From positions 1 through 35,126 of the IMG/VR virus record IMGVR_UViG_3300001844_000094: 35,126 nt of DNA. One strand, given 5' to 3'. This document shows, one piece after another, positions 1 to 35,126 of the stretch. Within the stretch, counting starts at the first letter, position 1. Each line of letters opens with the position of its first letter. The notes under the pieces were generated by a model that was given only the letters and a program-made list of their open reading frames with translations, was not told where the DNA came from and made no database searches. The stretch is from a virus. Made by a program: the position numbers and the translations under genes.

Positions 1-1
1 C

Positions 2-226
2 GCCGCCTACGCCGCATCCGCCGCCGCCAACGCCGCCTCCTACTCCGCCAACGCCGCATCTTACGCATCATACGCAGCAGCCTACGCATCCTACGCCGCA
101 GCCTACGCCGCCTATGCCGCAGCCTACGATGAAGCATCCTACTCCGCCTACACCGCAGCCTACTACGAAGAGAAGAAAATTCAAGCGGATATTATCAGGC
201 AAAAATGGCCTAAAGTAGGAGCCTAA
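2..226 (+). CDS. 3' part of the Ala/Tyr-repeat, Imm-5-like protein (cut by the window start)
   Basis: This is the C-terminal half of the gene that begins at 34764. The frame is open from base 2 to the TAA at 224-226. About 55 residues are almost only Ala, Tyr, Ser and Asn in short units such as AAY, ASY and AAN. They are followed by an ordinary charged tail (EEKKIQADIIRQKW). The Ala codons are mostly GCC, which makes the DNA locally GC-rich and repetitive and probably explains the assembly break. If the terminal cgcc is shared by both ends, the halves join in frame to a protein of about 194 residues. The repeat number may be wrong. The tail could form an extended or helical low-complexity segment; its function is unknown. 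Confidence 0.75.
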   Translation, partial: AAYAASAAANAASYSANAASYASYAAAYASYAAAYAAYAAAYDEASYSAYTAAYYEEKKIQADIIRQKWPKVGA

Positions 227-233
227 CAACACG

Positions 234-316
234 CCGCCGGGACAAATCCGCAATGCTGCACAATGGTTTTAACGACTGTTTTTTGTAGGACACGCAGCGG
301 AGCGGAACCCCGGCGG
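234..316 (+). repeat. 8-bp inverted repeat in a leader region
   Basis: CCGCCGGG (234-241) and CCCGGCGG (309-316) are perfect reverse complements flanking 67 bases in the 113-base gap between the Ala/Tyr-repeat gene and the HTH gene at 340. In RNA they could close a long loop just before the ribosome site at about 329-334 (gaaagga). No T-run follows, so this is not a typical terminator. I cannot exclude chance in GC-rich sequence. Confidence 0.25.
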
Positions 317-339
317 TAACAAACAACGAAAGGACAGCC

Positions 340-621
340 ATGAGAACCAAAGCAGACAAACGCCCACACCACGAAGGCAAGCTGGATGAATCGGATAAGC
401 TCCTTTTCAAGTTCATAGAGGCACGGGGGAAGCTATACACATCCAGCCTTGAGATTCAAAAACTTACCGGGTGCGTTTCGGCACGGGATAGAATAAGGAA
501 GTTGAGAGCAAACAACCTGCCAGTCTCCAATCCAGCAAAATACCTGTACACCACGAATAACGGGAAACGGGTTAGCGGGTGGAGAGTCGAGAAAAACCAC
601 AAACAAAGGAGAACAAAATGA
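340..621 (+). CDS. Small helix-turn-helix protein
   Basis: This is a 93-residue basic protein. Residues 18-62 read like the phage HTH domain of the HTH_39 type: a leading helix (DKLLFKFIEARG), then SSLEIQKLTGC and ARDRIRKLRANNLPV, and a strand-like end with GWRV. In that family this layout forms a small winged or tri-helical DNA-binding domain. The start has aaagga at a good distance. Its stop overlaps the next start (ATGA), so the two are probably co-translated. It may bind DNA as a local regulator; no target can be seen. The family assignment is by eye. Confidence 0.7.
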   Translation: MRTKADKRPHHEGKLDESDKLLFKFIEARGKLYTSSLEIQKLTGCVSARDRIRKLRANNLPVSNPAKYLYTTNNGKRVSGWRVEKNHKQRRTK

Positions 622-875
622 ATCTCTACAAAATTACACAGCATGAAAATAGGGGATACGACACCTACGATTCCGCCATAGTTTGTACTGAAACCGAGGA
701 ATCGGCAAAAAATTTTCATCCAAGCGGAAGTAAAATTATTTGGCCGCTTCCAGAAGATGAATTGAGGTTTGGTTCGTGGGCATATCACCGAGAACACGTT
801 GATGTTGAATTAATTGGAACAGCCGTTGACGGAACCCCTGAATGCGTGATCCTTGCTTCCTTTAATGCTGGATGA
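618..875 (+). CDS. Conserved small phage protein, unknown function
   Basis: This is an 85-residue acidic protein. I chose the ATG at 618 because it overlaps the upstream stop as ATGA and follows a good ribosome site (aaaggaga); an in-frame ATG at 579 lies inside the previous gene. The pattern NLYKITQ..N.GYDTYDSAIV, then W....VDVELIGTA, and an end in ILASFNAG is one I recognise as a widespread short phage protein of unknown role. No membrane segment, signal or catalytic motif is visible. Confidence 0.8.
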   Translation: MNLYKITQHENRGYDTYDSAIVCTETEESAKNFHPSGSKIIWPLPEDELRFGSWAYHREHVDVELIGTAVDGTPECVILASFNAG

Positions 876-925
876 AAAAAACTTGAGAAACACTTTCACA
901 TAAACCACAAACAAAAGGATACGAA

Positions 926-1144
926 ATGAAAGACGGCGGACAGGCTTTTCCACGATCAGGAACGGTTGTAGCAGTACAAGGAATGTCAATGCGCCAATGG
1001 TATAAGGGGATGGCGTTGCAAGGTCTTTGCGCCAATGGCCGCGCCAATTGCATCGAGCAACATCTTCCAGAAGTGATTCGTGTCGCTGGCTTTTTGGCTG
1101 ATGCCATGATAGCCGAAGATGAAGAGTTCGAGAAAAAAATTTGA
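926..1144 (+). CDS. Small conserved phage protein (DGGxAFP type)
   Basis: This is a 72-residue protein opening with KDGGQAFPRSG, followed by QGMSMRQWYKGMALQGL and a C-terminal helix with ADAMIAEDEEFEKK. This order (a DGG.AFP motif, a GMS.R.W motif, an ADAM helix) is common in short proteins of many phages and prophages; their function is not known to me. It starts 50 bases after the previous gene, behind acaaaaggat. It is the last gene before the structured leader at 1222-1322. Confidence 0.75.
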   Translation: MKDGGQAFPRSGTVVAVQGMSMRQWYKGMALQGLCANGRANCIEQHLPEVIRVAGFLADAMIAEDEEFEKKI

Positions 1145-1221
1145 GAAATGGCAACACGGGCGCGTGGAATTGTACTACATTTTCTCACATGCAGCCAATT
1201 AACCGGAATTTCAGCAATGCC

Positions 1222-1322
1222 GAAAAACCAAAAAACTTCCAACCGTCCTGACGCGCATTGCGCGGTTAAGCGGCTGCACTCCCTCATTCACAGGGCGGTT
1301 GGATTTCCTTTGGCGGTTTTTC
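1222..1322 (+). promoter_or_regulatory. Long hairpin covering the start of the replication gene
   Basis: GAAAAACC (1222-1229) pairs with GGTTTTTC (1315-1322), and the 12-base CCAACCGTCCTG (1239-1250) pairs with CAGGGCGGTTGG (1291-1302) with a single G.T wobble. Inside the loop CGCGC-ATT-GCGCG (1252-1264) forms a third small hairpin. The outer 3' arm ends on the base before the ATG at 1323, and no clear Shine-Dalgarno sequence is free. CGGTT occurs three times, so alternative pairings are possible. This looks like an RNA structure that could limit translation or transcription of the replication operon. An origin-associated structure is an alternative. The role is inference; the pairing is seen. 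Confidence 0.55.
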
Positions 1323-2027
1323 ATGTATAGAATCAGAAATTGGGCAAAACATTTTGAGACGAATGATACACGCAAACTGGTAAATCTCCATTGGGTAAAA
1401 ATACCAAATCAGCAAGATTCTTTAGCATATCGAACCATCGCAAATCACCAAAAAGGATCAGCCATTTTTTGCGCTTGGATTCTCATGGTTCAGGTTGCAT
1501 CAAAGCAATCTCCAAGGGGAAATCTCCCGCTATCTCCCGAAGAGTTGGGAATTATTACCGGCTTCCCGGCAGACATATTCAAACTGGCCTTTGAAGTCCT
1601 AAAATCACCTAAAATTCAATGGATTGAGCAAAACCCCGACAATCTCCCGGAATCTCCCGACGCGTCGGGATATCGCCCCGAAAATCCCCCGTTGAATGGA
1701 AAGAAAGAAGGAATGGAAGGGAATACAGATCCGCAAGCGGATATTCCCGAATTAGGTAACTCAAAACGCTGGGGCATGAAAACAAAACACAGCTTCCAAC
1801 GTTCCCCTGTTTTTCCATATCAGCTTTTTTCCGAAGCGTTTAAGGAATGGGGGCCGGAAAAAATCGCCCATTACCACGCCGCTGCCATCGAGTACAGCGA
1901 CAACAAGGGGGGGAGATACTTGGACTGGCATAGGGCTATTTCCTGTTGGGAACGTGATAGACCTTGGAAGGGGAAGATAAACGGGGCGCAACCCGTTGAA
2001 ATTGATCGGAGTCAATATGGCCTCTGA
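1323..2027 (+). CDS. Replication initiator / helicase loader-like phage protein
   Basis: This is a 234-residue protein. The N-terminus (MYRIRNWAKHFETND, then LVNLHWVKIPN) followed by AWILMVQVASK and an ...ELGIITGFPADIF segment is the pattern of phage replication proteins that precede a DnaB-type helicase. These typically have a winged-helix N-terminal domain, a variable linker, and a C-terminal helical part. Residues from about 115 to 160 are a Pro/Asn/Gly-rich linker, and the end (FKEWGPEKIAHYHAAAIEYS) is helical and DnaD-like. I chose ATG 1323 because family members begin at this motif; a TTG at 1299 is in frame. It overlaps the helicase gene by 11 bases. Confidence 0.7.
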   Translation: MYRIRNWAKHFETNDTRKLVNLHWVKIPNQQDSLAYRTIANHQKGSAIFCAWILMVQVASKQSPRGNLPLSPEELGIITGFPADIFKLAFEVLKSPKIQWIEQNPDNLPESPDASGYRPENPPLNGKKEGMEGNTDPQADIPELGNSKRWGMKTKHSFQRSPVFPYQLFSEAFKEWGPEKIAHYHAAAIEYSDNKGGRYLDWHRAISCWERDRPWKGKINGAQPVEIDRSQYGL

Positions 2028-3378
2028 ACTTTTTGATATTGACGTTGAACGTCATGTAATCGGGGCTATGATGGTTGACGGAACCGCAGACGCTTTGGAA
2101 ATACTTTCCCCTGCTGTTTTTCACTTAGACCGCCACGCTTTGATTTTTGAAGCACTTGCAAGCCTATTCGCGCAAAAGAAGCCGTGTGACATAATTTCCA
2201 TTGCAGACGAACTTTCCAAGTCTGGGAATCTGGAAAAGGTAGGAGGCAAGGAATATTTGGCACAAATTTCCTCAGAGGTTATTCATTCTTGGAATCTCAA
2301 AGAACACGCCGAGATTATCCTTGACCGATACAAACGCCGGACGCTTATCAAAGTTATTTCCAGCATTGAATCTGCATCGGACTTGCGTAAACCAATCATG
2401 GAAACCGTTGCAAGCATTGAAGCGGCATTGAGTGACATTTCAGCCACCGGGGAGAAGAAAGGGTTAATCCCTATAAGGGACGTTATAGCCTCTGCTGCGG
2501 AAGGGTGGAAGGAAATAGTAGAAGGGAAACAATACGGTCTTAAAACTGGTCTAATAGAGATTGATGATTATCTGAAAGGACTTGCGCCGGGACGGTTTAC
2601 GGTTATCGCGTCACCGCCGGGAGTAGGAAAATCAGCTTTGGCTTTGCAGATAGCTTTGAACTGTGGCGGGAAAGTCGCGTTCTATCCGCTTGAAATGCTT
2701 TCAGAAGAACTTATCGAGCGCGGTGTTGCTAATGGCGGACGGGTAAAAGGAGACGACTTTACAGAGGCATGGAGCCTGAATAAAGAGGGGCCAAAAATCG
2801 CGCTTGAAATCGGACGGATGGCAACCCTAAACATTCAACTTTGTGACGATGTAACGGTTACGCCTTTGCGCGTTGCCTCCCAAGTTCATCGCATGAAACA
2901 AAAGCATGGCTGCGATCTTGTAATTGTGGACTATCTGCAACTCATGGAAGCGGACGGAAAACATGGTGGGAAAACCGAAGAGGTAGGGTATGTCTCAAAG
3001 GCTTTAAAACGGCTGGCAAAGAATGAGAATGTCCATGTAATCGCCGTAGCTTCACTTTCCACAAAAGAAACAGAACGCCGACCCGATAAGCGCGGGATGC
3101 TTTCAGACCTTCGCCAGAATGGAGACATAGGCTACGATGCCGATACGGTGATTTTCCTTTACCGTGAATCCGAGTATAACCCAAAGGCTTATAAGTCAGA
3201 AACTTTCCGAAATGTCACGGAAGCAATTATCAGAAAGAACCGAGGCCGTAAACGCGGCACAGGATTATTGCTTTTTCAGGGCCAACACTTTCGATTTATG
3301 GACTTAGAGAAAGAATCAAAAAAGGCGTACTTGGACTTTTTGGAAGGAAAAATTACAACGGGGGATTTCAATGAATAA
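2017..3378 (+). CDS. dnaB: Replicative DNA helicase, DnaB family
   Basis: This is a 453-residue protein with full DnaB layout. The N-terminal domain has DVERHVIGAMMVDG and a DIISIADELSKSG stretch, with a linker around residues 130-160. The RecA-like C-terminal domain has Walker A SPPGVGKSA (residues 199-207), Walker B VIVDYLQLM with Asp at about 305, and a basic end segment RKNRGRKRGT typical of the arginine-finger region. It is a hexameric 5'-3' helicase that unwinds the replication fork. ATG 2017 follows GGAG at the right spacing; an upstream TTG (1996) is less likely. Walker A has GVGKSA instead of the usual MGKTA, a common variant. Confidence 0.93.
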   Translation: MASELFDIDVERHVIGAMMVDGTADALEILSPAVFHLDRHALIFEALASLFAQKKPCDIISIADELSKSGNLEKVGGKEYLAQISSEVIHSWNLKEHAEIILDRYKRRTLIKVISSIESASDLRKPIMETVASIEAALSDISATGEKKGLIPIRDVIASAAEGWKEIVEGKQYGLKTGLIEIDDYLKGLAPGRFTVIASPPGVGKSALALQIALNCGGKVAFYPLEMLSEELIERGVANGGRVKGDDFTEAWSLNKEGPKIALEIGRMATLNIQLCDDVTVTPLRVASQVHRMKQKHGCDLVIVDYLQLMEADGKHGGKTEEVGYVSKALKRLAKNENVHVIAVASLSTKETERRPDKRGMLSDLRQNGDIGYDADTVIFLYRESEYNPKAYKSETFRNVTEAIIRKNRGRKRGTGLLLFQGQHFRFMDLEKESKKAYLDFLEGKITTGDFNE

Positions 3379-3583
3379 ATGCCGTTTCGATGACGAAGGT
3401 GATTTGTGCATCACTTGGGGAGGTTACGAATACTGGATAAACAAAGAAAGGCTTGATACCCCTTTCAAACTTTTGGGATGGGTTAGACACCTATGCGAAA
3501 AACGATGGATGGATAACGAAAAAATCGAGTTTCTAATTGAGATTGTTGCACAGAAAAACGGGTGGGATGTACATGGAAACTAA
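3371..3583 (+). CDS. Small conserved phage protein, unknown
   Basis: This is a 70-residue protein starting within the last codons of the helicase gene (8-base overlap). The core YWINKERLDTPFKLLGWVRHLCEKRWM followed by a short acidic helix matches a recurring short phage protein pattern (YWI...R..TP..LL.W..HL..K.WM) often found near replication genes. It is probably globular. I see no catalytic motif. Confidence 0.7.
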   Translation: MNKCRFDDEGDLCITWGGYEYWINKERLDTPFKLLGWVRHLCEKRWMDNEKIEFLIEIVAQKNGWDVHGN

Positions 3584-3707
3584 ACTTGTTCAATTCCTCC
3601 GCTCCCTGTACCTGAATGCCCGGTTACCCGTTCCGGCTCACTTGCTGGAGCCAACGGAGTTTGAGAGAAAAGCCATTGAGAGGAATCAGGAAAGGAGCGG
3701 GAAATGA
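3573..3707 (+). CDS. 44-residue micro-gene
   Basis: ATG 3573 opens inside the end of the previous gene, and the TGA at 3705-3707 overlaps the next ATG (ATGA). The product starts METKLVQFLRSLYLNARLPVP and ends in a charged helix (ERKAIERNQERSGK). Its coupled position on both sides argues that it is translated. Function unknown. Confidence 0.5.
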   Translation: METKLVQFLRSLYLNARLPVPAHLLEPTEFERKAIERNQERSGK

Positions 3708-3889
3708 AAACTTTTCGTGTTGAATCGTATTCAGGGTGGTTTTTGGTAAAGGCAAAAAATAAACGCGCTGCGAAAAGCGAAGGCGTAAAAGAATACGGAC
3801 GTGGCCGCGTTACTGGGGTATTTGTGGCAACAGATTCTGACATCAAATATTTTCTCGCCGTAAAGGGAGAGATTGGAGAAACGCCATGA
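3704..3889 (+). CDS. Small basic protein, unknown
   Basis: This is a 61-residue basic protein with ATG 3704 overlapping the previous stop and a strong ribosome site (aaaggagcggg). It begins MKTFRVESYSGWFLVKAKNKRAAKSEGVKEYGRG, a beta-alpha pattern seen in short phage proteins that modulate or accompany replication, but no family can be assigned. Its stop overlaps a further micro-ORF at 3886. Confidence 0.6.
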   Translation: MKTFRVESYSGWFLVKAKNKRAAKSEGVKEYGRGRVTGVFVATDSDIKYFLAVKGEIGETP

Positions 3890-3948
3890 ACCCCACCATC
3901 GCCGCAGCCCTCGATAACCCGAAAGAAGGAAACCGTGAAACAGCTTGA
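3886..3948 (+). CDS. Possible 20-residue coupling micro-ORF
   Basis: ATG 3886 overlaps the preceding stop (ATGA) and runs 20 codons to TGA 3946-3948, overlapping the GTG-started ORF at 3935 by 14 bases. It may only keep ribosomes engaged across the gap. I cannot tell whether the peptide matters. Confidence 0.3.
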   Translation: MNPTIAAALDNPKEGNRETA

Positions 3949-4036
3949 ATCCTTCGGGAAATGGGCGTGGACGTACAAAACCACTACCGAGGCGAGAAAA
4001 CGGTTTTTAGAGCTACACACGGAGGCAAAAACGTGA
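3935..4036 (+). CDS. 33-residue micro-gene, GTG start
   Basis: GTG 3935 follows agaagga at 7 or 8 bases. The product is a short helical, basic and aromatic peptide (MKQLESFGKWAWTYKTTTEA, then RKRFLELHTEAKT). The TGA at 4034-4036 overlaps the next GTG (GTGA). It is part of a tightly packed chain and has no recognisable family. Confidence 0.45.
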   Translation: MKQLESFGKWAWTYKTTTEARKRFLELHTEAKT

Positions 4037-4140
4037 AATCTATCGGTAGTTTGGGAGGCAGAATCAACCCGAAGGACGTTGGCCTAGCCATACCCCGTAT
4101 TTTACGCAAAAAACGCGGGTCACAGAAAGGTGAAAAATAA
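4033..4140 (+). CDS. 35-residue basic micro-gene, GTG start
   Basis: GTG 4033 overlaps the upstream stop and sits behind a strong GGAGG (4021-4025). The stop TAA (4138-4140) overlaps the ATG of the DUF1064 gene (TAATG), so translation is probably coupled. The product is a Gly/Arg/Lys-rich peptide with SIGSLGGRINPKDVG and RILRKKRGS. Function unknown. The good ribosome site makes it more credible than its length suggests. Confidence 0.5.
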   Translation: MKSIGSLGGRINPKDVGLAIPRILRKKRGSQKGEK

Positions 4141-4535
4141 TGGCTTGGTCACTCCAAAAACCCCGGACAAAGTTTAATGCCACCAAAACCGTGTTCATGG
4201 GGCAGAAATACCACTCCAAAGGGGAGGCGGGATACGCCGGGGAATTGCAGACCCTCAAGCTGGCCGGGGAAATCCTGTCATGGGATAGACAGGTCAAATT
4301 AGACCTTCGCGTGAATGGAAAGCACATCACGAACTACTACATGGATTTCGCCGTTCACCTTTCAGACGGGCAAACGGTGGAACTTCGGGAATACAAGGGA
4401 ATGGAAACCGGGGAATGGAAAATAAAATGGTTGTTGTTGGAAGCGACTTTACCGGACATTCAGGAACGGTATTTCCCCGGAAAAGAAGTTGTCATGGTTC
4501 TGGTGAAGCATCAATCAAAATGGAGGCCGAAATGA
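4140..4535 (+). CDS. DUF1064 family protein (phage nuclease-like)
   Basis: This is a 131-residue protein. The stretch KYHSKGEAGYAGELQ (residues 23-37), RQVKLDLRVNGKHITNYYMDFAV (about 50-72), and ELREYKGMETGEWKIKWLLLEA (about 80-101) fits DUF1064 phage proteins, which belong to the PD-(D/E)XK nuclease-like group. The E-(x)n-D...E-x-K pattern (Glu in GEAG, Asp in YMDF, REYKG) would form the metal site. Such genes sit among replication and recombination genes and are thought to act on branched DNA. It starts by TAATG coupling and ends in ATGA with the 12-codon ORF at 4532. Confidence 0.82.
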   Translation: MAWSLQKPRTKFNATKTVFMGQKYHSKGEAGYAGELQTLKLAGEILSWDRQVKLDLRVNGKHITNYYMDFAVHLSDGQTVELREYKGMETGEWKIKWLLLEATLPDIQERYFPGKEVVMVLVKHQSKWRPK

Positions 4536-4570
4536 GGAAACAGGAAGTCGATGGATGGAGGATTGGGTGA
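4532..4570 (+). CDS. 12-residue coupling mini-ORF before the Dam-like gene
   Basis: ATG 4532 overlaps the DUF1064 stop (ATGA), and its own TGA (4568-4570) overlaps the ATG of the methylase (TGATG). The ribosome site for the methylase (GGAGG at 4557-4561) lies inside it. It may deliver ribosomes to the methylase start. The peptide itself is unlikely to matter. Confidence 0.3.
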   Translation: MRKQEVDGWRIG

Positions 4571-5550
4571 TGGAAAATCTGAAAGCACCATTCCCATACT
4601 TTGGCGGAAAGAGAGCTGTGGCGGAAGCGGTGTGGGAAGCATTGGGGAACCCCGCGCATTACATTGAACCGTTCTTCGGCTCCGGCGCGGTGCTGCTTGC
4701 CCGTCCGGGTTGGAATCCGGACATGACTGAAACCGTGAACGACAAGGACGGGTTTTTATGTAATGTATGGCGGAGTTTACAATTATCACCCGATGAAACC
4801 GCGAAGTGGTGCGACTGGCCCGTGAACCATGCCGATCTAATTGCCCGTAGAAAGGTGCTTTTGGCGGGGGAATCCATGCTACTTGAAAACCTGTGCAAGG
4901 ATGATGTGTGGCATGATGTGAAGCTGGCGGGGTACTGGATTTGGGCGGCAAGCTGCTGGATCGGAACGGGGTTGACGCGCCCGAACGCGATACCCCATGT
5001 GGGTGATGCCGGAAAGGGGAAGATACCCCATGTTAGTCATGCCGGAATGGGAATACACGCAAAGGGGCAGATACCCCATGTGAGTAATGCCTTGCTATCC
5101 GATCCGTTCAAGGAAAGCATTTACTCGGATTTCCGTAAGCTGGCGGAACGGCTGCGGGGTGTGCGTGTGGTATGCGGGGATTGGAATCGCGTCTGCAACG
5201 GGAAATGGCAGGAAAAAATTGGCATTTGTGGAATGTTCTTCGATCCTCCGTATGACGGATTGGAAAGGGATACGGAATTATATCACCATGATTCAACCAC
5301 TGTCACGCATGATGCTTTTGAATGGTGTTTGGATCGCGGGAAGAATCCGAATTACCGTATCGTATTCGCGGGGTATGAAGAACATGAAGAAAAAGCCCGT
5401 GCAGCAGGATGGGGCGTTGAATCTTGGAAAGCGAACGGAGGGTATGGAAACACGGCGAGAGATGGCAAAGATTCTCGTGGCAAACAAAACTCAAATCGTG
5501 AACGCCTGTATTTTTCACCACATTGCATAAAAAGGAATACCCTTCTATGA
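4570..5550 (+). CDS. DNA adenine methyltransferase (D12 / Dam-like)
   Basis: This is a 326-residue protein that should methylate adenine N6 in DNA using S-adenosylmethionine. Visible motifs are FPYFGGKR (residues 8-15), the AdoMet-binding EPFFGSG (33-39) and the catalytic DPPY (225-228), in the order typical of class D12 enzymes. Between them is an insertion with three IPHV units (residues 141, 152 and 168), encoded by three copies of ATACCCCATGT. ATG 4570 is preferred over 4555 because GGAGG lies 8 bases upstream. It may protect phage DNA from host restriction or regulate packaging or expression. Confidence 0.92.
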   Translation: MENLKAPFPYFGGKRAVAEAVWEALGNPAHYIEPFFGSGAVLLARPGWNPDMTETVNDKDGFLCNVWRSLQLSPDETAKWCDWPVNHADLIARRKVLLAGESMLLENLCKDDVWHDVKLAGYWIWAASCWIGTGLTRPNAIPHVGDAGKGKIPHVSHAGMGIHAKGQIPHVSNALLSDPFKESIYSDFRKLAERLRGVRVVCGDWNRVCNGKWQEKIGICGMFFDPPYDGLERDTELYHHDSTTVTHDAFEWCLDRGKNPNYRIVFAGYEEHEEKARAAGWGVESWKANGGYGNTARDGKDSRGKQNSNRERLYFSPHCIKRNTLL

Positions 5551-5723
5551 AACTTCTATCCCTATCCCGCTACGAGCTTCCCCCTGAAAAGTTCCTCCCC
5601 GGATTTAATTTCAGGGATGATGCCGAGAGGTACGAGCTAATCAAATTGATTGCCGAACAAATGCCACAGGAACCACTTGCCCGTGAAATAGCGGATAAGT
5701 GTCGAGAGGAGTTAATGCCATGA
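5547..5723 (+). CDS. Small acidic protein, unknown
   Basis: This is a 58-residue protein from ATG 5547, which overlaps the methylase stop (ATGA) and follows aaaagga. The sequence has LSRYELPPEKFLPGFNFRDDAERYELIK and a helical end (LAREIADKCREELMP). It has no membrane segment or known motif. An in-frame ATG at 5523 lies inside the methylase gene and is less likely. Confidence 0.6.
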   Translation: MKLLSLSRYELPPEKFLPGFNFRDDAERYELIKLIAEQMPQEPLAREIADKCREELMP

Positions 5724-5746
5724 CCAAAAAGAAAAAGGAGGATGAA

Positions 5747-5914
5747 ATGGCAAAAGCCACAATAACAGTCTATCAAGGGGACAAGAAAAGGCTTGCGGAA
5801 TTATCCAAGCTGATTGAATCCACACCGGAGGAAATCGTAGCTCAAGCGTTGTATGACTTCGCGTGTAAAAAGTTTGGCACGAAAAGCCAAGCGGTGAACA
5901 GGTTGTACGAATGA
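5747..5914 (+). CDS. Small ribbon-helix-helix-like protein
   Basis: This is a 55-residue protein. It begins MAKATITVYQGDKKRLAELS, a strand, then helix EEIVAQALYDFACKKFG, which is the order of a ribbon-helix-helix DNA-binding fold. ATG 5747 has a near-perfect AAGGAGG 5 bases upstream and places the strand at the N-terminus as usual for the fold. The in-frame ATG at 5720 overlaps the upstream stop and would add nine basic residues. The stop overlaps the HU gene start (ATGA). It is a possible DNA-binding accessory or regulator. Confidence 0.55.
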   Translation: MAKATITVYQGDKKRLAELSKLIESTPEEIVAQALYDFACKKFGTKSQAVNRLYE

Positions 5915-6210
5915 ACACGACTAAAAAGCAATTATGCAAAATGACCGCAAAGGCTTCGGGTAACTTCTTCACCACCGTTGAGCCTGTTGTCGAGGCGTTC
6001 CTGAAACAAGTTTCTCACATGCTGGAACAAGGCCACACGATAGAGATACGGGGTTTTGGATCGTTCTACACCTTGAAGTCAAAGCCACGCCCTGCAAGGA
6101 ACCCGCGCACGGGGGAGCCGGTGTTTATCGCACCGGCACGAAAAGCACGTTTTCAATTTTCACCACTCATTTACCCGAAAAGAAAAGGAATCAAGAATGC
6201 CAACACGTAA
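5911..6210 (+). CDS. HU/IHF-type DNA-bending protein
   Basis: This is a 99-residue protein, the normal HU size. The helical N-terminus (VEPVVEAFLKQVSHMLEQG) is followed by IEIRGFGSFYTLKSKPRPARNPRTGEPV, the hallmark HU/IHF beta arm with the conserved GFGSF and ARNP..G motifs. The protein binds and bends double-stranded DNA as a dimer and could help replication, recombination or packaging of the phage genome. The N-terminus lacks the typical MNK.ELI start but is otherwise complete. The basic tail PKRKGIKNANT is extra. Confidence 0.9.
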   Translation: MNTTKKQLCKMTAKASGNFFTTVEPVVEAFLKQVSHMLEQGHTIEIRGFGSFYTLKSKPRPARNPRTGEPVFIAPARKARFQFSPLIYPKRKGIKNANT

Positions 6211-6511
6211 AGGACGTTACCAATCAGACCCGCAATTTGCCGAAAAGGAAAGGCAGAGGAAACGGGAATACCGCGCAGCCGGTGGGGAGAGGCTTGGAAA
6301 AGGAAATTACAGGGAGACAGTAAGGTTTATGAATTACTCAATAAACCCATTGGATCGGCAGGAAAGAGCCTACGTTCTTTCCAAACCCATTTCAGACGGC
6401 ATTATTCAAAGGCGAGTACTGTTTGGCAGTAATCCATCCGATAGATACCTGAAACCGGGAACAGAAGCGTATAAAAAGGCACAGGCAAACGGCGGGTATA
6501 TCCGGGTATGA
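6197..6511 (+). CDS. Basic protein, unknown
   Basis: This is a 104-residue basic protein starting inside the HU gene (14-base overlap, aaaaggaat upstream). The N-terminus (MPTRKGRYQSDPQFAEKERQRKREYRA) is strongly charged. The rest contains LDRQERAYVLSKPISDGIIQRRVLFG. It could bind nucleic acid, but I recognise no family. Confidence 0.6.
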   Translation: MPTRKGRYQSDPQFAEKERQRKREYRAAGGERLGKGNYRETVRFMNYSINPLDRQERAYVLSKPISDGIIQRRVLFGSNPSDRYLKPGTEAYKKAQANGGYIRV

Positions 6512-6566
6512 ATAATTTCAGAAATCGTTTGACTTTGGTTAACAATGCGTTTACTTTGAGGAAACA

Positions 6567-6722
6567 ATGAAACAAACCAAACTTACACGGATTCGCCCGG
6601 ATACATTGGCCGACTTGGATAAAATCAAGGAGTCCAAGATTAAACGGGAAAAGCGCAAAATAGACAGGCCGGATTTGCTGCACATCATCGTGCGGTTCTT
6701 TATTGAGAATGGTGGGAAGTGA
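6567..6722 (+). CDS. 51-residue ribbon-helix-helix-like protein
   Basis: ATG 6567 follows tgaggaaac. The product begins TKLTRIRPDTLADLDKIKES and continues with basic residues, then RPDLLHIIVRFFIENG, a strand-helix-helix order as in ribbon-helix-helix DNA binders. TGA 6720-6722 overlaps the next ATG (TGATG). Together with the protein at 5747 it may be one of two small DNA-binding factors in the unit. The fold assignment is inference. Confidence 0.5.
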   Translation: MKQTKLTRIRPDTLADLDKIKESKIKREKRKIDRPDLLHIIVRFFIENGGK

Positions 6723-6976
6723 TGACCGCGAAAATGTCGAAAAACCTTTACCAGCAGGTTAAGGCCTTAAATCCGGCATTCTGCATGGAAATTGACTGGA
6801 AGGCTCCAGGAATACCTAAACTTCCAAAAGGATACCGATTCCTTAAACTGAATGAAAAGGTTGATTCAATGGATTTGTGTCCATGTGGGCCAAGTTGGGG
6901 CATGGTAATTCGAAAGGTTCATGGGAAGCAGGTTTACGCAATTAGGAGGCCTTACATCAGAAAGGCTAAAACATGA
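6722..6976 (+). CDS. Hypothetical protein, unknown
   Basis: This is an 84-residue protein, TGATG-coupled to the previous gene. It contains YQQVKALNPAFCMEIDWKAPG, a PKGYRFLKL strand and LCPCGPSWGMVIRKVHGKQ, with two Cys spaced CPC. No family is recognised. Its stop overlaps the next start (ATGA). Confidence 0.6.
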   Translation: MTAKMSKNLYQQVKALNPAFCMEIDWKAPGIPKLPKGYRFLKLNEKVDSMDLCPCGPSWGMVIRKVHGKQVYAIRRPYIRKAKT

Positions 6977-7344
6977 CCGCGAAAAAGAAGCCTTCCAAGC
7001 CTTCCTCGTACATGAAGAAAAAGAAGGAATGCGAGGAATGGGAAAGGTGTGCGTATATATGGCAGGAAAAATTTTACGACCAAAAACAAATTTCTGGAGA
7101 ACTTAAAGAACGTGCGGATAATGCGGAGGCGGAGTTGAAACTATTACAAGCGTCTTATCCATATTCTGCAATGCGAGGACACGATGCAGCGAGAATGGAG
7201 GACGCATTAAACAGTATCAAACGCGATCAATTCATTGACGTTTCCCCCCTCACCGATCCGCCTCGCAAGGTTTGGCCGTTGGTGTTGGCATTATTGGCTG
7301 GCGGTGGTTGGATTCTGTACATGTCGGTAAGGGGGATGGGGTGA
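6973..7344 (+). CDS. Coiled-coil membrane protein with a C-terminal anchor
   Basis: This is a 123-residue protein. A Lys-rich N-terminus (AKKKPSKPSSYMKKKKE) leads to a charged helix (about residues 20-60) likely to form a coiled coil, and a single hydrophobic segment near the C-terminus (VWPLVLALLAGGGWILYM). This predicts a cytoplasmic domain tethered to the inner membrane. It starts by ATGA coupling and ends in GTGA with the next gene. Role unknown; its position is middle of the early unit, not the lysis cluster. Confidence 0.6.
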   Translation: MTAKKKPSKPSSYMKKKKECEEWERCAYIWQEKFYDQKQISGELKERADNAEAELKLLQASYPYSAMRGHDAARMEDALNSIKRDQFIDVSPLTDPPRKVWPLVLALLAGGGWILYMSVRGMG

Positions 7345-7595
7345 GCATACAGGATGATGTCGAACTACTCAAAAGCCCAAAGATTGAAAGTCTATCAGAC
7401 CATTTTTCGGCGGCATTCCGAGTGGCCAAAGACCACCAACGCCTCACCGCTCTGGTGGAAGAGTACAAGATTGGCCGCGACCGTTATGAGAAACTACGCA
7501 AACTGAACCCGCGACAGTTTGGAGAACTATTTGAAAACTGCCTCAAGAACGACATCAAGTTTGATGATGCCGTGGATGCGTTGGAGGCGAAATGA
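7341..7595 (+). CDS. Small helical protein, unknown
   Basis: This is an 84-residue protein from GTG 7341 (overlapping the previous stop, with a G-rich ribosome site). Starting at ATG 7272 would put 23 codons inside the previous gene, so GTG is preferred. The sequence is charged and helical (LTALVEEYKIGRDRYEKLRK and RQFGELFENCLKND). It has an ATGA overlap with the DUF4326 gene. Confidence 0.6.
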   Translation: MSIQDDVELLKSPKIESLSDHFSAAFRVAKDHQRLTALVEEYKIGRDRYEKLRKLNPRQFGELFENCLKNDIKFDDAVDALEAK

Positions 7596-7933
7596 CACCG
7601 ATGCGAATACAGAGGAAGCGGACAAAAGGATTCCGGCTTCCTGAAAACACGGTTTGCGTTTCGCGCCCGTCAAAGTGGGGGAATCCGTTCCGAGTTGGCC
7701 GTATTTATGGAAACAACGCCATTCTGGTTGCCATTGGAGTTGGTTACCACGAAGATGGAATTTACATCGCAGACGCAGAACAGGCGGTTGGACTTTATCA
7801 GGATTACATCGACTGGCGGCTTCTATCGCAAGACCTTGATATTGAGGAATTGCGCGGCAAAAACTTGGCTTGTTTTTGTCCGCTAGATAAACCGTGTCAC
7901 GTTGATCCATTATTGAAGAGGGCTAACAAATGA
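7592..7933 (+). CDS. DUF4326 family protein
   Basis: This is a 113-residue protein. FRLPENTVCVSRPSKWGNPF (about residues 14-33) and ELRGKNLACFCPLDKPCHVDPLL (about 86-108) are the two conserved blocks of DUF4326, a small domain with invariant SRPSKWGNP and C.C......CH motifs found in phages and bacteria. The Cys and His residues may bind a metal. The biochemical role is not established to my knowledge. A second ATG at 7601 is in frame. Confidence 0.85.
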   Translation: MTPMRIQRKRTKGFRLPENTVCVSRPSKWGNPFRVGRIYGNNAILVAIGVGYHEDGIYIADAEQAVGLYQDYIDWRLLSQDLDIEELRGKNLACFCPLDKPCHVDPLLKRANK

Positions 7934-8151
7934 CCCACATCAACGAGGCCGAGATACGGGCGCGGATTGACTTGGTTTCAAATCACCATCCAGCCGATAC
8001 TGAAAACGCAGACGACTGGATCGTATCCGCACGTGAACTTGCCGAGGACTGTCAACGGCTGCTGGATGAGAGACGCGGCACAGGGTTTGAAAAAACATTC
8101 GACACCAGTAATGATGCTTTTTCCCCGGTGGTGAAAAATGCAGACACCTAA
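7930..8151 (+). CDS. Small acidic protein, unknown
   Basis: This is a 73-residue acidic protein, ATGA-coupled to DUF4326. It contains two helices (NEAEIRARIDLVSNHH and WIVSARELAEDCQRLLDERRG), followed by a disordered tail. No family is recognised. Confidence 0.6.
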   Translation: MTHINEAEIRARIDLVSNHHPADTENADDWIVSARELAEDCQRLLDERRGTGFEKTFDTSNDAFSPVVKNADT

Positions 8152-8335
8152 AGAGAAACTGCTTGGGTTATTGCGCCCAATAGAAACTACGGTTTTGACA
8201 GGCATAGATATTGACCTGTGGAGAGATGCTTGTACTAGCGTAAGAGAACTTCGCGCCGCGATTGAAAGCGGGGTAGAGGATCACGGGAAAACTATTATCA
8301 TAATTGACACATCCAAGATCGGGGGCGGGGAGTGA
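8138..8335 (+). CDS. Small protein, unknown
   Basis: This is a 65-residue protein starting inside the previous gene's end (14-base overlap). It has a helical N-terminus (PKEKLLGLLRPIETTVL), a second helix (WRDACTSVRELRAAIESG) and a hydrophobic strand (KTIIIIDTSKIGG). The stop overlaps the GTG of the 33-residue membrane protein. Confidence 0.55.
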   Translation: MQTPKEKLLGLLRPIETTVLTGIDIDLWRDACTSVRELRAAIESGVEDHGKTIIIIDTSKIGGGE

Positions 8336-8433
8336 AGCCGGAAAATAAGGCGTGGGTAGATGGGCTTGGGACTGGTATCATTATTGGCGCATTTGCCGTA
8401 GTTGTACTTGTGGTTTTTATTTGGATTATTTGA
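8332..8433 (+). CDS. 33-residue single-span membrane protein
   Basis: GTG 8332 overlaps the preceding stop (GTGA) and has a G-rich ribosome site. After MKPENKAWVDGLGTG, the rest (IIIGAFAVVVLVVFIWII) is one membrane helix reaching the C-terminus. It could be a small regulator or toxin-like membrane peptide; no assignment is possible. Confidence 0.5.
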   Translation: MKPENKAWVDGLGTGIIIGAFAVVVLVVFIWII

Positions 8434-8439
8434 ACCGGA

Positions 8440-9072
8440 ATGGAACGGATGAAAGTCTTGGTAGCATGTGAGTTTTCAGGCATTGTCCGTGAAGCCTTTA
8501 GGGCAAAAGGCCATGATGCGTGGAGTTGCGATTTAGTTCCAACCGAAATACCAGGGCAGCATATCCAAGGGAACGTGCTTGAAATATTGGACGATGGCTG
8601 GGATATGATGATTGCACATCCCCCATGCACACACCTATCATGTTCCGGCGCAAAACATTTCTCCAAGAAAATAGCAGACGGACGGCAACAACAGGGTATT
8701 GACTTTTTTATGAAGTTCACCACAACGAGTATTCCGCTTGTGTGTATCGAAAATCCTATTGGCATTATGTCGCGCCTTTATCGAAAGCCTGACCAAATAA
8801 TTCAGCCGTGGCAGTTTGGGCATGAGGCACAAAAATCTACTTGCCTGTGGCTGAAAGGGCTGCCGAAGTTGTGTCCAACAAACATTGTCGGTAAGGGGGA
8901 TTTTTACGTTTCTCCATCAGGAAAGAAACTTCCCGTATGGTACGGGGATGCCTCTTTGAACGGGAAGAAAATCGGGTACAACACGGAAGAAATGAAGCGG
9001 ATTCGGAACCGGACGTTTAAAGGTGTTGCAGAAGCAATGGCGGAACAATGGTCGAAACTGGAAGGGCGGTGA
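8440..9072 (+). CDS. Phage DNA cytosine-C5 methyltransferase-like protein
   Basis: This is a 210-residue protein. MKVLVACEFSGIVREAFRAKG with a following CD is the AdoMet-binding start of the Dcm family, and HPPCTHLS (about residues 60-67) carries the PPC loop with Cys63 as the likely nucleophile. ENPIG (104-108) is the conserved ENP motif. It is much shorter than usual Dcm enzymes and has no evident target-recognition domain; compact forms like this are common in phages. It may methylate phage DNA, or be a DNA-binding relic. ATG 8449 is an alternative start. Confidence 0.85.
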   Translation: MERMKVLVACEFSGIVREAFRAKGHDAWSCDLVPTEIPGQHIQGNVLEILDDGWDMMIAHPPCTHLSCSGAKHFSKKIADGRQQQGIDFFMKFTTTSIPLVCIENPIGIMSRLYRKPDQIIQPWQFGHEAQKSTCLWLKGLPKLCPTNIVGKGDFYVSPSGKKLPVWYGDASLNGKKIGYNTEEMKRIRNRTFKGVAEAMAEQWSKLEGR

Positions 9073-9158
9073 TGTGGAATGGAACAAGGTTTGCCGTGTG
9101 GTTGAAAACTGAAACCGTCCATGCCGGAAGCACGGGGAAGGAAGCAAAGGGGTATAAA

Positions 9159-9395
9159 ATGAAGTGGATAATTTTTGTTGTAGCGGTTTTAATGGTTGCT
9201 TGCACTTCAAGCCAGAGAAGCGATGAGGTGTTAAAAAAATCAGGATTTCACGATATTCAAATTGGTGGTTATGGGTGGTTCGCATGTGGAGAAGATTTGT
9301 TCAAAACAAAATTTACTGCGACCAATGTAAACGGTGAGAAGGTCGAAGGAACTGTTTGCTGTGGCATTCTGAAATCATGTACGGTAAGGTTTTAA
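9159..9395 (+). CDS. Small phage lipoprotein
   Basis: This is a 78-residue protein. A hydrophobic signal MKWIIFVVAVLMVAC ends in a lipobox-like VAC, so it is probably lipid-anchored. The mature part has GFHDIQIGGYGWFACGEDL, F.A.N.NG and an end VCCGILKSCTVRF, a pattern I recognise from widespread short phage and bacterial lipoproteins. The Cys residues may form disulfides in the periplasm. ATG 9159 follows caaagggg and gives a proper signal. An in-frame ATG at 9072, which would be TGATG-coupled to the methylase, would bury it. Possible roles include changing host surface properties. Confidence 0.75.
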   Translation: MKWIIFVVAVLMVACTSSQRSDEVLKKSGFHDIQIGGYGWFACGEDLFKTKFTATNVNGEKVEGTVCCGILKSCTVRF

Positions 9396-9423
9396 TCCCG
9401 GCCAGTACTGGTGGGAGAATAGA

Positions 9424-9612
9424 ATGAGCAACTGGTTACTATTTGATATTTGGTACGCATCAATGGGGTTTATAGTGGTGTTTGTATCGGCTATGGTTTT
9501 TCTTCAAGATGGGAAAAAATTAACGGCATGGGAAGTTTGGCTTGCGTGGATTGGCTGGTGGTATTTGGCTGGATACGCCATATACAAAGCGGTGAAAGGT
9601 GATGGTGAATAG
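9424..9612 (+). CDS. Small two-span membrane protein
   Basis: This is a 62-residue protein with two hydrophobic segments, roughly residues 8-27 (IWYASMGFIVVFVSAMVFL) and 38-55 (VWLAWIGWWYLAGYAIY), separated by a charged QDGKKLT turn. It is Trp-rich. The size and topology could suit a holin, but it is far from the endolysin and in the opposite unit. It begins after gtgggagaatag. Confidence 0.6.
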   Translation: MSNWLLFDIWYASMGFIVVFVSAMVFLQDGKKLTAWEVWLAWIGWWYLAGYAIYKAVKGDGE

Positions 9613-9816
9613 ATGGAAGATAAGTTTGCAGCTACGGTAACTATTTTTTCGCTTTGCATTGTTGTGTTCGCATTATTTATGAGTTTTAAGCGCAAAGACT
9701 CCCGCATCACCTACCTCGAAGGCGTTGTGAAAGAGCAGCAAATCAAAGCCCGTGCGGATTCCATCGCGCATGAGACACGGTTACACAACTGTTGGGCGGA
9801 GGTGGGGAAGAAATGA
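9613..9816 (+). CDS. Membrane-anchored coiled-coil protein (Rz-like shape)
   Basis: This is a 67-residue protein with an N-terminal membrane segment (TVTIFSLCIVVFALFMSF) followed by a charged helix (ITYLEGVVKEQQIKARADSIAHETRL). The shape is that of an inner-membrane spanin, and it overlaps the start of a predicted lipoprotein (ATGA), as spanin pairs often do. The partner here, however, is a 267-residue heparinase-like protein, and the endolysin is elsewhere, so a spanin role is only a possibility. Confidence 0.55.
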   Translation: MEDKFAATVTIFSLCIVVFALFMSFKRKDSRITYLEGVVKEQQIKARADSIAHETRLHNCWAEVGKK

Positions 9817-10616
9817 GATATTTGGCTGTGATTCTCCTATGTTCATGCGCCTTCCACCCCAACCTAAATACATCCTCATGGGCCACTACAGGCGACCTCG
9901 TAATCGCTGGCAAAGCGGATTGCCACACGATGGAACAGTTCGATGCGCTGAATGCCTTGCAGAAGTCCATCGGGGTTACGAATCTGACTTTGAGGCACGA
10001 AATCATTGAGGGAGTATGCAAACACGACACGGCACGGATTGAATCTGCACGGATGTCCGCAAAGAGGCTGATTCGGGACGGATATTGGGTGGAAAATTTC
10101 AGTTATGCTTTATATGTGCAATCCGCGTTCCTGTGGGCTGGGCTGCATGACTTGGACACCGTGATTGCGAAGTACGCTCGGCTGGTTGCTCCAAATGGGG
10201 AGGTGCCAATACCGGAGACGCGGCAAGTTTATTTACCTATTCCATCGGTCGTGTCAAACAACCTCGATTTCTTTTACATGGACTCCACATACCTTGTCCG
10301 GCAATGGCGCGGGGGATGGGTATTGATATGCATCGGGACACATCCGGGGCCGAAGTATAATCTTCATGCTCATGCCGACTTCGGGGCTTACTCGTATTGG
10401 CGTGATGGACGCTGGGTACACCGGATAGCCCCGTACACCGGATTCTCCCTCACCCGCTCCGAAGGAGACGGTCTTGGCCTCTCGTGGGACGTTTCGGCGT
10501 GGCGGTTTTCGGATAAGCCGAGAAGTGTTCTGTATGCCAACAAGGACAGCGTGGGGCTAACCTATGGCAATCAGGTGGAGCGGTTCTATTTTAATGATTC
10601 GCTGGAGGTGAAGTAA
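9813..10616 (+). CDS. Predicted lipoprotein with a heparinase II/III-like domain
   Basis: This is a 267-residue protein from ATG 9813 (ATGA overlap). MRYLAVILLCSC suggests a lipoprotein signal with Cys12 as the lipid site. Residues about 80-135 (RDGYWVENFSYALYVQSAF, then YARLVAPNGEVPIPET) resemble the end of the helical barrel of heparinase II/III-type polysaccharide lyases. YMDSTYLVRQ and HAHADFGAYSYWRDGRW (residues 185-201) match their C-terminal beta domain, whose HxHxD motif helps form the active or metal site. This would cleave acidic polysaccharide at the cell surface, or bind it. It is shorter than full lyases, so activity is uncertain. The family call is by eye. Confidence 0.6.
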   Translation: MRYLAVILLCSCAFHPNLNTSSWATTGDLVIAGKADCHTMEQFDALNALQKSIGVTNLTLRHEIIEGVCKHDTARIESARMSAKRLIRDGYWVENFSYALYVQSAFLWAGLHDLDTVIAKYARLVAPNGEVPIPETRQVYLPIPSVVSNNLDFFYMDSTYLVRQWRGGWVLICIGTHPGPKYNLHAHADFGAYSYWRDGRWVHRIAPYTGFSLTRSEGDGLGLSWDVSAWRFSDKPRSVLYANKDSVGLTYGNQVERFYFNDSLEVK

Positions 10617-10981
10617 TGGAAGAAATGCCAGTGATAACCATTGAGGATGTCTTGGGTGAACTTGGCTTCCGTGTGCGTTGGTCTGTGGTTTCACATTGGG
10701 CCGATTTTAAAGTATATCGGATTGTAGGGGGTTCTGATAAACCACTTTTTAGAAAAAAAGATTACCACTCATCAGATGAAAATGTTGAATCCATCAAAGA
10801 CGCTGATTTGTATTTGGATGGACACATAAAATGGGATGGGTGTTCAACTATTATTATTAAGGAAAACCATTTTTGCGGGGCAAGCGATTTCAAGTTGTTG
10901 CAGAATCTTATGAAATATCTTTATACCCGCGCTGCTACATTAATGGGTCGAGAAGATTTGGCTGATCCTTGGATACATTAA
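10616..10981 (+). CDS. Hypothetical protein with a conserved DGC/HFCG pattern
   Basis: This is a 121-residue protein; its ATG overlaps the previous stop (TAATG). It has an N-terminal TIEDVLGELGF, a central WDGCSTII and HFCGASDFKLLQNLMKYLYTRAATL. The Gly-Cys and Phe-Cys-Gly motifs followed by a helix recur in short phage proteins of unknown role. No signal peptide is seen, so it is probably cytoplasmic despite its envelope-gene neighbours. Confidence 0.6.
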   Translation: MEEMPVITIEDVLGELGFRVRWSVVSHWADFKVYRIVGGSDKPLFRKKDYHSSDENVESIKDADLYLDGHIKWDGCSTIIIKENHFCGASDFKLLQNLMKYLYTRAATLMGREDLADPWIH

Positions 10982-11006
10982 CGGTCACACACAACAAGGA
11001 GGAAAG

Positions 11007-11228
11007 ATGAAAAAACTGATATTGATACTCGTACTGGTTGCTTTTGCCTTTGCGGGTGAAGCGTTCAGGCAGGGATACCGTGATGGATGGAAAGCTGGTA
11101 ATTGTTATGGAAGGGGTTACGGATGCTACCCGTCCTACCCGCCATACCCTCCCTATCCTGAATACGGGGAGGACAACTACATGGGCGGTTATAACAGAGG
11201 GTTTTTAGACGGGCTGAATGCACAATAA
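11007..11228 (+). CDS. Small secreted Tyr/Pro/Gly-rich protein
   Basis: This is a 73-residue protein with a clear signal peptide (MKKLILILVLVAFAFAGEA) and a strong ribosome site (aaggagg). The mature part has GYRDGWKAG, a Tyr/Pro run (PSYPPYPPYPEYG) and a second GYNRGFLDG, so two copies of a GY.(D/R)G.(K/L).G motif flank the Pro-Tyr stretch. It is probably exported to the periplasm or surface. It is the last gene of the rightward unit. Function unknown. Confidence 0.65.
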   Translation: MKKLILILVLVAFAFAGEAFRQGYRDGWKAGNCYGRGYGCYPSYPPYPPYPEYGEDNYMGGYNRGFLDGLNAQ

Positions 11229-11231
11229 GCA

Positions 11232-11261
11232 ATGAGGCCACCGGGTAACCAGTAGCCTCAT
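11232..11261. terminator. Hairpin between convergent units (weak terminator candidate)
   Basis: ATGAGGC (11232-11238) and GCCTCAT (11255-11261) form a perfect 7-base stem 3 bases after the rightward unit ends; the loop contains GGTAACC. No T-run follows on either strand, so it is not a standard intrinsic terminator, but its position between the convergent units suggests a 3'-end structure. The following 75 bases up to 11336 hold nothing I can assign. Confidence 0.35.
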
Positions 11262-11336
11262 GCCGACCGAGCAATCCCAGTCCGATGGTAGAGCATTGAT
11301 TCGCGAACCAAAGCCCGATTACAATTTACTAAACCT

Positions 11337-11504
11337 TTAGTTTATTGCACCACGAATACCGATAGCCGCTAGGCCACCAAGTACCGCTGGATTTTGCGCA
11401 ATACCTACAAAGTCTTTCGTTTGGTATGCGTGAAATAGTCCGCCAATAATAGACGCTATTCCCGTCCACCATGTCAATGAAGTTGGTTTGAAATATTTGT
11501 TCAT
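11337..11504 (-). CDS. Small membrane-associated lysis-region protein
   Basis: This is a 55-residue protein from ATG 11504, behind a clear AAGGAG. It starts MNKYFKPTSLTWWTGIASII, continues with a short Gly-rich hydrophobic region and ends LGGLAAIGIRGAIN. Such short proteins, with a W....I..IIGG helix and an AIG.RGAI end, are regularly found next to the endolysin in phages of Gram-negative hosts and may be holin-like or accessory. It is the last gene of the late unit. Confidence 0.65.
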   Translation of the reverse strand: MNKYFKPTSLTWWTGIASIIGGLFHAYQTKDFVGIAQNPAVLGGLAAIGIRGAIN

Positions 11505-11543
11505 CTGTTTTCTCCTTCTATGCGCTGAATTGCGCGGAGTCTC

Positions 11544-11969
11544 TCAAGGTTGTATTATCAATATACTTCCAATCCCTGTTTCTATCACATCACAATGAGT
11601 CCACCCCTTTGTTTTCGTGGGGTCTTCCATGCGCCTGCAATGGGGTATTTTAGCCTGATTTTGCAATATGGTTGCCGCAACCTGCGAAGGGGTTAGCCCC
11701 GTGACGTTGAAGTCAAACGCCGCTCCTACGCGATGTGCAGACCATTTCGCCCCGCCGGGAAAGTCAACCGTGCGAAGTCCGCGCCATTGAAACTGCCCGT
11801 CTTGTTTCCAGTTATTCACTAGAATAGGCGCGTTGAATAATTCGTGGAATTGGTCAAGCATCTCCAACGCTTCATTGCGGAAGAACTGTAACGACTGCTC
11901 CCCAAACTTGGAATAGGTCGCAGCATCTACGATTTGATAGGCTTTATAGTGCTTGGGTTGGTAAAGCAT
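11544..11969 (-). CDS. Peptidase M15-like endolysin
   Basis: This is a 141-residue protein. SAHRVGAAFDF (residues 77-87) and GWTHCDV (122-128) are the two zinc-binding motifs of M15 D-Ala-D-Ala carboxypeptidase-type peptidases: His79, Asp86 and His125 are the likely ligands, and Asp127 may be part of the active site. The NNW....QFQWRGLR segment before them is also typical. It should cut peptidoglycan cross-links and serve as endolysin. No signal peptide is present, so a holin is needed; its start overlaps the upstream membrane-protein gene stop (TGATG). Confidence 0.88.
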   Translation of the reverse strand: MLYQPKHYKAYQIVDAATYSKFGEQSLQFFRNEALEMLDQFHELFNAPILVNNWKQDGQFQWRGLRTVDFPGGAKWSAHRVGAAFDFNVTGLTPSQVAATILQNQAKIPHCRRMEDPTKTKGWTHCDVIETGIGSILIIQP

Positions 11970-12370
11970 CAGTTATGCCTTGCCTCCGCAACAGGGGAGC
12001 AGTTACAGGCTTCTACTTCAATCGCAAATGGTGACCCATGATGGATGCTTCGGTATTCCCGTTCCATCCTCTTACCAGTTGGTGTTGAGTCGATAACCGC
12101 GATTATTTGGGTAACGTGCCTGTTAAGCTCGGCTATCTGTTCGCTGTGTTCCTTTGCCGATTCTTGAAGTTTACGCAGCATGACAAGGCCGCTGTCAATC
12201 TGTGTGTCCCCTTTCGAGTGCATCCATGTGGAAGCACCGCCACCGAGGGATAATCCCCCGAAACCAACGGCCAATGGGAACATCCACTTTGCAAGTCTTG
12301 GGAAAAACTTGACGACCGTATGCCCTAACGCCTGCTCGTCTTTCTCGGTTATTTCGTTTACTTCAGACAT
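11969..12370 (-). CDS. Single-span membrane protein, possible holin
   Basis: This is a 133-residue protein. After a charged N-terminus (about 28 residues) comes a Gly-rich membrane segment (WMFPLAVGFGGLSLGGGAS), then a helical, coiled-coil-like region (MLRKLQESAKEHSEQIAELNRHV). Its place directly upstream of the endolysin makes it the best holin or spanin-like candidate. The single Gly-rich span is unusual for a classic holin. The HNxxCSP-like C-terminus (ACNCSPVAEARHN) has two Cys. Confidence 0.6.
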   Translation of the reverse strand: MSEVNEITEKDEQALGHTVVKFFPRLAKWMFPLAVGFGGLSLGGGASTWMHSKGDTQIDSGLVMLRKLQESAKEHSEQIAELNRHVTQIIAVIDSTPTGKRMEREYRSIHHGSPFAIEVEACNCSPVAEARHN

Positions 12371-13000
12371 TTACACCGCCACTGCTTGCTTTGTGTATGA
12401 AATCGTTTGATTAACCACGTATATTTGAGACACATCCGGGTCTGCCACAGCACTGAATGAACAGGTAACGTCAACTAAAAGACCGTCAACTAATGCCACT
12501 AATCCCGCATATCCACTGTTGGGAGTTGGGGTTAGCGCGGGGTCACTGAATATCACATTCGAGTTGTAGCATACATACGGAGCACCGGTTTCACCGGAAA
12601 GCATAAGGTCAAACGTAAGTATAGCCGAACCACTACTCGCACCACCCGCTCCAGCTATCGTGAAACTAAAAACTGTTGTCGTAGACCCATTAATCGTTAC
12701 AGTAGCAGCAATAAAAGCGTCTGTTGCAATCAAGCCGTAATAAATCGGAATGGATACCGATATTTTCCCGCCTCCGTTCAGCATTGAGATCGCAGAAGCG
12801 AGGCTTATCGTTTGTGACCCATGATAAACTTGGCCACTAATCCCATTTAGAAGCGACTGCGGATCGGTAGTCTCTGAATTGTCTATGCTCCCCTGTCCTT
12901 GAACGGAATAACAGAGGTTTGCGTTACCGCTTGATATTGCCAATTCGGACTCATCGCGAATAACCAATTTACCTTCATTATTTATGCCCTGTACTTTCAT
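12371..13000 (-). CDS. Tail appendage / fibre-like protein
   Basis: This is a 209-residue protein rich in Ser, Thr, Gly, Ala and Val with many short beta-like stretches (for example FSFTIAGAGGASSGSAILTF). It lacks catalytic motifs. It follows the larger fibre-like protein at 13000 with a one-base overlap and precedes the lysis genes, the usual place for a host-recognition or tail-decoration protein. The structural role is inferred from composition and position. Confidence 0.55.
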   Translation of the reverse strand: MKVQGINNEGKLVIRDESELAISSGNANLCYSVQGQGSIDNSETTDPQSLLNGISGQVYHGSQTISLASAISMLNGGGKISVSIPIYYGLIATDAFIAATVTINGSTTTVFSFTIAGAGGASSGSAILTFDLMLSGETGAPYVCYNSNVIFSDPALTPTPNSGYAGLVALVDGLLVDVTCSFSAVADPDVSQIYVVNQTISYTKQAVAV

Positions 13001-14436
13001 TACGCCCCCGCTGCCGGTGATAGAATCACCTGTGCCGTTAAGGTTTCAAAACTTCCCCCGAAATCTGTGTCTAAAACTTTGATGCTCACTCGCGGTATAA
13101 AATCCGCGTCTGCGAATTCATATTCCGTTTCCGATTCACGAATCACCGAATCCAAAACGCCCACTCCGTTTATGTTCAAAGTGGTTAAAGCCGTTGCGCT
13201 TGCGGTTTTGGTTATCACCGTGTCGAAGTTATGCACCGAACTGGCTTTGCATGTGATCTCGAAATCTTCTGTCGAATCGTCCCCCGATACCGGCATTCGC
13301 ATTGTAATTTTTCCGGTGTAGTCTGCACCTGTCAAATCATATTGGCCATTAGCGTAATCTAGTACCGCTTCCCAAAGAGCATCCGTGTCTGTGTCCCTAT
13401 CACCCGAAGATGCGTAAGCCTTTAGTCCCGGTGTACCATCGTAAGGTTTTGTCATGCGGCAATAAAAAACCGTATCATTTCCCGCCGCTAACCCTTCTAT
13501 GGATAGATTAGAAGCCCGTGCGCCCGTGTACTCAAATCCACCAAACGGTTGAATCGTGTGGATGAATGAAAGCAGCACCGTATCGAGCAGGTAAACTTTG
13601 ACTTCAAAGTTGTGCGGGATGGCCGAGCCTGTCGCCAATACCTGCATATTGATTTTCGCTTGCGCCCCTAGTGTCCAGAAATTACTGGGAACAGGCGCAC
13701 CAAAAACCCCGTAAGATCGGCACTCAAAAACAAAATTATAAGTCCCTTTCGGGTAAGTACCGGAGTCCGTTATGTCCTCAAGCGGAATCTCCAATCTCCC
13801 GGATGTCATATAAATTTGAACCGTTGTTCCGCCTGTGGTATCAGCGATTAATCCTTCGGCATCGTAGGTGTATTCTACTTGATCTACGTCACGGAATAGG
13901 TTAATCTTCCATGTCCCGTTATCCGGGTCAATCGAAATGCGACCATAAATCTTCTTGTCGCTTCCAACCTTACCAGCCGGGATTAAACCGATATGCCCGT
14001 CTTGAAAAACCGATGGGTCACCCGCAATTACATTGCCTGTGTCTTCAATCGTGAACGGTGAATAATACCCAAACCAAACCTGATCACGTTCCGCTCCACC
14101 GTCCAGTTCTTCGGAATGTTGTATTTGAGAGTAAACACCACCACCGCCGGGAAGCTGCGCCGCTTTGGTGAAAAGCAAATCAATCTGTCTTTGCAAATCC
14201 GTAGCCCTTGCATACAAATCGGCAGGGTTGAACGGAGTAGGGGTAGGCGTTCCATCTACTACCGGGACGTACGGCTCAACGTATGGAACAACATAAACCG
14301 TTCCGCTTGCGCTTCTAACCGTTGCTTTAGTGTCCAGTGCAAATGCAAATTTATCCGAAGTGCCAGCCAGTGCCGCTTCGGCTTCGGCTTGGGTTGCGTA
14401 GGTAAGTCCGCGAAAATCGACGCTTGTTGTACTCAT
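13000..14436 (-). CDS. Tail fibre / receptor-binding-like protein
   Basis: This is a 478-residue protein. The N-terminus (SVDFRGLTYATQAEAEAALAGT) resembles the attachment part of tail-tip fibres. It is followed by a Pro/Thr-rich hinge (VDGTPTPTPFNPADLY), a short helix (ATDLQRQIDLLFTKAAQL) that could trimerise, and a long beta-rich body. It overlaps the tail-tip gene by 4 bases. It probably binds the host receptor. No endosialidase, lyase or chaperone domain is recognisable. Confidence 0.6.
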   Translation of the reverse strand: MSTTSVDFRGLTYATQAEAEAALAGTSDKFAFALDTKATVRSASGTVYVVPYVEPYVPVVDGTPTPTPFNPADLYARATDLQRQIDLLFTKAAQLPGGGGVYSQIQHSEELDGGAERDQVWFGYYSPFTIEDTGNVIAGDPSVFQDGHIGLIPAGKVGSDKKIYGRISIDPDNGTWKINLFRDVDQVEYTYDAEGLIADTTGGTTVQIYMTSGRLEIPLEDITDSGTYPKGTYNFVFECRSYGVFGAPVPSNFWTLGAQAKINMQVLATGSAIPHNFEVKVYLLDTVLLSFIHTIQPFGGFEYTGARASNLSIEGLAAGNDTVFYCRMTKPYDGTPGLKAYASSGDRDTDTDALWEAVLDYANGQYDLTGADYTGKITMRMPVSGDDSTEDFEITCKASSVHNFDTVITKTASATALTTLNINGVGVLDSVIRESETEYEFADADFIPRVSIKVLDTDFGGSFETLTAQVILSPAAGA

Positions 14437-17400
14437 GCTATCACATCCTCGACTACGTTCTCATGCGTTGAGTAGTCTAATTTAACGTTAGAATTTGAAT
14501 CGGTGTCTTGCCATATCAAATATGTTTCATAAGGCAAATCCCATTCTCTCCGTGCAAATTTTAGTTCAATCAATCCGGTATCAGCGTTAATGGAACGGGA
14601 AAGAATTACATGGTAAAAACTGTTTGCGTCCGTTCTTACAATGTCGTTTATTCCCACCCTGTCCATTAGTTTCAATGCGAGATTAGCTTCATTAATCGGA
14701 AGCGTCCCCGTCATTTCCAACCATTGACCACCAAGCCAGTCGAGAATGAACATGGCTAAAGCATTCGGGCCGTCAAACGTGGTGAATAGCTTTGTTTCAA
14801 GCGTGTAGACGTTCTTTTGCCCAACCCGAAGATACGCGGCATGAGCCTTGTCCCATAGGTTTTTCGCCGATGCGTAATTCGGCGCACCAGTGACGTAAGT
14901 AGTCCACTTTGGAATTGATGAACGATGTCGTGTAATCATGGAGGTGGTCGAAATATCGAACGATCCGGTATATTCGCCCAGTTCAACCGTGTGAATTTCG
15001 TATGCCCCTGAAATGCGTTTGCTTATGTACTTACCGAAGTAGAAGGAGAAAAGCGAACTACCCCGTGAACTGATATAATCCCCCTCTGCCAATGGAGGGG
15101 TTAATGAATCCATGATAGAAGTCGTAAATTCAGCAATGACTTTCGTCCCCTGATATTTCAGGATGGTAGGGATATTCAGCAAATCAACATCCGCTCCAAG
15201 TGATGTGTATTTGAACGGGAAGCCATCCGAATCTTCCTCGTTAAAAGTACAAAGCCTTTGAGTATAATCCCCTAACCCTGCATTCCATCCGTATTTGATG
15301 TCAATCGAAGTATAAGCACGGTCAATTCCTGTTTTTTCCGCTTCACCGAGACTCAATAAATCCGATTCAGTTAATCGTCTAGAAACTGTGGAAGGGTCTG
15401 CCACGCCATAGTTCTCAATCCATATTGGACGGCGTTTCCCATTCTCACCCGAAACCATGCAGATAAAAGCGTGTTTACAAAGCAGTTGCAGCCAATCTAC
15501 TGTATTTTGCTTTTCATCCATTTGATAGTTGGCGTTCATGTAATAACGGCGGTTACTTGCGAGGTCAAAAGCCGCTTCGTCTATTACGTCCGGCCTCCCG
15601 TCACCTTTTCTAATCAAGTATTCCATTACATCTACGATATTTTGCACGGGCTGATCGGCAGTCTTGCGGGAGTTCCACGTATCCCCGAAAAATACCCCTC
15701 TAGTCCGGGTGTACATCTTGCCAGCGTATGGATCGCGTTGGCGGAAAAAAGCGATCTCACGGATATTGAATCCCCAGTTTAACTTAATCGGGTTGTATAG
15801 ATATGTCGGCCCCTGAACAGTAAAAACGATCCTGAATTTCGCTTTTATTTTCTTCACTCTCGCAACGGAATTTGCATCAGATAAGATTCCATCAAATATC
15901 TCAAGGTGTGTCTGTTGACCGGGATTCGCACCGCCGTCACCGTAAATCTGCGAACTGATACCATAATGCGTGGCCGTGAGGATGTTTGGAACTGGAAAAG
16001 AACCGTTTGAATAGAGAGCGTTGCGATTAGGATTGGAGATATTAGAATCACCATTAACATCAATCATTTTAAATTCCGGCGTAGTTGCGATGTCGCCACC
16101 GAAAATATCAATCAGAGAGTAACTAACGAACGCCTCATGTCTGCACCATTTGCGGTTCACTTTTGTCGGGTTTATAGGGTCGTTTGAATTTGTGAAAATG
16201 GTAGACATATCCATTGCCACAGAAGCGAACATCTTTTCCGAAGATTCAATGGAAAATTCGTTCGGCAAATCGAAAATTATTTCAAACCCTATGCTATATT
16301 GCCCTCCCGGCCCAAAGTATAATTCGTCACCACTGTTATAGTTATCCATCGGTAGAGGGTTATTAATCTCGAAATACGCGTTGTATAGTGACTCATGGTT
16401 GTTGTCCAAAACATTCGGCATATCCGCGCCTTCTGCTGTTGAAAGCAAAGACCCGGAATAAGTGTGAACGATTTTTCCAGTGCCGCCCGTATTCTGATAG
16501 ACAGCCTTTTTAAAATACTTCGGATTATTAACAGGTATTTTATACCCTTCCGGCCTTTGATACGCCGCATTATCACCCGAAGGGAGAATCTTATACGTTG
16601 CCATGTCCGGGTAAGCAGCATTTCCAACAGGTGACCAGCTTATAATCTTCGGGTCGATGTTCAGATATTCTTTTCTATCCGAATCCCACCCCAAAAGATT
16701 CATCCATTCACTACCACCAAAAACAGGCTTGGAGTACACCCTAATGTCAGTAAATTCGTACACCTCAAACCATGTGTAAGAGAATGCCCCTTGCGGGTTT
16801 GCTACCTCTGATCCATTTATCATTGCGCTAGTTCCAACAGGTGTAAAATCCGTTGTATCACTAATCTTTAGGGTATCTTTTAGAGTAATTGTTGTCGTTT
16901 TGGTAGTCGTATTCGTTGCGGAATTGTTAAATATCTCTGCCGGAGTTATTTCTAAATCAGTATTTCCCGTTCTAACCACACGAATCAGCTTACCCGCCAA
17001 AGCATTTCCGTTGAAATATTTGTCACCCGTTCGGAGCGAGAAAACGGTTTTACTCGTCACCTTCCCCGCACTCGTTAGGTTGTATTCTTTCCCATTCACC
17101 GCCGTGACAGGAATAACCCTAACCTGTTCGGTTAGTGGTATCGTTTCCGCGATCACATCACCAAAACACACCGGGATAGGTTTATCAATCGAATCGTCCG
17201 GTGCAAGCGGGAACCCCTGCTTTGTAATCGCTTCACGTGGGAAATCCTTATGTATCGCGATATACCCGTCCACCGCTTGAAGCGTGGTAACACCTTCACC
17301 ATGACTCACACCGTCAATTGTGAATGTCCCTACTAACTGGAACGTGCCATCTAAATCGAGATACACGAAACACGTTTTACCACCCAGCGTAATTCCTTTT

Positions 17401-17699
17401 GTTGTCAAGTATTCCGAAAAGGAACTCCCATTCCACGCCGGAGCCATGAGTAGCACTTGAATATCAGACCCGGACAGCGTTTGATACCCGCCACCCTGCG
17501 AAATATCCGCTACCTCGTCCACACTACCCGGAGCCTTGAGGATATTCGTTATCCAAGTCTCATCTGCTATCCCGTCCGGGCCGGAGCCGGTTGTATAACC
17601 TGTATTCCCTGTGATCCAGTGGAAGTATGAATCATAAAGCCCTGCCATTAAATCATCCGAAATATCGAACGGGCCAATCTTAACAGCAAACTGAATCAT
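14433..17699 (-). CDS. Large tail-tip (hub / J-like) protein
   Basis: This 1088-residue protein is the largest in the window. It sits directly after the distal tail protein, in the position of the tail hub or central tip protein. The N-terminal 200 residues (MIQFAVKIGPFDISDD, a TFTIDGVSHGEGVTTLQAVDG segment and DDSIDKPIPVCFGDV) look like the hub domains of phage tail-tip proteins. The middle is beta-rich and Asn/Tyr-rich, and the C-terminus has DLPYETYLIWQD. It should close the tail and trigger adsorption. No cell-wall hydrolase motif is visible. Confidence 0.7.
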   Translation of the reverse strand: MIQFAVKIGPFDISDDLMAGLYDSYFHWITGNTGYTTGSGPDGIADETWITNILKAPGSVDEVADISQGGGYQTLSGSDIQVLLMAPAWNGSSFSEYLTTKGITLGGKTCFVYLDLDGTFQLVGTFTIDGVSHGEGVTTLQAVDGYIAIHKDFPREAITKQGFPLAPDDSIDKPIPVCFGDVIAETIPLTEQVRVIPVTAVNGKEYNLTSAGKVTSKTVFSLRTGDKYFNGNALAGKLIRVVRTGNTDLEITPAEIFNNSATNTTTKTTTITLKDTLKISDTTDFTPVGTSAMINGSEVANPQGAFSYTWFEVYEFTDIRVYSKPVFGGSEWMNLLGWDSDRKEYLNIDPKIISWSPVGNAAYPDMATYKILPSGDNAAYQRPEGYKIPVNNPKYFKKAVYQNTGGTGKIVHTYSGSLLSTAEGADMPNVLDNNHESLYNAYFEINNPLPMDNYNSGDELYFGPGGQYSIGFEIIFDLPNEFSIESSEKMFASVAMDMSTIFTNSNDPINPTKVNRKWCRHEAFVSYSLIDIFGGDIATTPEFKMIDVNGDSNISNPNRNALYSNGSFPVPNILTATHYGISSQIYGDGGANPGQQTHLEIFDGILSDANSVARVKKIKAKFRIVFTVQGPTYLYNPIKLNWGFNIREIAFFRQRDPYAGKMYTRTRGVFFGDTWNSRKTADQPVQNIVDVMEYLIRKGDGRPDVIDEAAFDLASNRRYYMNANYQMDEKQNTVDWLQLLCKHAFICMVSGENGKRRPIWIENYGVADPSTVSRRLTESDLLSLGEAEKTGIDRAYTSIDIKYGWNAGLGDYTQRLCTFNEEDSDGFPFKYTSLGADVDLLNIPTILKYQGTKVIAEFTTSIMDSLTPPLAEGDYISSRGSSLFSFYFGKYISKRISGAYEIHTVELGEYTGSFDISTTSMITRHRSSIPKWTTYVTGAPNYASAKNLWDKAHAAYLRVGQKNVYTLETKLFTTFDGPNALAMFILDWLGGQWLEMTGTLPINEANLALKLMDRVGINDIVRTDANSFYHVILSRSINADTGLIELKFARREWDLPYETYLIWQDTDSNSNVKLDYSTHENVVEDVIA

Positions 17700-18472
17700 A
17701 ATTCCACCGCCGATTCAACAAAGGTCAAGTTTACACCCCACCGGCTTAAATTAACCCGCTCAATATCCACCGCGATACACTTGCAGACCGCCGCATCCCT
17801 CGGCGCACCGAACGGATACAACACGTTAGGAAAGGAAGGGAATGCGAACGCCTTACCCCGCCCTGTTGAAGCTCCCAAGACATACGAAAGCGTTTTTCGG
17901 GCTTCCTCATGGCTTAAAACCATCCTCACAGGCCCAAACGTACCAGCGTCTGAATTTCTATCAAAATAAACCGGAGTGGATTGGTCGTAGGGGAAAAATC
18001 GTGATACGGTAGTCTCATGGTCAGACTCGAAGCCATCTTCAGCCCTCAAATTTATAACAGGGCTGGACGTTAATTTAGAAGGAGTCAAAGCCCTAAGCGT
18101 AAATTGAAGCTCGTACATACCCGCCACATCACCAGCAGCCCACTTGACCTGCTTCGCTTTTCCAAGCTCTACCAAAGAAACCGCCACGCTTCCCGATTGG
18201 TCAATAATAGGAGGGAACGCATACCCGGAAATCCCCTGCATATCCATTGTAGAGGTTCGCTTGGAGTCGAAATAGGTTTGTAGGTCTACCATTTCATCTC
18301 GTGGTAATACCGCCGTGCATTTCAGGTCATACAGGTCTTTAGATGCCCCTCTATCCGTTGCAACCCATTCCACGCCAGCCCCTTTTGTCCAAGTAATCGC
18401 AGGGGTGATTTTCACCGAAGGGAACGGATTAACCCGTACTTCCAAATCATTCAGCTTAAATGAATAGCTCAT
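17696..18472 (-). CDS. Distal tail-like protein
   Basis: This is a 258-residue protein between the tape measure and the tail-tip gene, overlapping each by 4 bases. It begins MSYSFKLNDLEVRVNPFPSV, with a beta-rich body (YELQFTLRALTP) and a second half that repeats a similar pattern (FPYDQSTPVYFDRN to VNLTFVES), possibly two tube-like domains. Position and fold pattern suggest the adaptor linking tube to tip. No sequence motif proves it. Confidence 0.6.
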   Translation of the reverse strand: MSYSFKLNDLEVRVNPFPSVKITPAITWTKGAGVEWVATDRGASKDLYDLKCTAVLPRDEMVDLQTYFDSKRTSTMDMQGISGYAFPPIIDQSGSVAVSLVELGKAKQVKWAAGDVAGMYELQFTLRALTPSKLTSSPVINLRAEDGFESDHETTVSRFFPYDQSTPVYFDRNSDAGTFGPVRMVLSHEEARKTLSYVLGASTGRGKAFAFPSFPNVLYPFGAPRDAAVCKCIAVDIERVNLSRWGVNLTFVESAVEL

Positions 18473-20691
18473 GCGTATTCCTGAACCCTGCGCCTAGAGG
18501 CTTGCCTCTTTAATTGACCGTATCTCTCAAGCTCTGCGATTGCGGCGCGTCCGGCGTTTCTTCCGTGACTTTCTGCTTCGCTGGAACTCATGCCGACGGT
18601 GGGCGTGATGTGGATGTTGAGGGTAATGCTATCCCCGCCGAATGAATTGGCTATTCCACGGGATTGTGAATTACTGTAAACCCGCTCACCACCACGGAAC
18701 TGCACAAGCTCCGGGCCTTGCTCACCCACCCACGCCATGCCCGGCGGGGCGTTGTCGGTTCCTTTCGCGAATCCGGTGATCGTTTGCGCGGCAATCAGGG
18801 CAAGGCTGGCTCCCATCTGCGCTTCGTACATCGCGGCAATGGGAATTCCGAATATACCTGCCTGTGATCCAACCTTCGCGACGGCGGCCTGCGTATTGAT
18901 GATGACTTCGGCGGCAGCGAGAGACTTTTCCATGAGGAAAAAGGCCGCATTTTTCCCGGCCAATTCTTGCAATGCTGCAACGGATGTTCCGATTGTTGAA
19001 AGGGCGATCTGTTTGGAAATTTCGGCGTTGGATTTTTCAAGATTGAGCCGTTCAATCTCATGCCGTTTTTTGATTGCGGTTTTTTCCGCCTCGGTCTGGC
19101 CCGTGAAGTGGATTTCGCGGGACTGCTTGAGTTTTAGTTTTGCGTATTCACTTGTGGCCTGCGCATCTTCAAGCTGTTGAACGGCCTTGTAGTAGTTCTC
19201 CGTGCGCTTCTCATCCTCGCGGATCGCTTCTTCTTGCTCTTTTTTATGGGCAGCGTTGATTCTGTCCAGGTGTTTGTTGACTTCTTCTTCGTTGCGTTTT
19301 AACTGCGCCCTGTAATCCGCCGACATTTGGGTTTCGGATTGCATTCCACTGAACCACTCTTTGTTGGTTTTACCGCCATTGACTGGTTTGTCCTTGATGT
19401 TCCGCAGGTTTTCTTCGCCAATTTCCCGCTGTTTAGCAATTGCGTCCTGCATCTCTTTTTCGATGATCGGAACTAATTCGGCGGTGGTTTTCTTCTGCGC
19501 GATCTCATTCTCATAGTACCGCTTTAGATTAAGTTCGGCCTTGCGGTTTTCAAATTCTTGGATGGCGTATGATTTTTTATACCCGTCCTCCATTTCATTC
19601 AACTTGGCTCGATCTAATTCCATTTGAAGATCGACCAGCTTCTGGTTCGTCAAATCCGCCATCATAACACGGAAGTGTTCGAGGTCTTTGTACTTGGCCC
19701 TGAAATCGGTCTCCGTCATGTCCAACTGTTTCAGGAACGCATCATTGAGTTTTCCCTGTCCAGCGGCATAACTGTCTGCTATGACGGACATTTCATCACC
19801 GTAATTTGTTTCGTTCAGGTGCTTGACGGCAGCAGCATGCTCATTCACAGCGGCGGTTGCCAAATTAATGCGACCGGAAACCTCACCCCAAGGAAGAGAA
19901 GTCAATTCCTCCTTGAGTTCTTTGGTTGCAGTTTTTGCACCGATGAGCGCACCCGCGAACCCCGCCACAATGCCAACACCCGCGCCGATAATCGAACCCC
20001 ACGGCCCGAACGCCTGAAGGACTTGTGGAGCCTGTTGCCCAAATGCCCGGAGCGCACTCGTACCCATCGACACCTGTGTCGCGAAGTCGGACACCTGATA
20101 TCCGATGTTTTGGACTTGCTGGCCGTACCGCACCATGAAGCCAGCGCCATCCTTGAAGTGGGCGGATAGCTCTTTGCTTCCATTCACCGCACGGGCGTTG
20201 ATGGCATTCATGCGCTCAACGTGCAGGGCTTCCAACGCCTCAAGTGCGGAGTTCTGTCCTGCTAACGCAGCCTTTTGCTTGTTGTACCACGCGATTTCCT
20301 GCTGCCATTTGCGGACGGATAGGTTTTCAAACTGTCCGGCTACGGCCAGAGCGGTCTTGTATTTCAGGTCTTCGACGGTCTTTGCCTCTTGGAGAGCCTT
20401 TCGGCTTTCATCGTCAATCTGATCAAACATTGCCTTGTACATCGAAACAGAATCAGCACGAAGCCTTTTTTCTTGTTGTGCTACTTCTTTCTGATATTCA
20501 ATCTGCTGCCGCTTCGCCTCTTTATCATTCGCTGCGATTTCGTCAAACATCGCTTTATACATTGCCTTGGTATCGCGCAATGCGCGGCGCGTGGTTTCAT
20601 TCGCTTCATCGGTCGATGACTTTACCTTCTTCGGGAGATCTCCCAGATCCGTTGTGTCAACGGTGATGCGAAGATTAAGCGGTTGCGCCAT
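18469..20691 (-). CDS. Tape measure protein
   Basis: This is a 740-residue protein. Long charged helices with heptad patterns (residues about 25-130 and 330-560), a hydrophobic Gly-rich segment (IIGAGVGIVAGFAGALIGA, near 235) and a C-terminal GFAKGTDNAPPGMAWVGEQG, followed by ELVQFRGGERVYSN, are typical of phage tape measures. Two near-copies of MYKAMFD.I occur in the N-terminal coil. It sets tail length and is ejected with DNA; by the usual 1.5 A per residue rule the tail would be about 110 nm. It follows the chaperone pair, as expected. Confidence 0.92.
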   Translation of the reverse strand: MAQPLNLRITVDTTDLGDLPKKVKSSTDEANETTRRALRDTKAMYKAMFDEIAANDKEAKRQQIEYQKEVAQQEKRLRADSVSMYKAMFDQIDDESRKALQEAKTVEDLKYKTALAVAGQFENLSVRKWQQEIAWYNKQKAALAGQNSALEALEALHVERMNAINARAVNGSKELSAHFKDGAGFMVRYGQQVQNIGYQVSDFATQVSMGTSALRAFGQQAPQVLQAFGPWGSIIGAGVGIVAGFAGALIGAKTATKELKEELTSLPWGEVSGRINLATAAVNEHAAAVKHLNETNYGDEMSVIADSYAAGQGKLNDAFLKQLDMTETDFRAKYKDLEHFRVMMADLTNQKLVDLQMELDRAKLNEMEDGYKKSYAIQEFENRKAELNLKRYYENEIAQKKTTAELVPIIEKEMQDAIAKQREIGEENLRNIKDKPVNGGKTNKEWFSGMQSETQMSADYRAQLKRNEEEVNKHLDRINAAHKKEQEEAIREDEKRTENYYKAVQQLEDAQATSEYAKLKLKQSREIHFTGQTEAEKTAIKKRHEIERLNLEKSNAEISKQIALSTIGTSVAALQELAGKNAAFFLMEKSLAAAEVIINTQAAVAKVGSQAGIFGIPIAAMYEAQMGASLALIAAQTITGFAKGTDNAPPGMAWVGEQGPELVQFRGGERVYSNSQSRGIANSFGGDSITLNIHITPTVGMSSSEAESHGRNAGRAAIAELERYGQLKRQASRRRVQEYA

Positions 20692-20692
20692 G

Positions 20693-20953
20693 TTAAATCA
20701 CCATCCCGATCAAACGGTTGTATTCTTCCGGCGATATGCCGGACTCTTTGCGCTTTTCAAGGAACTTGAAATACCAGTCGAGGAAGTAGTTGTGCCAGTT
20801 TTCGTACCTCTCGTCCCTTTCGTCATACGGTTTCGCCGTGTGCGGGTACTTTTTGAGATATTGTGTCCGGTTCCAGAAATCCCAAATGGCCGGAGCAATG
20901 AACTGAGTCGGGCAGTTGAAATACTCAACCACCTCCCCATCATCGTCAAGCAT
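20693..20953 (-). CDS. Tail assembly chaperone, second part (expressed by -1 frameshift)
   Basis: From ATG 20953 this is an 86-residue protein rich in aromatics and charge (IWDFWNRTQYLKKYPHTAKPYDERDERYENWHNYFLDWYFKFL). The same frame is open upstream to 21110, inside the first chaperone gene, and there it encodes a plausible Cys-rich segment (LAALKTGCLRVKCGTC, then WGCDEPAGAVVQQ) with no start codon. That is the layout of the G-GT pair of siphoviruses, so the main product is probably a fusion made by -1 frameshifting near 21082-21088. It lies directly before the tape measure gene, its expected client. Confidence 0.75.
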   Translation of the reverse strand: MLDDDGEVVEYFNCPTQFIAPAIWDFWNRTQYLKKYPHTAKPYDERDERYENWHNYFLDWYFKFLEKRKESGISPEEYNRLIGMVI

Positions 20954-21000
20954 TTGCTGAACAACCGCTCCCGCCGGTTCATCGCAGCCCCATTCCTTTC

Positions 21001-21486
21001 TTAGGTCTGGGTTGCCGGTGCAGGTTCCGCATTTGACGCGGAGGCATCCGGTTTTGAGAGCGGCGAGGATTCTAAACCCTCTTTTTCCTCTGGCACACCA
21101 AAAAGCATATCACGAAGGACGTTGAATAAAACATTCTTCACCCTTCGATCCAGCTTTTTGATATTCTCCTTTGAAAAAGGTATTGAAACGGGTTCGGCGT
21201 TTTCATCACGGAGGGATTCGGATTCGTAGAAGTTTTCATTCCACCCGATAATCCCGTTATTCTCCCCGTCCGTAAGGCAAAATTCCACATCCGATTCCGT
21301 TAGAAATTCGGATTGTAGATATTTCCTAACCGCCGCGTCTGATAATGGCCGCAGCTTCACCTTTGGCAGAAATTCCTCCGGCAAATCCTCATACCCAGCC
21401 ACCGTAACGGTGACGAAGCTATCAGGTTTGAGGGATGCGATTCCCGCCAATCGGTTACGCACTTTTTTGTCCATCACCCGTTGCAT
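21001..21486 (-). CDS. Tail assembly chaperone, first part
   Basis: This is a 161-residue protein from ATG 21486, with a strong AGGAGG. The N-terminal part (MDKKVRNRLAGIASLKPDSFVTVTV) and a helical middle (SDAAVRKYLQSEFLTESDVEF) are followed by KENIKKLDRRVKNVLFNVLRDMLFG and a disordered Ser/Pro/Ala tail. Position between tail tube and tape measure is that of the lambda G-type chaperone. The disordered tail is what would be replaced in the frameshift product. It binds the tape measure during tail assembly and is not part of the virion. Confidence 0.75.
   Translation of the reverse strand: MQRVMDKKVRNRLAGIASLKPDSFVTVTVAGYEDLPEEFLPKVKLRPLSDAAVRKYLQSEFLTESDVEFCLTDGENNGIIGWNENFYESESLRDENAEPVSIPFSKENIKKLDRRVKNVLFNVLRDMLFGVPEEKEGLESSPLSKPDASASNAEPAPATQT
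21082..21088 (-). other. Predicted -1 ribosomal frameshift site
   Basis: On the minus strand the first chaperone reads GAG GAA AAA GAG here, giving the heptamer G-GAA-AAA. After a -1 slip the Lys tRNA re-pairs perfectly (AAA) and the Glu tRNA pairs with GGA using a G.U at the middle position, so the site is imperfect but usable. The -1 frame is closed 22 bases upstream by TGA (21110-21112), so the shift must occur between there and the zero-frame stop at 21001-21003; this is the best slippery sequence in that interval. Not proven. Confidence 0.5.
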
Positions 21487-21497
21487 TTACCCTCCTT

Positions 21498-22481
21498 TTA
21501 GTCAGTATCAAAAGGTGTTAAAATGACATTCAACCGAGACTCATTCGGATCGGTCGTGACCAAATCCGCCTCGTATGCCCATTCCATCGGTGACTTGTCG
21601 TTACCCTTGATTTTTTTAATCATCGCGTGCGGTGCTTGGATATGCAAATGAGCAATCCATGTCGTTTCCGTTGGAATAGTAGCCGTGTGCAGGTCAACCT
21701 GTCGAATGACTCCATTCTCGAAATCATCCACATCCTGATTCGTATTTGAAATCAGATTGACTTCCTTGTTCATCTTCAAAGTGGGTTTCCGGTCTATAAT
21801 GACCATGCGCAAAATACCCGTTGAATTTGAAGGGTCTTTCAGCCCGGCAATCGACAACCCCGGATTCACCGTGATTGAACTCCAGCGTATATCCTGCCCG
21901 TCTGCCTGACTTATTCCGCCCTTCCAAACGAGCGGCTTCGTCACATTCGCCGGAGCCGTGTATGCAGGTACGCTGCCGCTTGCAATCGTGGAAAAGCTGT
22001 AAAGCGCACCGGTTAGTTTGCAGTTTAACACCGCCTGTTCCCCGGACTTCGCTTCGATGCTCCAATCATTCAAGCACCCGCGCATCTTCGCTACGATATG
22101 GTAACCATCCACCACAGATGGCTGGACATACCAAGCCGTGATCGTGTCACAGGTAAGGTCTACGCCTTTATCTTCGTAGTAAAACTGACCGTCCGTTGGA
22201 TAACCGGACAACAAGAACTGCGCCGGTAATTCATCCGTATGAGTCGTTGAGACTACGATGTTGTGCTTGAACGTAACCTCTCCAAGCTCTTCGCCCTTGA
22301 TGTCCACGTTTTGCGTGTATCCACCCGAAGCGAACTTATCTTCAATCTTTTGAATTTGGTCTTGGAAGCTCACATCCGAAATAGCGATGGCAATCGTTCC
22401 CGAAGACATATCCGCAGCCGTTCCCGGCGTGGTCTCCTTCTTAATCACCAAGTATCTCATTTTACCGTCAATTGGATTCAT
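21498..22481 (-). CDS. Major tail tube protein
   Basis: This is a 327-residue protein immediately upstream of the chaperone pair. It starts MNPIDGKMRYLVIKKETTPGTAADM, the usual opening of long tail tube proteins, followed by beta-rich repeats and an SIEAKSGEQAVLNCKLTGALY strand pair. A ring of this protein would form the tail tube. A good ribosome site (aaaggggg) precedes ATG 22481. It is somewhat larger than many tube proteins and may carry an extra surface domain in the C-terminal half. Confidence 0.78.
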   Translation of the reverse strand: MNPIDGKMRYLVIKKETTPGTAADMSSGTIAIAISDVSFQDQIQKIEDKFASGGYTQNVDIKGEELGEVTFKHNIVVSTTHTDELPAQFLLSGYPTDGQFYYEDKGVDLTCDTITAWYVQPSVVDGYHIVAKMRGCLNDWSIEAKSGEQAVLNCKLTGALYSFSTIASGSVPAYTAPANVTKPLVWKGGISQADGQDIRWSSITVNPGLSIAGLKDPSNSTGILRMVIIDRKPTLKMNKEVNLISNTNQDVDDFENGVIRQVDLHTATIPTETTWIAHLHIQAPHAMIKKIKGNDKSPMEWAYEADLVTTDPNESRLNVILTPFDTD

Positions 22482-22493
22482 CTTGTCCCCCTT

Positions 22494-23000
22494 TTAGGCG
22501 TTGGCCTGATTGTAGTCGTGAGCATAGGTTATTGCTAATCCTATGCGAATTCCTTTTCTTGGTTCTTTGTTTAGGCTTGGAAATATCTCCGCGCCCGTCC
22601 ATCTCACTAATTGCGCTGTTGGCTGTCCGTTGGAATCGTAAAGCATCCAATTCGTGAGGCCCAGCAAGTGCAATACATCACGTTTGATAATCTCAAGTTT
22701 GGCAGAATTGAAATCCGCGTCCTTGACGATGCAATACAAATCCACCGTAGCTGTTGGATAGAAGGAGGCATTTGTATCCCCCGGCCTGTCACCGGAAGAG
22801 AACTCCAGCGTATCTTCCTTCTTAAACACGTACAGGATGCACGGCGTTTCCGTAATGTCCGACAATGCGACTTTCAACCCGTCAAAAACGCCTCTTACAT
22901 CCGTCAAAAAACCGTTATCCTTTGTAATCGTTTTCAACCGATACACCAAAGCATTCTCGATGCGGGTTTTGGGAGGTGTTTCAATGGTATAGAGACTCAT
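22494..23000 (-). CDS. Tail terminator / tail completion protein
   Basis: This is a 168-residue protein. It starts MSLYTIETPPKTRIENALVYRLKTI, with later strands (TPCILYVFKKEDTLEFSSG, ATVDLYCIVKD) and helix SAKLEIIKRDVLHLLGL, an alpha/beta order seen in tail terminators. It overlaps the previous gene by 4 bases. Its place just before the tail tube gene supports a role in closing the tail or joining it to the head. Confidence 0.65.
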   Translation of the reverse strand: MSLYTIETPPKTRIENALVYRLKTITKDNGFLTDVRGVFDGLKVALSDITETPCILYVFKKEDTLEFSSGDRPGDTNASFYPTATVDLYCIVKDADFNSAKLEIIKRDVLHLLGLTNWMLYDSNGQPTAQLVRWTGAEIFPSLNKEPRKGIRIGLAITYAHDYNQANA

Positions 23001-23380
23001 GCAAACTCCAGCATGGCATCTTCTACCATTTCGGAAACCATCTCCGCGCCTTCAAGCTCAAAGTATTCGTCAATGTTCAGATATTTATGCCGTCCACCTT
23101 CGGGGTATTGATGATACCACCAGTAATCCGCTTTCCGATTGAAAACAATTCCCGTTACGGTCTTTGTTTTTTCCTCAACCTTTGACTTAATCGAATTGTA
23201 AAGATTACCGGTTTGAATCTCCAACCCCGGACGGCCTGAAAGCTGCCCATCCTTGATTGAATCTCTCATCTCATCCGTAACTCGTGACATGCCAGCCGTA
23301 ATCGCATCGCGCACAATCAGGCACTTTTCCTGAATACCGGCGATAAAATCCGCCTCGTTTGTCATTTGGATGGAAATCAT
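22997..23380 (-). CDS. HK97 gp10-like head-tail completion protein
   Basis: This is a 127-residue protein. A helical N-terminus (FIAGIQEKCLIVRDAITAGMSRV) is followed by GNLYNSIKSKVEEKTKTVTG, then YWWYHQYPEGGRH, the pattern of HK97 gp10-like neck proteins (TGNL..S; ...Y..Y.E.G). It overlaps both neighbours by 4 bases. It is thought to sit at the neck during head-tail joining. Confidence 0.75.
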   Translation of the reverse strand: MISIQMTNEADFIAGIQEKCLIVRDAITAGMSRVTDEMRDSIKDGQLSGRPGLEIQTGNLYNSIKSKVEEKTKTVTGIVFNRKADYWWYHQYPEGGRHKYLNIDEYFELEGAEMVSEMVEDAMLEFA

Positions 23381-24258
23381 GTATTCACCAAATAGTTCAT
23401 GTAAGGCTCAAGCATATCCCGAACTTCGGGAATCGAGAAAAAATCCCTTTGCAAATCCGAACGGGAATTTTTCGTGTCCCCGTCAATCCGTGTCGTGATA
23501 TTCTCAAAACCATTTCGATTCGTTCGCAAATATCGAACGTGCATCTCCGTAGCTTCTACCAAATCAGGGCAAAGCTCCGCTAGTGACGCAGTCGTTCTTT
23601 CCCCTAACACCGCAGTGCTACCTGTTTCATCCGATAACCCGTTTGAATCGAGGCTTGAACTGTACGCGGCGTATTCGGTGACGGTTTCATCTTCCTCGAA
23701 AACCCCACCAATAATCTCAAGAGACACAGTTGTCTCTTCCGCAGAAAGAACGCGGCCAATAGCCCCGCTCGTAAATCCTTTCAAGTAGTTTCCAACCGTA
23801 AACTCATCTCCGGTAGTCTCACCTTTTGCCCAAATACTACGAGTCCCATGAGCAGCCAATCCGCCCGTGTAGGTGATCTGTATTGAATTGGGAGTAGTGA
23901 AGCTGATCCCGTTGACTATTCGGTGTTCGCTAGGTGAAAATACAAGCGTCACAGACCGGCCTTCGTCCGTCAATAGGTAATCGGTTATTTCCGATTCTCC
24001 GCCTTCAAATCGTCCGGTTTGGTCAAACTGAATCGATTCGATCTCGGTAACAGGATAGGCAGGGAAGTAGAACTTCCTCTGCCCCAGTTTAGGTGAAATG
24101 GAAAGTGTACGGCTTTTTAATTCAATCGCGTCCGGGCGTTTCAGATAAGACTCGATTCGTTTGCTTGAGGCAGCGATTAACTGCCCAAGCAACAAATCCT
24201 CGTTATTTGTAGTCACCCCGAAAGATGACTTGACCCGTTCCACGCTGGTTAAAAGCAC
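23377..24258 (-). CDS. Head-tail adaptor (gp6-like) with an inserted beta domain
   Basis: This is a 293-residue protein. The N-terminal part (SVERVKSSFGVTTNNEDLLLGQLIAASSKRIESYLKR) is the connector helix bundle of gp6-like adaptors, and the C-terminus (ATEMHVRYLRTNRNGFENI) completes it. Between about residues 140 and 200 lies a beta-rich insertion (GETTGDEFTVGNYLKGFTSG, IIGGVFEEDETVTEY) of the type repeated in many phage structural proteins. This makes the protein roughly twice the size of a minimal adaptor. The assignment rests on position and the helix pattern. Confidence 0.7.
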   Translation of the reverse strand: MLLTSVERVKSSFGVTTNNEDLLLGQLIAASSKRIESYLKRPDAIELKSRTLSISPKLGQRKFYFPAYPVTEIESIQFDQTGRFEGGESEITDYLLTDEGRSVTLVFSPSEHRIVNGISFTTPNSIQITYTGGLAAHGTRSIWAKGETTGDEFTVGNYLKGFTSGAIGRVLSAEETTVSLEIIGGVFEEDETVTEYAAYSSSLDSNGLSDETGSTAVLGERTTASLAELCPDLVEATEMHVRYLRTNRNGFENITTRIDGDTKNSRSDLQRDFFSIPEVRDMLEPYMNYLVNT

Positions 24259-24277
24259 GGCTCATTCCCTTTTGCCT

Positions 24278-24703
24278 TTAAGCTGCAACCTGTTCCATCG
24301 GGTACAGATTAACCGCGAAGTTCATCCCCGCAGCAATCGTTCCCGTGACCCATGTAGCAACGCGAACAAGATTGTCCTGTTGCTGAATGTGGCCAAACAC
24401 GAAGCGACCAGTAGATGCGGTTGCAGCCGCTCCACCGATCAGCGAGCTATTCCCGAACGCAAGCGGAGGGGTCGTTTGATAACTTCCCGCCGATGCGCCG
24501 GAAGCGGCATCGTCCTGTTGAAGCTCGATGAAATACGATTCATCACCAGTGCCGATTTCGCAGGCAGTCCAGATGATTTCGCACCAGTACGCGCCCTTGC
24601 CGACAAATACGGCGGTCGAAAGCGTATCGGCAGCGATAAGTCCGGCTGCTTTCAGCGCGAGAGGGTTTTTCAAGTCAAGATATGTGTAATCTACAACGGC
24701 CAT
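24278..24703 (-). CDS. Capsid decoration / cement-like protein
   Basis: This is a 141-residue protein between the capsid gene and the adaptor. Features are the start YTYLDLKNPLALKAAGLIAADT, a WCEIIWTACEIGTGDESYFIEL strand pair and a hydrophobic beta end (VRVATWVTGTIAAGMNFAVN). The order and composition resemble Bbp16-type capsid cement proteins, which stabilise the head from outside. The assignment is tentative. It has no cysteine cluster or enzyme motif. Confidence 0.55.
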   Translation of the reverse strand: MAVVDYTYLDLKNPLALKAAGLIAADTLSTAVFVGKGAYWCEIIWTACEIGTGDESYFIELQQDDAASGASAGSYQTTPPLAFGNSSLIGGAAATASTGRFVFGHIQQQDNLVRVATWVTGTIAAGMNFAVNLYPMEQVAA

Positions 24704-24712
24704 GATAGGCTC

Positions 24713-24901
24713 CTATCCAAAAAAGGTGAAAGGCGTTTTTATCTCTGTGCTATTATGTAACTCTTCGAGGGTGTATGGTTCATTCACATTTAACTCCCTT
24801 GCTTGAGGTTCCATAACCGCCACCGTCTCCGGTGTTTGCGATAGGAGCGCGGAGGTTGTGTCCTCCGCTACTGCTACTGCGTTTTTTCTTGGTCTGCCCA
24901 T
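24713..24901 (-). CDS. Small head-region protein, unknown
   Basis: This is a 62-residue protein whose ATG lies 2 bases after the capsid gene stop. It starts with a basic MGRPRKNAVAVAEDT stretch (an AT-hook-like GRPRK) and continues acidic and disordered (EPQARELNVNEPYTLEELHNST), ending in aromatic PFTFFG. It is probably a minor head-region or linker protein; no family is recognised. Confidence 0.55.
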   Translation of the reverse strand: MGRPRKNAVAVAEDTTSALLSQTPETVAVMEPQARELNVNEPYTLEELHNSTEIKTPFTFFG

Positions 24902-24903
24902 GA

Positions 24904-25815
24904 TTAGGACTGCGCGATTCCAGTGAGGCGAACAATCGACCGGGGTTGCTTCGGGGCAATTCCGGCGATATGCTCAATCGTGTAGTTCTCATAGTTTGTG
25001 TCGTCTTTGAAGTCAACGACCAACATAGGAGCGGATTCAAAACCCGTCACCATGTTCTCACCGTAAGTGACACCCCAAATAGAAGAGGTCGAGCCACCAG
25101 AGTGCGCCGTGCCGTTCTCCGTAATAGAGAGGACATCGTTGCCGAGGCCATCCTTGAGAACCACGATGGGAACGCCAGAATAGTACGGCGTGCGCGAACC
25201 AAATTTGTCCTCGCCCCATACGATATTCTGTTGACCCGTGCCATTGGTACGAGAAAGCGTATTCAATACGCGGAATGCGTACTGGCTCATGTAGAAGAAC
25301 GTCTGACCCGGAATCACGTTCAGCTTGTCAAAAGCCTGATCCATGACTGACATGGTGACCGCACCATTCACGGCAACAGTCTGGCCAGTGTATCCGGTTT
25401 CACCGAGAATCCACTGCGACAGGCCGCGAATATCCGACCCGCCGGTTCCCTCGAACATGTACTTGACCCAGTCTTTGGCAAATCCGCGAATCTTGTTTTC
25501 CTTCATGGTTGGAACGATGCCGGGATTCGTAATGCGGATTGCGCGGTCGACTTGCACCTTACCACCACGCACAGCGGCAACCGCTTTGTGCGGGGCGAAA
25601 GTTCCATTCGATGCGGTGTAATCCGAACCAATGGCGCGGCCAGCCGATGAACCGACAGACGTTTCCGTCACCCATGACAAAACACCACCGGGATCGGCGG
25701 GGACGAAAGGCAACACCTCCAGAGGCTGATAAGACGTTGCGTATAGCTTGATTACTTCTTTTGCCCGACCTGCGGGTAATTGCTTGCTTGCTTCAAGGAG
25801 CGTTAGAGCAGCCAT
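24904..25815 (-). CDS. Major capsid protein (HK97 fold)
   Basis: This is a 303-residue protein, the right size for an HK97-type major capsid protein, and it follows the scaffold gene. It has MAALTLLEASKQLPAGRAKEVIKLYATSYQPLEVLPFVP, a long central helix region, and C-terminal beta strands (VTGFESAPMLVVDFKDDTNY) that correspond to the A-domain and P-domain pattern. A good ribosome site (aaaggaattt) precedes ATG 25815. Hundreds of copies would form the head shell. No protease domain is fused. Confidence 0.85.
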   Translation of the reverse strand: MAALTLLEASKQLPAGRAKEVIKLYATSYQPLEVLPFVPADPGGVLSWVTETSVGSSAGRAIGSDYTASNGTFAPHKAVAAVRGGKVQVDRAIRITNPGIVPTMKENKIRGFAKDWVKYMFEGTGGSDIRGLSQWILGETGYTGQTVAVNGAVTMSVMDQAFDKLNVIPGQTFFYMSQYAFRVLNTLSRTNGTGQQNIVWGEDKFGSRTPYYSGVPIVVLKDGLGNDVLSITENGTAHSGGSTSSIWGVTYGENMVTGFESAPMLVVDFKDDTNYENYTIEHIAGIAPKQPRSIVRLTGIAQS

Positions 25816-25830
25816 GTGAAATTCCTTTTG

Positions 25831-26451
25831 TTAGAGCAGACTCGTGTCAACCTTTCGATCATCATTCGTCACTACTCCGGGTTTGTTTTTGTTGTCACCC
25901 GACCCCGCATTGCCAGACGGCTTTTTGAGATGCGCGTTAGTAGTCAAATACCAGTCCATCACTTCCTGCGGTGAACCAGCTACCGGTTCGTTCTTGTCGT
26001 TCCTGCGGTGATAAAAAGGTTTCCCGTCTTCGGTGTGACCAATAAGCCCTTCGGACCTCATCAGCGTGAACACCTGCTCCGGTTTCAACGCTTCCCCTGC
26101 GGCTGCGAGTACGGCATTTTGCAAGTCCGTGTCCCGCTTTTCTGCCTCGGCCTTCTTGGCTCGTTCCTCTGAATCCTTTGCGGATTTTTCGAGGGCTGCG
26201 AGTCTCTCAAGGGCTTGATTCAGTTCGGCTTTGTCGCCGCTTCCTGCACCCTCTTTGATTTTGGCCTCAAGTTCAGCAACCTTTTTTTTCTCCGCCGACA
26301 AATTGCTTTTGCCTTCTTCCCGCTCTTTGATTAAATCCGCGTTGGCGGTCTTAATCTTTTCTGCGGCTGCGGCAAGCGCAAACGTATCGGTGACTTCCTT
26401 CGCTAAATCCGGTTTTCCTTCCAGTGCCGCGAGTATGTCGTTGATTGGCAT
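25831..26451 (-). CDS. Capsid scaffolding protein
   Basis: This is a 206-residue protein. A short N-terminal domain (MPINDILAALEGKPDLAKEV) is followed by a long Lys/Glu/Ala coiled coil (about residues 30-110), a small folded section (NAVLAAAGEALKPEQVFTLM) and a Gly/Asn/Lys-rich disordered tail. This composition, and its position right before the capsid gene, mark the scaffold for head assembly. ATG 26451 follows GGAGG at 9 bases; a TTG at 26487 is also open but less likely. No protease motif is visible. Confidence 0.8.
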   Translation of the reverse strand: MPINDILAALEGKPDLAKEVTDTFALAAAAEKIKTANADLIKEREEGKSNLSAEKKKVAELEAKIKEGAGSGDKAELNQALERLAALEKSAKDSEERAKKAEAEKRDTDLQNAVLAAAGEALKPEQVFTLMRSEGLIGHTEDGKPFYHRRNDKNEPVAGSPQEVMDWYLTTNAHLKKPSGNAGSGDNKNKPGVVTNDDRKVDTSLL

Positions 26452-26552
26452 TCTTGATTTCCTCCAAGTGGGCGGTTCCTTGCCCAATGCTATCGTGTGT
26501 AAAACTACGCGGAGGAAATGTTATTGGGATAATTAAATGCGTTTCACTTGTT

Positions 26553-26765
26553 TCATTTTGATAGGATGAGAATCGAAATCACCGGGAACGCTCTCGCAAT
26601 CTTCCTGATCGAACTCTCTCTCGGTGACCATTCCGGTTTATTGACTATCCTCCATGTAGTAGCACGACCAACACCGGACAGGCGGGAAAACTCTTTTGCC
26701 CCGTATTTCGGGTCGTCTAAAATTTCCTGTATCTTTTCCCTAACCTGTACGTTAATCACGCACAT
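26553..26765 (-). CDS. Small helix-turn-helix protein inside the late unit
   Basis: This is a 70-residue protein with ATG 26765 overlapping the portal stop (TGATG). VREKIQEILDDPKYGAKEFSRLSGVGRATTWRIVN (residues 8-42) is a classic helix-turn-helix, followed by ESSIRKIARAFPV, the third helix of Cro/XRE-like proteins. It probably binds DNA. A regulator between portal and scaffold genes is unusual; 101 bases with no clear gene separate it from the scaffold. It could tune late transcription, or it could be a minor head-region gene that reused the fold. Confidence 0.7.
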   Translation of the reverse strand: MCVINVQVREKIQEILDDPKYGAKEFSRLSGVGRATTWRIVNKPEWSPRESSIRKIARAFPVISILILSK

Positions 26766-28198
26766 CACGCCCCCGGTGTATTGGTTGTTTGTGTCACAAT
26801 CGTTGCGCCGTCAATCTCTACATCAATCGTCTTACGCAACTCATCACTCGTTGTAATCTCGGGGACAAGCCGTTTAAATGAAGCCTTGATCGCTTCAATG
26901 GACGGGAAATTCACGCTCTGCAAATCCTTGATCTGCTGGATTTTTTCCCCGAAATCCATTACGTCAAAGCTCGTTGGATATTGGATAGTGAACGGCTTTG
27001 TGTCTTTCATTATAGTTTGCTCGATGCGGCAAATCTGAACCTCAAACGCCTGTAAATCCATCGCCCGTGAATAAAGCATCGCGTCCGTATCCGCCCAGTC
27101 GTATGCTTTGGATACACCACTCTTTGGCGCATCAGTCCCTAGATTTCCAGTAAGCGGTGAAACTTCCTTACCTGAACTCTCGGCCTCTAGTGCCTGTTTG
27201 AAACACCACGTAGCCATTTCCAATGCTTTCGTAATCAAATCGAGATTCTTTTCGAGATACTGTGGGCGGTTTTTCATATCCGCCACCTTCATCGTATCGG
27301 CTTCTTGCGCCTGCTCAACAAGTTTTAACTGATTCGTGTTTTCATCCCTTACATTCTTTCTTGGATTCGGCGCGTCCGCTTCGTCAATAAGGAGAATCGA
27401 ACCGTATTTCGCGATCTCGGTTTGAGCGATTGAAAGGTGATTATTCCCCATGATGATATGCCGGGAGGAACTAAAAAAAGTTGACTTACCAAGCGTATCG
27501 CCACTCGCCACGAAGGATGCCTGAATAGCCACAGGGACAATTCCCCAGTTATGAGCTATCCGATAAATCTCATTCCCTTCGCTGTCATGCTTGATGTATT
27601 CCGTGCGAGTCCAAGTGACAAACTCAATTCCGCCACCTGTTGCTTTTTCAAATATCCCACCGGATACCGGAGCGGCCTGTGTGTACCTGAACCACTCAAG
27701 CGACCCATCAGAATTCCATCCCCAGTTCTTAACCTGTTCAGGGGATAAAATCGTTAAATATGGCATCCCAAACACAAGCTGCTCTAATCCATTCGACACA
27801 GGTGTCGAGGGTTTATCCACAACAGCGAATACGGTTCCATAGCTTGAGAGATTCGGCCCGGCCTCGTTCTTGATGAACTCTTCCAGCGATTGCCCGGACC
27901 TATCTGCTTTGGAAATAAACTTGTTTAACTGCACCGAGTCCGTTTTTCGTGTCACCCCGCGCCGGAGAATATACTGCACTGGAGCCGTGACCAAATCTTG
28001 GGTGGGGTTGAAAAAACCATTTACAAACCAGGGCTTCCTATCCCGCAGCTTGGCATCGGTTTCGTTTGGTAGTTTCAGAATAAAATCGGAATACTCGCTC
28101 TCGCATTCTTCCAAAAGTGTTTCTATCCGCTCCCACGCCTTTTCAACCTCTTTGATTTCAGGGTGGACGGCATTCAATATCTCGGTGCTAATCTTCAT
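26765..28198 (-). CDS. Portal protein
   Basis: This is a 477-residue protein directly after the large terminase. It has a helical N-terminus, DRKPWFVNGFFNPTQDLVTAPVQYILRRG (residues about 53-81, as in SPP1-type portals), a beta stem region (WFRYTQ, FVTWTRTEYIKHD), a long wing helix (LDLITKALEMATWCFKQALEAESSG) and C-terminal helices. It forms the dodecameric ring at the head vertex through which DNA enters and leaves. The order terL-portal-scaffold-capsid supports this. Confidence 0.85.
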   Translation of the reverse strand: MKISTEILNAVHPEIKEVEKAWERIETLLEECESEYSDFILKLPNETDAKLRDRKPWFVNGFFNPTQDLVTAPVQYILRRGVTRKTDSVQLNKFISKADRSGQSLEEFIKNEAGPNLSSYGTVFAVVDKPSTPVSNGLEQLVFGMPYLTILSPEQVKNWGWNSDGSLEWFRYTQAAPVSGGIFEKATGGGIEFVTWTRTEYIKHDSEGNEIYRIAHNWGIVPVAIQASFVASGDTLGKSTFFSSSRHIIMGNNHLSIAQTEIAKYGSILLIDEADAPNPRKNVRDENTNQLKLVEQAQEADTMKVADMKNRPQYLEKNLDLITKALEMATWCFKQALEAESSGKEVSPLTGNLGTDAPKSGVSKAYDWADTDAMLYSRAMDLQAFEVQICRIEQTIMKDTKPFTIQYPTSFDVMDFGEKIQQIKDLQSVNFPSIEAIKASFKRLVPEITTSDELRKTIDVEIDGATIVTQTTNTPGA

Positions 28199-28207
28199 AA
28201 AAACCTT

Positions 28208-29554
28208 TCAAGCGTTGTGCACGCCGGGGATGTATCCGCTCTGCTCCCAGAACCTTACGGGGAAGCGATAGTCGATGTAATAAGCCGCCGAGTCCGAAAC
28301 GTGACCCAATTGGCTGTCCGTGTAGTTGTCGTTCAAATATTCTTCCATCGGGATCCGCTGCATATCGTGAATCAAATGCCTAGCCTTGCGCATAACCTTC
28401 AATCTTCGTTCACCGGCTCCATTGCAAAGCATGGCATTGAATGAATTAAGCCGGTCTTTTCGGGTTGGGTTGGTTTTTTTAACCCTTATCGAAAACTCGC
28501 AACCCCTTGAGTCAAACGCCTGTTTAATCAAAACAAGGTCAGACTTCCCCGTCTCACCGTGAGGGCTTCGGTTATTGCTGGCCGCATCGGGGAAAATGAC
28601 ATAACTAACATCGGTTCCACAATGGTCGATGATGCGGTTACAGGCTTCCACCGTGCCGCAGTTGTGGAACTTGAATGCCTCATGGCATACCGGGTTACCC
28701 TGCGCGTCCTCTTGCCAAATCGTGGAACTCATTGGGTCCCAGTTGAAGTCCATTCCTACACACACCTCAAGGGTTTTATCCAAATCGTAATTGTCTATGA
28801 TATTTTCAGAACCGAACCCATAATAAGCTAACCCGTCAAACCCTTCAAAGCTCCCCTCGTATTCTTGCCGGTAAACCTTTTGGTCAAGCGACCTTTTTGC
28901 AGATTCGATTTCGGAAGGGGATAAAACATCTTCGCTGAACCAGTGATAATAGCACCACTCCGGGTCGGTTGGGCATTCAACAAACATCCCAACGCCAGCC
29001 TCGGTCTTTGGAATTGCTCCACCGCAGGCATATAGAGCCATGTCGTAAAGCTGGCCTTTCCCGTTTGGCACGCCCTCTAGAATCGCGAACCCCTTTGTAT
29101 CGGAAAGGACAGGCCGGATATTCTGCGGCCACGCGCTCGGCTTCATGTCGTCAATCTCTGTCAAATGGCATCCGTGCCACGGTTGCCCTTCGATCCGCTC
29201 CGGTTGGTCAAGTCCTACTACTGCGATCTCCGCATCGTTTATAAGGGTTATCGACAAATCCGTTTCGTTTGGCTTTTCTTTCCAAAATGGCTTTGACCAT
29301 TTCTTCATCCGCTTCCAAAATATCGCCTTCGCCTGTGCCCTTGTCGGTGCGCCCTGAAAAAACCTGTGGCCGGGACTCCTCATCGCCTTGAGTAATATCT
29401 TCTTCGACCCGATTAAAGTTTTCCTCGACCGCCTCCCCGGTGGGACAACAAAAAACCGGTGAGTCCAATCGTTTAAATACCGTTTTTGAATATCGGTTAA
29501 AGGGTACAACCGGTCAGGCATTGTTGGCGGGGTGATGGATGTCTTATACGCCAC
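28208..29554 (-). CDS. terL: Terminase large subunit
   Basis: This is a 448-residue protein. The ATPase domain has a deviant Walker A GRRSRKT (residues 40-46), a Walker B region HLTEIDDM (130-137) and a C-motif-like ILEGVPNG. The nuclease domain has GMDFNWDP, FPDAASNN and HVSDSAAYYI, whose Asp residues form the metal site. It translocates and cuts DNA during packaging. GTG 29554 overlaps the small subunit by 11 bases; an ATG 11 codons in (29521) is a possible alternative. Only the N-terminal Arg-for-Gly form of Walker A departs from the textbook. Confidence 0.93.
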   Translation of the reverse strand: MAYKTSITPPTMPDRLYPLTDIQKRYLNDWTHRFFVVPPGRRSRKTLIGSKKILLKAMRSPGHRFFQGAPTRAQAKAIFWKRMKKWSKPFWKEKPNETDLSITLINDAEIAVVGLDQPERIEGQPWHGCHLTEIDDMKPSAWPQNIRPVLSDTKGFAILEGVPNGKGQLYDMALYACGGAIPKTEAGVGMFVECPTDPEWCYYHWFSEDVLSPSEIESAKRSLDQKVYRQEYEGSFEGFDGLAYYGFGSENIIDNYDLDKTLEVCVGMDFNWDPMSSTIWQEDAQGNPVCHEAFKFHNCGTVEACNRIIDHCGTDVSYVIFPDAASNNRSPHGETGKSDLVLIKQAFDSRGCEFSIRVKKTNPTRKDRLNSFNAMLCNGAGERRLKVMRKARHLIHDMQRIPMEEYLNDNYTDSQLGHVSDSAAYYIDYRFPVRFWEQSGYIPGVHNA

Positions 29555-30149
29555 TTAACAACCCGTCCTGATGCTCCAAAACATCCGCAATCCTAGTCAG
29601 CGAATCCGCAGCCGTGCGAGGGTCAAGGACCCCAACCGGCTGATTCCATAAGCTGTGATAGTTGCCTATCAAGTCCAATGCCCTCAACTTATCCCACAGC
29701 TCAAGCTCGATTACAACCTCATCGTCACGGACAGGTTGGCCGTTCTCATCCTTCGCGTAACGGGTAATCTTCTTTTGCCGAATCTTCTTGATACACCGAG
29801 ATTGCCCCGGCTTCATGTTCGGGAAGTTCTTAAACCGAAGGTTACCGTCTTCATCCAATTCCATGAACTCCGCGATGTCCGTTTGGGCGACCAGCGACAG
29901 CTCTTTTATCACGTTTTCCGCGCTCATTGCGGCCTTATCGGACAATTCGCGCTTCAATTCTTCTATGCGAATCCTAACCTTTGGCAGTCTTAAAAGCGTA
30001 GATGCCTGCACTTCCGCCGTTTTAGCGGTGTATCCAGCGGCTATGGCTGCCTGCTTCCCGTTGAACTCTTTTACGTAATGTGAGCAAAAAAGGTCCTGTC
30101 TGCCGTTTAGGAATGATTCGCGGGGTTTTTTATGGATAGACTTAGGCAC
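29544..30149 (-). CDS. terS: Terminase small subunit
   Basis: This is a 201-residue protein. RQDLFCSHYVKEFNGKQAAIAAGY (residues 17-40) followed by TAKTAEVQASTLLRLPKV is the helix-turn-helix domain of Terminase_2 small subunits, which bind the packaging site. A long helix and an acidic middle follow, ending with a Leu-rich tail that may contact TerL. The start is GTG 30149 in my reading; no upstream ATG exists. It overlaps the 28-codon ORF upstream and the terL gene downstream. Confidence 0.87.
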   Translation of the reverse strand: MPKSIHKKPRESFLNGRQDLFCSHYVKEFNGKQAAIAAGYTAKTAEVQASTLLRLPKVRIRIEELKRELSDKAAMSAENVIKELSLVAQTDIAEFMELDEDGNLRFKNFPNMKPGQSRCIKKIRQKKITRYAKDENGQPVRDDEVVIELELWDKLRALDLIGNYHSLWNQPVGVLDPRTAADSLTRIADVLEHQDGLLSGV

Positions 30150-30228
30150 TGGGTTTTATTTTGGCGATTTGTGGGTATTTTGGCATTTGGCGACCGTTTA
30201 ACCAGCATTTATTTGTGTGGTTTTTCAT
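30142..30228 (-). CDS. Possible 28-residue leader peptide before terS
   Basis: ATG 30228 follows ttgagg at a suitable distance and reads MKNHTNKCWLNGRQMPKYPQ, then IAKIKPSA, ending at TAA 30142-30144, overlapping the GTG start of terS. It may only couple translation. No family. The rest of the 143-base gap to the DUF559 gene shows no other ORF. Confidence 0.3.
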   Translation of the reverse strand: MKNHTNKCWLNGRQMPKYPQIAKIKPSA

Positions 30229-30292
30229 TTTATGGCCTCAAGTTTGTTTTTGCACCCAGATGGGGAATTAGAGGGGATTTCTTGAGGGGAAA

Positions 30293-30988
30293 TCATTTTG
30301 GGTATTCCATTTGAAGGATTCCCGGCCTTTGCTTTAGGTTGGCAATTCTGGCTTCAAGTTCAATGTCCCGCGCCGATTTTTTTTGGGTAATAGTCTTTGG
30401 ATTTACTGTTAGTTTGTCCAAAAGCCATTTTTGAGCCTCTTCTTTTGTTTTGAACCTTTTAGCAAAAGCACACGGGACACCTTGTGTCTTTCGCATTGCA
30501 TCACGGGGACGGCCTACGATTACATCAGATTCACCGTTAGGAATATAACAGGCATAAACCCGCGCTCTTCCTGCTTCTTTTCTGGCTTTGATTGACTCTT
30601 TGGTTCGCCGGATTTTTCGCGGCTCAACCTTGAGAGAATGCGGCACGGCACGTTTGCACCATGAGATAGCTTTAGAAGTTCCTTTGGCGTTTAGAATGCG
30701 AGACAGCGGGAAAGAATCGACTTCTTCGTTTTGAATGCGGATTACTACCAACCCTTTGAAAGTCATCCATTGGTCGCGCTCTATGTCTTTGAGCATTTGG
30801 GCATCGTTATTGTGGTAACCGCCATCGATTTCAACAACAACACCGAGAGAAGGGATTAAAAAATCCGCGATGTACCGCCCAAGAATTACTTGGGAGCTAA
30901 CTTCTATGGAAGCATCGAGAAGCCGCGCATGAAAACGTGCCTCGGCGGCGGTTGGCTTTTGCCTCATCCGGTTTGCGTATTCTTGCAT
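30293..30988 (-). CDS. DUF559-type (Vsr-like) endonuclease with a C-terminal extra domain
   Basis: From ATG 30988 this is a 231-residue protein; TTG 30997 and TTG 31003 are further candidates near GAGGG. Residues 1-100 (RMRQKPTAAEARFHARLL, YIADFLIPSLGVVVEIDG and RDQWMTFKGLVVIRIQNEEV) match DUF559 domains of the PD-(D/E)XK / very-short-patch-repair-like nucleases; DF, EIDG and the later E/K residues form the expected site. The remaining part (RARVYACYIPNGESDVIVG and FAKRFKTKEEAQKWLLDKL) resembles the small RNase H1 N-terminal or viroplasmin-type nucleic-acid binding domain, which I consider tentative. It heads the late unit. Confidence 0.75.
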   Translation of the reverse strand: MQEYANRMRQKPTAAEARFHARLLDASIEVSSQVILGRYIADFLIPSLGVVVEIDGGYHNNDAQMLKDIERDQWMTFKGLVVIRIQNEEVDSFPLSRILNAKGTSKAISWCKRAVPHSLKVEPRKIRRTKESIKARKEAGRARVYACYIPNGESDVIVGRPRDAMRKTQGVPCAFAKRFKTKEEAQKWLLDKLTVNPKTITQKKSARDIELEARIANLKQRPGILQMEYPK

Positions 30989-31030
30989 TTTCGACAAGTA
31001 CAAACCCTCGCGGTTGAAATGCTATTCCCC

Positions 31031-31059
31031 TATATACGTTCATGTTAGCTGAATGTCAA
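31031..31059 (-). promoter_or_regulatory. Leftward sigma70-like promoter for the late unit
   Basis: On the minus strand TTGACA (31059-31054) and TATATA (31036-31031) are separated by exactly 17 bases. The -35 box is perfect and the -10 box is a fair match. It points at the DUF559 gene and terminase. The bases after the -35 (TTGACATTC) are the same as in the two rightward promoters, hinting at shared recognition. Confidence 0.6.
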
Positions 31060-31093
31060 GCAATTTCTACATAAATATGCTTTTTTTGCTTAT

Positions 31094-31180
31094 TCATGGG
31101 AAAAACGGCGAAAAAACGGCAACGGGTTAAAAAAGGGGAGGGATTCAGGAAAAGTGAAAAAAAGTTTAAAAACCATTTGA
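31094..31180 (+). pseudogene. Remnant of the 3' end of a duplicated ARW-type gene
   Basis: The frame from TCA 31094 to TGA 31178-31180 encodes SWEKRRKNGNGLKKGRDSG and KVKKSLKTI. The last 28 codons of the intact gene at 32163 encode the same peptide with only three changes (Asn to Lys, Glu to Val, Leu to Ile). Upstream the frame closes at TAG 31046-31048 and has no ATG, so only the gene's 3' end was copied. The stop codon overlaps the -35 box of the promoter in both places. Confidence 0.7.
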
Positions 31181-31273
31181 CATTCTAGCTCTAGCAATAT
31201 AAAATTGTGTGTAAGAACTTCACCACAAGTTCAGCCCTTCAATGTCGAGGGGGAAACAGGAGAAAAAAAAATG
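31095..31273 (+). repeat. Duplicated control cassette, copy 1
   Basis: About 179 bases match 32311-32487 closely along their whole length, including the gene remnant, the promoter, two leader hairpins and the purine-rich ribosome site (caggagaaaaaa). The hairpins are GAACTT-CACCAC-AAGTTC (31215-31232) and CCCTTC-AATGTC-GAGGGG (31235-31252); the second differs from copy 2 in a way that keeps pairing (T.G for T-A). Downstream genes differ in most of their sequence, so the copy ends at the start codon. Confidence 0.85.
31177..31205 (+). promoter_or_regulatory. Rightward sigma70-like promoter P1
   Basis: TTGACA (31177-31182) and TAAAAT (31200-31205) are 17 bases apart, with the spacer containing CTAGCTCTAG (a CTAG-NN-CTAG pair). 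Transcription would begin near 31212 and cover a leader with two hairpins before the zinc-ribbon gene at 31271. The CTAG pair is kept in copy 2 and could be a binding site. Confidence 0.7.
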
Positions 31274-31465
31274 AAAATTCAAAAATGCGATGACTGCGGT
31301 TCTATTCGAGACGTTCGATTTTTGCGAAATTTAGGGGTTTGCCTTTGTGATTTTTGTGAAATAGACGTCCGGGCCTCGATTTACGCAAAAAACGCAATGG
31401 AAATGGAAGCCGCAGGATACCCGGAAGGGTATGCCGGGGAAACCCTCGAAACGGTGGAGGGCTAA
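31271..31465 (+). CDS. Small zinc-ribbon-like protein (cassette copy 1)
   Basis: This is a 64-residue protein from ATG 31271, directly after the duplicated ribosome site; a GTG at 31205 is in frame but overlaps the promoter. Cys6-x2-Cys9 and Cys24/Cys26-x2-Cys29 (QKCDDCGS, VCLCDFC) form a likely zinc site. The rest is a helix (RASIYAKNAMEMEAAG) and an acidic tail. It is the first gene of the rightward unit. A regulatory or host-takeover role is possible but not shown. Confidence 0.65.
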   Translation: MKIQKCDDCGSIRDVRFLRNLGVCLCDFCEIDVRASIYAKNAMEMEAAGYPEGYAGETLETVEG

Positions 31466-31468
31466 AAA

Positions 31469-31621
31469 ATGAAATACACATACCTGCAAATTCTGAAGAA
31501 CGCCCCAGAAGGAAAATACAAGGTGTACACGGGTTATGAATGGTTAGAAGGGGTTTATTCTTTAGGGACAATAAAATCGTGCATGTCTGTTAATTGGGTC
31601 ATTCAAAAGGTGGAGGGATAG
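31469..31621 (+). CDS. 50-residue small protein
   Basis: ATG 31469 comes 3 bases after the previous stop, with gtggagg upstream. The product MKYTYLQILKNAPEGKYKVY, then TGYEWLEGVYSLG and SVNWVIQKVEG is a compact beta-type peptide, rich in Tyr and Trp. No family. Like its neighbours it is a short, early-type phage gene. Confidence 0.5.
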   Translation: MKYTYLQILKNAPEGKYKVYTGYEWLEGVYSLGTIKSCMSVNWVIQKVEG

Positions 31622-31624
31622 GCC

Positions 31625-31852
31625 GTGATTACCACGCAAAAAGACCCACAAAACGCTGGAAAATGGTCTTACAAAGTTTTCAAAGGATGGGATTTAGTTG
31701 AAGAAAAAGGCGGGTTCAACTCACCAATAGAAGCCGAAAAGGCCGCCTATCCAACAAACAGGGCGGTAACTTTTGGAAATAAAAACGCAGCACAATGGAC
31801 AGGAAAAGACTGGGACGAAATCGAATCACTTTTAATGGAATTAGGAGCATAA
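31625..31852 (+). CDS. 75-residue small protein, GTG start
   Basis: GTG 31625 follows ggtggagggatagg. The product (MITTQKDPQNAGKWSYKVFK, later GKDWDEIESLLMELGA) is a mixed alpha/beta short protein with no known motif. It shares the KYK/WSYKV type of beta strand with its upstream neighbour, which may hint at a common origin. Confidence 0.55.
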   Translation: MITTQKDPQNAGKWSYKVFKGWDLVEEKGGFNSPIEAEKAAYPTNRAVTFGNKNAAQWTGKDWDEIESLLMELGA

Positions 31853-31853
31853 A

Positions 31854-32078
31854 ATGAAACTCTCCACCATCCTTTCAATCGTGGCCATTTTGGTGGCCTT
31901 TTGCCTCGGAAACCTCACCGGGTTAGCATTTCACTATCCTTCCAAAAATAAACCCGCCACCGCCTCCCTGTGCCTCGATATGCACGACCGGGACGAAGGA
32001 GCGGATGTAATCGGGGAGGATGGAATAGAACGGACGGCAGGGGCAGAGGATTTTAAAAATCTGGAGGTGTGCAAATGA
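31854..32078 (+). CDS. Small membrane-anchored acidic protein
   Basis: This is a 74-residue protein with an N-terminal hydrophobic stretch (MKLSTILSIVAILVAFCLGN, then LTGLAF) that acts as an anchor or signal, and an acidic tail (DMHDRDEGADVIGEDG). Presumably the tail is in the periplasm. Its ATG follows ttaggagcata. Role unknown. Confidence 0.55.
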   Translation: MKLSTILSIVAILVAFCLGNLTGLAFHYPSKNKPATASLCLDMHDRDEGADVIGEDGIERTAGAEDFKNLEVCK

Positions 32079-32134
32079 ACTACCGAATCCGAAAGGCTTT
32101 TCACGGGGGATGCAAAGCCCCTTTTTGTTGCTAA
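32075..32134 (+). CDS. Possible 19-residue micro-ORF
   Basis: ATG 32075 overlaps the previous stop (ATGA), with ctggaggtg upstream, and reads to TAA 32132-32134. It runs through the terminator-like hairpin at 32092-32126 and may exist only by overlap with it. The peptide ends KAPFCC. Confidence 0.25.
   Translation: MNYRIRKAFHGGCKAPFCC
32092..32126 (+). terminator. Intrinsic terminator-like hairpin
   Basis: AAAGGCTTT (32092-32100) pairs with AAAGCC..TTT (32114-32124, two C bulged), and GGGG in the loop can also pair with the CCCC at 32118-32121. A run of five T follows directly (32122-32126). This is the only strong intrinsic terminator pattern I see in the rightward unit. It would end transcription from P1 and explain why a second promoter (P2) is needed downstream. 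Confidence 0.6.
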
Positions 32135-32143
32135 CTTTAGCAA
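32128..32143. promoter_or_regulatory. Palindromic operator-like site
   Basis: TTGCTAA-CT-TTAGCAA is a perfect 7-base palindrome around two bases. It lies between the terminator and the ribosome site of the ARW-type gene at 32163, a common place for an operator. AT-rich sequence follows. Protein partner unknown; the HTH proteins at 340 and 26553 are candidates. Confidence 0.45.
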
Positions 32144-32162
32144 AATAATTTAAGGGGGACTC

Positions 32163-32396
32163 ATGTCAAAAAATATTCATGCGGTAGAATTGGGAAAAGC
32201 ACGGTGGAAAAACCTTTCACAGGAAGAGCGGTCAGCAGTGGCACGTTTGGGAGGCTTGAAGAAATGGGAAGGGAAAAGCAAGGAGGAACGGACGGCGATT
32301 GCTCTAAAATCATGGGAAAATCGCCGAAAAAACGGGAACGGGTTAAAAAAGGGGAGAGATTCAGGAAAAGAGAAAAAAAGTTTAAAAACCCTTTGA
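32163..32396 (+). CDS. Small basic protein with two ARW/EER repeats
   Basis: This is a 77-residue Lys/Arg-rich protein with a strong ribosome site (aaggggg). It holds two imperfect repeats: GKARWKNLSQEERSAVARLGG and LKKWEGKSKEERTAIALKSWE. Such A..RW....EER repeats occur in short plasmid and phage proteins; they are probably helical and disordered and may bind nucleic acid. The last 28 codons and the stop were copied to 31094-31180. Its TGA stop lies inside the -35 box of P2. Confidence 0.65.
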   Translation: MSKNIHAVELGKARWKNLSQEERSAVARLGGLKKWEGKSKEERTAIALKSWENRRKNGNGLKKGRDSGKEKKSLKTL

Positions 32397-32487
32397 CATT
32401 CTAGCCCTAGTACTATAAATTTTGCGTAAGAACTTCACCACAAGTTCAGCCCTTCAATTCCGAAGGGTAAACGGGAGAAAAAAAATG
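32311..32487 (+). repeat. Duplicated control cassette, copy 2
   Basis: This is the counterpart of 31095-31273: the 3' end of the ARW-type gene, the P2 promoter, the leader hairpins GAACTT-CACCAC-AAGTTC (32430-32447) and CCCTTC-AATTCC-GAAGGG (32450-32467), and the ribosome site cgggagaaaaaa. The gene end is intact here, so this copy is likely the original and copy 1 the derived one. The two copies lie about 1.2 kb apart, which allows recombination between them. Confidence 0.85.
32393..32421 (+). promoter_or_regulatory. Rightward sigma70-like promoter P2
   Basis: TTGACA (32393-32398) and TAAATT (32416-32421) are 17 bases apart; a TATAAA two bases earlier is an alternative -10. The spacer has CTAGCCCTAG, the same CTAG-NN-CTAG pair as in P1. 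The -35 box overlaps the TGA of the gene at 32163. It would drive the second zinc-ribbon gene and the recombination and replication genes. Confidence 0.65.
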
Positions 32488-32721
32488 ACACGTGAATGGA
32501 GCCGAACAGCCGCAGAATTCGAGGACGATTACACCGATGCCGATACCATGAATCCGGTGCTGGAAGAAATCGACCCGCCATGCTGCCCGAATTGTGACAA
32601 GGAGAATGACGGGACGCTTTGCCGGGAATGCTCGGAACTTCCCGAGGATGAATTGACCATTGGGTATCTGATGGACATTGGGAAGCTGCCAAAGGATTAT
32701 TTAATCCGGGGGATGAAATGA
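32485..32721 (+). CDS. Small zinc-ribbon-like protein (cassette copy 2)
   Basis: This is a 78-residue acidic protein from ATG 32485, just after the duplicated ribosome site; ATG 32422 would overlap the leader hairpins and is unlikely. Cys34-x2-Cys37 and Cys46-x2-Cys49 (CPNCDKEN, LCREC) make a short zinc-ribbon or rubredoxin-like site. The N-terminal half is acidic and the C-terminal half helical (ELTIGYLMDIGKLPKDYLI). It overlaps the next gene (ATGA). Unknown role, probably early. Confidence 0.65.
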   Translation: MTREWSRTAAEFEDDYTDADTMNPVLEEIDPPCCPNCDKENDGTLCRECSELPEDELTIGYLMDIGKLPKDYLIRGMK

Positions 32722-32939
32722 GCGGCACTATCATTGAAGCTCTCGACAGCCTTATGGCATCCGCTTTGATTTTTGAAATCGAAGAACGGGCGCATAACCA
32801 GCGAATGCTTGACGGCATGGGATGTGACGAAGGTTGCGGCCTTTGTGGAAGTAATGGCACGTATGGCGCGGCAGGGGAATACATCTGTTTCTGGCATCAT
32901 CGCGCAAGCTGCGCATGGCCTCGGAAATTCGCGAAATGA
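32718..32939 (+). CDS. Small Cys/His-rich protein
   Basis: This is a 73-residue protein. An N-terminal helix (SLMASALIFEIEERAHNQRM) is followed by CDEGCGLCGSNGTYG, then CFWHHRASCAW. The Cys and His residues could bind one or two zinc ions. It is the third Cys-rich small protein in this stretch (with those at 31271 and 32485). Unknown function. Confidence 0.6.
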   Translation: MSGTIIEALDSLMASALIFEIEERAHNQRMLDGMGCDEGCGLCGSNGTYGAAGEYICFWHHRASCAWPRKFAK

Positions 32940-33112
32940 ATAACACACCGGCACGGGCTTTGCCGCTCCTGTTTGTAAAAGCAAAGGCAATGACAAACGC
33001 TCCCAGCGTTCCTGTGGGCTTGAATGTCCGAACCGTTCAAGCCGCGCATCGTGGTAATGCGTCCGGTAAACTTTTACCAATGAAACAACCAAACACGAAA
33101 GGCAAAAAATGA
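32936..33112 (+). CDS. 58-residue basic protein (uncertain)
   Basis: ATG 32936 overlaps the previous stop (ATGA) and the stop overlaps the ERF start (ATGA), so it fits the operon. The composition (Ala/Pro/Lys-rich, AHRGNASGKLL) is unremarkable. Another frame here reads CKSKG and CGLECPN, zinc-finger-like, but lacks a start codon. Either the ORF is real or the region is a decayed gene. Confidence 0.45.
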   Translation: MNNTPARALPLLFVKAKAMTNAPSVPVGLNVRTVQAAHRGNASGKLLPMKQPNTKGKK

Positions 33113-33795
33113 AAACATCGGAATCAATCAAAGAACTTTCCACCGCGCTATCAAAAGCGCAGGCGGAAATCAAAGGAGCGGAAAAGGATGCGGACAATCC
33201 TTTTTTCAACTCCAGTTATGCAACCCTTGACAGCGTTTGGCAAGCGTGCCGCGCAGCTTTGACAAAGCAAGGGCTATCCGTTGCGCAAGGTGCAGAAGGT
33301 GACGGCGATACGGTAAAAGTCGTTACCCGCCTCATGCACTCATCCGGCGAATGGATTGAAAGCGAACTCACCGTAAAACCCATGAAGATGAAATCGGATC
33401 GAACGGACACGGAAAAAGTCGTCACGCCTCAATCACTTGGATCGGCTTTGACGTATGCACGGCGTTACAGTTTGGCCGCGATGGTTGGAGTCGCACCCGA
33501 AGATGATGATGGAAACGCAGCAAGCCAGCCAAAGGGGCAAGCAACTGAATTGCCTCAAGCAGACCTCGGTGATTTTGAAGATACCGTTAAGGACGTGCGC
33601 CAGCGCAAAGCCGGGAACGGGATAATCTTTTCCATTGAACTTAACGAGCATGGGAAACTCGAAACGTGGAGCATTGACGTTGCGACACTTTGCAAGTCGC
33701 ACAAGGGAACCGGAACGGTTTTGCTTTTCTCAAGTGAACCGACAAAATACGGGCCGCAAATCAAAGCTGCTGCCGTGAAAGAAGGTGACGCATGA
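33109..33795 (+). CDS. erf: ERF family single-strand annealing protein
   Basis: This is a 228-residue protein. NPFFNSSYATLDSVWQ (residues 30-45), GEWIESELTVKP (80-91) and TPQSLGSALTYARRYSLAAMVG (106-127) are the conserved blocks of the ERF family. EDDDGN follows at 131-136. It anneals complementary single strands in phage recombination and can circularise phage DNA. The C-terminal 90 residues (FSIELNEHGKLETWSIDVATL) look like a small beta domain. It overlaps the SSB-like gene (ATGA), so the two are likely co-produced. Confidence 0.93.
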   Translation: MKTSESIKELSTALSKAQAEIKGAEKDADNPFFNSSYATLDSVWQACRAALTKQGLSVAQGAEGDGDTVKVVTRLMHSSGEWIESELTVKPMKMKSDRTDTEKVVTPQSLGSALTYARRYSLAAMVGVAPEDDDGNAASQPKGQATELPQADLGDFEDTVKDVRQRKAGNGIIFSIELNEHGKLETWSIDVATLCKSHKGTGTVLLFSSEPTKYGPQIKAAAVKEGDA

Positions 33796-34031
33796 GCTAC
33801 GAGAATCGCGAAGGGTCTGGGGTTTTGTTTTCCAACACCCGGAAAACAAAACCAAACCAACCGGACTGGAAAGGTGAAGTCAAAATAAACGGGGTGGACA
33901 TGGAACTTGTCGCATGGATTAAGAAAGGCAAAAATGGGTACGACTTCCTTTCTGTTTCATGCAAGCCGAAAGGGCAATATCAATCACCCGAAAAACCAAA
34001 GCAAGCCGAATCACAGGAACTCCCGTTTTGA
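33792..34031 (+). CDS. Small SSB-tail-like protein next to ERF
   Basis: This is a 79-residue protein. ENREGSGVLFSNTRKTKPNQ, then PDWKGEVKINGVDMELVAWIKKGKNGYDFLSV is the pattern of a widespread short phage and plasmid protein with a probable OB-like fold. It ends SQELPF, similar to the acidic ...IPF tip by which single-strand binding proteins contact partners. With ERF next to it, a role in handling single-stranded DNA is plausible. The tip is less acidic than that of E. coli SSB. Confidence 0.65.
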   Translation: MSYENREGSGVLFSNTRKTKPNQPDWKGEVKINGVDMELVAWIKKGKNGYDFLSVSCKPKGQYQSPEKPKQAESQELPF

Positions 34032-34480
34032 AATCGCTCCCTTTCAATTTCACATTCACGCCTAGAGCAGGGCGCATCGTTCCCGCCGACCCGGAAGCGT
34101 TGCGTTCCTACCTGCTGGCAAATGAAGGGATTGAACAGCAGGGGACAACGAAGAAAATATCAAAACGCCGGAGTCGTGGCCGTGAGGATGAAAAAGGAAA
34201 TCAGGACGGGTTTATTTTCGGGACTATGATACCGATTATTGCCGACCAAATTTTCTTTACCAAGAATCAATCAGAGGCTTACATCCGAACACTTGAAGAA
34301 ACCGCCTACGAATTGAAATCAAACCCTCGTGGCGGAGAACCGTTGAAAGTTCTAATCCACGTTTCGGATATGGACATGGCACGAGCCGCGCAATGGATTG
34401 ACGATGTGATTATATGGGCAGCATCTGAACACTTTGTAGAAATTCCAGACCCAGACCCTACAAAAAGGAAACGGAAATGA
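34028..34480 (+). CDS. Conserved phage protein, recombination-region, TTG start
   Basis: This is a 150-residue protein from TTG 34028, which overlaps the previous stop (TTGA) and follows caggaact. The frame also opens at ATG 33959 inside the upstream gene, which is less likely. It starts MKSLPFNFTFTPRAGRIVP, has a basic linker (KKISKRRSRGRED), then GFIFGTMIPIIADQIF and an end AAQWIDDVIIWAASEHFVEI with PDPDPTKRKRK. The W..DVI.WA.E...I..PDP ending is like that of a phage family found near ERF genes. No activity is assigned. Confidence 0.6.
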   Translation: MKSLPFNFTFTPRAGRIVPADPEALRSYLLANEGIEQQGTTKKISKRRSRGREDEKGNQDGFIFGTMIPIIADQIFFTKNQSEAYIRTLEETAYELKSNPRGGEPLKVLIHVSDMDMARAAQWIDDVIIWAASEHFVEIPDPDPTKRKRK

Positions 34481-34740
34481 TTTTCAAATGGAACCCCAAA
34501 CAGCCAGACCCGAAAGACGGTGACATCCGTATCGTTACCAAATTCGTTTGGTGGAAAACCATCGGAGATGAAACAAGAAGCGTCATGGTTACGTCATGGC
34601 AGGAAAGGTACAGGTGCTATGAATTTGTATGCCGCGAAAAAAGTGGAATACAAGTGAGACAATACTGGGAAACACTGTGCTGGATGCCTATGGATTACGA
34701 TCCAGACCCTAGAGCAATCGAGGGCAGGAAGAGCGTTTAA
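34477..34740 (+). CDS. Small protein, unknown (WNPKQPDPKDGD type)
   Basis: This is an 87-residue protein, ATGA-coupled to the gene before. It starts MIFKWNPKQPDPKDGDIRIV with several Trp (FVWWKTIG, YWETLCWMPMDYD), a compact beta-type short phage protein. No motif is recognised. After its stop there are 23 bases to the Ala/Tyr-repeat gene. Confidence 0.6.
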   Translation: MIFKWNPKQPDPKDGDIRIVTKFVWWKTIGDETRSVMVTSWQERYRCYEFVCREKSGIQVRQYWETLCWMPMDYDPDPRAIEGRKSV

Positions 34741-34763
34741 CCACAAATAATGAAGGTGACGAA

Positions 34764-35126
34764 ATGAAATTTGGAAATTGGCTGAAAGAAAACGGTGCTT
34801 GCAAGGAAGGATTCAATGCGCATTCACATCAAACGGAACAGGAATTCTGGAATACCTGTAATCGTGGTGATTGGATGTTATGGGTTGCGCAAAGGAAATA
34901 CGGAACAAATGGATGGCCTGACCATTTAGCATTCGTAAAAATCGCTTGCATTGTTGGTCGCCGATCTTTGATTCATTGCCGCGAAAATGATAAAGCGGTT
35001 TGCGAAGCCGCTTATGACACTGCCGAAAAATTCATTGAAAGTCAAACAGAAGAAAATCGCAACGCAGCCAACTCCGCCGCCTATGCCGCCGCCTATGCCG
35101 CCGCCGCCAACGCCTACTACACCGCC
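34764..35126 (+). CDS. 5' part of the Ala/Tyr-repeat, Imm-5-like protein (cut by the window end)
   Basis: 121 codons are open to the last base. The N-terminal domain (NWLKENGACKEGF; WNTCNRGDWMLWVAQRKYG; FVKIACIVGRRSLIH; VCEAAYDTAEKFIE) matches the putative Imm-5-like immunity domain seen in bacterial and phage proteins (C.EA..W, A...C.RGDW.LW, CAR..L). It then enters the Ala/Tyr/Ser/Asn repeat that continues at bases 2-226. ATG 34764 follows gaaggtgac. In bacteria such proteins are thought to neutralise toxins; here it might act against a host defence, but this is inference. Confidence 0.7.
   Translation, partial: MKFGNWLKENGACKEGFNAHSHQTEQEFWNTCNRGDWMLWVAQRKYGTNGWPDHLAFVKIACIVGRRSLIHCRENDKAVCEAAYDTAEKFIESQTEENRNAANSAAYAAAYAAAANAYYTA

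What the first reader, a model, noticed from the sequence alone, without database searches (positions are those of the whole stretch)
9813..10616. Phage lipoprotein with a heparinase II/III-like catalytic pattern
The order DGYWVENFSYALYVQS, then LVAPNGEVPIPE, YMDSTYLVRQ and HAHADFGAYSYWRDGRW is what is seen toward the C-terminal end of heparinase II/III-type polysaccharide lyases, including the HxHxD motif. It has a lipoprotein signal and is expressed with the early genes rather than as a tail protein. A lipid-anchored polysaccharide lyase-like protein made during infection would be a new way for a phage to remodel the host envelope or block superinfecting phages.
Basis: partly seen in the sequence, partly recalled or inferred. 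Interest (0 to 1): 0.65.

Follow-up and report, generated by a model that had tools for sequence, protein, structure and literature searches.

The report
Orphan phage protein, heparinase-like motif
A bacterial virus carries an orphan gene for a small, probably exported protein; one short stretch looks like part of the active site of sugar-chain-cutting enzymes called heparinases, but most of the parts such an enzyme needs could not be found, so it is probably not a working heparinase.

Summary
The ORF (window 9813-10616, 267 aa) is real and tightly packed in a same-strand block of a 35 kb tailed phage, and the quoted motifs are there. As a single sequence it matches nothing convincing in Pfam, NCBIfam, PHROGs, PDB, or phage, plasmid, viral-contig and genome collections. 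Against a profile I built from 90 heparinase II/III-type proteins it scores 14.1 bits (P about 5e-7), above all of 5,000 shuffles, but only through about 45 residues (157-202) around HAHAD. The DG..E and P(D/N)G motifs score no better than 14% of shuffles. The downstream strand with the second metal Asp/Asn, second catalytic Tyr and third metal His gives no match: 0 of 10 family-conserved columns after HAHAD are kept. An unrelated frame with HAHND scores 17.8 bits against the short motif model (this protein: 20.8), so the motif alone is not diagnostic. There is no room for the N-terminal toroid with its catalytic Asn. The lipobox rule I recalled is not met. Verdict: an orphan, probably exported accessory phage protein with a local heparinase-like HxHxD segment. 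Heparinase membership fails on tested features; lyase activity is unlikely; remote descent from that fold is possible but unproven.

The parts
9813..10616 (+). 267-aa orphan CDS (P0001), probably exported
   Evidence: Open frame, GGAGG 10 nt upstream, ATGA and TAATG junctions; no convincing homologue found by single-sequence searches
9813..9872 (+). short N-terminal hydrophobic stretch, possible export signal; strict lipobox not met
   Evidence: Hydropathy and pattern test; the lipobox pattern is recalled
10077..10112 (+). DGYWVENFSYAL, proposed DG..E..Y motif; not above chance
   Evidence: Sub-profile -0.8 bits; 715 of 5,000 shuffles as good
10191..10217 (+). PNGEVPIPE, proposed P(D/N)GE motif; not above chance on its own
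   Evidence: Sub-profile -0.1 bits; 693 of 5,000 shuffles as good; included in the hhalign alignment of residues 111-203
10281..10418 (+). heparinase-like segment, residues 157-202, around HAHAD
   Evidence: Full profile 14.1 bits; sub-profile 20.8 bits against a best of 10.9 in 5,000 shuffles
10365..10379 (+). HAHAD (residues 185-189), equivalent of base His, metal His and metal Asp in HxHxD lyases
   Evidence: Position; roles from passages of PMC12088678, placed on this motif by comparing the numbering in the table with the PDB alignments
9613..9816 (+). 67-aa frame with an N-terminal hydrophobic stretch, overlapping the start of the CDS by ATGA
   Evidence: no Pfam match above cut-off; no phage match
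9159..9395 (+). 78-aa neighbour with a clear lipobox (LMVAC), PHROG 902, unknown function
10616..10981 (+). 121-aa next gene, PHROG 33479, unknown function
   Evidence: no near relative found

Best explanation
It is a genuine, fast-evolving accessory gene of a tailed phage, made with the replication-side genes and encoding a small protein that is probably carried to or across the inner membrane. It most likely acts in the host envelope by binding rather than by cutting sugar chains, for example as an envelope-acting accessory or superinfection-exclusion protein. The HAHAD stretch lies on a beta-rich segment resembling the first strands of the heparinase II/III C-terminal domain, either as a much eroded relic of such a domain or by convergence; in neither case is the catalytic set of a known PL12/15/17/21/33/35/39 lyase present. 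Shown: the gene, its layout, the local profile match, the absence of the other motifs. Inferred: export, the timing of expression, the envelope role, the lack of lyase activity.
For: Gene layout and neighbours, several of them small hydrophobic or secreted-looking proteins. Local profile match to heparinases. Missing catalytic and metal positions and missing toroid. A single-sequence AlphaFold model puts helices before residue 125 and strands after 159, the order of the lyase fold, but at mean pLDDT 32.9, so this is weak.
Against: No homologue of any kind, so no conservation test was possible. Export rests on a short hydrophobic stretch only. No direct evidence for an envelope function. A hidden, diverged catalytic set cannot be excluded.
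Confidence: 0.5

Rival explanations
1. The HAHAD stretch is a chance likeness; the protein has an unrelated fold and function.
For: Pfam gives no family at E up to 10. A frame of 575 codons without other lyase motifs (L025, HAHND; its look of an O-antigen ligase is recalled, not tested) reaches 17.8 bits on the short motif profile and 8.4 on the full one. 38 of 793 genomes gave single-sequence matches at E up to 0.1 and none of these matches was a heparinase. None of 10 conserved columns after HAHAD is kept. With some 25,000 families and dozens of frames implicitly compared, P about 5e-7 is not overwhelming.
Against: Score on the full profile beats all 7,000 shuffles (2,000,000) and all non-heparinase frames of a 1,624-frame set (best 8.4). 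The GP..N.HAHAD context also matches, not HAHAD alone. In one genome chosen for its heparinase, that heparinase was the only match reported for the lone protein at E up to 1 (E 0.14).
Confidence: 0.33
2. A working, minimal heparinase II/III-type lyase made during infection.
For: HxHxD kept exactly; weak ordered likeness to the DG..E and P(D/N)GE motifs in a forced full-length alignment.
Against: Second metal ligand, second Tyr, third metal His and catalytic Asn not found; alanine mutants of each of the four metal ligands of GAGase II were completely or substantially inactive (passages of PMC12088678). Too short for the toroid.
Confidence: 0.07
3. The 67-aa membrane protein and this protein are a spanin-like pair (inner-membrane and outer-membrane parts) acting in lysis.
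For: Overlapping genes, first with one hydrophobic stretch and a charged helix, second with a possible export signal.
Against: The endolysin-like gene (M15 peptidase) lies in the other strand's block; 267 aa is long for an outer spanin (recalled) and the lipobox rule fails.
Confidence: 0.06

Closest known systems
Heparinase II/III-like C-terminal domain, Pfam PF07940 (PL12, PL15, PL17, PL21 and relatives)
   Same: GP..N.HAHAD segment followed by a predicted beta hairpin; order of the DG..E, P(D/N)G, DS.Y and HxHxD motifs
   Different: No match to the Pfam model; no downstream D/N.G..Y, R..R or HN motifs; about half the length
Heparinase II/III N-terminal toroid, Pfam PF16889
   Same: Some predicted helices before residue 125
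   Different: No room for the toroid; no NNH motif; DG..E motif not above chance
T5 Llp, a phage superinfection-exclusion lipoprotein (abstract of PMC9586334)
   Same: A small envelope protein made by a tailed phage is the closest functional idea
   Different: No sequence comparison was made; a lipobox is not clearly present here

Membership tests
Heparinase II/III-type lyases (PF07940/PF16889) | Significant match to the family model | tested here: not met
   0 Pfam families at E up to 10; PF07940 0 of 1 records, the control rang in 3 of 14 genomes; only a profile I built myself matches, over about 45 residues
Heparinase II/III-type lyases (PF07940/PF16889) | HxHxD motif (base His, metal His, metal Asp) | tested here: met
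   HAHAD, residues 185-189
Heparinase II/III-type lyases (PF07940/PF16889) | Catalytic Tyr in DG..E.SP.Y(H) | tested here: inconclusive
   DGYWVENFSYALY present, but not above shuffles (715 of 5,000 as good), and MAFFT places it elsewhere
Heparinase II/III-type lyases (PF07940/PF16889) | Second metal Asp (Asn in 40 of 90 members) and following G..Y | tested here: not met
   Sub-profile c2 no hit; ungapped positions hold I205, P207 and F211 (P207, F211; I205 read)
Heparinase II/III-type lyases (PF07940/PF16889) | Third metal His in the HN motif (His in 89 of 90) | tested here: not met
   Sub-profile c3 no hit; D226 at the ungapped position
Heparinase II/III-type lyases (PF07940/PF16889) | N-terminal alpha/alpha toroid with catalytic Asn | tested here: not met
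   267 aa in all; no NNH motif at the expected distance (sequence; family position); roles
Heparinase II/III-type lyases (PF07940/PF16889) | Lyase fold in three dimensions | tested here: inconclusive
   Single-sequence model pLDDT 32.9. Model made with 30 heparinases in the alignment pLDDT 61.9, pTM 0.56, best PDB match HepC 4mmh E 9.4e-3, TMq 0.42, but biased by construction
Heparinase II/III-type lyases (PF07940/PF16889) | Beta-elimination activity | not testable with these tools
   Needs protein
Bacterial lipoproteins | Lipobox with Cys about 15-35 from the start | tested here: not met
   Recalled PROSITE-type pattern gives no match from ATG or TTG start; Cys at 10 and 12

The most novel reading that the evidence does not exclude
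A minimal, phage-only version of the heparinase II/III fold that keeps the HxHxD hand but has replaced the toroid and the other metal ligands, exported during infection to bind or trim the host's acidic surface glycans.
Probability: 0.1. Interest if true: 0.6.

Novelty: new member of a known kind. Interest (0 to 1): 0.2.

Why it matters
If the fold link were real it would be, as far as the searches here show, an unusual phage use of a lyase domain. Known phage depolymerases are mostly tail parts (recalled). As it stands it is a caution that an HxHxD motif alone can be matched nearly as well by an unrelated protein, and one more orphan in an envelope-gene cluster.

Tried and rejected
Searched for homologues: viral contigs with the protein and with alignments that include or surround it, phages and plasmids by tblastn, genome contigs, three related phage contigs found through the terminase, 398 and 395 genomes of two phyla: nothing convincing. 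I did not test which of those 793 genomes carry heparinases. DNA patterns for HAHADFGA and YN.HAHAD in viral contigs gave 1 and 3 stretches, none lyase-like. PHROG 13202 touches residues 159-196 at E 0.38, E 0.0036 when only this record is searched; none of 8 heparinases tested matches it, so it was not pursued. An isolated-phage search with a heparinase-like peptide gave 5 unannotated gut contigs, each over part of the query only. The metallo-beta-lactamase HxHxDH idea was dropped by eye (no strand before the motif; not tested). The model built with heparinases in the alignment was not counted as evidence, since the alignment supplies the fold. Papers: no paper on a phage heparinase II/III appeared in the listings; that is all the claim covers. 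Seen of each: PMC12088678, PMC11848413 and PMC13370021 passages; PMC9586334 abstract and outline; the rest listings only.

Selection to keep in mind: of 32 plasmid records with hits I used 10; of 512 genome relatives the tool kept 80. The genome search was led by L009, which I had put first because it looked closest to the query by eye, so the 90-protein profile leans a little towards it. The short c1 profile was cut after seeing the match, so its 20.8 bits are post hoc.

Full report
What is there. The window is a 35,126-base virus record of a tailed phage: DnaB-like helicase, DNA methyltransferases and Erf-like annealing protein on the + strand; terminase, portal, major head protein, tape measure and endolysin on the - strand. 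The finding is a 267-aa frame at 9813-10616 +. It starts inside the stop of a 67-aa frame (ATGA), its stop overlaps the next start (TAATG), and GGAGG lies 10 nt upstream, so it is very probably translated.

Homologues. As a single sequence the protein matches no Pfam or NCBIfam family at E up to 10, one PHROG at E 0.38, and in the PDB only two envelope glycoproteins at E 0.17-0.19. No relative was found in viral contigs, phages or genome contigs; plasmids gave only four Azospirillum places at E 2 to 10. Three related phage contigs found through the terminase, 59% identical there, gave no match to it; two of the three are short fragments. In 793 genomes of two phyla, 38 had a match at E up to 0.1, fewer than the roughly 79 expected if E-values were exact; scoring all 40 fetched loci (those 38 and 2) against the heparinase profile, only L102 is a heparinase, and it came, from a genome chosen because it carries one.

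Heparinase test. With a typed seed I collected 10 plasmid proteins annotated as heparinase II/III or alginate lyase and, led by four of them, 80 loci from genomes. hhalign of the lone protein against the 10-protein profile gives a score of 42.6 to 43.0, P about 4e-5, residues 111-203 with HAHAD on HxHAD; the best of 300 shuffles is 29.6. Against 90 proteins: hhalign P 1e-5 over residues 154-202, hmmsearch 14.1 bits, P about 5e-7, residues 157-202. Controls on the 90-protein profile: best of 2,000 shuffles 10.4, best of 1,501 reversed frames 8.1, best of 486 other frames of this phage and relatives 5.5; 0 of 5,000 further shuffles reach 14.1; in 1,624 frames of 120-600 codons from fetched loci, 50 reach 60 bits and the best of the rest is 8.4.

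Where the match is and is not. Cutting the profile into pieces: the HxHAD piece scores 20.8 bits (best of 5,000 shuffles 10.9); the DG..E.SP.Y piece -0.8 (715 of 5,000 shuffles as good); the P(D/N)G piece -0.1 (693 of 5,000); the two pieces after HAHAD give no hit at all. In an ungapped comparison anchored on HAHAD, 26 columns within 60 residues are at least 85% conserved in the 90 proteins. This protein keeps the 4 in HAHAD, and G and P just before it if one residue is deleted, plus at most two others further upstream (one with and one without that deletion); 0 of 10 columns after HAHAD are kept. A warning came: a 575-codon frame in L025 with HAHNDFLE, which I take from memory to look like an O-antigen ligase, scores 17.8 bits on the HxHAD piece and 8.4 (best domain 7.8) on the full profile.

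Function from known lyases. In GAGase II (PL35) the base is His401, the acid Tyr246, with Asn191/192 helping; His403, Asp405, Asp421 and His457 surround the metal, and alanine mutants of each were completely or substantially inactive (passages of PMC12088678). Residue 401 to 405 is the HxHxD motif and 421 lies 20 residues after its first His. PL33 and relatives add a second Tyr, 26 residues after that His (Tyr470 and His444, passages of PMC11848413). In the phage protein the positions at +20 and +26 are I205 and F211; no HN motif and no NNH motif is found (I205 and the lack of NNH read from the sequence). Gapped alignments could move these assignments, since the region has no reliable alignment.

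Structure. Alone, AlphaFold2 gives pLDDT 32.9, with helices up to 125 and strands from 159. With 30 heparinases in the alignment it gives 61.9 and pTM 0.56, best PDB match HepC 4mmh at E 9.4e-3 and TMq 0.42, none at E up to 0.001. That second model borrows its fold from the alignment and is not independent.

Export. A hydrophobic stretch at about residues 3-14 is compatible with a short export signal, but a recalled lipobox rule is not met, unlike in the neighbour at 9159-9395. PADLOC gives nothing for this protein.

Judgement. A real orphan gene; a local likeness to heparinases that is statistically notable yet confined and partly post hoc; a failed membership test; lyase activity unlikely. 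I put descent from a heparinase-type domain, including eroded forms, at roughly 0.4 and chance likeness or convergence somewhat higher; 'exported accessory phage protein without lyase activity' is my best single statement at 0.5.

Noticed in passing
window 9159-9395 +: 78-aa protein of PHROG 902 (unknown function) with a clear lipobox (LMVAC); a better lipoprotein candidate than the one reported.
   Followed up: partly
window 11007-11228 +: 73-aa secreted-looking protein rich in Tyr, Pro and Gly, last gene of the + block; a 13-pair hairpin lies just beyond it at 11232-11261, where the two gene blocks converge.
   Followed up: no
window 30293-31003 -: Protein with weak matches to HNH endonuclease PHROG 559, and to DpdF (E 1.4e-6, 50 residues only) and a methyl-directed restriction enzyme in PADLOC, beside the terminase genes.
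   Followed up: no
L025, first frame of the locus (575 codons): A frame with HAHNDFLE scores 17.8 bits on the heparinase HxHAD sub-profile, a useful false positive for motif hunting.
   Followed up: partly
window 13000-14436, 14433-17699, 21498-22481 (-): Large virion-side proteins with no PHROG match at E up to 0.01.
   Followed up: no
window 9424-9816 +: Two small hydrophobic frames (62 and 67 aa) directly before the reported gene; the second has one hydrophobic stretch and a charged tail, a possible spanin-like or accessory membrane protein.
   Followed up: partly

Follow-up and report, generated by a model that had tools for sequence, protein, structure and literature searches.

Genes and features of the locus

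The window, by which we mean the whole stretch of DNA analysed, is a virus record of 35,126 bases. The terminase genes lie on its leftward strand, and portal-like and other structural genes probably follow beyond them in the same direction, judging from their position and from PHROG-type matches. The rightward strand carries small ORFans and then a gene for an Erf-type recombinase, while the other end of the record encodes, again rightward, a DnaB-type helicase, a DUF1064 (Holliday-junction-resolvase-like) protein, methyltransferases and an HU/IHF-like DNA-binding protein. A GCC-rich repeat of the same kind was noted at both ends of the record (1-173 and 35055-35126), which suggests that the ends fall in one repetitive gene; the record may end within such a gene, or the genome may be circular. 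Three imperfect 30-nt repeats (GATACCCCATGT...) were also seen at 4989-5099, inside the methyltransferase ORF 4555-5550. The features of the locus are as follows.

28208-29554, leftward: terminase large subunit, on the structural-gene strand
29544-30149, leftward: terminase small subunit, on the structural-gene strand
30293-31003, minus strand: DUF559 endonuclease-like gene, from family search
31031-31059, minus strand: putative divergent leftward promoter P_L, TTGACA-17-TATATA, from pattern scan
31094-31273, plus strand: cassette copy 1 (A-rich upstream flank, promoter, leader, ribosome site, ATG), in direct repeat with 32310-32487
31177-31205, plus strand: predicted promoter P_R1, TTGACA-17-TAAAAT, 11/12 consensus matches
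31215-31232, plus strand: hairpin 1 of copy 1 (GAACTT-CACCAC-AAGTTC), identical in copy 2
31235-31252, plus strand: hairpin 2 of copy 1 (CCCTTC-AATGTC-GAGGGG), one U-A to U-G change, pairing kept
31271-31465, plus strand: first gene after copy 1 (64 aa with five Cys), matching no family
32093-32126, plus strand: weak terminator-like hairpin between the copies, -7.9 kcal/mol, z 0.1
32163-32396, plus strand: 77-aa ORF rich in lysine; its 3' end doubles as the upstream flank of copy 2
32310-32487, plus strand: cassette copy 2, which covers the final 28 codons and the stop of ORF 32163-32396
32393-32421, plus strand: predicted promoter P_R2, TTGACA-17-TAAATT, 10/12 consensus matches, also TATAAA with a spacer of 15
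32430-32447, plus strand: hairpin 1 of copy 2, from folding, identical to copy 1
32450-32467, plus strand: hairpin 2 of copy 2 (CCCTTC-AATTCC-GAAGGG), from folding
32485-32721, plus strand: first gene after copy 2 (78 aa with five Cys); its zinc-ribbon match, DZR_2, falls below threshold (E 0.023)
33109-33795, plus strand: Erf-type single-strand annealing protein, encoded in the unit that follows copy 2 (PF04404, E 7e-30; phrog_2324)

The duplicated block and its promoters

The two copies of the cassette, 180 nt and 178 nt in length and spaced by 1216, are about 90% identical with two one-base gaps. When copy 1 was used as a blastn query against its own virus record (35,126 bases), copy 2 was recovered at E 1.4e-65 and the third-best match was just 17 nt long, and thus a chance likeness between A-rich sequences, the sequence-wide doubt attached to the original prediction, is excluded. 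A repeat search and a covariance model returned just these two copies in the window. The 5' boundary of the repeat falls inside the 77-aa ORF, at 32310, in copy 2 and at a gene-free point upstream of copy 1, while its 3' boundary is the ATG at 31271 and the ATG at 32485, with no alignment beyond either boundary. The duplication of a block running from a coding 3' end through a promoter to the next start codon was thereby confirmed, as was the observation that each copy precedes a different small Cys-rich gene, the proteins of 64 and 78 aa being non-homologous with five Cys each.

Differences between the copies amount to 6/83 positions in the upstream flank, 0/6 in the -35, 3/17 in the spacer and one in the -10; within the leader there are 0/18 in hairpin 1, none in the 5' arm of hairpin 2, 2/6 in its loop and 1/6 in its 3' arm. 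A run of 33 identical bases spans hairpin 1 and the 5' half of hairpin 2, and at about 10% divergence the core promoter and ribosome-site elements are intact in both copies.

The pattern TTGACA-N17-TANA was found at three sites in the 35-kb window (P_R1, P_R2 and P_L) against 0.28 expected, and none of 100 shuffles reached three. Common to all three promoters is TTGACATTC, which has four occurrences against 0.42 expected. P_R1 and P_R2 are predicted host-sigma70 promoters, both of which would be expected to fire. P_L (TTGACATTCAGCTAACATGAACGTATATA on the minus strand, 31059-31031), which was absent from the original prediction, faces the DUF559 gene and the terminase genes, and therefore copy 1 appears to be the rightward half of a divergent promoter pair; copy 2 would be a second rightward start 1.2 kb past copy 1.

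The flank of copy 2 encodes the final 28 codons of ORF 32163, the earlier part of which has a clear in-frame coding signal ahead of the cassette. This copied gene-end DNA also forms the A-rich flank immediately upstream of the -35, which offers a simple reason why a gene end should have been copied, and the description of it as a useless gene end was thus not borne out. From what is generally understood of sigma70 promoters, we take the flank to be a plausible candidate UP-element region. The A-tracts upstream of the -35 showed no 10.5-bp phasing, and the idea of phased tracts or curvature is unsupported. Within the gene-end part, third positions of the 77-aa frame account for four of the six differences, a number too small to settle its history, and a 30-aa ORF starting at ATG 31096/32312, considered as a conserved unit, was disfavoured with most differences at its first codon positions.

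A terminator had been placed at 32092-32126, between the copies, and had been held to make the second promoter functionally necessary. The hairpin at this position is at chance level (z ~0.1), and the region contains five terminator-like sites, fewer than the 9.3 in shuffles. ORF 32163 begins just behind the hairpin, and as a consensus scan detected no promoter for this ORF, transcripts from copy 1 presumably extend into it. Thus neither the terminator nor the necessity of the second promoter is supported, the latter because the terminator is at chance level and the ORF behind it lacks a scan-detected promoter. A 19-codon ORF (MNYRIRKAFHGGCKAPFCC) at 32075-32134 was seen to overlap the terminator-like hairpin.

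The two-hairpin leader

Read as RNA, the leader consists of hairpin 1 (GAACUU-CACCAC-AAGUUC), one to two bases, hairpin 2 (CCCUUC-N6-GARGGG), AAAC(A/G)GGAG, an A-run and AUG, with AGGAG or GGGAG as the ribosome site in the two copies. Both leaders fold into the same two adjacent 6-bp hairpins, which had been missing from the first description of the block. Hairpins 1 and 2 of copy 2 form the sole fully Watson-Crick tandem 6-bp hairpin pair in the window, and folding of this leader stood well apart from shuffles (z -4.6, 0/200), while folding of the copy 1 leader was just modestly above them (z -1.35). Tandem 6-bp hairpins arose in 56/5000 and 16/5000 shuffles of the two leaders. With a looser definition, no general excess of tandem hairpins was found in 2036 leaders of the phage and its relatives (309 against 303 shuffled), and thus the hairpins alone are modest evidence. 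They may act at the RNA level, through protection of the mRNA or exposure of the ribosome site.

An alternative is that the leader serves antitermination, whether as a put-like RNA that acts on RNA polymerase or as a nut-like site recognised by a phage protein; placed after each early promoter, it would let polymerase pass weak terminators. The put RNAs of HK022, of ~70 nt with two long irregular stems, lie behind early promoters and bring about terminator readthrough through the zinc-binding domain of the RNA polymerase beta' subunit (PMC9378689); the window similarly has two stem-loops, 1-2 bases apart, close behind each of two early promoters, and downstream of copy 1 lie the terminator-like hairpin and ORF 32163 with no scan-detected promoter. 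However, the window element is 38 nt with plain 6-bp stems, it showed no sequence or covariance-model similarity to HK022 and no Rfam match, and its hairpins stand just ~20 nt from the start codon, where they would be equally suited to translation. Antitermination is a possible but unlikely role for the leader.

We likewise give little credence to the palindromes being DNA operators at which a phage or host repressor would close both early promoters together. While hairpin 1 is a perfect 18-bp palindrome lying ~3-20 bp past the predicted start and identical in both copies, and the palindrome centres are 20 bp apart, the two palindromes differ from each other, the loop is conserved as much as the arms, and the change in hairpin 2 keeps the RNA U-G pairing but breaks the DNA symmetry. 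In addition, no copy of the palindrome is present at the divergent promoter, and the proteins searched included none recognised as a repressor or integrase.

Repeated leaders in other phages and the role of the cassette

Searches of phage records, plasmids, viral contigs and bacterial genomes brought up no DNA relative of the block, and the proposal of a mobile regulatory block is therefore unsupported; the related phages searched did not carry it in front of other genes either. The nearest terL relatives are ~59% identical, with less than 60% identity to any record found. Among these, G001-G003 contain neither the cassette nor Erf, and a genome scan with the terL alignment returned no prophage. 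The exact long hairpin pattern had 0 matches in viral contigs, and the proteins of the small genes, used as queries, found no relatives. A few candidates were examined and set aside. Single 18-mer and 20-mer matches, chance-level in number, were not leaders, that in L171 being within a coding ORF and that in L172 off a gene start; the match of ORF 32163 in L173 was to a stretch of a large unrelated protein; and the repeats in L109, L041, L010, L013, L155 and L161 look like coding repeats. A leader match in L005 and L007 (E ~0.05), comprising one hairpin before AACAGGAGATAAAAATG, was judged convergent. These two are early leaders of Erf phages (L005 2539-2599, L007 1076-1136) in which one strong hairpin (CGCACCGCCGGTGCG) stands immediately before that motif.

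A set of 2036 start leaders, drawn from the window and from about 150 related loci, was compared as register-matched pairs within and between genomes. Pairs within one genome were 16-29 times commoner than pairs between genomes at 30-50 bits, and the window cassette pair was the strongest case at 110 bits. Three cousin phages carry the following features.

L144, 13394-15892, minus strand: three promoter-leader cassettes with ribosome site (TTGAC-18-TATATT) and a degenerate fourth
L116, 7946-8013 and 8834-8903, minus strand: two-hairpin leaders before two small genes
L123, a relative of L116, about 9034-9101, minus strand: two-hairpin leader, compared with the L116 leaders

In L144 (terL 35%), the promoter TTGAC(C/G/T)-17-TATATT with the shared spacer GGGCTC and a shared leader stands directly before three small genes within ~1.8 kb, and GATCGAAAATAA is found upstream of two of the three cassettes and of the degenerate fourth (3/4). 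In L116 (terL 39%), a promoter, a two-hairpin leader and AGGAGG stand at the head of an operon, before its first gene, and this operon runs divergently from an HNH-like gene and the terminase genes. The leader with AGGAGG recurs 888 nt downstream, without the promoter, before another small gene. A second leader pair was noted in L116 at 2534 and 609 (minus strand). Among the leaders of L116 and L123, compensatory C-G/U-G/U-A and G-C/C-G exchanges keep the pairing, which points to selection on the RNA in those phages.

The cousins share architecture with the window cassette and not sequence. That they repeat unrelated leaders or promoters of their own at the starts of small genes lends indirect support to the part of the original prediction that invoked selection for repeated control points. 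It appears improbable, although conceivable, that the two-hairpin leader is a new small RNA element marking early transcripts of this phage group, through antitermination or the binding of a phage or host protein, and functionally parallel to the unrelated repeated leaders of L116 and L123. That an old tandem duplication or gene replacement left the second copy behind as a neutral remnant, with one promoter alone mattering, is unlikely: two-copy families can persist by chance, and the four of six third-position differences would allow both stretches to have once been gene ends, but core promoter and ribosome site have outlasted 10% divergence in both copies, the boundaries are start codons, and within-genome leader repeats are enriched in the cousins.

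Several known systems resemble the cassette. The SAS/ESAS of Cluster K mycobacteriophages, and similar motifs of Microbacterium EF/EG phages, are blocks of dyad-symmetric leader and ribosome site before small non-structural genes, present in 8-19 shorter copies per genome and lacking a promoter (PMC3203893, PMC7302621). The window repeat likewise ends at the start codons of different, non-homologous genes (31271 and 32485) and combines a ribosome site, AGGAG/GGGAG, with two hairpins where ESAS has an upstream inverted repeat; in contrast, it has just two long copies that include the promoter, and we claim no sequence relation, the published SAS/ESAS consensus GGGATAGGAGCCC not being seen in the window leaders. 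The PeSL of T4-type phages, as outlined in two papers (PMC4503421, PMC5931544) that cite Arbiol 2010 and Comeau 2014, pair an early promoter with a stem-loop, are repeated before different small early genes and can seed recombination. On that outline the window cassette is also an early promoter with stem-loop repeated between small genes, but its hairpins lie in the leader after the promoter, it has two copies only, and it belongs to a different phage group (~35-kb, not T4-type); moreover, shuffling between genomes marks PeSL in that outline, whereas no copy of the window block was found elsewhere. In mycobacteriophage Corndog, gene 14 was gained between flanking 17-bp repeats and relatives with the empty site exist (PMC4351075). 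There, as here, a direct repeat flanking small genes offers a recombination route to their gain and loss; no empty-site relatives were found for the window. The cassette fits the known repeated-leader kind, but by defining sequence it is neither SAS/ESAS nor PeSL.

Alongside the observed duplication, its anatomy, the rarity of its promoters and the recurrence in cousins, we consider it probable that the block serves a small tailed phage as an early promoter-leader cassette, present in duplicate, with one of two consecutive early transcription units starting from each copy. Each copy would supply an A-rich flank, a host-sigma70 promoter, a ~60-nt two-hairpin leader and an exposed ribosome site before the ATG. 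Copy 1 would start the first rightward unit of five or six small ORFan genes, and copy 2, 1.2 kb on, would restart transcription for the zinc-ribbon-like gene, Erf and onward. The copies may have come from an old illegitimate or homologous recombination, most simply from copy 2 to copy 1, since the whole upstream gene is present at copy 2 only, after which they would have diverged by ~10%, with promoter, hairpins and ribosome site preserved in form. Using the cassette again would allow new small genes to be added in front with their control already in place, and recombination between its two copies would remove the 1216-bp module that separates them.

The cassette is of an ordinary kind but an unusually clear case, and it adds a new example of a habit already known from phage genomes. 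If the two-hairpin leader has a job at the RNA level, it would be a compact part worth characterising. The repetition of a genome's own start leader is suggested to be a recurrent phage habit, carried out with lineage-specific sequences, and the cassette illustrates a route by which a phage would bring new small early genes under ready-made control, through the re-use of one promoter-leader block.
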